Shown here: piece after piece, positions 1-64,000 of the stretch | Numbering within the stretch: the stretch's first letter is position 1 | Layout: each line of letters starts with the position of its first letter | Source of the DNA: an alpha proteobacterium HIMB114 | GTDB taxonomy: Bacteria; Pseudomonadota; Alphaproteobacteria; Pelagibacterales; Pelagibacteraceae | DNA: 64,000 nt | NCBI GenBank assembly: GCA_000163555.2 | Contig: ADAC02000001.1 | Coordinates: forward strand, 1,054,001-1,118,000 | Direction: 5' to 3' | Position numbers and translations under genes: made by a program | Notes under the pieces: model-generated | The model's input: the letters and a program-made list of their open reading frames with translations, nothing else | What the model was told of the DNA's origin: nothing | Databases searched by the model: none

Positions 1-371
1 TCTACAGCAAGTTTTACTTTCCAAACTAAATAAGGGCGATTTGATAAATCCAAAGAAACACGACTTAATGTTTCATCCATTGGTATGGTTGCACTTGCGT
101 ATCTTTTAATTCCTTTTTTATCGCCTAGAGCCTTTTTCAAAGCTTCTCCAAAGGCTATACCGCTATCTTCTGTTGTATGATGAAGATCAATGTGCAAATC
201 ACCTTTGGCCTCTAGATTAATGTCTATTAGAGAATGTTTAGCAATTTGTTCCATCATATGATCAAGAAAACCAATGCCTGTATTAATCTTGGACTGACCA
301 GTACCGTCTAGGTTTACTTCAACATTAATTAAAGTTTCTTTTGTTTCTCTTTTAATTGAACCTTTTCTCAT
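1..371 (-). CDS. hisB: Imidazoleglycerol-phosphate dehydratase, partial (C-terminus lies outside the window)
   Basis: HisB converts imidazole glycerol phosphate to imidazole acetol phosphate in histidine biosynthesis, in the cytoplasm. Read from the ATG at 371-369, the 123 visible codons show the family N-terminus with GIGFLDHMM at about residues 33-41 and the metal-binding HHTTED signature at about 68-73. Both are diagnostic. Translation is open to the left edge, so roughly the last third is missing. The gene diverges from hslV across 79 bp. The reading frame is intact and the identity is secure. Confidence 0.95.
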
Positions 372-413
372 ACTTTACTGAAGTATTTACCTCATTAAGA
401 ATTAAATTAACAC

Positions 414-443
414 CTTGAAGATAAAGGAATAATAACCACATAT
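414..443 (+). promoter_or_regulatory. RpoH (sigma-32)-like promoter of hslVU
   Basis: CTTGAAG at 414-420, a 15-nt spacer and CCACATAT at 436-443 match the heat-shock sigma-32 pattern (CTTGAA, 13-16 nt, CCCCATnT) at nearly every conserved position. hslVU is a classical sigma-32 target in other proteobacteria. Transcription would start about 7 nt after the -10 box, essentially at the hslV ATG (451), implying little or no leader. Assignment is from pattern only. Confidence 0.5.
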
Positions 444-450
444 ATTGAAA

Positions 451-1002
451 ATGGAGCAAAATAAAGACAGACTAGATTGGCACGGAACAACGATCGTTCT
501 AATAAGAAAAGGTAACGATGTTGTTGTTGCAGGTGATGGACAAGTAAGTATTGGCAATACTGTGATGAAAAGCACAGCTAAGAAAGTTCGTAAAATAGAA
601 AAAAGAGATGTCATTGCTGGATTTGCGGGGTCAACGGCGGATGCATTTACACTATTTGAAAGATTAGAAGCAAAATTAGAAAAGCATGGCGGTCAATTAA
701 CTAGAGCCGCTGTTGAATTGGCTAAAGACTGGAGGTCAGATAAATATTTAAGAAGATTAGAAGCTCTAATGGCCGTAGCAGATAAAAAAAATAGTTTTAT
801 AATTAGCGGTAATGGAGATGTTTTAGAACCAGAACACGGTATTATTGCAATTGGATCAGGTGGAAATTATGCATTAGCTGCTGCTAGAGCAATGATTGAT
901 GATCCTAAAAAAACAGCCGAAGAGATTGCAAAAAAATCTATAGAAATCGCAGCTGACATTTGTGTTTTTACAAATCACAATATTACAACCGAAAAACTTT
1001 AA
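451..1002 (+). CDS. hslV: ATP-dependent protease HslVU, peptidase subunit HslV
   Basis: HslV is the threonine-peptidase dodecamer of the cytosolic HslUV (ClpQY) protease. The peptide HGTTIV at residues 11-16 places the catalytic N-terminal threonine at Thr13 after removal of a 12-residue propeptide. GDGQVS and [13 protein letters not shown] further along are typical. The ATG at 451 is chosen over an in-frame TTG six bases upstream. No Shine-Dalgarno sits at normal distance, which fits a leaderless message from the RpoH-like promoter ending at 443. Its stop overlaps the hslU start as TAATG, so the pair is translationally coupled. Confidence 0.95.
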
Positions 1003-2321
1003 TGGAAGAAAATCAAAAAATTGTTTCATTCTCACCAAGAGAAATTGTCTCTGAACTTGACCGATTTGTAATTGGCCAATCAGAAGCAAAAAGAGCTGTT
1101 GCTATAGCTTTGAGAAATAGATGGAGAAGACAAGAATTACCTGAAGAAATTCGTGAAGAAGTTTTGCCAAAAAACATTTTAATGATTGGTCCAACTGGTG
1201 TTGGTAAAACTGAAATTTCAAGAAGATTATCTAAATTAGCTGAAGCACCATTTATCAAAGTAGAAGCAACAAAATTTACAGAAGTTGGATACGTTGGTAA
1301 GGATGTCGAGCAAATTATCAGAGATTTAATTGAAATTTCGATTGCATTAGTAAAAGAAAGAAAACGAAAAGAAGTCTTAACCAAAGCTCAAATGTCTGCT
1401 GAGGAAAGAGTGCTTGAGGTGTTAGTTGGTAAAAACGCAAGTGGCGCAACTAAAGAAAGTTACAGAAAAAGATTAAGGGCAGGTGATTTAGATAACAACG
1501 AGATTGAAATTTCTGTTCAAGACAGCCCCCAAATGCCATCTTTTGATATCCCAGGAATGCAAGGTAGCGTTGGAATGGTGAGCATCGGAGATATTTTTGG
1601 AAAAGGCATGACTAAGAAGAAAAAGAAAAAAATGACTGTCAAAGAATCGTATGATTACCTTATTGAAGAAGAGTCTGATAAATTAATGGATAATGATCAA
1701 GTTTTAAAAGAAGCAAAATTTGCAGCTGAAAATAACGGCATTGTTTTTCTTGATGAGATCGATAAAGTTTCTGCAAGATCAGATGGTAGATCTGGAGCTG
1801 ATGTTTCAAGAGAAGGAGTGCAAAGAGATTTGCTTCCATTAATTGAAGGGACAACAGTAAACACTAAACACGGTCCTATAAAAACTGATCATATTCTTTT
1901 TATCGCTTCTGGCGCATTTCAATTAGCTAAGCCTTCTGATCTATTACCAGAATTACAAGGAAGACTTCCTATTAGAGTAGAGCTTAATGCGTTAACTAAA
2001 GAAGATTTTATTAAAATTTTAAAAGAGCCTGATAACAGCTTAATTAAGCAATATACTGCCCTGCTTGGAACTGAAAAAGTAACACTTGAGTTTACAGATG
2101 ACGCAATAGAAGCAATTGCAGAAATTTCTACTCATATCAACTCTACAATCGAGAATATTGGGGCAAGAAGACTTCATACAATTTTAGAGAAAATTTTAGA
2201 TGATATCAGTTTTGATGCGCCAGATAAAAGTGGTGAAAAAGTTTTAATTAATAAGGCTTACGTTGATAAACATTTGGGTGATATTGCTAAAGATAAAGAT
2301 TTATCAAAATTTATTTTATAA
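1002..2321 (+). CDS. hslU: HslU unfoldase, ATPase subunit of HslUV
   Basis: HslU is the AAA+ ring ATPase that unfolds substrates and feeds them to HslV. From the ATG at 1002 the 439-residue protein has Walker A GPTGVGKT at residues 63-70, the pore motif GYVG at 96-99, the intermediate domain in the middle and Walker [11 protein letters not shown] followed by sensor motifs. The C-terminus (LSKFIL) is the hydrophobic tail expected to dock into HslV. An upstream in-frame ATG at 960 would lie inside hslV and is rejected. Its 3' end overlaps the convergent Smr gene by 6 bp. Confidence 0.96.
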
Positions 2322-2750
2322 TTTTTTTAAAAACACAATTATCGATCCTGACCCACCAAGTGTGATTGGACTTTGTTCAATTTTAATAATATAATCAGAA
2401 AAATTATTTTCGATATGTTCAGGAACAGCATATCTAAGCAAACTTAAATCTTTGGAAGCATATGGATCTTGTTCCTTATTTGAATGAAGGCCTTTTCCTG
2501 TGATAAATAATATTTTTCTAACTTTTTTTTCAATTGCATCATTTATAGTATTAGACACAACATCTAAAGCTTCGTGCATTTTAAGACCATGAAGATCTTT
2601 TCGAATATCAAATAATCTATCATTATTTTTTTCTTTAATTAAATTATCGAGACGAGCGTCTTTGTCTTCTATGCTATTAATATTTTCTATAAAAGATTGC
2701 CAATCTTTAAGGTCTTCTTCTGTCGGCTTAATGTTTGGTTTCTTCTTCAC
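2316..2750 (-). CDS. Smr (small MutS-related) domain protein
   Basis: This is a 144-residue protein with a C-terminal Smr domain. Visible are the LHGL motif at 53-56, the TGKGLHS segment at 84-90 (normally TGKG-H) and the closing [12 protein letters not shown]. Smr domains bind or nick nucleic acids in MutS2 and related proteins. The cellular role of stand-alone alphaproteobacterial members is not settled. It overlaps the upstream Tim44-like gene by 23 bp and is probably co-transcribed. In other alphaproteobacteria an mltA lytic transglycosylase usually sits between these two genes, and it is absent here. Confidence 0.85.
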
Positions 2751-3342
2751 TTGATAACTCTGTTAAATACCAAGTTGGATCATTATTTTTTAAATCTTTT
2801 TCGAAGACCCAGACATCTGTAACTAATTTGATCTCTTCTGGATTTCCTTCAATTACTTCACCTTTGTCGCTCTTTAAACAATTTACGATTTCACTTACAA
2901 ACTTTGTTTTTACTTTGTAAAAAGTATCTTTGTTATCAATATCTAAAATTTTCGTCTCTTTAATTCCAATAAACGACATCTGAGAAGAGATTTTTTTACT
3001 CTCTCTTTCTTTAATCACACCTTCAAAGTTTTTATATAAATCTTTTGTCAACAAAGGTTTTAAAGCCTTTCGATCTCCTTTAGCAAAAGCATTAATTATG
3101 ATTTCATAAGCCGCTTCTGCTCCTTTTATAAAAATCTTTTCATCAAATTTTGTTGTGTCTTGCTTTATTTCGTCTTCAATAATAGGTTTGGTAAACTCTT
3201 CATTAGATTGGGCTTGGGTAAATCTTGCTTTCATAGGCATATTGTCAGCTCCCTTGCCTAATGTGCTTCTTAATCTCAATAAAATAAATCCCGCCATTAT
3301 TGCGAGAAGTATTATGTCGATATATCCAAAATTTTCGCTCAT
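2728..3342 (-). CDS. Tim44-like domain membrane protein
   Basis: The 204-residue protein starts with a single transmembrane helix (about residues 7-24, DIILLAIMAGFILLRL) followed by a charged linker and a C-terminal Tim44-like domain from about residue 75 (NAFAKGDRKALKPLLTKDLY, then a core ending DVWVFEKDLKNNDPTWYLTE). Bacterial relatives share the fold of the mitochondrial import motor anchor Tim44 and are anchored to the inner membrane. Their substrates are unclear. It diverges from fxsA across 38 bp and lies beside secB, the usual alphaproteobacterial order. Confidence 0.85.
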   Translation of the reverse strand: MSENFGYIDIILLAIMAGFILLRLRSTLGKGADNMPMKARFTQAQSNEEFTKPIIEDEIKQDTTKFDEKIFIKGAEAAYEIIINAFAKGDRKALKPLLTKDLYKNFEGVIKERESKKISSQMSFIGIKETKILDIDNKDTFYKVKTKFVSEIVNCLKSDKGEVIEGNPEEIKLVTDVWVFEKDLKNNDPTWYLTELSSEEETKH

Positions 3343-3380
3343 TCTTGTAATTTCTTAAAAAGTAATTATTTCAATAATAA

Positions 3381-3806
3381 ATGCAATTTACAATACTATT
3401 TTTAATAATTGTTCCATTAATTGAAATATATTTCATGATTAAGATAGGTGCTGTTATTGGAGCTTTCAATACCATACTAGCAACTTTATTGACTGCAGCT
3501 GCCGGCCTATATTTTGTTAAACTGCAAGGAATCTCAACATTATATTCAGCTGTAAACAGTATAAGAAATGATCAAACTCCATTTAAAGAAATACTAAGTG
3601 GTTTTTGTTTGATTATAGCTGCTCTATTTTTAATTATCCCTGGTTTTTTTACAGACACCATTGGTATTTTACTGCTCATACCTTTTACTAGAAATATAAT
3701 TTTAAAGATATTTGTTAACGAAGAAAATTTAAATAAATCGAATAACCATGACGTAAACACGATAGAAATAGAAGCGGAGGAAATTGATGAACGAGACAAA
3801 CAATGA
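3381..3806 (+). CDS. fxsA: FxsA family membrane protein
   Basis: A 141-residue protein with three or four hydrophobic segments. The conserved FxsA pattern is clear: an N-terminal helix with PLIEIYFMIKIG, then TLLTAAAGLYFVKLQG, then a hairpin ending LLLIPFTRN. In E. coli FxsA overexpression relieves F-plasmid exclusion of phage T7. The normal function is unknown. The 3' end overlaps secB by about 20 bp, indicating coupled expression. Confidence 0.85.
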   Translation: MQFTILFLIIVPLIEIYFMIKIGAVIGAFNTILATLLTAAAGLYFVKLQGISTLYSAVNSIRNDQTPFKEILSGFCLIIAALFLIIPGFFTDTIGILLLIPFTRNIILKIFVNEENLNKSNNHDVNTIEIEAEEIDERDKQ

Positions 3807-4230
3807 TCAAAAAAAATACGAAGTAGTTGCTAAATATATTAAAGATATTTCGTTTGAAATTCCTTCACCTGATAGTTTCGTCGATGCTGCCCAAAATCTT
3901 GGCTCATATGCCACTAAACTCGATTTAAATAGCAACCCTTACAAAAACAACTTAATCGAATTGAATTGTAAGTTTTTACTAGAAGCTCCTCAAAATATTC
4001 AAAACAAAATTCATGCGGAAGTATGTATATCAATTGTTTTCAAGCTAACTGATCCAAAAATGACAGCAGATGAAGTTAAAAAAACTATTTTAGTTTCAAT
4101 ACCGAGTGAACATTTTGAATTTATGAAAGATATCGTTACTTCACTGTTTCAAAAATCTGGTTTTAAAAATTTTAATTTTAATAAAACAATTGATTTTGAA
4201 GAGTTATACAAACAACAATTTGCTAATTAA
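3787..4230 (+). CDS. secB: Protein-export chaperone SecB
   Basis: SecB is the tetrameric cytosolic chaperone that keeps preproteins unfolded and hands them to SecA. Family features are KYIKDISFEIPSPDSF near the N-terminus, a central beta sheet, and a GFKNFNFNKTIDFEELY C-terminal segment. ATG at 3787 is preferred over the TTG immediately upstream. It overlaps fxsA by 20 bp and ends 8 bp inside the convergent dnaQ gene. Length (147 residues) is normal. Confidence 0.93.
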   Translation: MNETNNDQKKYEVVAKYIKDISFEIPSPDSFVDAAQNLGSYATKLDLNSNPYKNNLIELNCKFLLEAPQNIQNKIHAEVCISIVFKLTDPKMTADEVKKTILVSIPSEHFEFMKDIVTSLFQKSGFKNFNFNKTIDFEELYKQQFAN

Positions 4231-4894
4231 GCATAGACGATTTAGGTAATTCTTTTTGAAGAAATTCTTTATGCAATCTTTTTTCCTCATTCGTAATTTG
4301 AGCTATAATTTGTTTTCGATCTTTAATATTTTTAACGTTTTTAATAGATTCATCTTGTGCGTTTAAATCAAACTCAAAAGTGGGTTCTTTCTTTTCAAAT
4401 AGTTCTATGTAAACTTTAGCTAATAATTCACAATCTAAAAGAGCAGAGTGTTTTTGTCTTCTAGAGTTATCTATCTTAAAACGTTTACACAACGCATCAA
4501 GGCTGTTTTGTGCTCCAGGAAACTTCTCTCTAGCTATGTTAAGAGTATCAACGATATTGTCTTTTGAGATTTGTTTCTCGCCAACTTCTTTTAGTTCTTT
4601 ATTTAAAAAAGCCAAATCAAACTCAGCATTGTGGATCACTAGCTTTTTTCCATCTATAAATTTTGTGAAATCTTTAGCTACATCGTTAAATTTTGGCTTA
4701 TTTTTTAAAAATTCTTTTGAGATGCCATGAGTATCATAAGCGCCTTGGGATATTTCCATTTCTGGATTTAAAAAAACATGAAACTTTTCACCTGTAGGAA
4801 TATGGTCCTCAATTTCTATGCAGGCAATTTCTATGATTTTATCATTTACTGATGATAAGCCTGTTGTTTCTGTATCTAACAAAACTTCTTTCAT
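4223..4894 (-). CDS. dnaQ: DNA polymerase III epsilon subunit (3'-5' proofreading exonuclease)
   Basis: A DEDDh exonuclease of 223 residues. The catalytic set is visible: Asp7 and Glu9 in DTETTG, Asp93 in HNAEFD (88-93), and His149 and Asp154 in the KHSALLD motif. A C-terminal tail after residue 170 would bind the polymerase alpha subunit. As dnaQ next to coaE and secB it matches alphaproteobacterial gene order, which separates it from the second DnaQ-like exonuclease in this window (17263-17934). It overlaps coaE by 4 bp (ATGA). Confidence 0.92.
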   Translation of the reverse strand: MKEVLLDTETTGLSSVNDKIIEIACIEIEDHIPTGEKFHVFLNPEMEISQGAYDTHGISKEFLKNKPKFNDVAKDFTKFIDGKKLVIHNAEFDLAFLNKELKEVGEKQISKDNIVDTLNIAREKFPGAQNSLDALCKRFKIDNSRRQKHSALLDCELLAKVYIELFEKKEPTFEFDLNAQDESIKNVKNIKDRKQIIAQITNEEKRLHKEFLQKELPKSSMLN

Positions 4895-5463
4895 ATAATT
4901 ATTTTGTTTAATAAATTTTTAGCGTCTTTTTTAATCTTTGCACTATTAAAGTTATTTTTAACCACAAAATCAGCTTTTTCTTTTTTTAAACCTAAAGGTA
5001 ATTGTAATGATTTTAGTAAGTTATATGTTTTTAAGTTAAAATTTTTCCTTTTTTTTAATTTAATCATCATTTTATTTTTTAAAGGATCTATAAAGACTAA
5101 AATATCTGTATTTAAGTTTAATTTATTTTCTAAAAACAAAGGTATATCTAAAACAACAGCTTTTTTGTTTTTATTTTTTTTTAAAAATTTATTCATTTCC
5201 TTTCTTACTAATGGGTGTACAATTTTTATAATTTTTTTTAGATTAGTTGGGTTTTGATTTATAATTTTAACTAAATCATTTTTATCAATTGGAAATTTAT
5301 AAATATATTTTGGGAATGATTTTTTAAGTTTAGCATATAAATTTCTACTACTTTTGTATAAGTCAGAAACAATATTATCAGCATTAAATAAGGGAATATT
5401 TAATTGTTTAGCAAAAAAGGACTTACCTGAACCAATATCACCCAAGACTGCAATTCTAATCAT
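4891..5463 (-). CDS. coaE: Dephospho-CoA kinase
   Basis: CoaE phosphorylates the ribose 3'-OH of dephospho-CoA, the last step of coenzyme A synthesis. The P-loop GDIGSGKS is at residues 8-15. Asn31-Ala32-Asp33 (FNADNIVSDLY) is the usual acceptor-binding motif, followed by VHPLVR and VVLDIPLF. At 190 residues it is a normal size, though unusually Lys/Asn-rich because of the AT bias. It overlaps aroE by 8 bp and dnaQ by 4 bp within one minus-strand operon. Confidence 0.92.
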   Translation of the reverse strand: MIRIAVLGDIGSGKSFFAKQLNIPLFNADNIVSDLYKSSRNLYAKLKKSFPKYIYKFPIDKNDLVKIINQNPTNLKKIIKIVHPLVRKEMNKFLKKNKNKKAVVLDIPLFLENKLNLNTDILVFIDPLKNKMMIKLKKRKNFNLKTYNLLKSLQLPLGLKKEKADFVVKNNFNSAKIKKDAKNLLNKIII

Positions 5464-6247
5464 TTAAAGTTTTTATAACCTCCTCAGTAATAACGGGCTC
5501 AACACCAGTCCATATTTTAAACGATGCTTGTGCTTGGTATAAAAACATCATTTTTCCGTTAGCAATCCTATTATTATTTTTTTCCGCTTCTTCCAAAAAA
5601 TTTGTTTTTTCAGGGTTATAAATCACATCATAAAACAATTTATTTTTAATATCAGATAAATCCAAATTTAATTTATCATTTTTATTTAATCCTACGCTTG
5701 TCGCATTTATATAAACATCAGCATCTTTTATCTTTTCCCAGTCAATAATATCTAAATTATCGAACAAATCAGATAGTTTTTTTAATTTATCTTCTGATCT
5801 ATTGGTTACAATAATTTTTCCAATACCCAAATTATTTAATGCTTCTATTATTGATGGTGATACACCACCTGCTCCTATTAAAAAAACTGACTTATTTTTA
5901 AAATTAAATTTTAAATCCTCTAAGGATTTTTGAAAACCCATGACATCAGTATTATGACCAATAATTTTACTTCCTGACTTATACAATGTGTTAACAGAAT
6001 TAGTTTTAAGCGAAACTGTAGATAATTCATCTACAAATTCGATAATATTTTGTTTGAATGGCACAGTGACATTACAACCGAAAAGATTATCCGCCTTTAA
6101 ATCTTTGATAATTTTTTGTAATTCTTCTTTTTCCAATAATTTTTTTTCATAGACAAAATCTAACTTATTTTGTTTTATCCAAATATTATGAATTTTTGGA
6201 GACAGCGAATGTTCTATTGGGTTTCCTATTACACAAAGTTTTTTCAT
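5456..6247 (-). CDS. aroE: Shikimate dehydrogenase
   Basis: AroE reduces 3-dehydroshikimate to shikimate with NADPH in the aromatic amino acid pathway. The shikimate-binding SLS is at 14-16, the catalytic Lys65 lies in NVTVPFK, Asp101 lies in HNTDVMGF, and the dinucleotide motif GAGG is at about 125-128. The NADP phosphate-binding TNRS follows. Length 263 is typical. It overlaps maf by 4 bp and coaE by 8 bp. Confidence 0.94.
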   Translation of the reverse strand: MKKLCVIGNPIEHSLSPKIHNIWIKQNKLDFVYEKKLLEKEELQKIIKDLKADNLFGCNVTVPFKQNIIEFVDELSTVSLKTNSVNTLYKSGSKIIGHNTDVMGFQKSLEDLKFNFKNKSVFLIGAGGVSPSIIEALNNLGIGKIIVTNRSEDKLKKLSDLFDNLDIIDWEKIKDADVYINATSVGLNKNDKLNLDLSDIKNKLFYDVIYNPEKTNFLEEAEKNNNRIANGKMMFLYQAQASFKIWTGVEPVITEEVIKTLND

Positions 6248-6831
6248 GATAATTTATCAAGATAAGGTTTGAGTTGTTTCATTGGCAATCCTTGAATTGA
6301 ATCAATATCACCGCTAATTTTTTCAAACAAATTTTTTCCTTGGCCTTCGATTTGATATACTCCATATTTTAGCATAGTTTCTAATTCAATTTTTTCTAAA
6401 TAATTTGATATTTCTTTATCAGATAATTTCTTCATTTTTAGAAGGCATGTATCGTGAAAATGAGAAATCATACTACCCGCTCTAGATACACAGATTGCTG
6501 AGTGAAGCATGTGTGTTTGGTTATTTAGGTTGTGTAAAATATTTTTGGCATCTTCTAAATTTTTTGGTTTATCAATGTTTTTTCCGTTTAAATCTAAAGT
6601 TTGATCTGCGCCAATCACTACGTCGTTTAAAAATTTAGAACTCACTCTGTTTGCTTTCAGTTCAGCTAAGTTTTTTGCAATTTGTAATGGTGTGGCGCCA
6701 TTATAAATTAGTGATAATTTAATTTCGTCCTCATCCACACCAGATGAGTATTGTTTCACATCATAGTTATTGTTTTTTAAAATTGTAAATCTAATTCCAC
6801 TATTAGAGGCTAAAATTAACTTATTAATCAT
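6244..6831 (-). CDS. maf: Maf family nucleoside triphosphate pyrophosphatase
   Basis: Maf proteins hydrolyse non-canonical or house-cleaning nucleoside triphosphates. The start is taken as ATG at 6831, giving the family N-terminus LILASNSGIR. An upstream in-frame start would lie deep inside ppsR. Other motifs are VDEDEIKLS (substrate-binding acidic motif), VIGADQTL and KNLEDAKNILHNLNNQTH. The last 8 bases of ppsR overlap its start. Confidence 0.9.
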   Translation of the reverse strand: MINKLILASNSGIRFTILKNNNYDVKQYSSGVDEDEIKLSLIYNGATPLQIAKNLAELKANRVSSKFLNDVVIGADQTLDLNGKNIDKPKNLEDAKNILHNLNNQTHMLHSAICVSRAGSMISHFHDTCLLKMKKLSDKEISNYLEKIELETMLKYGVYQIEGQGKNLFEKISGDIDSIQGLPMKQLKPYLDKLS

Positions 6832-7648
6832 TAATTTTTTGTTTTTCAATTTCAAAAATTTTAATAATTGAAGCAGCACTTTCTTCTACAGATTTTCTTG
6901 TTACATCAATCATTGGTATTTTTTTTGAATTAAATAATTTTTTTGCTTCATATATTTCTTTTTCAATATTACTCATATCAGCATAAGTTGATGATTTTTT
7001 ATCGTTCAAAATTGTAATTCTTGTTTTTCTTACATCTGAAAGTCTCTTTGGATCAATTGTTAAACCAATCTTTACAGCTTTTGATTTATAGATATCTTCA
7101 GGTAAATTTTGATGAAGAACGAGGGGTATATTAGAAACCTTATAACCTCTTTCACCTAAATAAATTGAAGTTGGTGTTTTACTAGTTCTGCTTACTCCAA
7201 AAATTATAATGTCTGCGTTTACGGCTGTATCTAATCTTTGTCCATCATCATGCTGCAGTGTAAATTGCATTGCTTCTATTTTTTTATAATATTCTTTATT
7301 TAGTTGATGTTGCCCACTTGGTTTAAGGGTGGCTTTCTGATCAAAAATTTTTTCAAATTGTGGGATCAAATAATCTAATAAACCAAAGCATGGAATGTTA
7401 AATGTTTTGCATTCGTTAATGATATGATTTGTGGTTTGTTTTTCTACAAGCGTATAAAGAATAATGGGGTTTTCTGCTTTTTTACATGCCTCAATTAATG
7501 TTGCGGTTTGAGTAGTTGTTCTCATGAAAGCAAAATGATGAATTTTGTAATTATTATCTGGAAACTGAGCTTTTAATGCTAAATAAATTCTATCAAGAGT
7601 TTCTCCCGTAGAGTCTGAAACTAAGAAAAAGTTGAAAGTTTTGTTCAT
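6824..7648 (-). CDS. ppsR: Pyruvate, phosphate dikinase / PEP synthase regulatory protein (DUF299)
   Basis: A bifunctional kinase/pyrophosphorylase that switches PEP synthase or pyruvate-phosphate dikinase on and off by ADP-dependent phosphorylation and phosphate-dependent dephosphorylation. SDSTGETLDRI at residues 11-21 and the P-loop GVSRTSKT at 151-158 are diagnostic. Length 274. It is the first gene of the ppsR-maf-aroE-coaE-dnaQ operon. In Caulobacter and Rickettsia its orthologue directly borders the replication origin, which gives weight to the origin candidate just upstream of it here. Which partner enzyme it controls cannot be seen. Confidence 0.93.
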   Translation of the reverse strand: MNKTFNFFLVSDSTGETLDRIYLALKAQFPDNNYKIHHFAFMRTTTQTATLIEACKKAENPIILYTLVEKQTTNHIINECKTFNIPCFGLLDYLIPQFEKIFDQKATLKPSGQHQLNKEYYKKIEAMQFTLQHDDGQRLDTAVNADIIIFGVSRTSKTPTSIYLGERGYKVSNIPLVLHQNLPEDIYKSKAVKIGLTIDPKRLSDVRKTRITILNDKKSSTYADMSNIEKEIYEAKKLFNSKKIPMIDVTRKSVEESAASIIKIFEIEKQKIND

Positions 7649-8001
7649 AAATATGTTTATAAAGATTTTATAACAACTTTATATCAATAGAGTTAAAAAA
7701 ATTTAAATTTTATCTATAAACATTACAATTTTAATAATAAATTATTAGACTTAAATTTTTATATCTGATTATCTTGAATTAAGTGAATAAGTATAAAATT
7801 CCTTTAATTTTAATATCTGTATTGTTTATAAATATGTATATTTAGTTATTAAATAATTAACCCCGTTATAAACATTCCCTAATAATAAAACTAATTTATA
7901 TAATTATAACTATTATATTATTACCTAGATGTTTATCAGATATTGCAAATTATTAAAAAATTAGTTATAAGAGTATTTCATCACAACAAAACTTTTCCAC
8001 T
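7649..8001. other. oriC: Candidate chromosomal replication origin (oriC), gene-free AT-rich gap
   Basis: A 353-bp gap without any plausible gene, between divergent ppsR and rho. It is extremely AT-rich even for this genome. The 9-mer TGTTTATAA or its complement occurs exactly at 7654-7662 (+), 7823-7831 (+) and 7866-7874 (-), with one-mismatch forms at 7714-7722 (CTATAAACA) and 7930-7938 (TGTTTATCA), a further one at 7642-7650 (TGTTCATAA), and AGTGAATAA at 7782-7790. The 9-mer differs by one base from the DnaA-box pattern TGTGNATAA. Alphaproteobacterial origins lie beside ppsR. Part of the gap must also hold the promoters of both genes. Confidence 0.55.
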
Positions 8002-9270
8002 ATGAATTTACAAGAACTTAAAGATAAATCACCCGCTGATTTAATATCAGAAGCAGAAAAGCTTGGTATTGAAAATCCAAGTACGCTTAGAAAACAAGAA
8101 ATATTATTTGCAATATTAAAAAAGCTTGCTGAAAAAGGCGAGCAAATAACTGCTACAGGTGTGTTAGAAACTTTACAAGATGGATTTGGTTTCCTAAGAG
8201 CTATGGAATCAAATTATTTACCGGGGCCTGATGATATTTATGTAAGCCCAAGTCAAATAAGAAGATTTGGTCTTAGAAAAGGAGATACTGTCGAAGGAGA
8301 AATTAGAGCCCCAAAAGATCAAGAAAGATATTTTGCATTACTAAAAGTTAATAAAATTAACTTTGAAGACCCTGAAAAAACTAAACATAAAATAAACTTT
8401 GATAACTTAACACCATTATATCCAGATGAAAAAATTAAGTTAGAAATTGAAAAAACAAAGATAGAAAAAAAGACAGACGTAACCGCAAGAGTTATTGATT
8501 TAGTTTCGCCAATCGGAAAAGGACAAAGATCTTTAATTGTTGCCCCTCCAAGAACAGGAAAAACCGTCATTTTACAAAATATTGCAAATTCAATAACTGC
8601 AAATCACCCAGAGATTTATTTAATAGTATTGCTAATTGATGAAAGACCAGAAGAAGTTACAGATATGCAAAGAACAGTTAATGGTGAAGTCGTAAGTTCT
8701 ACATTTGATGAGCCAGCTCAACGACATGTTCAAGTTGCTGAAATGGTAATAGAAAAAGCAAAAAGACTTTGTGAACACAAAAAGGATGTTGTTATATTAT
8801 TAGACTCAATAACAAGATTGGGTAGAGCATATAACGCTGTTGTTCCAAGTTCAGGTAAAGTTTTAACTGGTGGTGTTGATGCAAATGCACTTCAAAGACC
8901 AAAGAGATTTTTTGGCGCTGCTAGAAACATCGAAGAAGGTGGTTCTTTAACTATAATCTCAACCGCTTTAATTGAAACAGGCTCAAGAATGGATGAAGTA
9001 ATTTTCGAAGAATTCAAAGGAACAGGTAATTCAGAAGTGGTCCTTGATAGAAAAGTTGCTGACAAAAGAACCTACCCAGCAATTGATGTTGCCAAATCTG
9101 GTACAAGAAAAGAAGAATTGTTGTTTGAAAAAGACGAGCTATCTAAGATGAATGTACTAAGAAGAATTATTAATCCCATGGGATCTATGGATGCTATAGA
9201 GTTTTTAATAGGCAAATTAAGAGAGACAAAAAATAATGGAGAATTTTTTGACTCTATGAACAAAGGTTAA
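8002..9270 (+). CDS. rho: Transcription termination factor Rho
   Basis: Rho is the hexameric RNA-dependent ATPase that terminates untranslated transcripts. N-terminal SAP-like helices occupy residues 1-45, the cold-shock RNA-binding fold contains GFGFLR at 61-66 and [10 protein letters not shown] at about 80-89, the P-loop APPRTGKT is at 181-188, the Walker B region [13 protein letters not shown] follows, and the Q/R loops are intact. At 422 residues it has the standard length without an insertion domain. Its stop overlaps the convergent Trm112-like gene by 4 bp. Confidence 0.97.
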
Positions 9271-9437
9271 TCGATTTTTTTAGCTTCTTCTATTAACATT
9301 ATTGGAATTCCATTTTTTATTGGATAAGCAAGCTTAGAAGTTTTAGCAATTAAGCAATTGCTTTCTTCATCATAAATTAACTTTTCTTTTGAATGAGGAC
9401 AAACAATTGTTTTTAATAAATTTTTATCAAATTCCAT
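9267..9437 (-). CDS. Trm112-like (UPF0434/YcaR family) mini-protein
   Basis: A 56-residue ORF matching the YcaR/UPF0434 pattern: LLKTIVCP at residues 7-14, then [14 protein letters not shown] and [13 protein letters not shown]. Eukaryotic Trm112 is a small activator of methyltransferases. The bacterial members have no established role. The family usually has CPxC at the start, whereas this copy reads CPHS, so the second cysteine is lost and zinc binding is doubtful. The ATG overlaps the stop of the Lon-domain gene as TAATG, and the 3' end overlaps the rho stop. Confidence 0.85.
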
Positions 9438-10093
9438 TAATGAATATTCTTATTTTCGTCATTATTATTTCCTAAAATATAAAAATTAATAATTTGATTA
9501 AGAACATCATTTCTATCTTTTATATTTGTCGTTTCTAGTAATCTTTGTTTTTCGCTAATTGTAAAAGGGCATATCATTGCCAGTGAATTAATTAACTGGG
9601 AAGGCTCTACTTTTTCAACTATCTTCCAGTCCGTAATTAATTGATGTTTCTCAAAGAGTTTTTTTGTTTTATCAATTAAATCTATTGTATTTATATTGAT
9701 CTTTTCCTCGTGATCGAAGTCTTTTTTAAAATCTTCATAATCAACTTTGAATTTTCTATACAAATTATTTGTATTAATTTCATTTTTAATTTTAAACCTA
9801 GTAATGCCCTTAAGGTTAATCAAGTAACGACCATCAGGCGTTGAGGAATGGTATTCTATATAACCAACGCACCCAACAGAATAGACTTCTGACTTTCCAT
9901 CTAAATCTTTCCTTAAATTCGATTGAACCATTCCTATTAAATTATCACTATCAATTGCATGTTCTGTCATTTGTTTGTATCTTGGTTCAAATATATTTAG
10001 AGGCAAAAGGGTTCTGGGAAAAAAAATTGCATTACTTAATGGGAAAATCGGTATTTCAGTTGGTAAATTTGATATGTTAAATTTTTTTTTCAT
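9437..10093 (-). CDS. Lon N-terminal (substrate-binding) domain protein
   Basis: A 218-residue stand-alone LON domain without the AAA+ or protease parts. The start PTEIPIFPLSNAIFFPRTLLPLNIFEPRY is the domain hallmark (seen in two overlapping pieces, residues about 11-39), followed by GCVGYIEYHSSTPDGRYLI. Such proteins are common in alphaproteobacteria next to a Trm112-like gene, as here. A role in protein quality control is inferred from the domain, not shown. It faces tRNA-Gly across 54 bp. Confidence 0.88.
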   Translation of the reverse strand: MKKKFNISNLPTEIPIFPLSNAIFFPRTLLPLNIFEPRYKQMTEHAIDSDNLIGMVQSNLRKDLDGKSEVYSVGCVGYIEYHSSTPDGRYLINLKGITRFKIKNEINTNNLYRKFKVDYEDFKKDFDHEEKININTIDLIDKTKKLFEKHQLITDWKIVEKVEPSQLINSLAMICPFTISEKQRLLETTNIKDRNDVLNQIINFYILGNNNDENKNIH

Positions 10094-10147
10094 TATTTAT
10101 CTATTGAAAAACTTTAACATAAATAATAATTTAAAAAAAATATAAAA

Positions 10148-10222
10148 GCGGGTGTAGCTCAGTGGTAGAGCGAAACGTTGCCAACGTTTAGGTCGTGGGT
10201 TCAATTCCCTTCACCCGCTCCA
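10148..10222 (+). tRNA. tRNA-Gly (anticodon GCC), CCA encoded
   Basis: Acceptor arms GCGGGTG (10148-10154) and CACCCGC (10212-10218) pair perfectly. The D arm GCTC/GAGC and anticodon arm AAACG/CGTTT enclose loop TTGCCAA, giving anticodon GCC, and the T loop is TTCAATT. The discriminator is T and CCA is encoded at 10220-10222. The T stem GTGGG/CCCTT contains one G-U wobble and one U-U mismatch. A small lipoprotein ORF starts only 5 nt after CCA. Confidence 0.95.
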
Positions 10223-10227
10223 GAAAA

Positions 10228-10362
10228 ATGAAAAAAATTATATCATTTATTATTATCATGTTTTTATTTGTGTCTTGTGGAAATCTTTCTGAAGAAGGAA
10301 AGAAAAGATTTAAAAAACAAAATGAAAACATTCCCGAAGGCGGAGGCGGAGGCGGATATTAA
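10228..10362 (+). CDS. Tiny putative lipoprotein with polyglycine tail
   Basis: A 44-residue ORF too short for usual gene calling. It has a Lys-Lys start, a hydrophobic signal stretch (residues about 4-15) and FVSC at 14-17, a plausible lipobox with Cys17 as the lipidated residue. The mature part is a charged linker of about 20 residues and ends in six glycines and a tyrosine. It starts 5 nt after tRNA-Gly and ends 7 nt before the dehalogenase gene, so it is probably read from the tRNA promoter. Function unknown; small entericidin-like lipoproteins are the nearest architecture. Confidence 0.6.
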   Translation: MKKIISFIIIMFLFVSCGNLSEEGKKRFKKQNENIPEGGGGGGY

Positions 10363-10369
10363 TTTTTAA

Positions 10370-11263
10370 ATGTTTTCAGGCTTTAAAAAAGAAACAATTA
10401 CTGTTGAAGATCAAGGATTTGGAAAGGCAGAGATTGTTTATAGACATGGTGGCAAAGGTGAACCTTTGTTATTATTGCACGGTAATCCCATGTCACATAT
10501 CACATGGCACAAGATAGTTGATGATTTAAAAGATAAATTTTATGTAGTGGTTTCAGATCTTAGAGGTTATGGCGAAAGTATTGGCCCAGAAGAAGGAGGA
10601 GATAATCATATAAATTATTCATTTAGAGCAATGGCAAGTGATCAAATATTCTTAATGAAAAAATTAGGTTTTGATGAATTTAAACTAGTTGGTCATGATA
10701 GAGGAGCAAGAACTTCACATAGAATGTGTTTAGATTTTCCAGAAAAAATAAAAAAAGTTGGAATATTTGATATTATGCCAAACAGACACATTTGGACTGT
10801 TCAAAAGAAAAATTGGGCAATGTCAAAATGGCATTGGCTACTAATGATGCAGCCTTATGATTTGCCAGAGAAATTGTTATCATCTGTTCCAGCAAAATAT
10901 TATATGGAAAAAAAATTATCTAAAAGAGGAGCAACTTTAGAGTTTTGTAAGGAGACATTTGATGAATATGTTAGATGCTTTAATTATAAAACTATCAGAG
11001 CGTCCTGTGAAGATTATAGAGCTTCACCATCTTGTGATCTTGATCATGATAATGAAGACTTCGAAAAAAATAATAAAATTAAATGCCCAATTTTTGTATT
11101 ATGGGGTAACAGAAGTGATACTGGCAAAGTTTGGGGGGACGTGCTAAATGTTTGGCAGAATTATAGTGATCAAAAAGTTCAAGGAGAAGGATTAGATTGT
11201 GGTCATTATTTACAAGAAGAACAACCAAAAAAAGTTTTAGAATGGCTTAAAAAATTTTTATAA
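10370..11263 (+). CDS. Alpha/beta hydrolase, fluoroacetate (haloacetate) dehalogenase type
   Basis: A 297-residue alpha/beta hydrolase with the full active site known from the R. palustris fluoroacetate dehalogenase. The nucleophile is Asp110 in GHDRGAR, with carboxylate-binding Arg111 and Arg114, Asp134 (GIFD), His155-Trp156 (KWHW) of the halide pocket, a Tyr at 216 in EDYRA, and His279 in DCGHY. HGNP at 37-40 forms the oxyanion side. An Asp instead of Ser nucleophile excludes an ordinary esterase; epoxide hydrolase is the main alternative. It is followed at a TAATG overlap by phhB. The natural substrate is unknown. Confidence 0.85.
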   Translation: MFSGFKKETITVEDQGFGKAEIVYRHGGKGEPLLLLHGNPMSHITWHKIVDDLKDKFYVVVSDLRGYGESIGPEEGGDNHINYSFRAMASDQIFLMKKLGFDEFKLVGHDRGARTSHRMCLDFPEKIKKVGIFDIMPNRHIWTVQKKNWAMSKWHWLLMMQPYDLPEKLLSSVPAKYYMEKKLSKRGATLEFCKETFDEYVRCFNYKTIRASCEDYRASPSCDLDHDNEDFEKNNKIKCPIFVLWGNRSDTGKVWGDVLNVWQNYSDQKVQGEGLDCGHYLQEEQPKKVLEWLKKFL

Positions 11264-11604
11264 TGAGTGATTTATCTAAAAAAAAATGCATACCGTGTTC
11301 TGGTGAGATTCCAGCTTTTACAGAAGAGCAAATAAATGAATTTAAAGCTAAAGTAGAAAACTGGAATATAATGAAAAATGATAAAGGTCACTTCTATCTA
11401 TCAAAAGATTTTAAGTTTAAAAATTTTGAAACAAGCTTGAATTTTATTAACAAAGTTTCACAAATTGCTGAAGATGAGAACCATCATCCTGACTTAAAGT
11501 TTGGATGGGGATATGCTAATATTATTATTATGACACATGCTATAAATGGGTTAGCTGAAAGTGATTTTGTCTTGGCAGCTAAAATCGACGAAATTAGTGC
11601 TTAA
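11263..11604 (+). CDS. phhB: Pterin-4a-carbinolamine dehydratase
   Basis: A 113-residue DCoH/PhhB family protein. The catalytic EDENHHPDLKFGWGYANI segment carries His74-His75-Pro76, followed by THAINGLAESDF, all typical. The enzyme dehydrates 4a-hydroxytetrahydropterin during cofactor recycling. No phenylalanine hydroxylase gene is in this window, so its partner reaction is open. It overlaps the dehalogenase stop by one base and the convergent purH by 11 bp. Confidence 0.9.
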   Translation: MSDLSKKKCIPCSGEIPAFTEEQINEFKAKVENWNIMKNDKGHFYLSKDFKFKNFETSLNFINKVSQIAEDENHHPDLKFGWGYANIIIMTHAINGLAESDFVLAAKIDEISA

Positions 11605-13150
11605 AATTTCTTATTCCTGTAAACACCATTGATATGCCAGCTTTGTCAGCTGCATCGATAACCTCTTGATCTCGTATAGATCCACCCGGTTGAATTATAG
11701 ATTTAACACCTGCCTGGATAAGATTTTCAAGACCATCAGCAAATGGAAAAAAAGCGTCTGAAGCCGCAGATGATCCTACGATTTCTTTTGGAAAAAATTT
11801 TAAAGCATTTTTACATGCAATTTCGGTAGAACCAACTCTGCTAGTTTGGCCAGCCCCAACACCTAGAGTTTTATTGTCTTTAGTAATAACAATTGCATTT
11901 GATTTCACGTGCTTGCAAACTTGATTTGCAAACAAAAGGTTATCAATTTCTATTTCTGTTGGTTTTGCTTTGGTTACAATTTTTAAATCTTTTTTTGTTA
12001 AAGATGAAAAATTCTCATCTTGAAGGAGAAAAGTCTTTTGCATAAAAGCTACTGATAATGATGGGCTTTTTTCTACCAACTCATATTCTAAAACCCTAAG
12101 GTTTTTCTTTGATGATAATATTTTTTTTGCTTCATTGCTAACCTTTGATGCTAAGATCACCTCATAGAAGGTTTTTACAATTTCAGTAGCAATGCTCTCG
12201 TCAATACTATAATTGAACGCCACAACCCCCCCAAATGCGCTTGTAGGGTCACCAGAGAGGGCATTTAGATAGGCTTTTAGTCCATTTGCATCAGAAGCAC
12301 ACCCACAAGGATTATTATGCTTAATTACCGCGCAAACTTTACTTTGTTTGTCAAAGTCATTTACTAGTGAGTAGGCATTAAATGAGTCTAGATAGTTATT
12401 ATGACTAAGCTCTTTTCCTTGAATTTGATTTAAATTTGAGAACCCTTTTTTATTATTAACAATTTCAAATACTCGACTTTCTTGATGAGGGTTTTCACCA
12501 TATCTAAGTTTTTGTAAAATTTTACCAGGAATAGTTTTTTTATCTAAAAACTTAATACCATTTTGTTCTGACATCCAATTCGATATCAAGCTGTCGTAAT
12601 AAGCTGTTTCGCTAAATGTAATAGCTGACATTTTTTTTCTAAACTCTATGGATGTTGAACCTTTATTTTGTTCAAATTCTTTTAAAAATTCATCATAGTA
12701 TTTTGGAGAAGGTAGTACAGTTACATGCTTGAAGTTTTTTGAAGATGATCTAAGCATTGATGGACCTCCGATATCAATATTTTCGATCATTTCTTCAAAT
12801 GATACGTCGCCTTCTAATAATTTATTTTCAAATGGGTAAAGATTAACAATTACAAGGTTGATTTCACTAATTTGATTTTCTTTCATTTGATCTTGATGAT
12901 TTTTTTTATCAATATCTCCTAACAAGCCACCGTGTATTTTAGGATGAAGTGTTTTAACTCTGCCTTCTAATATTTCAGGTGTACCGGTGTATTGAGAAAT
13001 TTCAGTACATTCAAAACCCTTATCTGTTATGAATTTATAGGTTCCACCTGTACTTATAATTTCAATATTGTGCTTTTTTAAAACACCAAGAACGGTCTCA
13101 AGGTTTGTTTTGTCTGAAACTGAAATTAAAGCTTTAGTAATTTTATTCAT
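11594..13150 (-). CDS. purH: Bifunctional AICAR formyltransferase / IMP cyclohydrolase
   Basis: PurH performs the last two steps of IMP synthesis. The N-terminal MGS-like cyclohydrolase domain (residues 1 to about 150) contains ALISVSDKTNLE, ISTGGTYKFI and GRVKTLHPKIHGG. The C-terminal transformylase has KLRYGENPHQ, VIKHNNPCG, SAFGGVVAFN and SDAFFPFADG. Length 518 is normal. It is followed on the minus strand's upstream side by a heparinase-like gene 21 bp away, the arrangement common in alphaproteobacteria. Confidence 0.96.
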   Translation of the reverse strand: MNKITKALISVSDKTNLETVLGVLKKHNIEIISTGGTYKFITDKGFECTEISQYTGTPEILEGRVKTLHPKIHGGLLGDIDKKNHQDQMKENQISEINLVIVNLYPFENKLLEGDVSFEEMIENIDIGGPSMLRSSSKNFKHVTVLPSPKYYDEFLKEFEQNKGSTSIEFRKKMSAITFSETAYYDSLISNWMSEQNGIKFLDKKTIPGKILQKLRYGENPHQESRVFEIVNNKKGFSNLNQIQGKELSHNNYLDSFNAYSLVNDFDKQSKVCAVIKHNNPCGCASDANGLKAYLNALSGDPTSAFGGVVAFNYSIDESIATEIVKTFYEVILASKVSNEAKKILSSKKNLRVLEYELVEKSPSLSVAFMQKTFLLQDENFSSLTKKDLKIVTKAKPTEIEIDNLLFANQVCKHVKSNAIVITKDNKTLGVGAGQTSRVGSTEIACKNALKFFPKEIVGSSAASDAFFPFADGLENLIQAGVKSIIQPGGSIRDQEVIDAADKAGISMVFTGIRNFKH

Positions 13151-13171
13151 TGGATGTTTTCTTATAGTCTA

Positions 13172-14806
13172 TTAATTAGTTTTTTCCAAAGCCCAGTTAA
13201 TGTTATTCACTTTATCTTTCAAGGTGCCTTCAACAAGAATACATTTTGACTCTAAAATTTTGTCATAAGAAGCGAAATAAAGACTATCTTCGATTTTTAC
13301 AGGATGGGATGATTTAAATCTCCAGCCCTGATTATCCACACTTAATAATATATCTCCACCTTGAGTTTGTATAAGTTTACCCTCAGGTGTGACGTGAAAT
13401 CGAAGAGAAAAATTTAGGAAAGCCAAATCTTTTTTTGCAACAATTATAAGTTCTTCTCCTGTTAACTCATCTTCATGAATAACTATTTTTCTTTCATACA
13501 TTGTATTGTACTTTTTTTGATAACCATTATGGCCAGAAATAATAGAAATAGTATCTTTGTCGGTGTTTAAATCTTTTTTATAAACTTTTAATTTTTGTAT
13601 AAGAGAATTTCCATAAAATGTTCTGACTAATGGGTTTTTTTGAAATAAGCAGGAAGAAGTGTCATTTATTGTTAATGCAGAATGTGCTGCTGTAGTTTGA
13701 CTTAGATATGGTAAATCACCACTAAAATTGTGAGCTGACCCACAATTTGAAATTATTTTTTTTCCATTATAAAGAAATTCAAAAGATAAACATCCTGCTT
13801 GATAATTCTGTGAGTTTAAATCAGATGGTGGATCATTGGCATCGACAGCTATTTCAAATTTTTTAATTCTTGCAATTAAGTAAGAATGAGTTTTTGTTTT
13901 TTTATCGAATTTATAGTTTTTGGCTTTTAAAAATTTATTAAATTCAGTGGCATCTCTATTTTTAGCCCCATTAAATAGTGGGAGAAAATTATTTGATAAT
14001 AATAATCCCTTATAATTATCACCAATTTTTTGAATATTTTGGTCTAAAAATTCAGGTACAGTATTTTGTGAGAAGATTAAAAATTCTCTAACTAAAATTA
14101 AATGGTGCAATAACCAAAATTGATCCTCTGGGTTTTTACTTTCAACAAAGCCATTGCGATCAATAATGTTTTTAATTTCACTTGATAAATTTTTTATCGT
14201 ACTTTGAAATAATTTTTGGTTACCTTCAAACGTAACACTAACTAAAATTAAAGAAGCAAGGACGAGTATTTTTTCTAATTTGTTATGTATAAATGTAAGG
14301 TTTCGATTTAAGTGAAGAGCTTGTTTTACAATATTATTTGTTATAGTCGCTCTAAAAACCATATCATCGTTTCTTATGGTAAAATGAGAACAACATATCC
14401 AAAAAATTAATCGATTGGCTGTGATAAGATGGTTCCAATTTTTTTCATTATAATTTTGATTTTTTCTTAACCATTCAACCATGATATTTTTAGCAAGTAT
14501 TTTGTGATTTTTTATATCGAGTTGAGATAACCAAGAAAATTTATGAAGTTCTGATAAATGTTTTTGCCCAATATTATCAAGTTTCCAAATATTTTTTTGA
14601 AATCGCTTAATCAATTCGATTCTTTTATTATTTTTATCCTCGAGCTCTAAAAGTAAAGGAACGTTATTCATGTCATAACTTCTAGACGGAGGAGTAACCT
14701 TTAAACTATTGTTATAATATTGGGTGGTAAAATATATTTTCCTAATTTTCTCTAAAAAAAGATTAAATAATGAATAAATAAATAACCTAATGAATCTAAG
14801 ATTCAT
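13172..14806 (-). CDS. Heparinase II/III family protein
   Basis: A 544-residue protein with the Heparinase II/III layout. An all-alpha N-terminal toroid spans residues about 70-300 (NRLIFWICCS, NGFVESKNPEDQFWLLHHLILV). A beta-rich C-terminal domain contains NYQAGCLSFEFLYNGKKIISNCG, SQTTAAHSALTIND and ISGHNGYQ. Homologues next to purH are widespread in alphaproteobacteria and their substrate is unknown. Action on heparin is unlikely in this setting, and a role on cell-surface or peptidoglycan-like polysaccharide is a guess. The gene abuts rpe without a gap. Confidence 0.85.
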   Translation of the reverse strand: MNLRFIRLFIYSLFNLFLEKIRKIYFTTQYYNNSLKVTPPSRSYDMNNVPLLLELEDKNNKRIELIKRFQKNIWKLDNIGQKHLSELHKFSWLSQLDIKNHKILAKNIMVEWLRKNQNYNEKNWNHLITANRLIFWICCSHFTIRNDDMVFRATITNNIVKQALHLNRNLTFIHNKLEKILVLASLILVSVTFEGNQKLFQSTIKNLSSEIKNIIDRNGFVESKNPEDQFWLLHHLILVREFLIFSQNTVPEFLDQNIQKIGDNYKGLLLSNNFLPLFNGAKNRDATEFNKFLKAKNYKFDKKTKTHSYLIARIKKFEIAVDANDPPSDLNSQNYQAGCLSFEFLYNGKKIISNCGSAHNFSGDLPYLSQTTAAHSALTINDTSSCLFQKNPLVRTFYGNSLIQKLKVYKKDLNTDKDTISIISGHNGYQKKYNTMYERKIVIHEDELTGEELIIVAKKDLAFLNFSLRFHVTPEGKLIQTQGGDILLSVDNQGWRFKSSHPVKIEDSLYFASYDKILESKCILVEGTLKDKVNNINWALEKTN

Positions 14807-15463
14807 TTATTGCTTTCTTAAATTTTTAATATTTTCAGAAATATTATTTTCACCTTTAAAGATAGTTGTTCCTGAAACCAAAATATTTGCACCTGCTTTT
14901 ATCGCTAGTGGTGCAGTTTCAAAATCTATACCACCATCAATCTCAATATCGATATTAAGATTTTCATTTTTAATTTTAGATCTGAAAAATTTCACTTTTT
15001 CTAAAACTTCTGGCATAAATTTTTGTCCTGCAAATCCAGGGTTAACGCTCATAATCAAAATTAAATCAATTTCTTTAAGATAATTTTCTATAACAGTGCT
15101 TGGTGTTTCAGGATTTAATGAAATACCTACTTTTTTTTTACAGGATTTTATAACATTGATAGTTCTTTGAATATTGTCAGTTGCTTCAGGATGAAACGTT
15201 ATGATGTCAGCGCCTGCATCAGCATAATCTTGAATATATTTTTCTACTGGAGATATCATTAAATGAACATCAAATGGAAGTTTCGAGCATTTTCTTATTT
15301 TGCTAATTACTGGTGGTCCAAAAGTTAAATTTGGAACGAAATGGCCATCCATAACATCAATATGTATTAAATCAGCTCCTGAATTATTTAGTTTCTCAAT
15401 TTCACTACCAATTTCACTGAAATCACAAGATAGAATTGATGGAGAAATTTTGATTTGGTTCAT
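14807..15463 (-). CDS. rpe: Ribulose-phosphate 3-epimerase
   Basis: Rpe interconverts ribulose 5-phosphate and xylulose 5-phosphate in the pentose phosphate pathway. The TIM-barrel signatures are SPSILSCDF at the N-terminus, HIDVMDGHFVPN at 34-45 (metal ligands His34 and Asp36, catalytic Asp36/Asp39 region), VHLMI, VNPGFAGQ and DGGI. Length 218. It is directly upstream of the heparinase-like gene in the same transcript. Confidence 0.95.
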   Translation of the reverse strand: MNQIKISPSILSCDFSEIGSEIEKLNNSGADLIHIDVMDGHFVPNLTFGPPVISKIRKCSKLPFDVHLMISPVEKYIQDYADAGADIITFHPEATDNIQRTINVIKSCKKKVGISLNPETPSTVIENYLKEIDLILIMSVNPGFAGQKFMPEVLEKVKFFRSKIKNENLNIDIEIDGGIDFETAPLAIKAGANILVSGTTIFKGENNISENIKNLRKQ

Positions 15464-15504
15464 AATTATCTTTTAACTTATTTTAAAAATTTGAAAAATT
15501 CTTT

Positions 15505-15795
15505 TTAAGAACCAGTGGCTAAAATTATATCGATTAAGACTGTAAATAGCATGCAAGTTGCAATAAATAAGCAAACGTGAAGTGAATAGTAAATCATTAC
15601 TAATTTGTCTCGAAAATTTTTTGATTTTATAATCATAAGCTCTCTATTTTTTTCTGACTTTTTAAAATCATATGAAAGCATCCAAAAATTATTTGAATTC
15701 AATCTGTTATCTATATAACCTATCTTCATAATATTTTTTTTGATAAATTGTATGACTAAAACTAATACAAAAATACAAAATAAAATTTTTATCAT
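15505..15795 (-). CDS. Small hypothetical membrane protein
   Basis: A 96-residue ORF with a hydrophobic N-terminal helix (residues about 2-18), a polar basic middle and a second hydrophobic segment near the C-terminus (about 72-92), a two-helix topology. No family is recognised. It lies 41 bp upstream of rpe on the same strand and diverges from the CBS-domain gene 23 bp away. The clean start and position in an otherwise filled stretch support a real gene. Confidence 0.6.
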   Translation of the reverse strand: MIKILFCIFVLVLVIQFIKKNIMKIGYIDNRLNSNNFWMLSYDFKKSEKNRELMIIKSKNFRDKLVMIYYSLHVCLFIATCMLFTVLIDIILATGS

Positions 15796-15818
15796 TTAAA
15801 ATACTATTTTATTACGAA

Positions 15819-17279
15819 ATGAATGAAAAAAAAACTATTGAATTATTTACAAAAAAATCAGGTGATTATGCATCTTCAAATTACATTTGTCTAAATGAAA
15901 ATGATTTAGTTGTAGATGCTGTAAAAAGAGCGGTTGAAAAAAACAAAGAAACAATTCTTGCCCAAAATAAAAATGAAGAGATTATTGGTATTGTAACACT
16001 TAAAGATATTTTTAAAAAATTTGTTACAAAATTTGGCCAAGAAATCAAAATCAAAGACATCATGACTTCACCGGTAATTTATGTAAACATGAGTGATTTA
16101 CTTTTTCATGCGGTAGGAATAATGAGAAAAAACAATTTTACTCATATTCCCGTCTTAAATGATCGCAACAAAGAAGTTATTGGTATTTTAAATTTATCAG
16201 ATGCATTGTTTGCTGAGTTAGGCAATACCATATCGCATATTGATTCACTGACCCAGGATGAAAATGATATTCAAGGATTGATCAATATTAAAAAATACCA
16301 ACCAATCTTAGTTGAGAATCTGCTTCAGCAAAATGTAGCGCCCGGTGATATTGCTTATCTATTAAGTTTTTTAAATAACTTGATTTATTTAAGATCAGTT
16401 AATATTGCAAAAAAAGAAATATCACAAAAATTTAAAAATTTTACTGTTCCAAATTTTAGTGTCATTACCATGGGATCCGGCGGAAGAATGGAGAGCTTTT
16501 TGCATCCTGATCAAGATAATGGAATCATTTATTCTGGAGATGAAAATAAAGAAACGGATTTATATTTTGAAGAACTATCAAAGCATTTTACAAAAATTTT
16601 AGACGATTGTGACATTCCATTTTGCAAAGGTAACTTAATGGCTTCAAACCCTCTTTGGAGGCACAGTCTAAATGGTTGGAAAAGCCAGCTTGAAGACTGG
16701 ACTAAAAATTTATCACAACAGTCCATGCGTTATATTGAAATGTTATATGATTTTAGATCGGTATATGGTGATGCTAGTTTAGCGCGAGATTTAAGAACAT
16801 TTTTATTAAATGTTTTAGATAATAAGTATCTCCAAAAGTTTATGTATAAAAATGAAGAAAATTCTGATGCAGGACTAAACATATTTGGAAACTTTGTTTT
16901 AGAAAAAGATGATGAAGAAAATAAAGGTTTATTTAACCTCAAACATACAGGAACACTTCCGTTAGTAGAGTCTATAAGACTTTACTCTGTTAAGTATCAA
17001 ATCGAAGAAATTTCAACGCAGGAACGTTTGGATAAATTAAAAAGCTTAGATGTCTTTACTGAAAATGAGTTTGACTTTTTTAGTAATGCACACAAATTTT
17101 TATCTTTAATCCTATTAAAAAATCAGTTTGAAAGAGCTAAACAAAATCTATCAGTGCGTAACTATATAGATGTTTATAAACTTACAGACAGAGAAGTTAG
17201 AATGTTAAAAATGTATTTAAAAAGAATTAAAAAACTTAAAGACAAGGTGAGAGTAGATTTTAGTGAGGAATATTTTTAG
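15819..17279 (+). CDS. CBS-domain / DUF294 putative nucleotidyltransferase
   Basis: A 486-residue signalling-type protein. Two CBS domains span about residues 15-135 (LKDIFKKFV, SPVIYVNMSD, FTHIPVLND). The DUF294 GlnD-like nucleotidyltransferase core carries GSGGRMES at 219-226 and the metal-binding DQDNG at 231-235. A DUF294 C-terminal helical domain completes the protein. CBS pairs commonly sense adenine nucleotides, and nucleotidyltransferases of this type can modify a partner protein. In many proteobacteria this gene is linked to a DnaQ-like exonuclease, an acetate symporter, DUF4212 and acs, exactly as here. The target is unknown. Confidence 0.85.
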   Translation: MNEKKTIELFTKKSGDYASSNYICLNENDLVVDAVKRAVEKNKETILAQNKNEEIIGIVTLKDIFKKFVTKFGQEIKIKDIMTSPVIYVNMSDLLFHAVGIMRKNNFTHIPVLNDRNKEVIGILNLSDALFAELGNTISHIDSLTQDENDIQGLINIKKYQPILVENLLQQNVAPGDIAYLLSFLNNLIYLRSVNIAKKEISQKFKNFTVPNFSVITMGSGGRMESFLHPDQDNGIIYSGDENKETDLYFEELSKHFTKILDDCDIPFCKGNLMASNPLWRHSLNGWKSQLEDWTKNLSQQSMRYIEMLYDFRSVYGDASLARDLRTFLLNVLDNKYLQKFMYKNEENSDAGLNIFGNFVLEKDDEENKGLFNLKHTGTLPLVESIRLYSVKYQIEEISTQERLDKLKSLDVFTENEFDFFSNAHKFLSLILLKNQFERAKQNLSVRNYIDVYKLTDREVRMLKMYLKRIKKLKDKVRVDFSEEYF

Positions 17280-17934
17280 TCCAATTAAGAAGTTAATAAA
17301 TATTGAATTTGTAAATAAGATTGATATATCTGACGTTACTTTTTCTGTATTTGATACCGAAACTACAGGTCTTAATTATAATAGTGGTGATAAAATTATT
17401 TCAGTATCAGGTGTAAAAGTGCAAAATTTTCAAATTGATACAGAGGGAAAATTAGATGAATTTTGCGATCCAATGGTTGAGATTACACCCGAGAATGAGC
17501 AGATACACCATATTTCAAATAGAATGGTTAAAGGTAAACCTAATATTTATGATTTAGAAAGTAAGTTCAGAGGTTTTTTTAAGAGGTCTGTATTAGTTGC
17601 ACATAATGTGAAATTTGATTGTAATTTTCTAATTAGTAATCTTTCTCATACTAAGCTTGAGAGTCGAATAAGAGAGGCGGTAAAGTTAGATACTGTTTTA
17701 TATTCTGCGGGTGTTTATCCCGATTTAAAAAGTTACGAATTATCTGCACTTTGTGATGAATTAAATATAACTCATCATGATCAACTAAGGCATTCTTCTT
17801 TAGGAGATTCAATTATTACTGCAAGATTATTTATTCATTTACTAAAAAAATCTAAGGCGCAAAATATTAAAGAGATTTTGAATATTTCAAAATTTGGACA
17901 AAAGGTTTTATTGAATAAAACTATTAATAATTAG
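17263..17934 (+). CDS. DEDDh 3'-5' exonuclease of the acetate module
   Basis: A 223-residue DnaQ-like exonuclease. FDTETTGL (Asp31, Glu33) is followed by HNVKFDCNF and the closing HSSLGDS motif, so all acidic and His residues are present. It begins with GTG at 17263, overlapping the CBS-DUF294 gene by 17 bp, which implies tight coupling. Members of this linkage are annotated as PolC/DnaQ-type exonucleases but are not replication subunits. The substrate could be a small RNA, DNA or nucleotide signal. True dnaQ is at 4223-4894. Confidence 0.85.
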   Translation: MRNIFSPIKKLINIEFVNKIDISDVTFSVFDTETTGLNYNSGDKIISVSGVKVQNFQIDTEGKLDEFCDPMVEITPENEQIHHISNRMVKGKPNIYDLESKFRGFFKRSVLVAHNVKFDCNFLISNLSHTKLESRIREAVKLDTVLYSAGVYPDLKSYELSALCDELNITHHDQLRHSSLGDSIITARLFIHLLKKSKAQNIKEILNISKFGQKVLLNKTINN

Positions 17935-18270
17935 TTATTTATTGAATAAATTTGATAGCGATCTTGCAATTTCACTTTCAAGAGGAAATGATAGCATCCC
18001 CATAACTGAATAGCCTAATAAATAAGGCATAACATAAAATCTAAACATATAAAAAAACCACGCAACATATAATGGAACAAGCGGCTTGATTAAAAAGGAT
18101 GGTGTAACTCTATCAAACATTTTAATAAATGGATTGGTTAATTTGACAAACACCTTCATAAAAAAGAAATTACTATCTTCCTTTTGAAAGATGTTCATGG
18201 CAACTCGACCAATTAAGGTCCACATAATTAAACCTAAAAAGTAGTCTATTAAAATTACAATTGGGGACAT
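17935..18270 (-). CDS. YggT-like membrane protein
   Basis: A 111-residue membrane protein with two or three hydrophobic helices. The sequence LTNPFIKMFDRVTPSFLIKPLVPLY (read in two parts around residues 43-67) resembles the YggT pattern of a helix followed by a 'P-pairs-of-basic-residue' loop. The assignment is moderate. It sits downstream of the acetate symporter behind a terminator and converges on the exonuclease gene. Role unknown. Confidence 0.5.
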   Translation of the reverse strand: MSPIVILIDYFLGLIMWTLIGRVAMNIFQKEDSNFFFMKVFVKLTNPFIKMFDRVTPSFLIKPLVPLYVAWFFYMFRFYVMPYLLGYSVMGMLSFPLESEIARSLSNLFNK

Positions 18271-18279
18271 TTAAAATAA

Positions 18280-18309
18280 CACGGGCGATACTATAAAATA
18301 TCGCCCGTG
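18280..18309 (-). terminator. Rho-independent terminator after the symporter operon
   Basis: A perfect 11-bp stem, CACGGGCGATA (18280-18290) with TATCGCCCGTG (18299-18309), and an 8-nt loop. On the minus strand it is followed by TTATTTT, as expected for a terminator downstream of the symporter gene ending at 18337. The GC-rich stem stands out sharply against the AT-rich background. Confidence 0.8.
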
Positions 18310-18336
18310 AGTAAATAGTTATTTAGTGCGAATGAC

Positions 18337-20163
18337 CTATAGGACAGTTCTTCCTGAAGGTATTCTCACTTCGTCGACCATTGCTTGCGTTTTCGCATCT
18401 GGTTCAGGAGTCATTAAACTCACTACTACCATCGAAATCAAGCAAACAGGTGCACCAATTAGACCAAATCTTAAATGGTCAATACCAAGAATTGGAGGTT
18501 GGCCCATGAATGCAGGAGCTACATAAATTAAATATGCAGTTCCAGCTCCAAGTCCAAGCAACATTCCTGCGATTGCACCTTGTCTAGTTGCTCTCTTCCA
18601 CCATACTCCAAGAACTAACGGGAAGAATAGTCCTGACATTGCAAAGTCGAATGCCCAGGCTACTGATCCTAATATTCCTGTAAGTCTCATTGATGCGATG
18701 TAGGCACCAAAAGCACCTGTCACAACAAGTAGAATACGAGCTACGATTAACCTCTTAGCAACGTCTGCTTTCGGGTCTACTATTTTGTAGTAAACGTCGT
18801 GAGACAGAGCGTTAGAAATTGCAAGAATTAATCCATCCGCTGTAGACATTGCTGCAGCCATACCACCGGCAGCAACTAGTCCAGAAATTACGTATGGTAA
18901 TCCTCCCATTTCAGGTGTAGCTAAAACGATCACATCACCTCTCATGAACCATTCGTTCAATTGAAGTATTCCGTCACCGTTAAAGTCAGCTATGTAAGCT
19001 TGTTTTACCGCAATCCATTCTTTAACCCATCCAATAGACTGTACATCAGCAATTGACTTACCAATAATACCAGTTGCTAAGTTTGGATCTAAGATTGAGA
19101 TTTTAGCAAGTGTCGCTAAAGCTGGTGCTGAGAAGTACAACAAGAAGATAAAGAATAGTGACCAAGCCACTGATCTTCTAGCTGATTTCACACTTGGAGT
19201 AGTAAAATATCTCATCAAGATGTGTGGTAAAGAAGCAGTTCCTACCATCATACAAATTGCAAGTGAGATAAATTTCCAAGCAGCCATTCCGCCTTCAGCA
19301 ACGCCAGAGTGTGATACAGAGATAGATTTTAATCCACCAGGTACACCAGCTGATTTTACTGCTGCAGCAGAGTTTTTAACTAGACCATATTGTTGTTCAA
19401 GTTCACCTAATCTAGCAACTTCATCTCCCAACATAAATTGTGGGAAGAATCCGAAACCAAACTTATTTGATAACCAGAATATTGGTAATAAATAAGCTAT
19501 GATTAGAACGATATACTGAGCAACTTGAGTCCAAGTTACGGCTCTCATTCCACCTAACATAGAACACAATAAGATACTTATTAATCCTACCCATACACCT
19601 AATTCAAATGGAATTCCTAAGAATCTAGATGCAATTGTACCAGTAGCGTTAATTTGAGCTGTCACGTAAGTGAACGATGCTAATACTAATACTAACACTG
19701 CACAGGCTCTAACGAAGTTTCCACCGTATCTAGTTCCGATAAAATCAGGAACTGTATAGCAACCAAACTTTCTTAAGTATGGTGCTAGTAGTGAAGAAAC
19801 TAGAACGTATCCACCTGTCCATCCAACTAGGAATGCCATATAAGTGTAACCACCGTAGAAGATACCTCCTGCCATTGCTACGAAAGATGCACCTGACATC
19901 CAGTCAGCTGCCGTTGCCATTCCGTTAAATACGGTTGGCACTTGTCTTCCTGCAACGTAGTAAGCATCGGCCTGCATTGTTCGTGATAAAATTCCGATCA
20001 ACGCGTAGATTGCGATGGTAAATACTAAGAATAGGATACCAATTGTTTTCGCTGATACACCATTAGCTTCTAATAGTGCCATCAACAAACAAAATACTAA
20101 AAATCCACCAGTATATGTACCGTAGATTTTAGGTAAGTTGTCAATAAAGTTACCTTTAAACAT
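18337..20163 (-). CDS. actP: Sodium:solute symporter, acetate permease (ActP/VC_2705) type
   Basis: A 608-residue SSS-family transporter with about 13 membrane segments. Typical stretches are YYVAGRQVPTVFNGMATAAD, WMSGASFVAMAG, GGYVLVSSLLAPYLRKFG and GRYGGNFV-like TRYGGNF after the fourth helix. A long periplasmic or cytoplasmic insertion lies between residues about 240 and 300. It is preceded by DUF4212 at a TAATG overlap, the two-gene arrangement of actP-like symporters that move acetate or other short monocarboxylates with Na+. Downstream acs and the CBS-DUF294/exonuclease pair support acetate, but pyruvate or propionate are possible. Confidence 0.88.
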   Translation of the reverse strand: MFKGNFIDNLPKIYGTYTGGFLVFCLLMALLEANGVSAKTIGILFLVFTIAIYALIGILSRTMQADAYYVAGRQVPTVFNGMATAADWMSGASFVAMAGGIFYGGYTYMAFLVGWTGGYVLVSSLLAPYLRKFGCYTVPDFIGTRYGGNFVRACAVLVLVLASFTYVTAQINATGTIASRFLGIPFELGVWVGLISILLCSMLGGMRAVTWTQVAQYIVLIIAYLLPIFWLSNKFGFGFFPQFMLGDEVARLGELEQQYGLVKNSAAAVKSAGVPGGLKSISVSHSGVAEGGMAAWKFISLAICMMVGTASLPHILMRYFTTPSVKSARRSVAWSLFFIFLLYFSAPALATLAKISILDPNLATGIIGKSIADVQSIGWVKEWIAVKQAYIADFNGDGILQLNEWFMRGDVIVLATPEMGGLPYVISGLVAAGGMAAAMSTADGLILAISNALSHDVYYKIVDPKADVAKRLIVARILLVVTGAFGAYIASMRLTGILGSVAWAFDFAMSGLFFPLVLGVWWKRATRQGAIAGMLLGLGAGTAYLIYVAPAFMGQPPILGIDHLRFGLIGAPVCLISMVVVSLMTPEPDAKTQAMVDEVRIPSGRTVL

Positions 20164-20417
20164 TAGTCGTCCTCCCCATATCCATGCTCTTCGTCAATTT
20201 TATTTTGACGGCCAGATGACCAAAAAATTAAAATAACGAACGCACCTAAAGAACCCTGTGCACACATGTAGTATGCTAATGGGTAACCAAGGAACGAAGC
20301 ATTGTTAAGAGAACTTCCAAACATAAAGATAACGATTGAGAAAAAGAACCATATCGCTAATGTTAAAAACATCAGAGACCTGGTTTTATTCCAATGCGCT
20401 TCGGCTTTGTTTGCCAT
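20163..20417 (-). CDS. DUF4212 small subunit associated with SSS symporter
   Basis: An 84-residue membrane protein with two helices (about 17-35 and 48-66). HWNKTRSLMFLTLAIWFF and the FGYPLAYYMCAQGS-like LGYPLAYYMCAQGSL stretch are the DUF4212 signature, and the C-terminus is acidic. DUF4212 is always found upstream of VC_2705-type symporters and is regarded as an accessory subunit. Its stop and the symporter start share TAATG. Confidence 0.9.
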   Translation of the reverse strand: MANKAEAHWNKTRSLMFLTLAIWFFFSIVIFMFGSSLNNASFLGYPLAYYMCAQGSLGAFVILIFWSSGRQNKIDEEHGYGEDD

Positions 20418-20569
20418 ATTTTTTCTCCCTTTGATTGTTAAGTTATAACTTGGGTCAGAATACTACTTACTGAGTGTTAAAAATCTAGTGTAACGTCTTA
20501 CCAAAAATCATTATTTGGTGGTATATTTTTGCACCGCAAAACTATATATCGTTATAAAATTAAAAAAAA

Positions 20570-21193
20570 ATGAAATTTAAAATTGAAGATATAAAAAAAG
20601 GATTTGATGCAACAAAAGAGTACCTTCTTCATCCAATTGCTGCTTTGTTTCAATCAAAAAAAATTTCAAATAATAAAGAATTAGCTCAATATATAAGAAA
20701 TGAGTCTGCAAAAGTTGTTCAACAAACATTGTATGAGTATGTAAGAAATAGAATGGGTACGCTTTATGTGAAGATGCATGATGATCAAAAATTTATAGAC
20801 TCATTAAATATTGCTACGTGGAATATTTACACAGTCGCACTTCAAGACCTTACTTTATATTCACATTCTGTAATTGAAAATCTTTATAAAAAAGAATTTA
20901 GCAACTTAGAATTAGAAAATTTTTACAAAGAGATTTTAGATGCTGAAATTGAAAAAGGTTTAAAGCAAGAACTTCAAGATGATAAAATTAAAGAGTTTCA
21001 TTTAAGATTACAAAGTATTGACTTGAGATCTTTTTTTCAAAACAAACCATTTAAAGAAAGTTCACTTGCTTTGTACTATTGGGCTCCAATAGCAGATGAA
21101 TTAAAAAAACAGGATCGAAATATTGTTCTCAATTCAATTCATCTTAAGTGGAAAAATATTGAAAAAGAGTTCTCTAAATTATTAAATCTTTAA
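20570..21193 (+). CDS. Conserved hypothetical protein of the acetate module
   Basis: A 207-residue, mostly helical soluble protein without signal peptide, membrane segment or recognised motif. The N-terminal third contains many charged residues (KFKIEDIKKGFDATKEYL) and the centre suggests long helices. It diverges from DUF4212 across 152 bp and converges on the second symporter with a 1-bp gap. Position suggests a link with the transport module, perhaps a regulatory partner. I do not recognise a family. Confidence 0.75.
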   Translation: MKFKIEDIKKGFDATKEYLLHPIAALFQSKKISNNKELAQYIRNESAKVVQQTLYEYVRNRMGTLYVKMHDDQKFIDSLNIATWNIYTVALQDLTLYSHSVIENLYKKEFSNLELENFYKEILDAEIEKGLKQELQDDKIKEFHLRLQSIDLRSFFQNKPFKESSLALYYWAPIADELKKQDRNIVLNSIHLKWKNIEKEFSKLLNL

Positions 21194-21194
21194 T

Positions 21195-23105
21195 TTATTT
21201 CTGACCATAATCATCAGATAAAGAAACAACCTCTTTATCAGACTCAGTTGACAGCTCTAGTTTATAAGCAAGAAACCATGTGTAACCAACAAAGAAAGCC
21301 CAAAATAATATTTGCCATACCCAAATAGAAGGCAGACCAAATGACCAGGTCGAAGGATCATCTGGAATTCCAAACAGGCTATTCCCTATAGAAGCCCCTG
21401 GTCCAAATCCAAATAATACTAAAAAGACCCCCAGTGTTAAAGCGGTCACCATTAAATGACGATTAGAGTGGGCAATACCCGCCTGGTCCTCAATATAATC
21501 AAAATATTTCTGACGATGAACTCGGTCAATTGGATTTTGTTTTATATAGGTAACTCCAACCACTAGACATAAATTTACTACTAACGCCCAAACCGATGAA
21601 TGAATTGTAAGTGGCCATGGCCCCCACGGTAAAAATTTACCTAATATTAAATGACCCGCTGGATCTGTAAGAATTAAAATAAAAAAACTTCCTATTAGCC
21701 CAGACAAAACCGCTTCTTTGGTAAACCAGGGTACATAACAAATAGCAATCAACGGAATTAACATTTGAGCAGCAAGTGAAATAGAAAAACTATTTAATAC
21801 CCAGATTATTTTACCAGCAAAAGTTACAAGTATTAGGGATAGTATAGCTATCAATAGAATAGACAATCTCGTTACCAATATTTCAGATTGAGGCGAAGCT
21901 CTTGGGTTAAATATTTTTTTGTATACATCTCTAGAAAAAATACCAGCCGTTGTTGAAATGAATGCGGCTGCTGTTGATTGAAGAACTGCAAATGCGCTTA
22001 TGACTAAAATTGAAAATAACCATGGTGACGTTTCTTTTATTGTCATGCTGTAATTTGCAAATAAATTTAAATCAAAATTATTTTTTTCAATATTCTCTGA
22101 TAAAAATTTAGAAACATTTATTCCCACATCATTTACGATTGAATTTGATCCAAGAATATGCGCGCTTATACCCACAAAGGTAACAAAAAATATTAAGATA
22201 AAACCTATTAAAAAAGTAGCAACCCAAACTTGTTGACTTGCAAAAGGTTTAGGACTTTCACTTGAAAAACACCACATCGAAAAAGCAGGTGAACAAAAAA
22301 TACCAATTGTTGAAACAACAAATCCAAACATTAAAGATCCAGACCAGTTTATTTTTTCATCTTCTAAATTATAACCAGATCCAGAGTTTATAATTTCAGG
22401 AATATAAAATAATGATATTGTATTTGCTTCACTACTTTCTTTTAATTGAGATAGTTTAGCTAAAGTTTGGTTTAATGACATAAAACCTCCGGATAGATTA
22501 TAGGAGATAAGACCTAAAATAATTAAACCAAAAATTATGATTATAAATTTGAATGCATTATTATGCGCAACTGAATTAGTCCCGCCCAAACCAACATAAA
22601 CACAGATAATAAGCCCTATTACCCATGATGAAATCACAGGGCTTAATAAATTTTCTGTAATGATGCTAAGTAGTTTTCCGCTTAAAGACAATTGAAGTCC
22701 AACAAATGGAATAATAAAAAAAATTGAGATTAAAATAATGATGTATTGAAATAATTTACTTTTAAAATAGTCGCCGTACATTTCTGCCGGAGTAATATAG
22801 CCAAACCTTTTACTTAAAACCCACTGTTTCTTCATAAAAAATATACTTACTATTGATGTTATAATTACAGTGAATGCGAGACAGGAACCCATAAACCCTA
22901 TATCAAGATTTAAACTTGACTGTCCAAAAAAATTTACATTCGTGATTAAGATCGATGTAATTGCAAAAATAAAAATAAAAAAACTTAATTTTCTCTTTCC
23001 AATTAAAAAGTCAGAAACATTTTGCTCAGAACTTTTAAATTTCCATCCTATTGCAATAGATGCTATCCAAAAAATGGATAAGAACCCAAATATCCAATAA
23101 TTCAT
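21195..23105 (-). CDS. Second sodium:solute symporter family transporter
   Basis: A 636-residue SSS-family protein with about 13 membrane helices, related to but distinct from the symporter at 18337-20163. The N-terminus has FLIGKRKLSFFIFIFAITSI, helix 3 GFMGSCLAF, and the core AAAFISTTAGIFSRDVYKK. The C-terminal DRVHRQKYFDYIEDQAGIAH segment is typical of the larger SSS members that carry a soluble tail. Substrate unknown; position near acs suggests another monocarboxylate. No DUF4212 partner is attached. Confidence 0.85.
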   Translation of the reverse strand: MNYWIFGFLSIFWIASIAIGWKFKSSEQNVSDFLIGKRKLSFFIFIFAITSILITNVNFFGQSSLNLDIGFMGSCLAFTVIITSIVSIFFMKKQWVLSKRFGYITPAEMYGDYFKSKLFQYIIILISIFFIIPFVGLQLSLSGKLLSIITENLLSPVISSWVIGLIICVYVGLGGTNSVAHNNAFKFIIIIFGLIILGLISYNLSGGFMSLNQTLAKLSQLKESSEANTISLFYIPEIINSGSGYNLEDEKINWSGSLMFGFVVSTIGIFCSPAFSMWCFSSESPKPFASQQVWVATFLIGFILIFFVTFVGISAHILGSNSIVNDVGINVSKFLSENIEKNNFDLNLFANYSMTIKETSPWLFSILVISAFAVLQSTAAAFISTTAGIFSRDVYKKIFNPRASPQSEILVTRLSILLIAILSLILVTFAGKIIWVLNSFSISLAAQMLIPLIAICYVPWFTKEAVLSGLIGSFFILILTDPAGHLILGKFLPWGPWPLTIHSSVWALVVNLCLVVGVTYIKQNPIDRVHRQKYFDYIEDQAGIAHSNRHLMVTALTLGVFLVLFGFGPGASIGNSLFGIPDDPSTWSFGLPSIWVWQILFWAFFVGYTWFLAYKLELSTESDKEVVSLSDDYGQK

Positions 23106-23211
23106 ATTAATTACACCTTTATTAATTTTGATTAATATCTTTTAGTCTAAAAACCATCAACATATAAACTTTTATTTTGATGAATACAGCATTTCATTAT
23201 AATTAAGAAGT

Positions 23212-23514
23212 ATGTCCAATAACTTTGATGATTTAGCTAAAATAGCTTTAAATGAAGCCTCGTCTAGAAAACAAAACTTATCCTTGGGTGAGTTAGAAAA
23301 TAAATTAAAGGAGCTTAACGAAACTATAAGCAAGTATCCCGCCCCAATTTCAAAGTGTGATGCCCAGTTTAATGCACTATTAGAGCAGAGAGAATCTGTA
23401 ACGAAAGAAGTTACTAAGTTAATGCAAACTCAAAAAGAATATGGAGGGCCCGAAGGCCCTGAACCAACTCGTTATGGAGATTGGGAAAAAAAAGGAATTG
23501 TTTCCGATTTTTAA
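23212..23514 (+). CDS. DUF1674 / SdhAF4-like protein with N-terminal coiled-coil extension
   Basis: A 100-residue protein. The C-terminal GGPEGPEPTRYGDWEKKG at about residues 77-94, followed by IVSDF, is the DUF1674 motif shared with mitochondrial SDHAF4, which protects the flavinylated SdhA subunit during succinate dehydrogenase assembly. Ordinary alphaproteobacterial DUF1674 proteins are about 60-70 residues. Here the first 76 residues form a charged helix with coiled-coil character (ENKLKELNETIS, EQRESVTKEVTKLM) not usual in the family. It is adjacent to acs (1-bp gap, convergent), not to sdh genes. Confidence 0.8.
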   Translation: MSNNFDDLAKIALNEASSRKQNLSLGELENKLKELNETISKYPAPISKCDAQFNALLEQRESVTKEVTKLMQTQKEYGGPEGPEPTRYGDWEKKGIVSDF

Positions 23515-25731
23515 CTATCTATTTAATCTATTGTCGACCAAACTTTGTACTACTGTAGGATCAGCTAAAGTCGAGGTATCTCCTAAATTGCTATAATCAT
23601 TTTCAGCAACTTTTCTTAAAATTCTTCTCATAATTTTACCTGACCTTGTTTTCGGTAAACCCGGAGTGAAATGAATTAAGTCTGGAGTTGCAAGTGGTCC
23701 AATATTTTTTCTAACCCATTGCTTTAATTCTTTGGTTAATTCATCTGAGCCTTCTTCTCCTGCATTTAGTGTAACATAACAATATAGTCCGTTACCTTTA
23801 ATGTCGTGAGGATAACCCACCACTGCAGCCTCTGCTACTTTTGGATGAGCAACGAATGCACTTTCTATCTCAGCAGTTCCAAGATTATGACCTGATACAA
23901 TAATCACATCATCCACTCGACCTGTAATCCAGTAGTATCCATCCTTATCTCTTCTACATCCATCACCAGTAAAATACATTCCGTCAACGGTTGAAAAATA
24001 CGTATCAATAAATCTTTGATGATCACCATACACCGTTCTCATTTGACCTGGCCAAGAATCTTTCATGCAAAGTCTTCCTTCACAAGCTCCTTTCAATTCG
24101 TTTCCTTTATCGTCAACTACTGCTGGCTGAACACCATAAAATGGTTTTGTTGCAGAACCAGGTTTTAAATCTATTGCACCAGGTTGGGCTGAAATTAAAA
24201 TTCCACCCGTTTCTGTTTGCCACCAAGTATCAACAATTGGACATCTAGAGTCACCAACAACCTTGTGGTACCATAACCAAGCTTCTGGGTTAATAGGTTC
24301 TCCAACTGAGCCTAAGACTTTTATTGATTTTCTACTTGCTCTTTTGACTAAATCATCACCTTCACGCATTAGAGATCTAAGAGCAGTTGGTGCAGTATAA
24401 AAAATATTTACATTATGTTTGTCACAAACATCCCAGAATCTTCCGGCATCAGGATATGTCGGAACACCTTCAAATACTAAAGTTGTAGCACCATTTGATA
24501 GTGGACCATAAACGATATAACTATGACCAGTTACCCAACCAACATCAGCTGTACACCAATAAACATCTCCGTCTTGATAATTAAAAATATATTTATGGGT
24601 CATTGATGCGTAAACAAGATAACCGCCACTTGTATGCATTACACCTTTTGGTTTTCCAGTTGATCCAGAAGTATAGAGAATAAACAATGGATCTTCAGCG
24701 TTCATTTCCTCTGGTTCACATTCAGTAGATGCAGTATTTGTAATATCATGATACCAAACATCTCTTCCTTCCTTCATCGTAACATCTGCCCCTGTATGTT
24801 TTAACACTACACATTTTTGAACGTCGGGACAATTTTGCAAAGCTTCATCTGTAGTATTTTTAAGAGGAATTGCTTTTGCTCCTCTAACACCTTGATCAGC
24901 CGTAATTACAAATTCAGATTTACAATCAATAATTCTACCTGCTAAGGAGTCTGCAGAAAAACCACCAAATACCACCGAGTGTACTGCGCCAATTCTGGCA
25001 CAAGCTAGCATTGAATACACTGCTTGGGGTACCATTGGCATATAGATTGTTACTCTATCACCTTTTTTAACTCCAATATCCTTTAAGCCATTTGCTAATT
25101 TACAAACTTCATCTTTAAGTTCTTGGTATGTAATTTTACTGTCAACGGTAGGCTCATCACCTTCAAAAATTATCGCTGTATCATTAGCCTTATGCGGTAA
25201 GTGGCGGTCTATACAGTTATATGATACATTTAAAGTTCCGTCGTAAAACCATTTAATATCAACTTTCTCTTTACTATATGTGACGTCCTTAATTTTAGTA
25301 TAAGGTTTTATCCAATCTATTCTTTTCCCTTCTTGTGCCCAGAAATCTTCGTTACTTTTAATAGACACGTTGTATTTTGACTCGTAACCTTTTTTATCTA
25401 TTAACGCATCTTTTGACCAAGAGGATGAAACTTTAAAGACTTTTTCACTATTAGTTTTTTTAGTTGATTTATTTTGCGTTTTTTTCTTCTTCGCTTTTTT
25501 TACAGATTTCTTTTTTTTAGAAACTTTTTTCTTCTTCGCTTTTTTTACAGATTTCTTTTTTTTAGAAACTTTTTTCTTCTTCGCTTTTTTTACAGATTTC
25601 TTTTTTTTAGAAACTTTTTTCTTCTTCGCTTTTTTTACAGATTTCTTTTTTTTAGAAACTTTTTTCTTCTTCGCTTTCTTTACAGATTTCTTTTTTTTAG
25701 AAACTTTTTTCTTTTTTCTTTTTTTTGCCAC
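23515..25731 (-). CDS. acs: Acetyl-CoA synthetase with lysine-rich repeat N-terminal extension
   Basis: Acs activates acetate to acetyl-CoA through an acetyl-adenylate. The catalytic part (from about residue 100, roughly 640 residues) has [42 protein letters not shown] and the acetylation-site motif [13 protein letters not shown]. Before it lies an extension of about 90 residues built of five nearly identical 15-residue units rich in Lys, a histone-H1-like tail. The frame begins at GTG 25731, preceded by AAGGGGG on the minus strand (25742-25736), which supports translation of the extension. Normal Acs length is about 650 residues. Confidence 0.95.
25486..25710 (-). repeat. Five 45-bp tandem repeats inside acs (15-residue Lys-rich units)
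   Basis: Unit starts are at 25486, 25531, 25576, 25621 and 25666, exactly 45 bp apart. The units are identical at the nucleotide level as far as can be read, apart from a T-to-C change in the fifth, and a decayed unit follows at 25711. The period is a multiple of three, so copy-number changes keep the acs frame open. Encoded unit: [15 protein letters not shown]. Near-identity of third-codon positions implies recent expansion or gene conversion. Confidence 0.95.
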
Positions 25732-25735
25732 CGTG

Positions 25736-25742
25736 CCCCCTT
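25736..25742 (-). promoter_or_regulatory. Ribosome binding site deciding the acs GTG start
   Basis: AAGGGGG on the minus strand, a few bases upstream of the GTG at 25731-25729. Shine-Dalgarno sequences this strong are not common in this window. It supports translation starting before the repeat tail and not inside the catalytic domain. Confidence 0.6.
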
Positions 25743-25752
25743 AAAATTTTTT

Positions 25753-26169
25753 TTAAATTTTACCCAACTTACATATTATTTTCCAGCTTTTAGAGTCTAT
25801 TGGCATCACCGAAAGTCGACTTTGTTTAATCAAAGCTAAGTTAGAAAGCTCTTTGTTTTGCTTAATATTTTCTAAAGTTACTGGAAATTTTAATTTTTGT
25901 TTAAATTTTAATTGCACCGCAACAAATCTTTTTTCTTTATCCGTTGGGTCTATGAAGTATTCTTTGATGACCTCCACAACTCCAACAATTTCTTTTCCAA
26001 TATTAGAATGATAAAAAAAACATAAATCACCTTTTTTCATTGCTTTAAGGTTGTTTGCTGCTTGATAATTTCTCACGCCATCCCAAATCGTTCCTTTTGA
26101 CCCTGACTTTTTTTGTTGCTCAATTGACCACACGTTTGGTTCAGATTTTACTAACCAATAATTTTTCAT
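25753..26169 (-). CDS. EVE domain protein
   Basis: A 138-residue PUA-like EVE domain. The diagnostic KNYWLVKSEPNVWSIEQ begins at residue 2, with WDGVRNYQAANNLKAMKKGDLCFFYHS following. EVE domains bind modified bases, for example methylcytosine in DNA, and are found in bacteria and as human THYN1. ATG 26169 is chosen because it gives the family N-terminus. It overlaps the tsaD stop as ATGA. In related alphaproteobacteria gpsA often sits between tsaD and EVE, and it is missing here. Confidence 0.9.
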   Translation of the reverse strand: MKNYWLVKSEPNVWSIEQQKKSGSKGTIWDGVRNYQAANNLKAMKKGDLCFFYHSNIGKEIVGVVEVIKEYFIDPTDKEKRFVAVQLKFKQKLKFPVTLENIKQNKELSNLALIKQSRLSVMPIDSKSWKIICKLGKI

Positions 26170-27242
26170 AGAATTAAACCTGCACCTTTCATGAAAGGCG
26201 CTTTTTGATCTAATGGCCACCTTGGTTGTGAAATTATTTTTAGGTTGGGTTTTTTTCCAGCCTCGTAATTTTGTAGTCCTGCCCAGGCAATCATTGCAGC
26301 ATTATCAGTGCACAAATTTAATGGTGGAAAGTGAGTATTAAATTTTAATGTAGAAGAAACTTGTTTGATCGTCTTTCTTATTGATTGATTTGACGCCACT
26401 CCTCCAGCTACGACAAAATTTTTATTTTTAATTTTTTTATGTTTTTCTAAAAACATTTCAATCGCTTTTGCGCATTTTACTTTTAAAATTTCATTTATTG
26501 TTTTTTGAAAAGAAGCGGCCAAATCATATTTATCTTGCTTTGATTTAATATTTTTGGATGCATGCAGTACTGCAGTTTTTAACCCAGCATATGACATATT
26601 GCATCCTGATTTATGCAAGATAGGTTTTGGTAAATCAAAACTATTTTCATTTCCAAATTTTGCAAATGTTTCAATCTTAGGACCACCAGGAAATTCTATT
26701 CCTAAAATTTTAGCAGTTTTATCAAACGCTTCACCTAATGCATCATCTATTGTAGTGCCTAATCTTTTATATTTTCCCACTCCTTCAACCGATAAAAATT
26801 GTGAGTGACCACCAGAAATTAATAATAATAAGTATGGAAATTTAACAGGTCTGATTAAACCCATAGTAAGTGCATGACCCTCAAGATGATTAGTCCCAAA
26901 AAAAGGTTTCTTCAAAGCGCTTGCAATTGTTTTACCTGCGGTCATCCCTACCATCAGACAAATTAAAAGTCCTGGACCCGCAGTACAAGCTACACCATCT
27001 ATTTGATGTATGCTGACTTTACTTTTTTTAATCGCTTCTTTTATAATAAGATCTATTTTTTCAGAGTGGGCTCTTGCTGCTAGCTCGGGAACAACACCGC
27101 CAAATTTTTTATGAACTATCTCTTGGCTAGATACAACATTGGACAGTATTTTTACTTTTCCATTTTTTGACTTTTTCACTAATGCAGCGGCTGTTTCATC
27201 ACAACTAGTTTCTATACCTAAAAAAATTAAATCCTTTTTCAT
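26166..27242 (-). CDS. tsaD: tRNA N6-threonylcarbamoyltransferase TsaD
   Basis: TsaD transfers the threonylcarbamoyl group to A37 of ANN-decoding tRNAs. Features are FLGIETSCDETAAALV at the N-terminus, metal-binding His119 and His123 in HLEGHA, the ATPase-fold motifs VACTAGPGLL and ISGGHSQFL, and the C-terminal TDNAAMIAWAG. Length 358 is normal. It overlaps the EVE gene by 4 bp. Confidence 0.95.
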   Translation of the reverse strand: MKKDLIFLGIETSCDETAAALVKKSKNGKVKILSNVVSSQEIVHKKFGGVVPELAARAHSEKIDLIIKEAIKKSKVSIHQIDGVACTAGPGLLICLMVGMTAGKTIASALKKPFFGTNHLEGHALTMGLIRPVKFPYLLLLISGGHSQFLSVEGVGKYKRLGTTIDDALGEAFDKTAKILGIEFPGGPKIETFAKFGNENSFDLPKPILHKSGCNMSYAGLKTAVLHASKNIKSKQDKYDLAASFQKTINEILKVKCAKAIEMFLEKHKKIKNKNFVVAGGVASNQSIRKTIKQVSSTLKFNTHFPPLNLCTDNAAMIAWAGLQNYEAGKKPNLKIISQPRWPLDQKAPFMKGAGLIL

Positions 27243-27308
27243 TAACTATGCTCGTTATTAGAATTTTGTCTTGATTAGAACAATTTACACGTATATTTCA
27301 AAATTAAC

Positions 27309-28406
27309 ATGGATGTATTTAACAAATTTTTTGTTCTTTTGACCGATGTTTGGAAGGAAGGTGTATCTGGAGCGAGTTTTACAGATATAGTAATCGCTTT
27401 ATTTGTTTTTTTTATTTTTCTTCTTTTAAGAAGCTTTGTTTCAAGATTTATTGTTAAAAAAATTGAAGTCTATGTTTCAAAAAGCACAAACAATTTTGAT
27501 AATAGTTTGACCACTTCTCTTGAGGGTCCAATAAAATTTTTTCCTGTTGTATTTGGTTTTTTCTTCGCGTCTACTTTTTTAAACCTTGATGGTAGATCTG
27601 CAATCTTCATAGAAAACTTGAATAGATCATTAGTCACAATATTAATTTTTTGGTTTATTCATCAGTTAATTTACCCTGCTTCATTATTAATTAAGAGTAT
27701 TGAAGAAATTCTTTCTAGAGATTTGCTAAATTGGATTTTAAGAGCGCTTAAAGTTTTAATAGTAATTTTAGGTTTTGCAGCAACGCTAGAAATTTGGGGC
27801 ATTAAAATTGGCCCAATTATTGCCGGTCTTGGATTATTTGGTGTTGCCGTTGCACTTGGTGCTCAAGATTTATTTAAAAATCTAATTTCAGGAATTTTAG
27901 TTCTAGTTGAAAAACGTTTTAAAGTTGGTGACTGGATTGTAGTTGAGGGAATAATAGAGGGCATAGTTGAAAATATCGGTTTTAGATCAACAGTTATTAG
28001 AAAGTTTGATAAATCTTTAGCTACAATTCCAAATTTTCAGTTTGCAGAAAAAGCAGTCATTAATCAAACTGAAACAACCAATCGTAGAATCGATTGGCTG
28101 ATAGGTCTTGAATATAAAACAACTTCTGAACAGTTAGAAAAAGTAAGAAACAATATTTTAAAATATATTGAAAATAGTCCCGACTTTTTAATATCTATCA
28201 AAACTCCACACGCAGTAAATTTAAACCAATTTTCTGCAAGCTCAATAGATATAATGGTCAGATGTTACACTCAAACAAACAGCTATTATGAATGGTTAAA
28301 AGTGAAAGATAAGTTCATAATACAAATTAAAAAAATTGTTGAGGATGCTGGAGCTTCTTTCGCTTTTCCATCTCAATCCATTTATGTTGAGAAATTTGAT
28401 AAATGA
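27309..28406 (+). CDS. Small-conductance mechanosensitive channel, MscS family
   Basis: A 365-residue membrane protein with four or five N-terminal helices and the MscS pore helix GLGLFGVAVALGAQDLFKNL at about residues 174-193, followed by the beta domain (VEKRFKVGDWIVVEGIIEG). It would release solutes during osmotic downshock. Start at ATG 27309, diverging from tsaD over 66 bp. It overlaps the YggT gene by 4 bp (ATGA). Confidence 0.9.
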   Translation: MDVFNKFFVLLTDVWKEGVSGASFTDIVIALFVFFIFLLLRSFVSRFIVKKIEVYVSKSTNNFDNSLTTSLEGPIKFFPVVFGFFFASTFLNLDGRSAIFIENLNRSLVTILIFWFIHQLIYPASLLIKSIEEILSRDLLNWILRALKVLIVILGFAATLEIWGIKIGPIIAGLGLFGVAVALGAQDLFKNLISGILVLVEKRFKVGDWIVVEGIIEGIVENIGFRSTVIRKFDKSLATIPNFQFAEKAVINQTETTNRRIDWLIGLEYKTTSEQLEKVRNNILKYIENSPDFLISIKTPHAVNLNQFSASSIDIMVRCYTQTNSYYEWLKVKDKFIIQIKKIVEDAGASFAFPSQSIYVEKFDK

Positions 28407-28690
28407 ATTCATTAATTATTTTAATTGATAATATTATTTATCTTTACTCGATTGTTTTAATTGTAAATATCGTTTTATCTTGGCTTACTACATTTGATAT
28501 TATTAACATTAGCAACAGGTTTGTTTATGCAGTTTTAGAAGCTAGTTATAAACTCACAGATCCTTTGCTAAATCCAATTCGTCGTGTGATGCCAAATATA
28601 GGTGGGTTAGACTTTTCTCCAGTAATATTATTTTTATTATTAGGATTTTTAAGAAACCTTTTAAGAGAATATGGATTAGGACTGCTATGA
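28403..28690 (+). CDS. YggT family membrane protein
   Basis: A 95-residue protein with two hydrophobic halves and the YggT motif LTDPLLNPIRRVMPNIGGLDFSP in the middle (residues about 51-73). YggT proteins are conserved integral membrane proteins whose role in bacteria may be in osmotic shock or envelope assembly and is unproven. It overlaps mscS and folD by 4 bp each. Confidence 0.88.
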   Translation: MNSLIILIDNIIYLYSIVLIVNIVLSWLTTFDIINISNRFVYAVLEASYKLTDPLLNPIRRVMPNIGGLDFSPVILFLLLGFLRNLLREYGLGLL

Positions 28691-29547
28691 TAATTGATGG
28701 AAAAAAAGTTGCAGAAGAATTAAGAGCAAAAATTAAATCAGATATAAACAAGTTAACAGGTAATCAAAAACCTGGATTAACTGTAATACTCATAGGCGAA
28801 GATGCTGCGAGTCAAATATATGTAAAAAATAAAGAAAGGTTTGCAAATGAAGTAGGAATTAATTCTACTGTTATAAGATTTGAAAGCAGTATTTCCGAAG
28901 AGGATTTGAAAAATGAAATTAGAAAATTGAACAATGATAATAATGTTCACGGTATTTTAGTTCAATTACCTTTGCCAAAACATATTAATCAAAGAGACAT
29001 CATTGAAACCATAGATCCCAAAAAAGATGTAGATGGATTTCATCCAATTAATGTTGGAAATTTATCATCAGGTAACGATGCATTAGTGCCGTGCACACCT
29101 CTTGGCTGTTATTATTTAATTAAAAAAGCCGTACCTAATCTTAGTGGTTTAAATGCTGTTGTTATTGGAAGGTCTAATATTAACGGAAAACCAATGACAC
29201 AATTACTATTAAAGGAAAATTGTACAGTGACTATCGTTCATTCTAAAACTAAAAATATTGAAGAAATTTGCTGTAGAGCCGACCTAATCATTGCTGCCGT
29301 TGGAATACCAAAAATGGTTAAAAGTAATTGGATTAAAAAGGATGCTGTTATTATTGATGTAGGGATTAATAGAATTGAGGTTGATGGCAAAAATAAAATT
29401 GTAGGTGATGTTGATTTTGACGAGGTGCAAAATAAAGTAAAAGCTATAACACCAGTTCCTGGTGGAGTTGGACCTATGACGATTGCATGTTTATTAGAAA
29501 ATACCTTGAAAGCTTTTAATAAAATTTCGGGGAACGCTCCTCAATAG
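28687..29547 (+). CDS. folD: Bifunctional methylenetetrahydrofolate dehydrogenase/cyclohydrolase
   Basis: FolD interconverts 5,10-methylene-, methenyl- and 10-formyl-tetrahydrofolate. Signature stretches are YVKNKERFANEVGI (catalytic Lys and Tyr region), HGILVQLPLPKH, DGFHPINVG, the NADP site VIGRSNINGKP and PVPGGVGPMTI near the C-terminus. Length 286. It is the last gene of a three-gene run; its stop codon lies inside a GC-rich terminator hairpin. Confidence 0.97.
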   Translation: MIIDGKKVAEELRAKIKSDINKLTGNQKPGLTVILIGEDAASQIYVKNKERFANEVGINSTVIRFESSISEEDLKNEIRKLNNDNNVHGILVQLPLPKHINQRDIIETIDPKKDVDGFHPINVGNLSSGNDALVPCTPLGCYYLIKKAVPNLSGLNAVVIGRSNINGKPMTQLLLKENCTVTIVHSKTKNIEEICCRADLIIAAVGIPKMVKSNWIKKDAVIIDVGINRIEVDGKNKIVGDVDFDEVQNKVKAITPVPGGVGPMTIACLLENTLKAFNKISGNAPQ

Positions 29548-29562
29548 AGGAGCCCCCTTTAT
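29529..29562 (+). terminator. Rho-independent terminator of folD
   Basis: GCTCCTC (29536-29542) and GAGGAGC (29547-29553) form a perfect stem with loop AATA, extended by GGGG (29529-29532) pairing with CCCC (29554-29557), followed by TTTATTGT. The folD stop (29545-29547) is within the hairpin. Confidence 0.85.
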
Positions 29563-29712
29563 TGTATAGTCTCTCGACCGAATTCATTTAGAAAAATGAA
29601 TTCATTTTAAGTATTTCAACTTAAAGTATACGGTAAATAAAACCGTTTCTTTAAATTTCAGGTGGTGACATAAACACCTCCTCCAATAATTACTTAATCA
29701 TCATTTTTTTTT
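29563..29712 (+). ncRNA. Possible structured RNA downstream of folD
   Basis: Several inverted repeats succeed each other. GTATA (29564-29568) pairs with TATAC (29627-29631) around GAATTCATTT/AAATGAATTC (29580-29589/29594-29603, loop AGAA) and TTTAAGT/ACTTAAA (29606-29612/29619-29625), a three-way junction. Next come CGGT/ACCG (29631-29645) and AGGTG/CACCT (29660-29679). CCTCCTCC (29677-29684) is anti-Shine-Dalgarno-like, and a run of nine T lies at 29704-29712. The opposite strand offers GGAGGAGG and a 6-codon ORF. Strand is uncertain, and the remaining gap to 29934 is plain AT-rich DNA in which I see nothing. Confidence 0.35.
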
Positions 29713-29934
29713 AAAATCAAATTAGCTTAATTCTTTCTTTTCAAAAAAAAAATTAAATAAATTCATAAGCATAATAAATTTTTTACACTCAACTATTTGT
29801 TGCAGAGTTAGTTAATTAAGTATTTTTGCAGTTTATTTTTTTAACTCTAAAAATAAAAATTAAAGATTTGAATTTTCAGTAACTTAAAATTCTTTTAATT
29901 AAATATTAAAAGTTTATAGTATTGTTAATTTTTT

Positions 29935-30318
29935 TTATAAATCTTCTTTACCCACATTAGTCTTTAATATTTTACTTTTCCGTAGCTTTAAGACTATGAT
30001 TGCAATAGCAAGCAACAATATTGCACCAGATTCAAAGATTAGTACTGACGCATCAATATCTTTTTTTTGTAATATAATTAAACGGGCCAATGCAGTAATT
30101 GCTATAAATAGCGGATAAGTAAGCCTAATAGATTGATTACTCCAGTAGTTACCAACCATACCCATAACTTCCAAATAAATGAAAAGTAATAATAAATCAG
30201 CTAACTGAATATTTTGAACTCTATACATTTGAATAATTTCAAGAGTAAATGCCAAAGACGTAGCAACCAAAACTATAGCTGCACCTGCTAACTGAATTCT
30301 TCTTATGAAATCTTTCAT
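29935..30318 (-). CDS. PsiE family membrane protein
   Basis: A 127-residue protein with four predicted helices. NIQLADLLLLFIYLEVMGMVGNY is the phosphate-starvation-inducible PsiE motif (residues about 36-58), preceded by a helix containing LEIIQMYRVQ. E. coli PsiE is induced by phosphate starvation; its biochemical role is unknown. It abuts argG at a 0-bp gap and appears co-transcribed with it. Confidence 0.8.
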   Translation of the reverse strand: MKDFIRRIQLAGAAIVLVATSLAFTLEIIQMYRVQNIQLADLLLLFIYLEVMGMVGNYWSNQSIRLTYPLFIAITALARLIILQKKDIDASVLIFESGAILLLAIAIIVLKLRKSKILKTNVGKEDL

Positions 30319-31506
30319 TTATTTCCTTAATAACTTACAGTGTTTTTTTATAAAATTCTCTACATTTTTTTTGTTAAAAGTTTTGTTTTCCTCAAAACTT
30401 ACTTTTTTTAGAGAGTATAAAGGGCTTTTTGAAATTCTTGATATAATTGAAATATTACCTTTGTAGAGCTTAAGTTTTATTTTTCCCTTTATCTTCGACC
30501 TTTTTTTGTCAATTATTTTTTGAATTTTGAATCTTTCTTTTGAATACCAATAACCATTATAAATTAATTCTGCATATCTTGGCATCAGTTCATCATTTTT
30601 GTGCATAGTTTCTTTATCAAGATTTACTGATTGGATAGCTCTATTTGCAAACAATAATACTGTACCGCCTGGTGTTTCATAGACGCCTCGAGATTTTATA
30701 CCAATGAATCTATTTTCGACCAAATCAACTCTTCCAATTCCATTTTTGCCAGCAATATTATTTAATTTATCCAAAAGTTTTGCTGGTGACATTTTTTTAT
30801 TATTTAAACTTATTGGATCACCATTTTTATACTCCAGAGTAATAAAGGTTGGTCTATTAGGTGCTTTTTCTGGAGATACCGTTCTTTGAAAAATATATTC
30901 AGGAGCAGCTTTTTTCGGATCTTCTAAAACTTTTCCTTCAGTGGATGTATGCAATAAATTATCGTCAACAGAAAAGGGTGGAGCACCTTTTTTATCCTTA
31001 GGAACGATAATCCCATTTTTTTTTGCGTATTTTATTAATGCTGTTCTTGAATTTAGATTCCAATCTCTCCATGGTGCTATAACTTTTATATTCGGACCAA
31101 AGTAATAGTAACCTAACTCAAATCTTACTTGATCATTCCCTTTTCCAGTTGCTCCATGAGAAACAGCTTGAGCGCTAAATTTTTTGGCAATTTCTATCTG
31201 TCTTCTTGCAATTAATGGTCTGGCAATAGATGTACCCAACAAATATATTCCTTCGTAAAGTGCATTACCTCTTATCATTGGAAATACATAGTCTTTTACA
31301 AATTTTTCTTTTAAATCCTCTATAATAATTTTTTTTACGCCTAATTTTTTAGCATTTGTATAAATTGCTTTTCGATTAATTTCTTGTCCTAGATCTGAGG
31401 TATAACAAATAACTTCTGCATTATATTTATCTTGTAGCCATTTAAGAATTACTGAGGTGTCTAACCCACCTGAATATGCGAGTACTATCTTTTTTATCTT
31501 TTTCAT
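30319..31506 (-). CDS. argG: Argininosuccinate synthase
   Basis: ArgG condenses citrulline and aspartate with ATP. The P-loop-like AYSGGLDTS is at residues 10-18, followed by SHGATGKGNDQVRFE, WRDWNLNSR and the tetramer helix SRGVYETPGGT. Length 395, frame intact. It is followed by the PsiE gene and preceded by an IalB-like gene with no gap, forming a minus-strand cluster. Confidence 0.97.
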   Translation of the reverse strand: MKKIKKIVLAYSGGLDTSVILKWLQDKYNAEVICYTSDLGQEINRKAIYTNAKKLGVKKIIIEDLKEKFVKDYVFPMIRGNALYEGIYLLGTSIARPLIARRQIEIAKKFSAQAVSHGATGKGNDQVRFELGYYYFGPNIKVIAPWRDWNLNSRTALIKYAKKNGIIVPKDKKGAPPFSVDDNLLHTSTEGKVLEDPKKAAPEYIFQRTVSPEKAPNRPTFITLEYKNGDPISLNNKKMSPAKLLDKLNNIAGKNGIGRVDLVENRFIGIKSRGVYETPGGTVLLFANRAIQSVNLDKETMHKNDELMPRYAELIYNGYWYSKERFKIQKIIDKKRSKIKGKIKLKLYKGNISIISRISKSPLYSLKKVSFEENKTFNKKNVENFIKKHCKLLRK

Positions 31507-32016
31507 CTATTGATTTTTGCAGTTTTTTCTTGCTGCATTATATGCATCAGTAAATCCCATCATAGAATATGTATCTCTGGTTTTGTTACCTCGTGATGAT
31601 ACGCCTATAACTTGAGCTTTATTTGCTTTTTTCATTGCTCTTATCATTTTTAGCTCATCATCTAAACTTGTCATCCAAGCAAATTTCCCTTTTGTATTAA
31701 ACTTAAATTGGGCGTTACCAACATTAACATTAACACCACTTTTCTTTCTAAAAGGATATCCATTGGTAATGCTAATCTCATTTGAAACACCGTCATTTGG
31801 TCTAAAAGTTACAAATATTCTACTTTCAGCTCGATTTAGATTTGCAGGGGACATTTTAGTCGGCATTGTTACTGCAAAACAAATTTTATTTTTTCCTTCT
31901 CCAGAAAACTGACTTTCCCACATTTTAAATTTCTTTTGAATTTTAATCTGAGCACTTAAGCTGCTTGTAAAAAAAAATGAGAGCAAAAATACTGTTAGAA
32001 TTTTTTTTATGGACAT
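31507..32016 (-). CDS. Invasion-associated locus B (IalB) family periplasmic protein
   Basis: A 169-residue exported protein with a signal peptide to about residue 22 (FLLSFFFTSSLSAQ). The mature part matches the IalB family: a Cys in KNKICFAV, then SRIFVTFRP, ITNGYPFRKK, KFAWMTSLDDELKMIRAMKK, and SSRGNKTRDTYSMMGFTDAY with a terminal Cys. The two cysteines would form a disulfide. Named for Bartonella invasion, it is widespread in free-living alphaproteobacteria with unknown role. It overlaps the aldo/keto reductase gene by 10 bp. Confidence 0.85.
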   Translation of the reverse strand: MSIKKILTVFLLSFFFTSSLSAQIKIQKKFKMWESQFSGEGKNKICFAVTMPTKMSPANLNRAESRIFVTFRPNDGVSNEISITNGYPFRKKSGVNVNVGNAQFKFNTKGKFAWMTSLDDELKMIRAMKKANKAQVIGVSSRGNKTRDTYSMMGFTDAYNAARKNCKNQ

Positions 32017-33053
32017 GGGTTTGAATATATTAATTGTACCTCGTTTATAGCTTGAATCACTTCATCATCAAGTTTGATTTCATGGCTTTTTAAATTATTT
32101 TCTAATTGATCCATTTTCGTAGCTCCAATTATAACTGAAGTTACAAATGGTTGAATTTCACAAAATTTTATAGCCATCTGACATACATTTAGATTAAATT
32201 TTTTTGCAATTTTTATATACTCTTTTATTGCCGGTTCAGAGTTAGGTGTTCTGTATCTTGGGTACCTATCTCCGAAAAGTTTTAATCTAGTTCCGTCTGG
32301 TAATTTTCCATCTAAATATTTTCCACTTAGTGTTCCACTTGCAAGAGGGGAATAAGCTAGTAAGCCTACATTTTCTCTAATTGAAATTTCTGAAATTCCA
32401 ACTTCATAACTTCTATTTAAAAGATTATAGGGATTTTGAACTGAAACTATTTTTTCTAAATTTTTCATTTCTGCGGTTTTAATAAACTCAAAAGTTCCCC
32501 AGGCAGTTTCATTAGAAAGACCGATAGTTTTAATTTTTCCCTCTTTAACAAAATCAGTTAGACAATCTAATGTTTCAAGAATTGGAGTGACATCATTTGA
32601 GTCTTTATGATGATATTCTAAACCTGAAAAAACATTTAATGGTCGATCTGGCCAATGTAACTGATATAGATCGATGTAATCTGTATCAAGATTTTTAAGA
32701 GATCTATCCAAAGCAAATTGTATTTGTTTTTTATTTAATCTTGTTTCTTCTCCATTATCTCGAAACCAATCCATATTCGATCGTCCTACAATCTTATCTG
32801 CAATGACCAACTTATCTCTATTTTTCTTTTCATTAATCCACTTTGAAATAATTCTACTTGTTTCACCTTGGGTGTTAGCACTGGGAGGAATTGGATATAA
32901 TTCAGCAGTATCAAAAAAATTTACACCATAATCAAAGGCCATATCCATTTGTTGGAAAGCTTCATCTTGGTTATTTTGCTCTCCCCAAGTCATAGTTCCA
33001 AGACATATTGAACTAACTTTGATATTTGAATGCCCTAATTTTTTATACAGCAT
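32007..33053 (-). CDS. Aldo/keto reductase
   Basis: A 348-residue TIM-barrel oxidoreductase of the Tas/YghZ-like AKR type. Catalytic Asp and Tyr lie in FFDTAELYP (residues about 46-54), Lys in KLVIADKI, and the cofactor end reads VTSVIIGATKMDQLENNL. KTIGLSNETAWGTFEF is typical. It probably reduces aldehydes with NADPH; substrate unknown. It diverges from the TerC gene over 46 bp. Confidence 0.9.
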   Translation of the reverse strand: MLYKKLGHSNIKVSSICLGTMTWGEQNNQDEAFQQMDMAFDYGVNFFDTAELYPIPPSANTQGETSRIISKWINEKKNRDKLVIADKIVGRSNMDWFRDNGEETRLNKKQIQFALDRSLKNLDTDYIDLYQLHWPDRPLNVFSGLEYHHKDSNDVTPILETLDCLTDFVKEGKIKTIGLSNETAWGTFEFIKTAEMKNLEKIVSVQNPYNLLNRSYEVGISEISIRENVGLLAYSPLASGTLSGKYLDGKLPDGTRLKLFGDRYPRYRTPNSEPAIKEYIKIAKKFNLNVCQMAIKFCEIQPFVTSVIIGATKMDQLENNLKSHEIKLDDEVIQAINEVQLIYSNPCP

Positions 33054-33099
33054 TAAAAATGTTTACCCCATGATCAAACAATTATAAATAAAAATTCTA

Positions 33100-33675
33100 A
33101 TGTCTGAGCAAATTGCTATTTTAATTCAAATAATTCTTATAGATTTAGTTTTGGCAGCAGATAACGCTATCATAATTGGCATGCTCGCATCTAAATTCGA
33201 TGCAAACATTAGAAAAAAAATATTTTTTTGGGGTATTACTGCTGCCGTTGTATTAAGAATAATTTTTACATTATTAACTGCGTATCTTTTGCAAATAAGT
33301 GGACTAAAATTAGTCGGAGGATTAGTTTTATTGTGGGTTGTCTATAAGTTATATAAAGATGTAATTCAGAAAGAAGAAAAAAAAGAAGTTAATATAAACC
33401 CAAAAAATAAATCTTTAATAAGTGCAATTGGTACAATTGCTTTGGCAGATGTTAGTTTAAGTCTAGATAATGTTCTTGGCGTAGCTGGTGCCGCCAAACA
33501 TCATTACGATCTTTTAATATTTGGTTTAGTTTTATCTATTATCCTTATGGCAACAATGGCAAATGTAGTTTCGAAACTAATAAATAAGTATGCTTGGATT
33601 GCTTGGCTTGGTTTGATTGCCATTTTATATGTTGCAATAGATTTAATTTACTCTGACTTAAAAACATTGATTTAA
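33100..33675 (+). CDS. TerC/YjbE family membrane protein
   Basis: A 191-residue protein with six to seven helices. Acidic residues in LVLAADNAIIIGM (residues about 16-28) and LADVSLSLDNVLGVAG mark the TerC/YjbE family, linked to metal ion export, notably manganese, or to insertion of metalloproteins. The central loop is Lys-rich. It is the first gene after the divergent aldo/keto reductase. Confidence 0.88.
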   Translation: MSEQIAILIQIILIDLVLAADNAIIIGMLASKFDANIRKKIFFWGITAAVVLRIIFTLLTAYLLQISGLKLVGGLVLLWVVYKLYKDVIQKEEKKEVNINPKNKSLISAIGTIALADVSLSLDNVLGVAGAAKHHYDLLIFGLVLSIILMATMANVVSKLINKYAWIAWLGLIAILYVAIDLIYSDLKTLI

Positions 33676-33689
33676 GGGGTTTTTGACAC

Positions 33690-33718
33690 CTTGAAATTGT
33701 CACAAAATTTTCTCATAT
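33690..33718 (+). promoter_or_regulatory. RpoH (sigma-32)-like promoter of the Bax-inhibitor-1 gene
   Basis: CTTGAAA at 33690-33696, a 14-nt spacer and TCTCATAT at 33711-33718 match the sigma-32 consensus. A sigma-70-type reading is also possible: TTGTCA 33697-33702, 17 nt, TATGCT 33720-33725. AAGGAG lies just before the ATG at 33755. Pattern only. Confidence 0.45.
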
Positions 33719-33754
33719 ATATGCTATGTTTATAAATAAAATTAAAAGGAGATT

Positions 33755-34513
33755 ATGAATTTAAAAGATAGAATGGCCAGAGTTCAATCATCTGCAACGG
33801 TTGCAAATGATAGTGTTCATGAAGGTCTTAGAAGTTACATGCTAAAAGTTTATAACTTTATGGCATCAGGCGTATTATTAACTGGTTTTGTTGCACTAGG
33901 TTTATTTAAGTTTTCTGTAGTGACTGATCAAGCCGGTAACATTGTAGGACTAACGTCTTTAGGAAATGCAATTTACTCATCAGCTTTAATGTGGGTTATA
34001 GCACTTACGCCATTGGGCATTGTTTTTTACATGAGTTTCGGAATTAACAAAATGAGTGCACAAAGAGCTCAAACAGTTTTTTGGATTTTTGCAGCTTTAA
34101 TGGGAGCGTCTTTATCATCGATATTTTTGCAATACACTGGCGCTAGTATCTCAAGAGTATTTTTTATCACAGCAGGTACTTTTGGAGCTATGAGTTTGTA
34201 TGGTTATACAACTAAAAAAGATTTAACTGGTTGGGGTTCATTTTTATTAATGGGATTAATAGGAATATTAATTGCTTCATTAGTAAATATTTTTTTAAAA
34301 TCACCAGCTGTATACTTTGTTGTTTCAGTTTTAGGTGTTTTAATTTTTGTAGGCTTGACAGCTTATGACACTCAAAAAATTAAAAACATGTATTTTGAGA
34401 GTGATAGTACAGAAGTTTCATCAAAAAAAGCTGTTATGGGCGCCTTAACATTATATCTAGATTTCATTAATTTATTTATAATGTTGTTAAGACTTTTTGG
34501 TCAAAGAAGATAA
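33755..34513 (+). CDS. Bax inhibitor-1 (YccA/YbhL) family membrane protein
   Basis: A 252-residue protein with seven helices. The family pattern is clear: SYMLKVYNFMASGVLLTGFVA near the N-terminus, a helix with PLGIVFYMSFG, GASLSSIFLQYTG, then LIFVGLTAYDTQKIK and the C-terminal LTLYLDFINLFIMLLRLFG. Bacterial members of the type of BsYetJ conduct calcium, and YccA regulates FtsH. A strong AAGGAG precedes the ATG. It ends 7 bp before a bidirectional terminator. Confidence 0.93.
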   Translation: MNLKDRMARVQSSATVANDSVHEGLRSYMLKVYNFMASGVLLTGFVALGLFKFSVVTDQAGNIVGLTSLGNAIYSSALMWVIALTPLGIVFYMSFGINKMSAQRAQTVFWIFAALMGASLSSIFLQYTGASISRVFFITAGTFGAMSLYGYTTKKDLTGWGSFLLMGLIGILIASLVNIFLKSPAVYFVVSVLGVLIFVGLTAYDTQKIKNMYFESDSTEVSSKKAVMGALTLYLDFINLFIMLLRLFGQRR

Positions 34514-34519
34514 GTTTTT

Positions 34520-34561
34520 AAAAACCCTAGTTCTAATAATAATGTTAGACTAGGGTTTTTT
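34520..34561. terminator. Bidirectional terminator between convergent genes
   Basis: AAAAACCCTAGT (34520-34531) and ACTAGGGTTTTT (34549-34560) pair perfectly, with a further CTAA/TTAG stem inside. The A tract upstream and T tract downstream make it act on both strands, for the BI-1 gene and the convergent DUF2256 gene, whose TAG stop (34552-34550) is inside the stem. Confidence 0.85.
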
Positions 34562-34726
34562 GTTTGAGCATCTTTTTGAACAATATTTAACGTTCACCCA
34601 GTTTTTTTCCCATTTTTTTCTCCAAGTAAAAGGTCTTTTGCAAATTAAACAAATTTTTGAAGGTAAGTTTTTTTTTTTCAGATCAGTATTCTTTATAATT
34701 TTTTTTCCAAAGATTAATAGCTTCAT
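34550..34726 (-). CDS. DUF2256 small zinc-ribbon protein
   Basis: The conserved core of about 41 residues at the C-terminus reads [19 protein letters not shown] and then [10 protein letters not shown], giving two Cys pairs. This is the DUF2256 zinc-binding pattern; function unknown. The start is uncertain. ATG 34726 overlaps the upstream gene by about 44 bp, and a non-ATG start nearer the core (a CTG just after the upstream stop) is possible. The codon bias matches its neighbours. Confidence 0.75.
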
Positions 34727-35012
34727 CCCAAGATGGAATTTTTTCACTCTCAAAGCCGAAAGTTGACCCAGTTGCAATTGTTCTAAAATTTATCATTGCT
34801 TTTGCATGTACTTTATTATGAATATATTCCAACATATCATTTTTGCTTTTCCAGGCTGTAAGAGTATGTTTATAATTACCAGCAATCTTTGTTTCGCAAA
34901 ATACGTTTCCATTTGCCTTTTGCGCCGCTCTAAAAGAAGGTATTGCATACCACCAAAATTTTACTTCAGATAAAAAATTTAAAGTTTTTAATCCAGTTAT
35001 AGAAATATACAT
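34683..35012 (-). CDS. Conserved small protein, possible ferredoxin-like (ABM-type) fold
   Basis: A 109-residue soluble protein. [34 protein letters not shown] and the closing [10 protein letters not shown] are reminiscent of cyanobacterial and proteobacterial proteins similar to heme-degrading or monooxygenase (ABM) folds. The resemblance is from memory and weak. No catalytic residue can be named. It overlaps the DUF2256 gene and follows DUF2794 by 12 bp. Confidence 0.6.
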
Positions 35013-35024
35013 TTTTAAATATAA

Positions 35025-35354
35025 TTATTTTATTAAACGAATGTTCCTTTTGTATAAAACTGATATGATATTTTTAATTTCGTCAGAATATTTAATAACT
35101 TTGCCATACTGATCTTTTAATTGATATTTTTGTCCAACTTTGCTTTTTAAACTTTTTATAATTTGGAATAAAGGTTTCTCAGTTGCTTTTCTATAAATAT
35201 CAAAACCTACAATGTTTTTATTTATAAAAATTGCGTAATCTTTCCATTCTCCTTTTGAGACCATGGCTCCATAAATATTTAAAATTTCTCCTAATTCTTT
35301 TTTGTTAAAAAAAATTTCTTCTTTAAAATTTTTGTTTTTTATTAATTTAAACAT
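35025..35354 (-). CDS. DUF2794 family protein
   Basis: A 109-residue protein. EIFFNKKELGEILNIYGAMV, then KGEWKDYAIFINKNIVGFDIYRKATEKPLFQI match the alphaproteobacterial DUF2794 pattern (a conserved GEWxDYAI followed by an aromatic PL motif). Function unknown. Its ATG region overlaps the end of yciB by 8 bp, so it is likely co-transcribed with it. Confidence 0.8.
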   Translation of the reverse strand: MFKLIKNKNFKEEIFFNKKELGEILNIYGAMVSKGEWKDYAIFINKNIVGFDIYRKATEKPLFQIIKSLKSKVGQKYQLKDQYGKVIKYSDEIKNIISVLYKRNIRLIK

Positions 35355-35892
35355 TTATTTTATATTTTTTAATTAGATTGATTTGAAATATCATAAATAT
35401 AAACGTGATTGGAATTATACCAAATACTTTAAATTTAACCCAAAAGTCCTCTGTTTGAGTTCTCCAAACAATCTCATTTAGGAAAGCTAAAAAAATAAAG
35501 AAAATCATCCATCTTTTATTTAGTAACTCCCAGCCCTTTTCTTCAAGCTGGATAGAACTTTCCAATAAAGATTTTAGTAAATTTTTTTTAAGAAAAAAGC
35601 TTCCAAAAAATAAAACAAATGCAAAAAGCAAATTCACAATTGTTGGTTTCATATAAAAAAATATTTTATTATCGAAATACAGAGTTAGTCCACCAAACAA
35701 GGAGACTATCACTGCACTGATAATTGGAACTTTAGGAATTTTTTTTTCGACAAAATACAATATTACAGTTGCTACTATTGTAGCTATTATTAGTGGCAGT
35801 ATTGCCTCAGTCATTCCAAATCTTTTGTAATAAATAAAAAAAATTAATAACGGACCAAAGTCTGCTATAAACTTTAAGGTTGATTTATTCAT
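35347..35892 (-). CDS. yciB: Inner membrane protein YciB (IspZ/septation protein A)
   Basis: A 181-residue protein with five hydrophobic helices. KFIADFGPLLIFFIYYKRFG, ATIVATVILYFVEKKIPKVP, GGLTLYFDNKIFFYMKPT, and LNKRWMIFFIFLAFLNEIVWR are the hallmark pieces. It is linked to cell envelope synthesis and septation. The start ATG (35892-35890) shares two bases with the start of the divergent DUF3108 gene. Confidence 0.93.
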   Translation of the reverse strand: MNKSTLKFIADFGPLLIFFIYYKRFGMTEAILPLIIATIVATVILYFVEKKIPKVPIISAVIVSLFGGLTLYFDNKIFFYMKPTIVNLLFAFVLFFGSFFLKKNLLKSLLESSIQLEEKGWELLNKRWMIFFIFLAFLNEIVWRTQTEDFWVKFKVFGIIPITFIFMIFQINLIKKYKINV

Positions 35893-36619
35893 GTGTAAAA
35901 AAATTTTATTATTATTTATTGTTCTATGTTTTCAGACTTCGCAGTGTATTTCAAGAGAATATAATTATGAAGCTTATGGTTTAAATTTAAATTTCTTAAA
36001 TTTGAAGTTAAATATAAAGGATGGAAAGATTTATTCTATAATTCATAGTAAAGGTCTAGCTGGTCACTTTTTTAGTTTTGAAAATATAATTCAGACAACG
36101 TATGATAAAAATAATTTAGAATATTATTTTAATTTAAAAAAAAAAAATAAAGAAAAAATTTACCAATTTAAAGTTAAAAATGGTGATATTGACCTGAGCA
36201 ATATTAATCTCAATAAAGGTAAAAATTACAAATTAATAAAAAAAACAGATTTAAGAAATGCACTAGATCCATTAACAGCTGTAAGTGAAATTCTTTATAG
36301 TAATAAAATAGATGCTAAATGTAATTTTAAAAATAGAATATATGACGGCGATGATGTGTATGAAATATTTTTAACACCTGAAGAAAAAAATAAATTAAAA
36401 ATTAAATTTAATAAAAAAGAATATAAAATTATTTTTGTTTGTAGACTAAATTATAAAGCAATTTCAGGGCATAAATTTACAAGAGAAAAAAAATTGAATT
36501 CAAGGTATTTAGATATTTATTTTTCAAAATTTAATAATAATGTATTGCCAACCTACTTTGAGGCAAAATCAAAAATTATTCCCGTGAAAATGTATTTATC
36601 AACAGTTTTAAACCCTTGA
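35891..36619 (+). CDS. DUF3108 family exported protein
   Basis: A 242-residue protein with a signal-like start (KKILLLFIVLCFQTS). The rest has DUF3108 features: YNYEAYGLNLNFLNLKLNI, HSKGLAGHFF, DPLTAVSEILYS, and a C-terminal LPTYFEAKSKIIPVKMYLSTVL. It is probably a periplasmic or outer-membrane-associated protein with a lipocalin-like beta fold; no function known. Strongly Lys/Asn-rich. It begins head-to-head with yciB with 2 bp shared in CATG. Confidence 0.8.
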   Translation: MCKKILLLFIVLCFQTSQCISREYNYEAYGLNLNFLNLKLNIKDGKIYSIIHSKGLAGHFFSFENIIQTTYDKNNLEYYFNLKKKNKEKIYQFKVKNGDIDLSNINLNKGKNYKLIKKTDLRNALDPLTAVSEILYSNKIDAKCNFKNRIYDGDDVYEIFLTPEEKNKLKIKFNKKEYKIIFVCRLNYKAISGHKFTREKKLNSRYLDIYFSKFNNNVLPTYFEAKSKIIPVKMYLSTVLNP

Positions 36620-36653
36620 TTTATGAGTAATGATAATTAACTATTAAGTACTA

Positions 36654-36986
36654 ATGAAAAATAAAATTCCTCAAAAAGCAAAATTTTCTATTGGAGAAGT
36701 TGTAAGACACCGCTTGTTTGAATTTAGAGGCATTATTTACGATGTAGACTTTGAGTTTAATAATTCAGAAGAATGGTATCAATCTATACCAAAAGATGTG
36801 AGACCAAGAAAGGATCAGCCATTCTACCATATCTTGGCAGAAAATGATGAAATCACTTATGAAGCTTACGTATCTGAACAAAATTTAGTCTTAGACGATA
36901 GAAACGAGCCAGTTGGCCATCCATTGGTGAAAGAAATCTTTAATGGACAAGGAAAAGACGGTCTGTATCTTAGATCCACAAATTAA
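36654..36986 (+). CDS. hspQ: Heat shock protein HspQ (YccV-like hemimethylated DNA-binding domain)
   Basis: A 110-residue protein. FSIGEVVRHRLFEFRGIIYDVDFEF and then PFYHILAENDEITYEAYVSEQNL are the HspQ/YccV signature. In E. coli HspQ modulates Lon, and it was first found by its affinity for hemimethylated oriC. It lies 34 bp after DUF3108. No clear heat-shock promoter is seen directly upstream. Confidence 0.9.
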   Translation: MKNKIPQKAKFSIGEVVRHRLFEFRGIIYDVDFEFNNSEEWYQSIPKDVRPRKDQPFYHILAENDEITYEAYVSEQNLVLDDRNEPVGHPLVKEIFNGQGKDGLYLRSTN

Positions 36987-37055
36987 TATTCGCCTAAAAT
37001 AAAACACTTTTTCTTCAGCAATCAGACATTTTCCTAATTTAAATCAATATTCATA

Positions 37056-37098
37056 GTCCAGTTTGAAGTTTTTCCCATTCTCCCTCTTCAAACTGGAC
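37056..37098. repeat. Perfect 13-bp inverted repeat upstream of ccmC
   Basis: GTCCAGTTTGAAG (37056-37068) and CTTCAAACTGGAC (37086-37098) flank a 17-nt pyrimidine-rich loop (TTTTTCCCATTCTCCCT). No T run follows on either side, so it is not a standard terminator. It could be an mRNA leader structure of ccmC, an operator or a small RNA hairpin. The other parts of the 158-bp gap (36987-37144) show nothing more. Confidence 0.55.
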
Positions 37099-37144
37099 AG
37101 ACTAACACATACCAAAATAAATTATTTTCTTTAGTTTTTGCGAA

Positions 37145-37846
37145 ATGTTTAAATATTTAAACACCAAAAACTTTAAAAGCTTTCATGACCATTATCTTTT
37201 TTGGGTAAAAATTTTTTTTCTCACTCTAGTAATATTTGGTTTGATACTATCCCTCTTTTTATCTCCTGCAGATTATTTGCAAGGAGATACGGTAAGGATC
37301 ATGTATGTTCATGTGCCAGCATCTTGGTTAGCTTTACAAATTTATGCAGTGATGTGTGTCTGCAGCTTTATTACATTAATTTTTAAAAATAGAGTTTTTA
37401 CAATAATAACAAAAAGTATTGCGCCCATTGGTTTTACTTTTTCATTAATATCACTTTTTACCGGATCAATTTGGGGACAGCCGACTTGGGGCACTTTTTG
37501 GACATGGGACGCAAGATTAACTTCAATGCTTATCTTAGTAATATTTTATATTGCATATATTCTTTCTTGGAAAATAATTACAAATTTTCATTTAGCAGAA
37601 AAATTATCATCTATTATTACATTAATTGGTTTGGCTAATCTACCAATTATAAAATTTTCTGTAGATTGGTGGAATACTCTGCATCAGCCTGCAACAATTA
37701 AACTTACAGAAAGTTCTACAATTCATCCATCAATGCTTACTCCTCTTATAGTCATGTTTTTGTCTTTTCTCGCATTCTCAGTAATTATTTTTTTAATTAG
37801 ATTTAAACTTGAAAGTTTAAATCTTAGAATACATTCAAAAAGATAA
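37145..37846 (+). CDS. ccmC: Heme exporter protein CcmC
   Basis: CcmC loads heme onto CcmE. The 233-residue protein has six helices and the tryptophan-rich WGTFWTWD motif at 115-122. The periplasmic histidines YVHVPAS (His56) and WWNTLHQPAT provide heme ligands. Its stop and the ccmE start form TAATG, so no ccmD gene can fit between them. The leader carries the 13-bp inverted repeat at 37056-37098. Confidence 0.95.
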   Translation: MFKYLNTKNFKSFHDHYLFWVKIFFLTLVIFGLILSLFLSPADYLQGDTVRIMYVHVPASWLALQIYAVMCVCSFITLIFKNRVFTIITKSIAPIGFTFSLISLFTGSIWGQPTWGTFWTWDARLTSMLILVIFYIAYILSWKIITNFHLAEKLSSIITLIGLANLPIIKFSVDWWNTLHQPATIKLTESSTIHPSMLTPLIVMFLSFLAFSVIIFLIRFKLESLNLRIHSKR

Positions 37847-38289
37847 TGAATAATAAAACAAAACAAAGATTAAGTTTTTTCTTAGTATCAGTGATTGCCT
37901 TTATAATAATTGGTAAATTTATTTATGAGTCATTATCAAAAAATACAGTTTATTTTTTTTCTCCAAGCGAGTTATATATTTCTACAGAGTTACCAAATGG
38001 ATTAATTCGTATTGGTGGAATGGTAAAAAAGGGTTCTTTAATTAAAGCAGGTAACAGGTATTCTTTTATTATCACAGATTTTAAAAATGATATTTCAGTA
38101 AATTATATAGGTATCAAACCCAATCTATTTGAAGAGGGTCAAGGTGCAGTTGTCGAAGGAAAATTAAGTACAAGAAATAGCTTAATGGCATCAAAAATAT
38201 TAGCTAAGCATGATGAAAACTATATGCCGAAAGAAGTTGCCGATGCATTAAAAAAATCTGGTGATTGGAACAAAAATTATGGCAAGTAA
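37846..38289 (+). CDS. ccmE: Heme chaperone CcmE
   Basis: CcmE carries heme covalently in the periplasm. An N-terminal anchor (residues 10-24), the beta-barrel OB fold with LIRIGGMVKKGSLIK and AVVEGKLSTRNSLMASKILAKH, and the heme-binding HDENY with His122 and Tyr126 are all present. Length 147. The ccmF start ATG lies inside its end, overlapping by 11 bp. Confidence 0.95.
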   Translation: MNNKTKQRLSFFLVSVIAFIIIGKFIYESLSKNTVYFFSPSELYISTELPNGLIRIGGMVKKGSLIKAGNRYSFIITDFKNDISVNYIGIKPNLFEEGQGAVVEGKLSTRNSLMASKILAKHDENYMPKEVADALKKSGDWNKNYGK

Positions 38290-40141
38290 TTTTGCTAATG
38301 GAGTATTAATATTAAGTATTTTTTTTTCTTTTCTAAGTAATTTGTTTTTTTTTCAAAAAAAATTTAATTTATCTATCCGATTATTTAATTTTTCTTCAAC
38401 TTTAATTATTTTTACTTTTCTTTTACTAATTTATTTTTTTTACTCATCAAATTTTAGTATTGCAGCAGTTTATGAAAATTCACATACATTAAAGCCAATC
38501 TTTTATAAAATAGCTGGGACTTGGGGAAATCACGAAGGGAGTTTATTACTTTTTATAGTTATTATTGCGGTTTACGGTTCTTTATTTTCAATTCTTTTTA
38601 ATAAAGCAGAAAGTGAGAAATTCAAATCATGGGTAATTTTTTTTCAAAATAATTTATTTTTAATTTTTTTAATTTTTTTAATTACTACATCCAATCCTTT
38701 TGACATAATTATTCCAAGACCCATAGAAGGATTGGGTTTAAACCCTATACTTCAAGACCCTTTATTAGTTATTCATCCTCCATTTTTGTATTTAGGCTAT
38801 GTTGGTTTCTCTTTAACTCTTAGTTTGGTTTTATCTGGTTTAGTGAATAAAAATTTAAATTCAAATTGGGCAATTATTAGCTGGCCATGGGTAATGATAG
38901 CGTGGGTATTTTTAACTATTGGAATTACTTTAGGATCAGTATGGGCATATTATGAACTTGGTTGGGGTGGATATTGGTTTTGGGATCCTGTTGAAAATGC
39001 ATCTTTAATGCCATGGTTAGCGGGCACAGCATTAATTCATTCCATGCTAGTTTTGAAACTAAAGAATCAAATGAAAAGTTGGACAAGTTTATTGGCCATA
39101 ATTACTTTTTCTTTTAGTTTATTAGGTACGTTTCTAGTGAGGTCAGGAGTGCTAAATTCAGTACATGCATTTGCTAATGATCCAGATCGTGGTGTTTTTA
39201 TATTGATGATAATATTTATAATTACACTTTCGTCTTTAATAATTCACATTCTTTTTTCAGAAAAAAATAAACCAATTACTAATTTTTTTTTATCAAAAGA
39301 AAGTTTCGTGAATTTAAATAATCTTTTTTTGTTATTTTTTCTTTTTGTAGTTTTGTTAGGTACAATTTATCCAATAATTTTATCTATTTTTGATCAAACA
39401 ATCTCTGTTGGACCAGTATATTACAACACTATACTCGCACCATTTGTTTTTATCTTTTTAATTCTAATGTCCCTCGGACCATTGTTAAAATGGTCTAATA
39501 AAATCAAACTACAAGCTCTATACATTTACATTTTTATTTTTATTTTATGTTTAGTTTTATCTATAATTATAATTGTATTATCGAATAGCTATGATTTGAT
39601 TTTATTTTTAGGGATAGCGTCATCATTATTCTTAATATTTTCAATTTTGAGCGAAATTTATAAAGGCAGTATTAGAATTAAGCCTTTTTATTTGCCGAGG
39701 CTTTTGTCACACATGGGCGTGGGTATATTTTTCTTATCTATTTTTCTTAACTCTTATTATTCTTACACAAAAGATTTTGAAATAAAAATTAATGAAACAA
39801 AAAATTTTGATAATTTATCTTTAAAGTTTGTTGATCACAGCATTGGTAAAATAGAAAATTATTTAGAAATGAAAACTAAATTTGAAATCAGAAGCGGAAA
39901 AGAAGTATTTAATTTAGAACCCTCTGTTAGAAAGTATTTTCAACCTAATCAAATTACATCTGAGACAAGTATAAAACCAACTTTTTTTTCAAATTATTAT
40001 TTAGCTATTAATTTTCCAGATTCTCAAAGTATAATTTTAGGCGCGAGATATTATTATAATTATTTAATTCATGGTATTTGGCTTGGCTTATTGTTAATTA
40101 TTTTTGGAGGTTTTTTAAGTGTATTTAAAAAAAGGATTTAA
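38279..40141 (+). CDS. ccmF: Cytochrome c heme lyase subunit CcmF
   Basis: A 620-residue membrane protein that joins heme to apocytochrome c. GTWGNHEGSLLLF and WGGYWFWDPVENASLMPWLAG are the family signatures, with conserved histidines at VIHPPFLYLGY and in the C-terminal part (HMGVGIFF). A GTG at 38261 within ccmE is an alternative start, but ATG 38279 gives the usual N-terminus. The 3' end overlaps ccmG by 23 bp. Very Phe/Ile/Leu-rich. Confidence 0.96.
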   Translation: MASNFANGVLILSIFFSFLSNLFFFQKKFNLSIRLFNFSSTLIIFTFLLLIYFFYSSNFSIAAVYENSHTLKPIFYKIAGTWGNHEGSLLLFIVIIAVYGSLFSILFNKAESEKFKSWVIFFQNNLFLIFLIFLITTSNPFDIIIPRPIEGLGLNPILQDPLLVIHPPFLYLGYVGFSLTLSLVLSGLVNKNLNSNWAIISWPWVMIAWVFLTIGITLGSVWAYYELGWGGYWFWDPVENASLMPWLAGTALIHSMLVLKLKNQMKSWTSLLAIITFSFSLLGTFLVRSGVLNSVHAFANDPDRGVFILMIIFIITLSSLIIHILFSEKNKPITNFFLSKESFVNLNNLFLLFFLFVVLLGTIYPIILSIFDQTISVGPVYYNTILAPFVFIFLILMSLGPLLKWSNKIKLQALYIYIFIFILCLVLSIIIIVLSNSYDLILFLGIASSLFLIFSILSEIYKGSIRIKPFYLPRLLSHMGVGIFFLSIFLNSYYSYTKDFEIKINETKNFDNLSLKFVDHSIGKIENYLEMKTKFEIRSGKEVFNLEPSVRKYFQPNQITSETSIKPTFFSNYYLAINFPDSQSIILGARYYYNYLIHGIWLGLLLIIFGGFLSVFKKRI

Positions 40142-40637
40142 AATATTAAGCTTAATATTAGCTTCAATAATTATTTTTTATTTTTTTTATTATTCTTTAT
40201 TTCAAGAAAAAAAATTAAATCCAAAAGTTATGATTGGAAGTCAAATGCCAAATTTGCAATCTAAAACATTGTATAAAAATAAAGTTTTGTCGCTTTCAAA
40301 TATTGTTAGTAATGAAAAGTTTGTTGTTAATATTTTTGCATCCTGGTGTGTACCTTGCAAAATTGAGCATCCTATTTTGATTCAATTAAAAAATAGTAAA
40401 ATTAAGATTATTGGTATTAATTACAAGGATAATCAAAAAAATGCCAAAGCATTTATTGAAAAGTATCAAAACCCTTTTGAAAAAGTTTTAATCGATAGCG
40501 ATGGCGCTTTATCTATTCAACTTGGTGCGTTTGGAGTTCCAGAAACATTTTTAGTTGATAAAAATTTTACAATTATTGCAAAGCATATTGGTCCAATTGA
40601 TAATAATTTTGTTAAAAAGGTTATAAATTTAAAATGA
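40119..40637 (+). CDS. ccmG: Thiol:disulfide interchange protein CcmG/DsbE
   Basis: A 172-residue thioredoxin-fold protein anchored by an N-terminal helix (about 9-26). WCVPCK (Cys77, Cys80) is the redox site, and GVPETFLVD is the conserved cis-Pro loop. It reduces apocytochrome c or CcmH. The GTG at 40119 is chosen because GGAGG sits at 40106-40110 with 8-nt spacing. The gene starts within ccmF. Confidence 0.92.
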   Translation: MYLKKGFKILSLILASIIIFYFFYYSLFQEKKLNPKVMIGSQMPNLQSKTLYKNKVLSLSNIVSNEKFVVNIFASWCVPCKIEHPILIQLKNSKIKIIGINYKDNQKNAKAFIEKYQNPFEKVLIDSDGALSIQLGAFGVPETFLVDKNFTIIAKHIGPIDNNFVKKVINLK

Positions 40638-40987
40638 AGTTTTTTTTAGTTTTTATTATTTCTTGGTTTAGTATTGCATATGCTAATGAGGCTCAGGATA
40701 GAACAAATTCTATTACCAAAAATTTACGTTGCCTTGTGTGCGAAGGGCAATCTGTTTACGAGTCTAATTCAGATTTTGCAAAAGATATAAAAACCTTTGT
40801 TTCAAAAAAGATAAAAGAAAAGAATACTGATGAAGATATTTATGAATTTTTGATATCAAAATATGGAGAAGAAATAATATTAAATCCTGATTTTTCCAAT
40901 AAATTTATATTTCTTTGGATAGCTCCTATCTTATTCTTTTTAATAGGTATTTTTTTTATTTTTAGGAGATCAAATGAAATTAGATAA
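40634..40987 (+). CDS. ccmH: Cytochrome c maturation protein CcmH (CcmL type)
   Basis: A 117-residue protein with an N-terminal signal helix, the redox motif LRCLVCEGQS (Cys33, Cys36; usually CxxCQ, here E) and a C-terminal membrane helix (about 88-112). It reduces apocytochrome c for heme ligation. No CcmI domain or gene follows, and the operon goes on to a Nudix gene that overlaps by 14 bp. Confidence 0.93.
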   Translation: MKFFLVFIISWFSIAYANEAQDRTNSITKNLRCLVCEGQSVYESNSDFAKDIKTFVSKKIKEKNTDEDIYEFLISKYGEEIILNPDFSNKFIFLWIAPILFFLIGIFFIFRRSNEIR

Positions 40988-41495
40988 ATGTTGTCATATT
41001 TATATTTACAAAAAAACTGATTTAGAGCAAAAAAAAAGAAAAGTTTGTAAAAAGTGTGGTTTTATTGATTATAAAAATCCTAAAATCGTAGCTGGATCCT
41101 TAGTTGTTAAAAATAAAAAAATTTTATTATGCAGAAGAGCAATTGAGCCTAGTTATGGAAAATGGACTTTTCCGTCTGGATATTTAGATGCCAACGAAAC
41201 TCCGGAAGAAGGAGCGATTAGAGAAGCAAAAGAAGAAGTAAATATTAAAATAAAATTAAAAAAATTATTCATTATTTTTACTGTTCGAAAAAAAAATTTA
41301 ATTCAATTTGTATTTTTGGCTGATCACGTAAACAAAACCTACAAACCCGGCATTGAAACTCTCGAGGCAAAATATTTTAGTTTTGATGAGATACCATGGA
41401 AATATCTAGCCTTCCCAAGCGTGGCTTATGCTATTAAAAAATATAAAAAATTGCCTAAAAATTTGCCGATTTTTCACACTTTTAGCAAAGATTAG
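40974..41495 (+). CDS. Nudix hydrolase with N-terminal zinc ribbon
   Basis: A 173-residue protein. An N-terminal Cys cluster (CCHIYIY and VCKKCGFIDYKNP) precedes a Nudix domain with the box GYLDANETPEEGAIREAKEEVNI, in which the last conserved Gly is Asn. Related enzymes hydrolyse NADH or ADP-ribose-type dinucleotides. The overlap with ccmH indicates it is in the same transcript, but the functional link is unclear. Confidence 0.85.
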   Translation: MKLDKCCHIYIYKKTDLEQKKRKVCKKCGFIDYKNPKIVAGSLVVKNKKILLCRRAIEPSYGKWTFPSGYLDANETPEEGAIREAKEEVNIKIKLKKLFIIFTVRKKNLIQFVFLADHVNKTYKPGIETLEAKYFSFDEIPWKYLAFPSVAYAIKKYKKLPKNLPIFHTFSKD

Positions 41496-41534
41496 GTCTT
41501 TTAATTCAACCTCGAATAATATAGTTACCATCTA

Positions 41535-42017
41535 ATGAAAAAATTATTTCTATCAGGACTATTTGTTTTATTAACTTCATCAGCTTTTGCTAAGGGATTG
41601 TCACTATCAACTGGTGTTTTAGATTATAGTGATGATAAGAAAAAAGCTGGATTTTTAGAAGGTACTTATAGTTTTGGAGAAGATAAAGCATTTGAAACTG
41701 CTATTGGAAAATTAGTACCAATTACTGGCGCTATGTTAACAGAAGATAATGCTTCAATGGTTTATGCAGGTTACAAAATTGACTATAAAATTGGAAATTT
41801 TTTAATTAGCCCAAGTTTTACTCCAGGATATTATGATGAAGGGGATGGAAAAGATTTAGGCCATAACATTGAATTTAAGTCTCAAATCAATCTTGGTTGG
41901 AATTTTGGAGACAAAAGTAATTTTGGATTATCATATAGCCATATTTCTAATGCTAGCATAGGTGATAAAAATCCTGGCGCTAATAATATCGCATTCACTT
42001 TTTACACACAGTATTAA
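41535..42017 (+). CDS. PagL-like outer-membrane lipid A deacylase family protein
   Basis: A 160-residue protein with a signal peptide (to about residue 19, SSAFA) and a beta-barrel C-terminal part. SYSHISNASIGDKNPGANNIAF carries the PagL motif with His136 and Ser138, equivalent to the catalytic His and Ser. The Glu expected 12 residues after the Ser is Asn150 here, so deacylase activity is uncertain. It would act on lipopolysaccharide or have become structural. Confidence 0.75.
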   Translation: MKKLFLSGLFVLLTSSAFAKGLSLSTGVLDYSDDKKKAGFLEGTYSFGEDKAFETAIGKLVPITGAMLTEDNASMVYAGYKIDYKIGNFLISPSFTPGYYDEGDGKDLGHNIEFKSQINLGWNFGDKSNFGLSYSHISNASIGDKNPGANNIAFTFYTQY

Positions 42018-42026
42018 CTTTTAGAT

Positions 42027-43175
42027 ATGAAGTTAAACGATTGTCATAATGTAGATGATTTTCGTAAACTTGCTAAAAAAAAATTACCATCTCCTATCTT
42101 TCATTATATTGATGGTGGTGCTGATGATGAGAGTACCTTAAAGAGAAATACAGATTCTTTTAACAAATGTGACTTAGTTCCAAATGTTTTAACTGATGTG
42201 AGTAATGTTGATACTTCAACAACAGTACTGGGCCAGAAAATTGATTTTCCATTATTTCTTTCACCAACAGCTATGCATCAAATGTACCATCATGAAGGAG
42301 AACAAGCGACTGCAAGAGCTGCAGAGAAATTTGGAACTTTCTTTAGTTTGTCAACAATGGGCACAAAAAGTATTGAAGAAGTTTCAAATATTTCAGGTGG
42401 CCCAAAAATGTTTCAATTATATATTCATAAGGACCAAGGGCTTACAGATAATTTGATAGAACGTTGTCAACGATCTGGGTTTAAAGCTATGTGTTTAACC
42501 GTTGATACTATTGTAGCGGGCAATAGAGAAAGAGATCATCGTACTGGATTTACAACACCACCAAAACTTACCTTAGAAAGCTTGTTTAGTTTTGCTACTC
42601 ATCCAGATTGGAGTCTAAGATATTTGATGGGTCCAAAGTTTAAGTTAGCTAATATTTCTCACTTAACAAAAAAAGGATCGAGTATTGAAATATCAATTAT
42701 GGATTATATTAATTCTCAATTTGATACGACAATGAACTGGAAGCATGCAGAATATGCTGCAAAAAAATGGAATGGACCATTTGCTTTAAAAGGAGTTATG
42801 TCTGTTGAAGATGCTAAAAGAGCAATTGATATTGGAGCATCCGCAATTATGATTTCAAATCATGGAGGCAGACAGCTAGATGGTTCGCGTGCACCATTTG
42901 ATCAACTAGAGACTCTAGTTGATGCTGTTGGAGATAAAATCGAAATAATTCTAGATGGTGGAATTAGAAGAGGCACTCATGTTTTAAAAGCTCTGGCTCT
43001 CGGAGCAAAAGCATGCTCTATGGGGAAAGCATATTTATATGCATTAGGCGCTGGAGGTCAGCCAGGTGTCGAAAGAGTTTTGCAAAAAATGAAAGATGAA
43101 ATTACTAGAGGGATGACGTTAATGGGAACACGTAATGTTAATGAATTAACCAAAGACAAGATTGCATATAGATAA
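42027..43175 (+). CDS. lldD: FMN-dependent alpha-hydroxy acid dehydrogenase (lactate dehydrogenase/glycolate oxidase type)
   Basis: A 382-residue TIM-barrel flavoenzyme. PIFHYIDGGADDESTL at about 24-39, FFLSPTAMHQM-like LFLSPTAMHQMYHHEGE, MISNHGGRQLDGSRAP (catalytic His and Arg) and DGGIRRGTHVLKALALGA are diagnostic. It oxidises L-lactate, glycolate or another 2-hydroxyacid, feeding quinone or oxygen. It is the first gene of a long plus-strand cluster with glcDEF. Substrate not decided by sequence. Confidence 0.88.
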   Translation: MKLNDCHNVDDFRKLAKKKLPSPIFHYIDGGADDESTLKRNTDSFNKCDLVPNVLTDVSNVDTSTTVLGQKIDFPLFLSPTAMHQMYHHEGEQATARAAEKFGTFFSLSTMGTKSIEEVSNISGGPKMFQLYIHKDQGLTDNLIERCQRSGFKAMCLTVDTIVAGNRERDHRTGFTTPPKLTLESLFSFATHPDWSLRYLMGPKFKLANISHLTKKGSSIEISIMDYINSQFDTTMNWKHAEYAAKKWNGPFALKGVMSVEDAKRAIDIGASAIMISNHGGRQLDGSRAPFDQLETLVDAVGDKIEIILDGGIRRGTHVLKALALGAKACSMGKAYLYALGAGGQPGVERVLQKMKDEITRGMTLMGTRNVNELTKDKIAYR

Positions 43176-44335
43176 TGAAGATAGCTGATAATTTTTCAAG
43201 ATTAGGTACTGAGAATGCTTTTGTTATCTTGGCAAAAGCAAAAAAATTAGAAAGCGAAGGAAGAGAAATTATAAATTTAGGTATTGGACAACCTGATTTT
43301 TTAACCCCAAAACATATTGTAGAGGCAGGAAAAAAAGCATTAGACGATGGGCATCATGGATATACACCCGCTAACGGGACACAAGAACTAAGAGATGGTG
43401 TAAGCAGGCATATAAAAAAAATGTATGGTGCTGAAATAGACTCAGCAAGAGTTTTTATTGCGCCTGGTGGAAAACCTTCAATGTATTTTGCGATTATGAT
43501 GTTTGGACAACCTGGTACAGAAATCATTTATCCAGAGCCAGGGTTTCCAATTTATGAGTCGGTAATCAATTATACAGGTGCAAAAGCAATTCCTATGTAT
43601 TTATCTGAGAAGAAAAATTTTTCATTTAATGCAGATGAAGTGCTTTCGCTAATAAATGATAAAACAAGATTGCTAATAATAAATAATCCGCAAAATCCAA
43701 CAGGGGGACTTATTGATAAAAATGAAATTGATAAGCTTGTGCAAGGATTAAAAAAATACCCTGAAGTTGCAATATTGAGCGATGAAATTTACTCAAGACA
43801 AATTTATGATGGAAAAAAGATGCCGTCATTTTTTTACTATCCTGAACTCTATGATCGTTTAATTGTTATGGATGGTTGGAGCAAAACTTACGCAATGACG
43901 GGATGGAGATTGGGTTGGAGTGTGTGGCCAGAAAGTTTAATTGATAAAGTTACTAGAATGGCAATTAATAGCTATTCATGTGTGTCCGCTGCTAATCAAG
44001 TTGCAGCACTAGCAGCTCTAGAGGGGCCTCATGATTTTCTAGATGATATGATGGAAAAATTTGATAAGCGTCGAGAGTTAATTGTAAATGGATTAAATAG
44101 CTTACCTGGCATTGAATGTAATAATCCAGGGGGAGCTTTTTATACATTTCCTAATGTGAGTGAAACTGGGATGAGTGGAGATACTTTTGCTGAAAAATGT
44201 TTATATGATGCAGGCGTAGCGTTAGTTCCAGGCACTAGTTTTGGTAAATCATGCACAAATTTTGTAAGATTTAGCTTTGCAAATTCGTATGAAAATATTG
44301 AAAAAGCATTGGAGAAAATAAAAAAAATTCTCTAA
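43175..44335 (+). CDS. PLP-dependent aminotransferase class I/II
   Basis: A 386-residue fold-type I aminotransferase. The Schiff-base Lys237 is in DGWSKTYAMTGWRLGW, NPQNPTGG is at 171-178, and Asp203 and Tyr206 (SDEIYS) contact PLP. The N-terminus LGTENAFVILAKAKKL resembles aspartate/alanine-type enzymes. It starts at a one-base overlap with lldD and precedes glcD by 10 bp. The context suggests transfer of an amino group to glyoxylate or pyruvate to make glycine or alanine; this is inference. Confidence 0.88.
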   Translation: MKIADNFSRLGTENAFVILAKAKKLESEGREIINLGIGQPDFLTPKHIVEAGKKALDDGHHGYTPANGTQELRDGVSRHIKKMYGAEIDSARVFIAPGGKPSMYFAIMMFGQPGTEIIYPEPGFPIYESVINYTGAKAIPMYLSEKKNFSFNADEVLSLINDKTRLLIINNPQNPTGGLIDKNEIDKLVQGLKKYPEVAILSDEIYSRQIYDGKKMPSFFYYPELYDRLIVMDGWSKTYAMTGWRLGWSVWPESLIDKVTRMAINSYSCVSAANQVAALAALEGPHDFLDDMMEKFDKRRELIVNGLNSLPGIECNNPGGAFYTFPNVSETGMSGDTFAEKCLYDAGVALVPGTSFGKSCTNFVRFSFANSYENIEKALEKIKKIL

Positions 44336-44345
44336 TATATAAATT

Positions 44346-45833
44346 ATGCCATTAAAATTACCTGAAGCAGACACAACAATTATTCAAGATAAAAAAAATA
44401 TTGTCCAAGATTTATTTAAAATTACTAAGAATATTATTCATTCAGACGAAGAAATTAAACCTTATGAAACTGATGGTTTGTCTGTCTACAGACAAAAACC
44501 TATCGCAGTAGTTTTGCCAGAAACAACTGAGCAGGTTTCCAAAATTTTAAAATATTGTCATAACAAAAAAATCAAAGTTGTTCCAAGAGGTGCAGGTACT
44601 GGTTTGTCAGGTGGATCAATCCCTCTTGCTGACTGTATTTTGATGGGAATGGGAAAGTTCAATAAAATATTAGAAACCGATTTTGATAATAGGTGTGTCG
44701 TAGCGCAACCATGTGTAGCTAATCTAGCGATTACTCAAGCTGTTCAACATAGAGATTTTTATTATGCTCCTGATCCATCAAGCCAATTAGCCTGTTCTAT
44801 TGGAGGCAACGTTGCGGAAAACTCTGGCGGGGTTCATTCATTAAAATACGGTACGACAACAAATAATTTAATGGGTGTCGAAATGGTATTAATGGATGGG
44901 ACTGTTTTAAAACTTGGTGGAAAGCACCTTGATTCAGAAGGTTATGATTTTTTAGGTCTTGTCACAGGATCTGAGGGCTTGCTAGGTGTTGTGACTGAGG
45001 TGACAGTTAGAATATTAAAAAAACCAGAATCTGTAAGAGCTGTCTTGATTGGATTTGATAGCATTGAAGATTCTGGAAACTGCGTTGCAGACATTATTGC
45101 AAAAGGCATAGTTCCAGCTGGAATGGAAATCATGGACAAGCCACTAATTATTGCAACAGATAATTATGCTAAAGCTGGTTACCCAAGAGATGTAGAAGCT
45201 TTGCTGATTGTTGAATTAGATGGAACAACTAGTGAAGTAGATACATTAATTGACAAAGTTTTAGATATCGCAAAAATGAATAAAGCTTCTTACAACAGAG
45301 CAAGTAATAGCGATGAAGAAAGAATGAGATTTTGGAAAGGAAGAAAAGCTGCATTCACAGCTTGTGGAGTACTAGCTCCAGATTATATCTGCATGGATGG
45401 TTCTATCCCAAGAAATAAATTAGCCGATGTATTAAGTTATATTAGCAAACTATCTAAAAAATATAAATTAGACGTAGCAAACTGTTTTCATGCCGGAGAT
45501 GGAAATTTGCATCCACTAATTATGTTTGACTCTAATGATCCTGTTGAAATGAAAAAAGCAGAAGATTTTGGAGCTGATATTTTAAAGTATTGTGTAAAGG
45601 TCGGTGGGGTCTTATCCGGAGAACATGGTATTGGAGTAGAAAAAAGAGAATTAATGTGCGAGATGTTTAATGACAATGATATTCAACAACAGCTTAATAT
45701 TAAAAATGCATTTGACTCAGAAAACCTTTTAAATCCAGGAAAAGTATTTCCAATTCTTCATAGATGTGCAGAAGGTGGAAGAATGCATATACACAAAGGT
45801 AAAGATAAGTTTCCAAATTTACCAAGGTTTTAA
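44346..45833 (+). CDS. glcD: Glycolate oxidase subunit GlcD (FAD-linked)
   Basis: A 495-residue FAD_binding_4/oxidase_C protein. PRGAGTGLSGGSIPL and GGNVAENSGGVHSLKYG (residues about 80-170) are the FAD-binding signatures, VANCFHAGDGNLHPLI holds the active-site His, and GEHGIGVEKRELM closes the C-terminal domain. It is the catalytic part of membrane-associated glycolate dehydrogenase, oxidising glycolate (or D-lactate) to glyoxylate (pyruvate). The glcE start overlaps its stop by one base. Confidence 0.94.
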   Translation: MPLKLPEADTTIIQDKKNIVQDLFKITKNIIHSDEEIKPYETDGLSVYRQKPIAVVLPETTEQVSKILKYCHNKKIKVVPRGAGTGLSGGSIPLADCILMGMGKFNKILETDFDNRCVVAQPCVANLAITQAVQHRDFYYAPDPSSQLACSIGGNVAENSGGVHSLKYGTTTNNLMGVEMVLMDGTVLKLGGKHLDSEGYDFLGLVTGSEGLLGVVTEVTVRILKKPESVRAVLIGFDSIEDSGNCVADIIAKGIVPAGMEIMDKPLIIATDNYAKAGYPRDVEALLIVELDGTTSEVDTLIDKVLDIAKMNKASYNRASNSDEERMRFWKGRKAAFTACGVLAPDYICMDGSIPRNKLADVLSYISKLSKKYKLDVANCFHAGDGNLHPLIMFDSNDPVEMKKAEDFGADILKYCVKVGGVLSGEHGIGVEKRELMCEMFNDNDIQQQLNIKNAFDSENLLNPGKVFPILHRCAEGGRMHIHKGKDKFPNLPRF

Positions 45834-47035
45834 TGCCAGATATTTTTTATCCTAAAACTGAACAAGATGTTTCAGATTTTATTTTTGATAATTATAATAA
45901 AAGTAACCCAATTGAAATCGTTGGGCATGCATCAAAAAAAATTGGAAGACTTATTCAATCATCTCAAACTCTTAGTCTGAGTAGTATGTCTGGAATTCTA
46001 GAATATTTTCCGGAAGAATTATACATAAAGGTTTTGCCTGGAACATCACTCTCAGAAATAGAGACTACGCTTAAACAAAAAAATCAGTTTTTTGGCTTTG
46101 AGCCAAATGATTTAGGTTATCTTTACGACGGAAAATCAAATTCAGGAAGTATTGGAGGAGTAGTATCATGTAATCTTTCTGGTCCTGGCAGGTTTAAAAA
46201 TGGAGCACTAAGAGATCATGTGCTTGGTTTTAAATCAGTGAATGGTTCAGGTGGAAAAGTCAAATCTGGTGGAACAGTTGTAAAAAATGTTACTGGTTAT
46301 GATTTAAGCAAGATTATAAGTGGTGCTTACGGCACATTGTGCGCAATTACGGAAATAAATCTAAAAGTGTCTCCACTACCTGAATTCGAAGAAACATTTT
46401 TAGTAAATGACATAGATTATGCACAAGCTATTGAAATTTTTAGAATAGCATTAGACTCTTCTCTAGAAATTTCTGGCGCATGTTTTTTTCCTGCAGCAAA
46501 TGCATCTTTTTTGACTCTAAATGATGTAAAAAAAGATACATCTGTTTTAGGCTTGAGAATTCAAGGGCCAAAGGCCTCTGTGATTGAGAGGATGCAAAGT
46601 TTAAATAAAATGTTTAAAGACAAAGCAACTTCAATGCTTGATACTTACCAAACATCAATTTTTTGGAGAGAGATTAAAAATTTTGAGGGATATGCAAATT
46701 CTAAAGAGTTTGTATGCAAAGTCTCTTTGCCTATTACTAACATGGTTAATTTTTTAAAATTCTTTGAAAAAACTAATTATAAATATTTTTTAGACTGGGG
46801 CGGTAATATTGCTTGGTGTTCTTTAGAAAATCAAAGTGATTTGGATAAAATGAAAATTTTCTGTTTAAAACATGGTGGCCACCTAACAGTATTAAAAGCG
46901 AATGATAACTTTAGAAAAAGTGAGGAGTTTTTGACTAATTCAGACTCCAATATAAAAATTTTGTCAAAAAAATTAAAAGAAAGTTTTGATCCTAAAGGTA
47001 TACTAAACCCTAACAAAATGTACGCAGGAATTTAA
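45833..47035 (+). CDS. glcE: Glycolate oxidase subunit GlcE
   Basis: A 400-residue FAD_binding_4 protein smaller than GlcD. VKVLPG-type YIKVLPGTSLSEIET, SGSIGGVVSCNLSGPGRFKNGALRDHVLG, GGTVVKNVTGYDLSKI and the C-terminal FDPKGILNPNKMY are typical. The GlcE subunit completes the GlcDEF dehydrogenase. It is coupled to glcD and glcF through TAATG overlaps. Confidence 0.93.
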   Translation: MPDIFYPKTEQDVSDFIFDNYNKSNPIEIVGHASKKIGRLIQSSQTLSLSSMSGILEYFPEELYIKVLPGTSLSEIETTLKQKNQFFGFEPNDLGYLYDGKSNSGSIGGVVSCNLSGPGRFKNGALRDHVLGFKSVNGSGGKVKSGGTVVKNVTGYDLSKIISGAYGTLCAITEINLKVSPLPEFEETFLVNDIDYAQAIEIFRIALDSSLEISGACFFPAANASFLTLNDVKKDTSVLGLRIQGPKASVIERMQSLNKMFKDKATSMLDTYQTSIFWREIKNFEGYANSKEFVCKVSLPITNMVNFLKFFEKTNYKYFLDWGGNIAWCSLENQSDLDKMKIFCLKHGGHLTVLKANDNFRKSEEFLTNSDSNIKILSKKLKESFDPKGILNPNKMYAGI

Positions 47036-48339
47036 TGCAAACTAATTTTAAAAAAGATCAACTTCTTGATCCTGAAATACAAAATTCAGAAAAAATTTTT
47101 AGAAAATGTGTTCATTGTGGAATGTGCAATGCAACTTGCCCAACTTATCAAGTACTAGGGGATGAACTAGATGGACCGAGAGGAAGAATTTATATGATTA
47201 AAGATATGCTTGAGAACAACAAACCAGCAAACGAAAAAATAGTTAAACATATAGATCGTTGTTTATCCTGCTATGCTTGTGTTACGACTTGTCCATCGGG
47301 TGTAGATTATTTACATCTTATTGATCATGGCAGAAATCACATTGAAAGAACTTATAAAAGACCATTATTTGAAAGATTGTTAAGAAATCTATTAGCTTAT
47401 GTATTGCCTAGGCCGAAATTATTTAAATTTTTAGGAAGTTTAGCAATGCTTACAAAACCTGTACATTCAGTCTTGCCAAAAAAATTAAAGCACATGATTT
47501 CTTTTATGCCTAAATCTTTTCCAAAATCAGAATATCCAGATAATATTGTATTTAAACCCAGTAAAAAATCGATTTCAAAAGTAGCATTGTTAACTGGATG
47601 TGTTCAAAAGGCAATTTCACCCAACATTAATGACTCATCAATAAATGTTCTTTTGAGACATGGAATTGAAGTTCATGTTTTAAAAGAAATAAAATGTTGT
47701 GGATCATTGACTCACCACATGGGTAAAGAAGAAGCTTCTCATCAATATTTTATAGAAAATATTAATGCCTGGCACAAATTAGTCGAAAAAGAAAAAATAG
47801 ATGCAATTTTAGTAAACACATCTGGTTGCGGAACAACAATTAAAGACTACGGTTTTATTTTCAAAAATCACTCAGATAAATCGCTTAGAAAGAAGGCAAA
47901 AGCGGTTAGTGAAATTGCGTTAGATATAACAGAGTATTTAGAAGAATCGATAAAACTTGATTTCACAAGAACAAATAACTCAAAAAGATATAATATTGCT
48001 TACCACTCTGCGTGCTCTATGCAACATGGACAAAAAGTACACAGTCAGCCTATAGAACTTTTAAAAATGACCGGTAATAATATTTTAGAAGTTCCTGATG
48101 GACATTTATGTTGCGGTTCTGCTGGTACCTATAATTTAATGCAAGAAGAAATGGCTTCAGAATTATTAAAAAGAAAATGTGAAGATATCAAAAAGATTAA
48201 ACCAGATTTAATTGCTGCTGGAAATGTTGGATGCATTACTCAAATAGAAAAAGGTATAGACATCCCGATTGTTCATACGATTGAATTAATTGATTGGTTT
48301 ACTGGCGGAAAAAAACCAGAAGGGCTAGAAAATATATGA
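47035..48339 (+). CDS. glcF: Glycolate oxidase iron-sulfur subunit GlcF
   Basis: A 434-residue protein with two [4Fe-4S] ferredoxin clusters: CVHCGMCNATCPTYQ (about residues 25-39) and CLSCYACVTTCPSG (about 79-92). Two CCG domains follow (CCGSLTHHMG, CCGSAGTYNLMQ) that carry electrons to the quinone pool. Its TGA overlaps the ATG of the 2-hydroxyacid reductase gene. Confidence 0.94.
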   Translation: MQTNFKKDQLLDPEIQNSEKIFRKCVHCGMCNATCPTYQVLGDELDGPRGRIYMIKDMLENNKPANEKIVKHIDRCLSCYACVTTCPSGVDYLHLIDHGRNHIERTYKRPLFERLLRNLLAYVLPRPKLFKFLGSLAMLTKPVHSVLPKKLKHMISFMPKSFPKSEYPDNIVFKPSKKSISKVALLTGCVQKAISPNINDSSINVLLRHGIEVHVLKEIKCCGSLTHHMGKEEASHQYFIENINAWHKLVEKEKIDAILVNTSGCGTTIKDYGFIFKNHSDKSLRKKAKAVSEIALDITEYLEESIKLDFTRTNNSKRYNIAYHSACSMQHGQKVHSQPIELLKMTGNNILEVPDGHLCCGSAGTYNLMQEEMASELLKRKCEDIKKIKPDLIAAGNVGCITQIEKGIDIPIVHTIELIDWFTGGKKPEGLENI

Positions 48340-49292
48340 AAAAAATTTTAGTTACAAGAAAACTGTTAAAGGAAAATGATGAGAGAATTAAAAATTTGTT
48401 TGATGTAAAATTGAATCAAAAGGATCAATTATATTCATCAGAAAAAATATTAGAGCTTAGTAAAGACTGCGATGGTATTTTGGCTTTTACTACCACGCCT
48501 TTCAACAAAGACATGATTATGAATTTACCTGATAGTGTAAAAATAATTTCTAATTATGCAGTTGGTTATGGAAACATAGACGTTGAGTCAGCAAAAAACA
48601 GGGGAATAGTAGTTACAAATACACCTGAAGTTTTAACAAATGCTACAGCGGACATTTCAATTTTGTTATTACTTGGCGCTTCCCGAAGAGCTTATGAAGG
48701 AAGAAAGGCTGCCGAAAAAGAGAATTGGTTATGGTCAAGCGATTATTTAATTGGAAAGCAAATGACTGGAAAAAAATTGGGTATTTTGGGAATGGGAAGG
48801 ATTGGAAGAGCTGTTGCAAAACGAGCTAGAGCTTTTGATATGGAAATTCATTATCATAATAGAAATCAGTTAAGTTCAGATCTAGAAGAGGGCGCAATTT
48901 ATCATAAAGATATAAACGATTTATTTAAAAATAGTGAATTCCTATCAATTAATTGTCCAGGTTCAAAAGATACAGAAAATTTAATTAATGAAGAAACAAT
49001 TAAAAATTTTCCTGATAGAGTTGTAATAGCAAATGCGGCACGTGGAGAAGTAATTGATGATGATGCAATGATTAAAGCGATGAAAAGTGGAAAAGTATTT
49101 GCGTTAGGTCTAGATGTTTACAGGGGTGAGCCAAAGATAAATAAAAAATATTTGGATTTAGATAATTTATTTTTGCTACCTCACTTAGGAAGCGCAACAA
49201 AAAAAACTAGAATTGCAATGGGTGACAGAGCAATTGACAATTTAGATGCTTTGCTAAATAAAAATTCCAAACCAAAAGATAAAGTAAACTAG
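48336..49292 (+). CDS. D-2-hydroxyacid dehydrogenase (glyoxylate/hydroxypyruvate reductase type)
   Basis: A 318-residue NAD(P)-dependent dehydrogenase. GILGMGRIGRAVAKRARAF is the Rossmann motif, NAARGEVIDDDAM holds the catalytic Arg, and LPHLGSATKKTR the catalytic His. It would reduce glyoxylate or hydroxypyruvate to glycolate or glycerate. The start is ATG 48336, overlapping the glcF stop; a longer in-frame ORF reaching into glcF is rejected. Coupling with glcDEF suggests balanced glyoxylate use. Confidence 0.88.
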   Translation: MKKILVTRKLLKENDERIKNLFDVKLNQKDQLYSSEKILELSKDCDGILAFTTTPFNKDMIMNLPDSVKIISNYAVGYGNIDVESAKNRGIVVTNTPEVLTNATADISILLLLGASRRAYEGRKAAEKENWLWSSDYLIGKQMTGKKLGILGMGRIGRAVAKRARAFDMEIHYHNRNQLSSDLEEGAIYHKDINDLFKNSEFLSINCPGSKDTENLINEETIKNFPDRVVIANAARGEVIDDDAMIKAMKSGKVFALGLDVYRGEPKINKKYLDLDNLFLLPHLGSATKKTRIAMGDRAIDNLDALLNKNSKPKDKVN

Positions 49293-49448
49293 TCAACTAT
49301 AGGTTGTCTAATATTCCTTATATTTCTTAATATTAACTTTGCATTTGCAATATTTGTCGCTTGTTAGGCCAACTATTTAGATAGACAATTTATGATTGTT
49401 TAAGCTAAATTATAACAGTTAAATTTAACTAACATGGGAGAAAAACAC
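49293..49448 (+). promoter_or_regulatory. Intergenic control region of the TRAP operon
   Basis: The gap contains the inverted repeats TTGCA-TT-TGCAA (49339-49350) and TTGTCTA/TAGACAA farther apart, and a perfect 14-bp palindrome AGTTAAATTTAACT at 49417-49430 just upstream of the ribosome binding site GGGAG (49436-49440). An operator for a regulator is plausible. No regulator gene lies next to it. Confidence 0.4.
49436..49440 (+). promoter_or_regulatory. Ribosome binding site deciding the dctP start
   Basis: GGGAG with 8-nt spacing to ATG 49449. The upstream in-frame ATG (49434) overlaps this site and cannot be the normal start. This shows that the mature reading frame begins at the second Met. 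Confidence 0.75.
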
Positions 49449-50597
49449 ATGTCGAAAAAAAACGTTACGTCAAAATCGAGACGTAAATTTTTCAAAAAAG
49501 CAGCAGCAGTTACGGGTGCTACAGCAGCAGCTGTCGCAATGCCTAACGTTGGTGCTTGGTCAGGTTCACACGGAAAAACTGTGAAACTGAAAATGCAAGC
49601 TGCATGGGGCGGCGGTATCTTCTTAGAGATGGCGAAGCAATATGGAGACAGAGTAAATGCTATGGGTGGTGGTTCGCTACAAATGGAAGTTTTACCTGTT
49701 GGTGCAGTTTTAAAAACTAAAGAAATCGCAGATGGTGTATCTAAAGGTGTAGTAGATGCTTCTCACTCAGTGACAGCATACTGGTACGGTAAAAACGCTG
49801 CTGCTTCTTTATTTGGTACTGGTCCTTCTTACGGATTCTCATCTCAAGAATTAATGGGATGGATTGAAGAAGGTGGCGGAAGAGCTTTATACGAAAAGAC
49901 TTTAAAGAAAATCGGTCTTGATGTTGTAGGTTTCTTCGCTATGCCTATGCCTGCTCAGCCTTTCGGTTGGTTTAAGAAACACACTACAAAAGTTTCTCAG
50001 GTTAAAGGTCTTAAGTATAGAACAGTTGGACTAGCTACAAACGTTCTTCAAAAAATGGGAATGGTTGTAAGACAGTTACCAGGTGGTGAAATTCAACCAG
50101 CAATGAAAACTGGTTTGATTGATGCTGCTGAGTTTAATAACCCAACATCTGATAGAGACTTTGGTATGCAAGATGTTTCTAAGCATTATCACTTAGGAAG
50201 CTTCCACCAATCTCAGGAGATGTTTGAGATGCAGTTCAACAAGAAGAAGTACAACAGCTTATCACCAGCGCACCAAGCTATTATTAAGCACGCTGCTGAA
50301 GCTGCAAACACTTCAAACTATTTCATGGCATTAGTGAGATACTCAAATGACTTAGGAAGACTTATGAAAGAGTCTGGAGTTAATGTGTATCAAACTTCTG
50401 ATGAAATCTTAGATGCTCAATTAGCAGCCTGGGATACAGTTATGAAGGACTTTAGAAAAGATCCATTGTTTGATGAGATCGTAAGATCACAACAAGCATA
50501 CGCTAAAAAAGTAATGAAGTATCTATTCATGAACCAGCCTAATTACAGACTGGCTTATACTAGAGCCTTCGGAGATCCATCTAAAGTTAAAATTTAG
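49449..50597 (+). CDS. dctP: TRAP transporter substrate-binding protein DctP
   Basis: A 382-residue exported protein. The start MSKKNVTSKSRRKFFKKAAA has a Tat-type twin-Arg motif (SRRKFF) and a signal helix to about residue 38. The mature part is DctP-like: KLKMQAAWGGGIFLEM, EIADGVSKGVVDASHS, FAMPMPAQPFGWF and LKYRTVGLATNVL, then PTSDRDFGMQD. It binds an organic anion in the periplasm. Position beside lldD and glcDEF suggests lactate, glycolate or 2-oxo acids. A terminator follows. Confidence 0.9.
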   Translation: MSKKNVTSKSRRKFFKKAAAVTGATAAAVAMPNVGAWSGSHGKTVKLKMQAAWGGGIFLEMAKQYGDRVNAMGGGSLQMEVLPVGAVLKTKEIADGVSKGVVDASHSVTAYWYGKNAAASLFGTGPSYGFSSQELMGWIEEGGGRALYEKTLKKIGLDVVGFFAMPMPAQPFGWFKKHTTKVSQVKGLKYRTVGLATNVLQKMGMVVRQLPGGEIQPAMKTGLIDAAEFNNPTSDRDFGMQDVSKHYHLGSFHQSQEMFEMQFNKKKYNSLSPAHQAIIKHAAEAANTSNYFMALVRYSNDLGRLMKESGVNVYQTSDEILDAQLAAWDTVMKDFRKDPLFDEIVRSQQAYAKKVMKYLFMNQPNYRLAYTRAFGDPSKVKI

Positions 50598-50610
50598 TTT
50601 GATCTAATTC

Positions 50611-50640
50611 AAAAAGGGCCTCTTATGAGGCCCTTTTTTT
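50611..50640 (+). terminator. Terminator/attenuator between dctP and dctQ
   Basis: AAAAAGGGCCTC (50611-50622) and GAGGCCCTTTTTTT (50627-50640) form a strong hairpin with loop TTAT and a T tail. Lying between the binding protein and the membrane subunits of one TRAP system, it should let dctP be made in excess. Confidence 0.85.
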
Positions 50641-50676
50641 GATAGCAAAACTCTAATTATAAATATAGAAAACGCC

Positions 50677-51261
50677 GTGGATTTCGTAAATAATTACATC
50701 AAGTTTGCAGAGAGTCTAAGCCGATGGGTCGGTAAAGGTTTTGCATGGTGCATTGTAATTTTATGTCTAGGAACTGTTTACGAAGTAACCATGGCCTATT
50801 TATTTAATGCTCCAACATTATGGAACTTTGATTTTAGTTTACAAATGTATGGTGCTTTATTTTTAATGGCAGGCGCTTATACATTATCGTGTGATGCGCA
50901 TGTGAGAGGTGATGTAATTTATAGATTATTTTCAATTCCCACTCAGGCGAAAATAGATTTAGTTTTATATTTTCTTTTTTATTTTCCAGGTATTTGTGCT
51001 TTAGCATTTTCTGGAATTGATTATGCAGGTAATGCTTGGCAATCAAAAGAGACAAGTTGGAATAGTCCAGCACAAATTCAGATTTATATGATTAAAACCT
51101 TAATTCCTGTTGCAGGTTTTATTCTTATTAATCAAGGTATTAGTGAAGTCATGAGATGTGTGATTGCAATTAAAACTGGAGAGTGGCCAGAAAGACAAGA
51201 TGATGTTTTAGAGACTGAACAAAAATTAATGCGAGAAGCAAGAGAGAGAGAAGGATCATAA
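50677..51261 (+). CDS. dctQ: TRAP transporter small permease DctQ
   Basis: A 194-residue membrane protein with four helices (LSRWVGKGFAWCIVILCLGTV, FLMAGAYTLSCDAHVRGDVI, LYFLFYFPGICALAFSG, LIPVAGFILINQGI). The DAHVRGDV stretch is the DctQ signature. The frame starts at GTG 50677; no clear Shine-Dalgarno is visible. It ends just before dctM. Confidence 0.88.
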   Translation: MDFVNNYIKFAESLSRWVGKGFAWCIVILCLGTVYEVTMAYLFNAPTLWNFDFSLQMYGALFLMAGAYTLSCDAHVRGDVIYRLFSIPTQAKIDLVLYFLFYFPGICALAFSGIDYAGNAWQSKETSWNSPAQIQIYMIKTLIPVAGFILINQGISEVMRCVIAIKTGEWPERQDDVLETEQKLMREAREREGS

Positions 51262-51262
51262 A

Positions 51263-52624
51263 ATGTTTGGAATGACAAATCCAGAAACAGCACTATTTAT
51301 GATGTGCATCTTCTTGTTCTTCGTTTTACTTGGATTCCCAATTGCTTTTACACTTTTGGCAATGGGTGTTGGGTTTGGCTACTTTGCTTATTGGAACCCG
51401 GAAACAATGGAAAGTATATTTGATAACAGGATTTTTGATCTTGTTGTTCAAAATACATATTCTGTGATGGATAATCACGTTCTTACAGCAGTACCGTTGT
51501 TTTTATTCATGGGTTATTTGGTAGAAAGAGCTGGAATTGTAGCAAAATTATTCTTCGCAATTCGATTGGCTTCTCACAGATTACCAGCTTCAATGGCAGT
51601 TGCAGCATTGGTTACCTGTACTTTATTTTCTACTGCAACAGGTATTATTGGTGCGGTTGTTACTCTGATGGGTCTACTCGCATGGCCAGCGATGATTAAA
51701 GCAGGTTATGACAAAAAATTTGCATCAGGTATTATTTGTTCGGGTGGTTGTCTTGGGATTTTAATACCACCAAGCATTATGCTTATTGTTTACGCAGTGA
51801 TTGCTCAACTATCTCCACTTAGATTATTTGCAGCTGCGATGCTACCAGGATTATTACTCGCTAGTTTATATATTTTATACGCAATTGGTTTGGCAATGTG
51901 GAAGCCAGAATTAGCTCCGAAACCAAAAGCAGAAGAGATACCGCCAAGCAATGTAATTGCAAAAGAAGTTGTTGTATCGTTTTTACCTCTATTTACTTTA
52001 ATACTTTTAGTTCTAGGTACTATCCTTGCAGGAATTGCAACACCAGCCGAAGCTGCAGCGGTTGGAGCTTTTGGCTCTTTAGTCATGGCTTATTTTTATA
52101 AAACTTTAAAATGGCAGTCTTTTAAAGAATCAGTTTTCTTAACTGCAAAAACGTCAGCAATGATTATGTGGTTATTTATTGGTTCTTGGACTTTTGCATC
52201 AGTATTTTCGTATTTAGGTGGACATGAGATTTTTGAACAATTTTTTAAATCAATGGATTTAGAACCTTGGCAGTTTTTAGTGATAACTCAAATTATTATT
52301 TTCTTATTAGGTTGGCCATTGGAATGGACTGAAATTTTAATTATCTTTGTACCAATTTTCTTACCTTTATTAGAAACATTTGGAGTAAATCCATATTTCT
52401 TTGCAATGTTAATTGCTCTAAATCTGCAAACCTCATTTTTGACTCCCCCAATGGCAATGTCGGCATATTATTTAAAAGGTGTTCAAAAAAGTAATGTTGA
52501 ATTAATGGATATATTCAAAGGTATTATGCCTTTCTTAGCGATCGTAATTTTGGCTATGATTATTATGTATAACTTCCCAGGTTTAGCATTATGGCTACCG
52601 ACGGCATTATTTGGCCCAGCCTAA
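51263..52624 (+). CDS. dctM: TRAP transporter large permease DctM
   Basis: A 453-residue membrane protein with about 12 helices. Conserved loops are LGFPIAFTLLAMG, AVPLFLFMGYLVERAGI, FSTATGIIGAVVTLMGLLA, GGCLGILIPPSIMLIVYAVI and the second-half NLQTSFLTPPMAMSAYYLKG. It forms the transporter with DctQ and takes substrate delivered by DctP. A run of GA-rich bases with AAGGA precedes the ATG. Confidence 0.94.
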   Translation: MFGMTNPETALFMMCIFLFFVLLGFPIAFTLLAMGVGFGYFAYWNPETMESIFDNRIFDLVVQNTYSVMDNHVLTAVPLFLFMGYLVERAGIVAKLFFAIRLASHRLPASMAVAALVTCTLFSTATGIIGAVVTLMGLLAWPAMIKAGYDKKFASGIICSGGCLGILIPPSIMLIVYAVIAQLSPLRLFAAAMLPGLLLASLYILYAIGLAMWKPELAPKPKAEEIPPSNVIAKEVVVSFLPLFTLILLVLGTILAGIATPAEAAAVGAFGSLVMAYFYKTLKWQSFKESVFLTAKTSAMIMWLFIGSWTFASVFSYLGGHEIFEQFFKSMDLEPWQFLVITQIIIFLLGWPLEWTEILIIFVPIFLPLLETFGVNPYFFAMLIALNLQTSFLTPPMAMSAYYLKGVQKSNVELMDIFKGIMPFLAIVILAMIIMYNFPGLALWLPTALFGPA

Positions 52625-52632
52625 TATAATTT

Positions 52633-53973
52633 ATGAAAGACCTTTGTTTTTTATCAGCAACTGAGATTGCAAAAGGGTTACAGTCTGGTGACTTAAAATC
52701 AGAGCAAGTTTTAGCAAGTTTTGCAAATAGAATTGTAGAATTTGAAGAAACTGTAAAAGCTTGGGAACATTTCGATAAAGATTTTATTTTACACAAAGCT
52801 AGTGAAGCCGATGATTATAAAAATATTGGAAGACCAATTGGACCTCTTCATGGTCTACCAATTGGGGTTAAGGATATTTTTGGCACAAACGATATGCCAA
52901 CAAGATGTGGAACTAATTTAGTTTCAGGAGTTCATACTAAAAATGATGCGTCAGTAGTAAGCTTTTTAAGAAACTCTGGTGCTTTAATTATGGGTAAAAC
53001 AGTGACTACTGAGTTTGCATATTTTGATCCAGGAAAAACCACTAATCCTCATGATGAACAAAGAACTCCAGGTGGATCATCCAGCGGTTCAGCTGCTGCA
53101 GTTGCATCATATATGTGTCCTGTTGCTATCGGTTCACAGACAAATGGCTCAGTTCTTCGCCCTGCATCATATTGCGGAGTTATAGGCTACAAACCTACTT
53201 ATGGTTTGGTATCAAGGAACGGGGTTTTAAAACAGTCTCATTTATTAGATCAAGTTGGTGTTTTTGCTAGACATATTGAAGATATCGCTTTGATTACAAA
53301 AGAGATAGTCAGACATGACTCAAATGACTCATCAACTATACCTTATTCAATTTCTAATATTACTGAAGTTTGTAAAGAAGAACCTCCTTTTGATCCAAAT
53401 TTTGTTTTTATTAAAACTTCAAAATGGAAAAATATGGATAAAGATGCAGTAAAAAGTTTTGAAGGATTTTTAAAAAAAAATAAAAAAAATATAGAAATTG
53501 TTGATGCTCCCTCATACTTTGAAGATATTTTTAAATATCATCAAATCATTCATGAAACAGATATGGCTTATGCATTTTCAGACTATTATAAAAAATCTAA
53601 AAATAAATTAGGAAAAAAACTAGTTGAGGCAATTGAAAGAGGATTAAAATATAAATCAAGTGAGTATGTTGAGGCTTGTGAAAACAGAAACTATTTCTAC
53701 AAATTATTTCAAGAAACGTTTCAAGATTATCATGCAGTTTTAACACCAGCTACTACAGGCGTTGCACCAAAAACTTTGAAACAGACTGGTAGTCCAGAAT
53801 TTTGTACTATTTGGACTTATCTGGGTATGCCTGCTTTATCTTTACCTTTGCTCGAGGGAGAAAATGGAATGCCTCTGGGAATACAAATTGTTGGAGAAAA
53901 GTTTGACGATTCAAGGTTATTGAGAACTTCCAATTGGTTAATTAATAAAGTAAAAGGAGACAGTAATGATTAA
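52633..53973 (+). CDS. Amidase (amidase signature family)
   Basis: A 446-residue hydrolase with the Ser-cisSer-Lys triad: Lys80 in PIGVKDIF, cis-Ser near 149-151 in GGSSSGSAAAV, and Ser173 in TNGSVLRPAS. It follows dctM by 8 bp, presumably in the same transcript. Substrates are not predictable; the neighbouring 2-hydroxyacid genes do not suggest an amide, so the link may be coincidental. Its last bases overlap the next gene. Confidence 0.88.
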   Translation: MKDLCFLSATEIAKGLQSGDLKSEQVLASFANRIVEFEETVKAWEHFDKDFILHKASEADDYKNIGRPIGPLHGLPIGVKDIFGTNDMPTRCGTNLVSGVHTKNDASVVSFLRNSGALIMGKTVTTEFAYFDPGKTTNPHDEQRTPGGSSSGSAAAVASYMCPVAIGSQTNGSVLRPASYCGVIGYKPTYGLVSRNGVLKQSHLLDQVGVFARHIEDIALITKEIVRHDSNDSSTIPYSISNITEVCKEEPPFDPNFVFIKTSKWKNMDKDAVKSFEGFLKKNKKNIEIVDAPSYFEDIFKYHQIIHETDMAYAFSDYYKKSKNKLGKKLVEAIERGLKYKSSEYVEACENRNYFYKLFQETFQDYHAVLTPATTGVAPKTLKQTGSPEFCTIWTYLGMPALSLPLLEGENGMPLGIQIVGEKFDDSRLLRTSNWLINKVKGDSND

Positions 53974-54190
53974 TAAAATTGCAGCAATTCTAGGAACAGG
54001 TTTAACGATTATTTTTTTATTAGGCGTAACCATTACTTTGAACGCCTCGAACATGATTACTTTTTTTGATATTTTGCCAGTATGGATAATCATGGGTGCT
54101 GCAATTTTTATGATGATGATCGAAGTTTTAGAGATTTTTGATATTCATGTTGCAGATACAATGGCAAAAAAATTTCTTAAAAAAAAATAA
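53966..54190 (+). CDS. Small membrane protein, unknown
   Basis: A 74-residue protein with two hydrophobic helices (about 8-28 and 35-55) and a Lys-rich C-terminus. No family recognised. It overlaps the amidase end by 8 bp, so it is expressed with it, and is followed by an EamA gene 10 bp away. The conserved frame and start context (AGGAG upstream) support it. Confidence 0.65.
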   Translation: MINKIAAILGTGLTIIFLLGVTITLNASNMITFFDILPVWIIMGAAIFMMMIEVLEIFDIHVADTMAKKFLKKK

Positions 54191-54199
54191 TTTTTTAAA

Positions 54200-55105
54200 T
54201 TGAAAAACAAAAAAAAGAACATTTCGTCTTTTTTTCAATTTTCATTATTGTTTATTCAACCTATTTTTATGACTAGCAATATTGCTATTGCTCGTGGAGC
54301 ATTAGGTAATATTCCGCCGATTTCTTTAGCTTTCTCAAGATGGCTATTAGTTTTTTTGATTATATTTCCATTTATTTATCAATCTATTTTTAAGAAAAAA
54401 AAATATTTTAAAGAAGAGTTCTGGAAACTTACTTTTTTGGCATCCACAGGTTATGTGGGGTGTGGCGCACTTCCTTATATTTCTGGGTTAACTACTACAG
54501 TTACAAATATGTCAATTATTTATGCTTTGTCTCCAATTTTTATCGTATTGTTATCGGCTTATATTTACAAAGAGAGATTAAAAATTTTTCAATATAGTGG
54601 GGTTATATTAAGCTTGTTTGGAGTTTCATTTATTGTCTTTAAGGGTAATTTTAATAATTTTGTAAATTTAAACTTTACTACAGGAGATCTTTGGATTTTT
54701 GGTGCAGCTGTTTCGTGGTCATTATTTTCAATTTTTTTAATAAATTGGAAAAGCAAGTTCAGTATTATAGAGAGATTTACCTTAATGAGCTTTATTGGAT
54801 CAATTATTTTAGCTCCCTTTTTTATTATTGAGCATTTATATTTTTTACCCACCACATTCGATACGATATATTTTGAGTTTTCATTAGTCGCTGCTTTATT
54901 TCCAGGAATTATTGCTTTTTTGATGTACACAAAATTGCAACAAGTAGTTGGCGCTTCAATAGCTGGGCTGACAGTTTATTTGATGCCGATTTATGGATCA
55001 ATTTATGGGATGGTTTTGTTTTCAGAAAATCTTGTTAATTATCATTTTTATGGTGCTTTAATGGTTTTGTTAGGAATATTTTTAGCTAAAAAAAAATATA
55101 AATGA
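54200..55105 (+). CDS. EamA/DMT family transporter
   Basis: A 301-residue protein with ten predicted helices, organised as two EamA repeats. FMTSNIAIARGALGNIPPISLAFSRW is the first repeat signature and GALMVLLGIFLAKKKY the end of the second. These carriers move metabolites or amino acids in either direction. The start codon appears to be TTG at 54200, which yields the normal first helix; no ATG fits. Start is therefore uncertain. Confidence 0.8.
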   Translation: MKNKKKNISSFFQFSLLFIQPIFMTSNIAIARGALGNIPPISLAFSRWLLVFLIIFPFIYQSIFKKKKYFKEEFWKLTFLASTGYVGCGALPYISGLTTTVTNMSIIYALSPIFIVLLSAYIYKERLKIFQYSGVILSLFGVSFIVFKGNFNNFVNLNFTTGDLWIFGAAVSWSLFSIFLINWKSKFSIIERFTLMSFIGSIILAPFFIIEHLYFLPTTFDTIYFEFSLVAALFPGIIAFLMYTKLQQVVGASIAGLTVYLMPIYGSIYGMVLFSENLVNYHFYGALMVLLGIFLAKKKYK

Positions 55106-55908
55106 AAATGATAAAATATTTTTTTTTACTAGGCTTATTATCTTATCTTTCAATTTTATTATTTATGTTCTTGTTTCAAAGAACTTTTATGTATCATCCA
55201 AATGTTAAAAATTTAGATCCAGTCCCTGCTACATTTGAATATGAAGAAGTATTCATTCCTTCGGAAAAAAACATTGAGTTAAGATCTTGGTTTAGTTTTA
55301 AGCCAGAAAATAAAAAAACTGTATTATTTTTTCATGGAAACGCCGGAGAACTGAGTGCAAGAGTTTATAAATTGAATAAATTTAGTGAAATTGATGTAAA
55401 CTTTTTAATTATTTCATGGAGAGGTTTTAGTGGTAATAACGGCAAACCTACTGAGAAAGGTTTGTATCAAGATGCAAAAAAAGCTGTTGAATGGCTTCAA
55501 AATAAAGGAATTAGTAAGAAAGACATTATTCTCTATGGAGAATCTTTAGGAACAGGAATTGCAGTAGAACTTGCAAGTAAAGATAACTTTTCAGGGGTAA
55601 TATTAGAGTCACCTTATACTTCTATGGTTGATATGGGAAAAAGATTTTATCCCTTTATCCCTGTAAGTCTTCTACAAAGAGACCGATATAACTCCATAAA
55701 AAAAATTAAAAAAATTAATTCTCCTATTTTAGTATTACATGGAAAAGCTGATACACTTGTCCCTTATTATATGGGCAAAAAAATATATGAAAATGCTAAT
55801 GAACCGAAATATTCATATTTCCCAACTTTTGATAATCATATGATGGCTTATGATCAAGATATGGTTAATGCATTAAAAAGTTTTTTAGATCTTAGTGCTA
55901 AGCGATAG
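55102..55908 (+). CDS. Alpha/beta hydrolase (BEM46/ABHD13-like)
   Basis: A 268-residue protein with an N-terminal membrane anchor (residues 5-25). The hydrolase core has LFFHGNAGELSAR (oxyanion), YGESLGTGIAVELA with the nucleophile Ser, and LHGKADTLVPY with the Asp and DNHM with the His. It is close to BEM46-type serine hydrolases. Substrate unknown. It overlaps the EamA gene by 4 bp and converges on csaA by 11 bp. Confidence 0.88.
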   Translation: MKMIKYFFLLGLLSYLSILLFMFLFQRTFMYHPNVKNLDPVPATFEYEEVFIPSEKNIELRSWFSFKPENKKTVLFFHGNAGELSARVYKLNKFSEIDVNFLIISWRGFSGNNGKPTEKGLYQDAKKAVEWLQNKGISKKDIILYGESLGTGIAVELASKDNFSGVILESPYTSMVDMGKRFYPFIPVSLLQRDRYNSIKKIKKINSPILVLHGKADTLVPYYMGKKIYENANEPKYSYFPTFDNHMMAYDQDMVNALKSFLDLSAKR

Positions 55909-56239
55909 GTAAGCCATTCTTCACTTTTTGAGATGGATGAAACAATACCACTTTGCCATCCTCTTCTATTGCACCAAGTATTAAAACTTCTGAATTAATT
56001 CCAGCTATATTTCTTGGTGGAAAATTACAAACTGCCATGACTTGCTTATTAATTAATTCATTAGTTTTATAGTAGCTTGTAATTTGTGCAGAAGAGGTTT
56101 TTATTCCAATTTTTTCTCCAAAATCAATTTTTAAAACGTAGGCAGGTTTTCTAGCCTTTTCGTTAATTGATGCTTCTAAAATTGTTCCGACACATATTTG
56201 AATTTTGTCATAATCCTCATATGTAATTTCTTTTTTCAT
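55898..56239 (-). CDS. csaA: CsaA-like tRNA-binding (OB-fold) protein
   Basis: A 113-residue OB-fold protein homologous to the tRNA-binding domain of methionyl-tRNA synthetase. YDKIQICVGTILEA, KPAYVLKIDFGEKIGIKTSSAQIT and NFPPRNIAGINSEVLILGA are the standard motifs. B. subtilis CsaA is a secretion-linked chaperone; in bacteria with SecB, as here, its role is unclear. One base separates it from ftsY. Confidence 0.92.
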   Translation of the reverse strand: MKKEITYEDYDKIQICVGTILEASINEKARKPAYVLKIDFGEKIGIKTSSAQITSYYKTNELINKQVMAVCNFPPRNIAGINSEVLILGAIEEDGKVVLFHPSQKVKNGLPIA

Positions 56240-56240
56240 T

Positions 56241-57158
56241 TTAATTATTCTTTGCCAAAAAGGCTTTTACAAAATCTTTTGCCACAAAAGGCTGGAGGTC
56301 ATCCACTTGTTCACCAACGCCAATGGCATATATAGGTAATTTATATTTTTCAGTAATAGACAGTAAAACACCGCCTTTAGCTGTTCCATCTAATTTAGTC
56401 ATGATTAAACCAGAGAGTTTAGAAATTTTATTAAACTCTTCAATTTGGTTAAGAGCGTTTTGCCCCGTAGTTGCATCTAGGACAATAATTGTTTTTTCTG
56501 GTGCGTTCTCGTCAATTTTTTTCATGACTCTTATGATTTTTGAAAATTCATCCATAAGATTTTTTTTGTTATGCAATCTACCAGCTGTATCAATTATACA
56601 GTAATCATAATTATTTAGCTTTGCTTTTTCCAAAGTTTTGAAAGCAACTGCAGCTGGATCAGCACCAGGATCAGATTTTTCTATATCTATAGAATTTTTT
56701 TGACACCAATTATCTAATTGTTCAATTGCAGCTGCCCTAAAAGTATCTGCAGCACCTACAATTACCTTAGAATTATTATCTTTTAAAATTTTACAAAGTT
56801 TTCCAATAGTTGTTGTTTTTCCAGTTCCATTAACGCCACACACTAAAATTGTTTTAAGTCCATTTGATTTGTTAAAAATATTTTCTTCTACAGGCTCTAA
56901 AATTTCCAGCATTTCATTAGTTAAAATTTCTAAAAAATTTTTTTGATTTAACTCTTCATCACTAAATTTTTTATTTTTAATATTTTGAATAATTTTTTCA
57001 GTTAAAGGAAGACCAATATCTGAAGAAATCATAAAGTCCCCAAGATCTTGGAGAATTTCATTTGATGGTTTTGATTTTTTAAAAATATCATTGATTCCGT
57101 TGCCAAAATTTTTTGATGTTTTTTTTAATCCCTCAGAAATTTTTTTAAAAATTTGCAT
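56241..57158 (-). CDS. ftsY: Signal recognition particle receptor FtsY
   Basis: A 305-residue SRP receptor GTPase. The N domain spans about residues 1-80, the P-loop is GVNGTGKTTTIGKL, followed by GAADTFRAAAIEQL, DTAGRLHNKKNL and TKLDGTAKGG. It lacks the long acidic A domain of E. coli FtsY and is essentially the NG core with a short amphipathic start (IFKKISEGLKKTSK) that may contact the membrane. It overlaps mtaB by one base. Confidence 0.95.
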   Translation of the reverse strand: MQIFKKISEGLKKTSKNFGNGINDIFKKSKPSNEILQDLGDFMISSDIGLPLTEKIIQNIKNKKFSDEELNQKNFLEILTNEMLEILEPVEENIFNKSNGLKTILVCGVNGTGKTTTIGKLCKILKDNNSKVIVGAADTFRAAAIEQLDNWCQKNSIDIEKSDPGADPAAVAFKTLEKAKLNNYDYCIIDTAGRLHNKKNLMDEFSKIIRVMKKIDENAPEKTIIVLDATTGQNALNQIEEFNKISKLSGLIMTKLDGTAKGGVLLSITEKYKLPIYAIGVGEQVDDLQPFVAKDFVKAFLAKNN

Positions 57159-58417
57159 TAGACTTGTATTGTTGCCTCGAGGTGATTAGGGTTGTACCCT
57201 GTAATTTGAGCAGGTATGATTTGGCCTTCTTTTAAAGAATTTATACTAGATATTTTTACCTTTAAGTAATTTTCTGAATAACCAAAAGAATTTTTTTCAG
57301 TAAGCACATTTAAAGTTTTCCCTACAGTATCTTTAAATTTATCTTTCATTTTTAATTGACCCTTTTCTCTAAGAATTTTTGCTCGTTCTTTAATTATATT
57401 TTTAGGAACTTGAGGCATTTTAGAAGCTGGCGCTTTCTCCATTGGAGAAAAAGGAAAAATATGCAAGAGCGTTAGATCACATTCATCAATAATTTTTAAA
57501 GTATTATGAAACATCTCTTCCGTTTCTGTAGGAAAACCAGCAATTAAATCTGCTCCAAATATTACTTCAGGACGTGCTAGTTTTATTTTGTTACAAAAGT
57601 CTATGGCATGCTCTCTTTGATGTCTTCTTTTCATTCTTTTTAAAATCATATTATCACCTGATTGCATTGATAAATGAAAATGCGGCATAACCCTTTTTTC
57701 TGATGAAAGAATTTCAAATAATAAGCTATCAATTTCTATAGAGTCCAAAGATGATAATCTAAGTCTTTTTAGTTCTTTATTATTTTTTAAGATCGCTTCA
57801 ACAAGTTTTCCTAAATTTACTTTTTCATCTAGATCAGGACCGTATGAGGTTAAATCAACACCAGTAAGAATGATTTCATTAAAACCTTTTTCGTTAAGCA
57901 TTTTAATTTGCTCTAAAATATTATTAATTGGCAAACTTCTTGAATTTCCTCTGCCATAAGGAATTGTACAAAATGTGCATCTATGATCACAGCCATTTTG
58001 AATTTGTATAAAAGCCCTCGAATGATTTTCAAAACTTTCAATAAACTGAGGAGCTATCGTTTTAAGCTCCATAATATCTGATATTTTATTTGCTATTTTT
58101 TCATTTGAAATTTTTAAAAATGTTTCAAACTCCATTTTTTCTTTATTACCAATTACATGATCAACTTCACTCATGCTAAGAAAAGTTTTGCTGTCTATTT
58201 GAGATGCGCAACCTGTTACAATTATTTTTTTATTAGGATATTTTTTTTTAAATTTTCTTATATCGTCAATAACTTTTTTTTTTGCTTCATTTGTGACTGA
58301 GCAACTGTTAAACAAAATATAATTCTTTAGATTTGCTTTCTCTAAATGTTTTTGCATAACTTCAGATTCATAAATATTGAGTCGACAACCATAAGTTATG
58401 ATATTTTTACTTAACAT
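57158..58417 (-). CDS. mtaB: tRNA t6A37 methylthiotransferase MtaB
   Basis: A 419-residue radical-SAM methylthiotransferase that makes 2-methylthio-t6A in tRNA. The N-terminal UPF0004 domain has TYGCRLNIYESE and NSCSVTNEA, the radical SAM core CDHRCTFCTIPYGRG, then GADLIAGFPTETEE, and a C-terminal TRAM domain is recognisable. It belongs to the MtaB subgroup by position and the GCRLN start, not MiaB. It overlaps dapF by one base. Confidence 0.93.
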   Translation of the reverse strand: MLSKNIITYGCRLNIYESEVMQKHLEKANLKNYILFNSCSVTNEAKKKVIDDIRKFKKKYPNKKIIVTGCASQIDSKTFLSMSEVDHVIGNKEKMEFETFLKISNEKIANKISDIMELKTIAPQFIESFENHSRAFIQIQNGCDHRCTFCTIPYGRGNSRSLPINNILEQIKMLNEKGFNEIILTGVDLTSYGPDLDEKVNLGKLVEAILKNNKELKRLRLSSLDSIEIDSLLFEILSSEKRVMPHFHLSMQSGDNMILKRMKRRHQREHAIDFCNKIKLARPEVIFGADLIAGFPTETEEMFHNTLKIIDECDLTLLHIFPFSPMEKAPASKMPQVPKNIIKERAKILREKGQLKMKDKFKDTVGKTLNVLTEKNSFGYSENYLKVKISSINSLKEGQIIPAQITGYNPNHLEATIQV

Positions 58418-59229
58418 TATAAGTTAACTTCTATTTCTTTTTTTTCTGATACTGGGCCAGTCATCATCATCGTTTTGTCAGAATTAATTTTAATCAGCAA
58501 GTGTCCTTTTTGAAAATGTATATTAACTGGATTTTTAGTAAGTTTTAAATCTGACGCTATATAAGCAGTTGCACATGCTGCAGTTCCGCAAGCTAATGTT
58601 TTACCAGCTCCTCTTTCCCACACATTAATATCTATGTTATCTTCATTTTGTATATCTGCAAAAGTAACATTTATTCTATCTGGAAAATATTTTAAGTTTT
58701 CAATTATTGGCCCAATTTTTTTTAATTCTTCATCAGATATTTTTTCAAAAAAAACAATGTGTGGATTTCCTACGTTTATCAAATGACCCTTTAATTTTTT
58801 ACTATTAATTTCAATTAAAAAAGGATTGTTTTGCACATCATTAGTGACTGGTATTTCTGATAGTTTAATTTTTGGTTTTGGCATTATAACATTAATTAAA
58901 TTATCAGTATTTTTAGATCCGATATGTACAAAGCTATTAACTTTAAATGTTACATTATCTTTATTTTTTTCTTTTATTAAAATATCTGAGATACACCTAT
59001 TACCATTTCCACAAGCATCTGCCATTCGACCATCTGAATTAAAATATTTTATTTCAGCATCAGCTTGAGTTGAATTTTCCATATAAATTAACTGATCAAA
59101 ACCAATTCCTCTTTCTCTGTTAGAAAGCTTTAAAATTTGTTCTGGACTTAAAGAGATTTTTTGATTTCTATTATCAATTATTAAGAAATCATTTCCTAAA
59201 CCATCCATCTTAAATGCTTTAAATTTCAT
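58417..59229 (-). CDS. dapF: Diaminopimelate epimerase
   Basis: DapF converts LL- to meso-diaminopimelate for lysine and peptidoglycan. Both catalytic cysteines are seen: ACGNGNRCI (first Cys) and LACGTAACATAYI (second Cys). The start KFKAFKMDGLGNDFLIIDNR is typical. Length 270. The divergent neighbour is ffh, with a hairpin-rich 171-bp spacer. Confidence 0.95.
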   Translation of the reverse strand: MKFKAFKMDGLGNDFLIIDNRNQKISLSPEQILKLSNRERGIGFDQLIYMENSTQADAEIKYFNSDGRMADACGNGNRCISDILIKEKNKDNVTFKVNSFVHIGSKNTDNLINVIMPKPKIKLSEIPVTNDVQNNPFLIEINSKKLKGHLINVGNPHIVFFEKISDEELKKIGPIIENLKYFPDRINVTFADIQNEDNIDINVWERGAGKTLACGTAACATAYIASDLKLTKNPVNIHFQKGHLLIKINSDKTMMMTGPVSEKKEIEVNL

Positions 59230-59296
59230 AATTATTTAGTTTTAGACCGTTTTCTTGACTTTATAAACATATCTATGTAGTTTCAGACCACTTCCA

Positions 59297-59372
59297 AGAA
59301 AAAGATAGTCTTTTTCTGGTGTCTCTTAATAAGAGAGATCAACACTAGTCAGCGAGTTTTCGCCCACTAGTG
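59297..59372 (+). promoter_or_regulatory. Hairpin-rich leader upstream of ffh
   Basis: Three adjacent hairpins in the gap between dapF and ffh: AGAAAAAGA/TCTTTTTCT (59297-59305/59309-59317, loop TAG), TCTCTT/AAGAGA (59322-59327/59331-59336), and CACTAGT/ACTAGTG (59343-59349/59366-59372) with GCGA/TCGC (59352-59355/59360-59363) inside. GGAAG at 59384-59388 lies before the ATG at 59401. It may regulate ffh at RNA level. It does not resemble the SRP RNA itself. Confidence 0.4.
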
Positions 59373-59400
59373 CAATACCTGCTGGAAGTAAAGAAAAATT

Positions 59401-60762
59401 ATGTTTGAAAATTTAACAGATAAAATTGAGTCGGCCTTTTCCTTTTTCAATAAGATAACAAGGCTAGATGAGAAACAAGCTGACGAGGGTCTTAGAAAAA
59501 TAAGACAAGCTTTATTAGAATCTGATGTTGCGCTTTCGGTTACTAAAAAATTTATTGAAGATGTAAAACCAAAAATTATCGGCCAAGAAGTTTTAAAGTC
59601 TATAACTCCTGGCCAGATGATTATCAAAATCGTAAATGATGAATTGATCAATGTATTAGGTAGTGAGAAGTCTGATTTAAATTTAGAAAATGTTCCACCA
59701 GTTAAAATTTTAGTAGTTGGTTTACAAGGTTCGGGAAAAACAACTTCAACAGCAAAATTAGCTCATTTTTTACAAAAAAAATTAACAAAAAAAGTTTTAA
59801 TGACGAGTTTGGATATCTATCGTCCAGCAGCTCAACAACAATTACAGGTGCTTGGAAATGATAACGATATTAAAACATTGCCCATTATTGAAGGTCAATT
59901 ACCTGTTGAAATATCAAAGAGAGCTTTGAATGCAGTTTCTTTAAGTGGTGAGGATGTGGTTATTTTTGATACTGCGGGAAGAACTCAAATTGATCAACAG
60001 ATGATGATGGAGCTAAAACAGCTTGAAAATGAAATACGGCCGCATGAAATTATACTTGTTGCAGATTCGTTAACAGGTCAAGACGCTGTAAATATTGCTC
60101 AAGAATTTCAAAAAACTGTAAATTTATCATCGATTATTCTGACAAGAATTGATGGTGACGGAAAAGGTGGTGCTGCTTTAAGTATGAAGGCAGTAACAGG
60201 ATGTCCAATTAAATTTTTAGCTACTGGTGAGAAAATTGATCAGTTAGAAACTTTTCATCCTGATCGTATTGCAAATCGAATTCTTGGCATGGGAGATGTT
60301 GTATCATTAGTTGAAAAAGTTGCTGAAGATCTAGAGCAAGAAAAAATTGAAAAAATTGAAGATGATATAAAAAAAGGATCTTTTACCTTTGATACATACC
60401 TTCAACAAATAAGACAGATGAAGAAAGTAGGAGGTATGAGCGGAGTACTTAGTATGATGCCAGGTGTTTCAAAGATGAAAAAGCAAATTGACGAATCAAA
60501 TCTAGATGAAAGCTTACTAAATAAACAGGAGGCAATCATTTTATCAATGACACAAAAAGAGAGAGATAATCCAAAAATTATTGGAGGCTCAAGGAAAAAA
60601 AGAATTGCAAATGGATCTGGTACAGACATTTCAATGGTGAATAAACTTCTCAAACAACACAAGATGATGACAAATGTTATGAAAAAAATGTCAAAAGGTG
60701 GAAGAGGAGCTTTACAAGGTTTGGATGGTATTCCACCAGACCTTTTAAATAACTTAAAATAA
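59401..60762 (+). CDS. ffh: Signal recognition particle protein Ffh
   Basis: A 453-residue SRP54 GTPase. The N domain is at residues 1-90; the G domain has [42 protein letters not shown] and [16 protein letters not shown]; the Met-rich M domain lies after about 300 ([18 protein letters not shown], then [20 protein letters not shown]). It recognises signal sequences and targets the ribosome to FtsY. First gene of the ffh-rpsP-trmD-rplS-leuCD cluster. Confidence 0.97.
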
Positions 60763-60779
60763 AAAAAGAAAGGAACACA

Positions 60780-61313
60780 ATGTTAAAAATAAGAATGTCT
60801 AGAGGAGGTGCAAAAAAAAGACCAGTTTATAAAATTGTAATTGCAGACTCTAGAAAACCACGTGATGGAAGATTTATAGAAAAAGTTGGCTTTTTTAATC
60901 CTCTGTTACCGAAAGATAAAAAAGAAAGATTGAGCCTAGATATTGAGAGAATTAAATATTGGTTAGAAAAAGGTGCAAAGCCATCTGATCGTATTGCAAG
61001 GTTTTTAGGTGAAGCAAATGTAATTCCTAAACCTGCACAAAAGAATAACCCAATTAAAGCTAAACCAAAAAAGAAAGCTCAAGAAAGATTAGCTGCAGCA
61101 GAAGAAGCAAAAAAAGCTGTTGAAGAAGCTGCAAAAGCAGAAGCTGAGAAACCGGCTGAACCAGCTCAACCTGAGAATGAAGCTAAAGCTGAAACAGAGG
61201 CTCCTAAAGAAGAAAAAGCTGCTGCTGAAATAAAGCCAGAAGCAGAGGCTCCTAAAGAAGAAAAAGCAGCCGAAGCTCCAAAAGCTGAAAGTAAAGAAGA
61301 AAATAAAAAATAA
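60780..61313 (+). CDS. rpsP: 30S ribosomal protein S16 with long Ala/Glu/Lys C-terminal tail
   Basis: Ribosomal protein S16 core of about 80 residues ([50 protein letters not shown]). It is followed by a tail of nearly 100 residues of Ala, Glu, Lys and Pro with imperfect repeats (EAPKEEKAA seen twice). Typical S16 is 80-90 residues, so this tail about doubles the protein. An AAAGGAACAC sequence precedes the ATG. No rimM follows. Confidence 0.95.
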
Positions 61314-61320
61314 ACTAGTT

Positions 61321-62016
61321 ATGTTCTCAGCAAATATTTTTACATTGTATCCTGAAATTTTTCCTGGAGCTCTTGGTCATGGAATTTACCAAAGAGCTTC
61401 AGAAAAAAAAATTTGGGAATTAAATGTTAAAAATATTCGTGATTATGCATATGACAAGCATGCCACAGTAGATGACAAACCTTTTGGCGGTGGCAGCGGG
61501 ATGGTTTTGAAAGCTGATGTGATTAATGAATGTTTAGAGAAAAATTCAAACGATTATAAAACTTATTATTTATCTCCAAGGGGCAAAGTATTTAATCAAG
61601 AACTTGCCAATGAATTTTCAAAATTAAAAGGAATAAACTTATTATGTGGTCATTTTGAAGGAGTTGATCAGAGAGTATTGGATCACAGAAATATTGATGA
61701 AATTTCTGTTGGTGATTATGTTCTCTCAGGTGGAGAAAGTGCTGCAGTTGTTGTGCTTGATGCTGTCATAAGATTATTGCCAGGTGTTCTTGGTAATGAA
61801 AACTCAACTAAAGAAGAGAGCTTTAATAATCATTTACTTGAATATCCTCAATACACTCAGCCAAGAAAATGGCGAGATTTAGAGGTTCCGGAGGTTCTAT
61901 TATCTGGGAATCACGGGGAAATAAAAGACTGGCGTTTAAACCAATCACAGAGTATAACTCAGCGCCTTAGACCAGATTTATGGACTAAGCACTGTAACAA
62001 AAGTAAAAAAAATTAA
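61321..62016 (+). CDS. trmD: tRNA (guanine37-N1)-methyltransferase
   Basis: TrmD methylates G37 of tRNAs. The trefoil-knot motifs LSPRGKVFNQELA, LLCGHFEGVDQRVLDH, EISVGDYVLSGGE and the C-terminal LEYPQYTQPRKWRDLEVPEVLLSGNH are all present. Length 231. It follows rpsP at 7 bp, whereas in most bacteria rimM lies in between. Confidence 0.97.
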   Translation: MFSANIFTLYPEIFPGALGHGIYQRASEKKIWELNVKNIRDYAYDKHATVDDKPFGGGSGMVLKADVINECLEKNSNDYKTYYLSPRGKVFNQELANEFSKLKGINLLCGHFEGVDQRVLDHRNIDEISVGDYVLSGGESAAVVVLDAVIRLLPGVLGNENSTKEESFNNHLLEYPQYTQPRKWRDLEVPEVLLSGNHGEIKDWRLNQSQSITQRLRPDLWTKHCNKSKKN

Positions 62017-62019
62017 AAA

Positions 62020-62523
62020 ATGAATAGAATTGAAGAAATTGAAAAGAAACATTTAGAACAAGTTTCTGCTGGAAAAAAAATAACAGAATTTTTCCCTGGA
62101 GACACAATTAAAGTTAACGTTAGAATTGTAGAAGGAAAGAGACAAAGAGTTCAGGCTTTTGAGGGAGTTTGTATAGCTAAGAAAAATGGTGGAATTAATT
62201 CTTCATTCACAGTCAGGAAAGTTTCTTTTGGTGAAGGTGTTGAAAGAGTGTTCCAATTATACAGTCCAAACCTAGACTCTGTTGAATTGATACGTTCTGG
62301 AAAAGTAAGAAGAGCTAAACTTTATTATTTAAGAGACAGAAGTGGTAAATCTGCTCGTATTAACGAAAAAATCAAAAAGAAATTAGGTATAGAAGTAGTT
62401 CAAGAAGCTAAAAAAGAGCAAGTAGTTAGCGAAAACTCAATAAAAGACGATGTAGAAAAGCAACCTGCTCCAACTGAAACAAAATCAGAAAATCCTAAAG
62501 ATACAAATCAAGAAAAAAAATAA
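62020..62523 (+). CDS. rplS: 50S ribosomal protein L19 with C-terminal extension
   Basis: Ribosomal L19 core (residues 1 to about 118): [44 protein letters not shown] and [18 protein letters not shown]. The last 45-50 residues are a charged tail (Lys, Glu, Pro, Asn) absent from typical L19 of about 115 residues. It resembles the S16 tail in character but not in repeated sequence. Start ATG 62020 is 3 bp after trmD. Confidence 0.95.
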
Positions 62524-62530
62524 TCATATA

Positions 62531-63937
62531 ATGGCTCAAACATTATACGACAAATTATTCGATAATCATTTGGTGGCAAAACAGGAAGATGGCACATGTT
62601 TATTGTACATTGATAGACACTTAGTTCACGAAGTAACTAGCCCACAAGCTTTTGAAGGCTTGAGAATGAATAATAGAAAAGTCAAGCACCCAGAGTATAC
62701 ATTGGCTGTTGCTGATCACAACGTTCCTACAACAGATCGTAGCAAACCAATTGAAAATGAAGATTCAAGAATTCAATATGAAACTTTAGATAATAACTGC
62801 AAAGAGTTTGGTATCGATTTTTTTGGTTTAAATGATATTCGACAAGGAATTGTTCATGTGATTGGGCCAGAGCAAGGTTTAACACAACCGGGTATGACAA
62901 TAGTTTGTGGTGATAGTCATACAGCAACGCACGGCGCGTTTGGCGCTTTAGCATTTGGAATTGGCACGTCAGAAGTTGAACACGTATTAGCAACTCAAAC
63001 TTTGATTCAACAAAAATCTAAGAACATGAAAATTGAAATTCAAGGTAAACTTCCAACAGGAGTAACTGCCAAAGACATTATCTTAACAATAATTGGTAAG
63101 ATAGGAACGGCGGGTGGAACTGGTTTCGTAATTGAGTATTGTGGTGAGGCAATTAAGAATTTAACAATGGAAGAAAGAATGACAGTCTGCAATATGTCTA
63201 TTGAGGCAGGTGCAAGAGCTGGGATTATTCAACCAGATGAAAAAACAGTTGAATTTTTAAAAGATAGACCTTTATCTCCAAAAGGTGAAAATTGGGAGAA
63301 AGCAAAAAACTATTGGTTGTCATTAAAATCTGATGAAGGTGCAAAATATGATGAGACACTAATTTTAAAAGCAGAAGAAATAATTCCTTCCGTAACATGG
63401 GGAACTAGTCCTGAAGATGTATTGCCAATAAATGCTTCAGTGCCTGGACCAGAAAAATTTTCTGACTCAGATAAACGAAAAGCAGTAGAAAGATCTTTGG
63501 ATTATATGGGATTAAGCCCTAATACTAAATTAGATGAAATTTCTATTGATAAGGTTTTTATTGGATCATGTACAAATGGAAGAATTCAAGATCTAAGAGC
63601 AGCAGCAGAAATTTTAAAAGGTAAAAAAATTGCAAAAAATGTTACTGGCTACGTTGTTCCAGGCTCTGGGTTAGTTAAAAAACAAGCAGAAGAAGAAGGA
63701 TTAGATAAAATTTTTATAGACTCTGGACTTGAATGGAGAAACGCAGGTTGTTCAATGTGTTTAGGCATGAACCCTGATCAATTAAAACCCCAAGAAAGAT
63801 GCGCGTCTACATCAAATAGAAATTTTGAAGGAAGACAAGGCAGAGGTGGAAGAACTCATTTATGTAGTCCTGCAATGGCAGCAGCAGCAGCTATTGAAGG
63901 AAAATTAACTGATGTAAGAAAGTTTTATAATGGATAA
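62531..63937 (+). CDS. leuC: 3-isopropylmalate dehydratase large subunit
   Basis: LeuC with LeuD isomerises 2- to 3-isopropylmalate in leucine synthesis, using a [4Fe-4S] cluster. [12 protein letters not shown] and [16 protein letters not shown] start the protein, [20 protein letters not shown] is the aconitase signature, and [16 protein letters not shown] and [10 protein letters not shown] hold the cluster cysteines. Length 468. It overlaps leuD by 8 bp. Confidence 0.97.
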
Positions 63938-64000
63938 GTTTACCCAAGTTAAAAGTATTCCTGCGTATCTACCAATTGTAAATGTTGATACCGATATGAT
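63930..64000 (+). CDS. leuD: 3-isopropylmalate dehydratase small subunit, partial
   Basis: The visible 23 codons from ATG 63930 read [20 protein letters not shown] and on, matching the LeuD N-terminus (typically with NVDTDMIIP). The gene runs off the right edge. It overlaps the end of leuC by 8 bp, as is usual for this pair. Confidence 0.88.

Follow-up and report, generated by a model that had tools for sequence, protein, structure and literature searches.

A candidate minus-strand small RNA gene with a conserved micro-ORF in SAR11 bacteria

SAR11 bacteria are among the most abundant marine bacteria and have few regulators. SgrS/SgrT and VcdRP/VcdP are base-pairing RNAs of the Hfq type, structured small RNAs that form separate transcription units and carry a small ORF with its own Shine-Dalgarno sequence. 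The leader or arrest peptides TnaC, ErmCL, and mgtL are specified by very short ORFs with conserved last codons and a possible Pro-dependent pause, followed by structured RNA. The alphaproteobacterial small RNAs alpha-r14/NfeR1 and cuckoo carry several unpaired CCUCCUCCC motifs on the transcribed strand; NfeR1 has three of them in unpaired regions (PMC10746234).

Here, we analyzed a 64,000-nucleotide stretch of the genome of the alphaproteobacterium HIMB114 (contig ADAC02000001.1, positions 1,054,001 to 1,118,000 of the forward strand), hereafter called the window. The spacer between its folD and psiE genes very probably holds, on the minus strand, a structured RNA gene whose ORF is translated, as judged from sequence comparison. 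This gene resembles SgrS/SgrT and VcdRP/VcdP in the arrangement described above but differs in the size of its micro-ORF, which has only 6 to 9 codons, the small proteins of those systems being longer (29 residues for VcdP; PMC8672173). The compared copies contain a conserved ORF within a structured RNA, as dual-function small RNAs do, and its translation is predicted. The features listed for TnaC, ErmCL, and mgtL are also present, but the SAR11 RNA has no downstream gene to control, since unrelated genes converge on it. Like those of alpha-r14/NfeR1 and cuckoo, the locus of this alphaproteobacterial small RNA bears a CCUCCUCC-like string on one strand; unlike in those RNAs, there is a single copy, CCTCCTCC, which is paired and lies on the opposite strand. 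Being conserved and stand-alone, and having a very short ORF that appears to be under coding-type selection, this RNA gene is a defined element for work on cultured strains.

Extent of the gene and its relatives in SAR11

The spacer is flanked by folD (plus strand, stop codon ending at 29547) and psiE (minus strand, 29935 to 30318), both identified by Pfam. An earlier note on this DNA had proposed a structured small RNA here, and homologs and covariation back that proposal. The true unit, however, is 29527 to 29685 plus the promoter up to about 29720, instead of the 29563 to 29712 first noted (Table 1). Both bounds of the RNA are predictions, being the ends of the R1 model described below. The 3' end of the gene overlaps the last folD codons in the window and, through the 3' half of hairpin H5, in the window's genus (g1). 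The 3' end of the RNA is uncertain, because H5 is not consistently accompanied by a U tract on this strand. Comparative data support the predicted strand, promoter, ORF, and hairpins H3 to H5.

Table 1. Predicted features of the small RNA gene, in the order in which the RNA is read (window coordinates)
Feature	Position	Strand	Observation
-35-like box TTGATT	29715..29720	-	TTGA conserved ahead of GGAGG
-10-like box TTAAGT	29692..29697	-	17 nt past the -35 box; in the window, a weak match
Whole small RNA	29527..29685	-	R1 model match, 178.9 bits; read 29685 -> 29527
Shine-Dalgarno GGAGGAGG	29677..29684	-	GGAGG 3-8 nt ahead of ATG in every intact copy
H1, weak hairpin between the Shine-Dalgarno and the Pro-Pro codons	29660..29682	-	40/41 distinct 5' ends, predicted
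Micro-ORF ATGTCACCACCTGAAATTTAA, MSPPEI-stop	29651..29671	-	Frame, Pro-Asp/Glu, and stop kept
H2, lineage-specific hairpin including the stop codon	29618..29657	-	In g1 and g12 folds; not conserved in g4
H3, 10-bp hairpin GAATTCATTT/AAATGAATTC	29580..29603	-	Invariant in g1/g12
H4, 4-bp hairpin GGTC-GAGA-GACT, GNRA loop	29568..29579	-	Compensatory changes; loop kept in g1/g12
H5, long hairpin with GUU bulge ("folD terminator")	29529..29557	-	Strong covariation; in loci without folD too

Searched at the DNA level, 61 SAR11 genomes yielded homologs in three genomes of g1 (G003, G004, and G006) and in three of genus g12 (G018, G028, and G036). The R1 model, built from seven homologs, matched relatives in g1 and also all six g12 genomes and the genus g4 at E about 1e-6. 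The R2 model, built from four g4 sequences only, matched 106 of 397 family genomes (91 in g4; the six of g12 with E about 1e-5). As the two models were built independently and recover each other's members, the homology is mutual. The Shine-Dalgarno plus ORF pattern was found in 10 of the 397 family genomes and, in a collection of 84,980 species, in nine stretches, all of them Pelagibacteraceae or Candidatus Pelagibacter by title. The small RNA turned up in about 100 SAR11 genomes, with one copy found per genome, and in most sampled genomes of the genus of HTCC1062, HTCC7211, and HIMB5; searches of more than 40 genomes used stricter filters, so member counts may be low.

About ten of the weakest matches are false or degraded. 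We rejected as false the weak R2 matches in g5 and g3 (G308, G280, G390, G302, G230, G117, G312, and G131), which are without the Shine-Dalgarno and ORF signature, and L274 (G409), which is without the ORF. L252 (G241:C6:25787-25936) appears to be a degraded copy with neither Shine-Dalgarno nor start codon, perhaps a decaying gene. L048, in a genome assigned to g5 (G348, record BS30m-G15), is a g1-type copy with folD, psiE, and argG neighbors as in the window; the neighbor proteins are 80 to 92% identical to those of the window, and a binning error or a gene transfer is possible. We rejected a phage origin, since viral contigs contained no exact match to the H3 stem or to the g4-type ORF and BLAST of phage records gave no match. 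A looser g1-type ORF pattern did have viral matches, at least those listed, as expected for so short a pattern.

Three g4 genomes are, we assume from their lengths, those of HTCC1062 (1,308,759), HTCC7211 (1,456,888), and HIMB5 (1,343,202). The HTCC1062 copy (762687 to 762858) lies inside IGR 762678-763012 of Table 1 in Meyer 2009, which supports the HTCC1062 assignment; in that study, the IGR had 76 BLAST hits, below the cut-off of 200, and was assigned no RNA (PMC2704228). HIMB5 was analyzed in Stav 2019, which reports several sORFs and candidates in its supplements (PMC6429828). In the literature covered, we found no paper describing the small RNA, and a prior listing under another name is possible.

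The micro-ORF and a possible ribosome pause

In the sequences compared, the micro-ORF with its Shine-Dalgarno sequence is the most conserved element of the small RNA. In each of the 80 intact copies examined, GGAGG is followed after 3 to 8 nt by an ATG, the start of a 6- to 9-codon frame ending in (P/L)P(D/E)(T/I)-stop. These copies comprise 29 distinct versions with four lengths, whole-codon differences, and three stops (TAG, TAA, and TGA), for example, MSPPEI-stop in the window and MNLSPPDT-stop in HTCC1062. Silent changes occur at the end of the frame (CCA/CCG, CCT/CCA, GAC/GAT, and ACT/ACA), and the replacements there are GAA for GAC or GAT (Glu for Asp), a single Thr-to-Ile change, and PP to LP. 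Asp or Glu always comes next after Pro-Pro, and PPD or PPE, with silently varying codons, is present in all but two of the 29 versions; LPDT takes its place in two genomes. The last 3 to 4 residues are kept, and the N-terminus and the length vary. As far as such patterns can tell, the micro-ORF is under selection as a translated frame, and this selection is concentrated at its end. The minus-strand GGAGGAGG with an MSPPEI ORF, mentioned in the earlier note as what this strand offers, was the correct lead. In the window's genus, an in-frame GTG lies two codons upstream of the ATG and overlaps the Shine-Dalgarno sequence; we took the ATG as the start because of its Shine-Dalgarno spacing.

Of 65 distinct regions upstream of the ORF, nearly all have TTGA 36 to 44 nt 5' of GGAGG. 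The spacing between the putative -35 and -10 boxes is also 16 to 17 nt in relatives, as in TTGAAT-17-TAATAT of the presumed HTCC1062 genome.

Whereas the anatomy of the small RNA is well supported, its mechanism is something that we infer. We lean, tentatively, toward a stand-alone SAR11 small RNA, transcribed from the minus strand, translated, and regulatory, which would be gated by ribosome pausing at Pro-Pro-Asp/Glu. Transcription from its own promoter would begin at the Shine-Dalgarno AGGAGG or a few bases 5' of it, and ribosomes would translate the 6- to 9-codon micro-ORF ending in Pro-Pro-Asp/Glu-Thr-stop. A variable linker and three hairpins would come next, with H5 closing the RNA and also located where the convergent gene ends. 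The ribosome would pause at the Pro-Pro-Asp/Glu codons, in the manner of EF-P-dependent pauses, and the pause, not the free peptide, would be what matters. By sitting on the 5' end, the paused ribosome may control the stability of the RNA or the part of it that is free for action in trans, so that the level or the activity of the RNA would report on translation.

We propose the pause because PPD and PPE are listed among the EF-P-dependent pauses of E. coli (PMC4140641) and because each of the six SAR11 genomes searched for EF-P has it; in the same E. coli study, however, strong pausing was limited to a minority of PPX motifs, and upstream residues had an influence (PMC4140641). In keeping with arrest and EF-P pause systems, the motif is conserved at the protein level, the arrest itself being a prediction. 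Conservation at the last codons with a variable N-terminus, as in arrest peptides, speaks for the pause, but the LPDT for PPDT in two genomes speaks against it, since the diproline is then not absolute. That pausing is functionally relevant is therefore a suggestion we make with some reserve. Whether the RNA acts in trans as a regulator, rather than being a simple mRNA for a peptide, appears evenly balanced. As for a free-standing translation sensor, in which the Pro-Pro-Asp/Glu pause would switch the stability or the trans-activity of the RNA that carries it and not a downstream gene, we consider it rather doubtful.

The coding-type constraint on the ORF, its strong Shine-Dalgarno sequence, and its own promoter would also suit a micropeptide gene, in which the RNA is just the mRNA of a functional 6- to 9-residue peptide whose C-terminus (PDT, PET, or PEI) is recognized by a partner, the hairpins serving only to stabilize and end the message. 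This explanation is somewhat unlikely, as conservation is limited to the C-terminal residues and as three covarying hairpins exceed the needs of a short message.

Hairpins and covariation

The earlier note had described a 10-bp stem and a short hairpin; both, H3 and H4, are real and conserved, and H4 covaries. H1, by comparison with shuffled sequences, was no more stable and had no covariation support. In g4 and g5, other paired stems occupy the place of H3, as found by a script that accepts pairable stems only and thus shows presence but gives no statistic. The linker between the micro-ORF and the 3' hairpins varies between lineages and is A-rich in g4.

For H4 and H5, 97.7% of the cells were paired in 35 sequences. 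Changes on both sides were found in 12 of 15 pairs, compared with 4.9 in shuffles and 1 to 3 in slid controls, and the covariation score was 0.348, compared with 0.162 after shuffling. The alignment had been fitted to a model containing the same pairs, which biases it toward them; the slid controls and the recurrence of the same hairpins in unconstrained predictions indicate that this bias does not explain the covariation.

The three stable 3' hairpins, the variable exposed linker, and the stand-alone gene would be expected of a trans-acting, antisense-type small RNA, for which the micro-ORF would be secondary, for instance, by letting a bound ribosome protect the 5' end. We regard this as distinctly unlikely, given that the ORF is the element most conserved and that we saw no conserved unpaired seed outside the ORF region. 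Moreover, Hfq (PF17209) had no match in six SAR11 genomes (G000, G031, G063, G101, G018, and G190), and known carriers were matched. A classic Hfq-dependent mode is therefore unlikely.

Genomic setting, strand, and known families

At 38 of 40 g4/g5 loci, the downstream neighbor is convergent; in most cases, no more than about 25 nt separate its stop codon from H5. The neighbor families at the 40 loci form 12 clusters downstream and 9 upstream. In g12, the small RNA is also found beside genes of the IalB family and related to photolyase in place of folD. Since H5 recurs without folD, this conserved and covarying hairpin, which the earlier note had taken for the folD terminator and left out, belongs to the RNA gene. 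The unrelated convergent neighbors also indicate that the gene is its own transcription unit and not the leader of any one gene. They make it highly improbable that the RNA is an attenuator in the leader of a downstream gene, with the micro-ORF encoding the leader peptide, even though the layout (Shine-Dalgarno sequence, mini-ORF with a possible pause motif, hairpins, and terminator-like stem) would fit; a conserved co-directional downstream gene, typical of such attenuators, was not found at these loci.

The reading of a stand-alone, pause-gated RNA places the transcript on the minus strand. Folding alone gives no choice of strand, because on both the 162-nt spacer forms a better fold than any of its dinucleotide shuffles (z of -5.2 for plus and -3.4 for minus). 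In g1 and g12, however, the stem of H4 changes on both sides and the minus strand keeps a GAGA, GAAA, or UAAC loop, the latter being GNRA-like. Among the H4/H5 pairs of 35 sequences, 24 cells read as G-U and 2 as A-C on the RNA strand, which points to the minus strand, since the opposite strand would show the reverse. In the g1 and g12 set, the ratio was 12 to 3, and all three A-C cells came from one misaligned sequence. Predicted folding energies favor the minus strand in most sequences.

Other elements that had been noted on the plus strand are present in the window but fared less well in comparison. The closed three-way junction can be drawn, and its GTATA/TATAC closing stem forms in the window and in L052, but it is not predicted in L051 and L053 of the same genus, so the junction is not conserved. 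The string CCTCCTCC (29677 to 29684, plus strand), taken as anti-Shine-Dalgarno-like, is the complement of the Shine-Dalgarno GGAGGAGG; its 13 genome copies on both strands equal the number for a reversed control, and the strand that would carry it as an anti-Shine-Dalgarno is disfavored by the wobble pairs, the GNRA-type loop, the promoter, and the ORF. The T run at 29704 to 29712 is not conserved and lies between the minus-strand -35 and -10 boxes. Thus, despite CCTCCTCC and a stable plus-strand fold in the window, an alpha-r14/cuckoo-type small RNA with an anti-Shine-Dalgarno on the plus strand has next to no probability, as the wobble pairs favor the minus strand, the junction is broken in L051 and L053, no plus-strand end follows CCTCCTCC in relatives and the T run is not kept, and one paired motif stands against the three unpaired motifs of NfeR1 (PMC10746234).

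A comparison with Rfam 15, another check that had been suggested, found no family at gathering score at the small RNA locus, either in the window or in five relatives. In the presumed HTCC7211 genome, there was no match up to E 1, and in the window, there were only weak, chance-level matches. The candidate 6S RNA was rejected, because RF00013 had no match and because the small RNA is a row of separate hairpins instead of one long bubbled hairpin. RF00013 matched none of the 61 SAR11 genomes, the window's included, and matched a control Caulobacter genome; 6S RNA may have been lost or may be very diverged in SAR11. Elsewhere in the window, a weak R1 match on the plus strand (50443 to 50642, 18.1 bits, E 0.02) is probably due to chance. 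Two known elements lie on the plus strand, a tRNA-Gly at 10148 to 10222 and the ffh sRNA motif RF01793 at 59328 to 59380.
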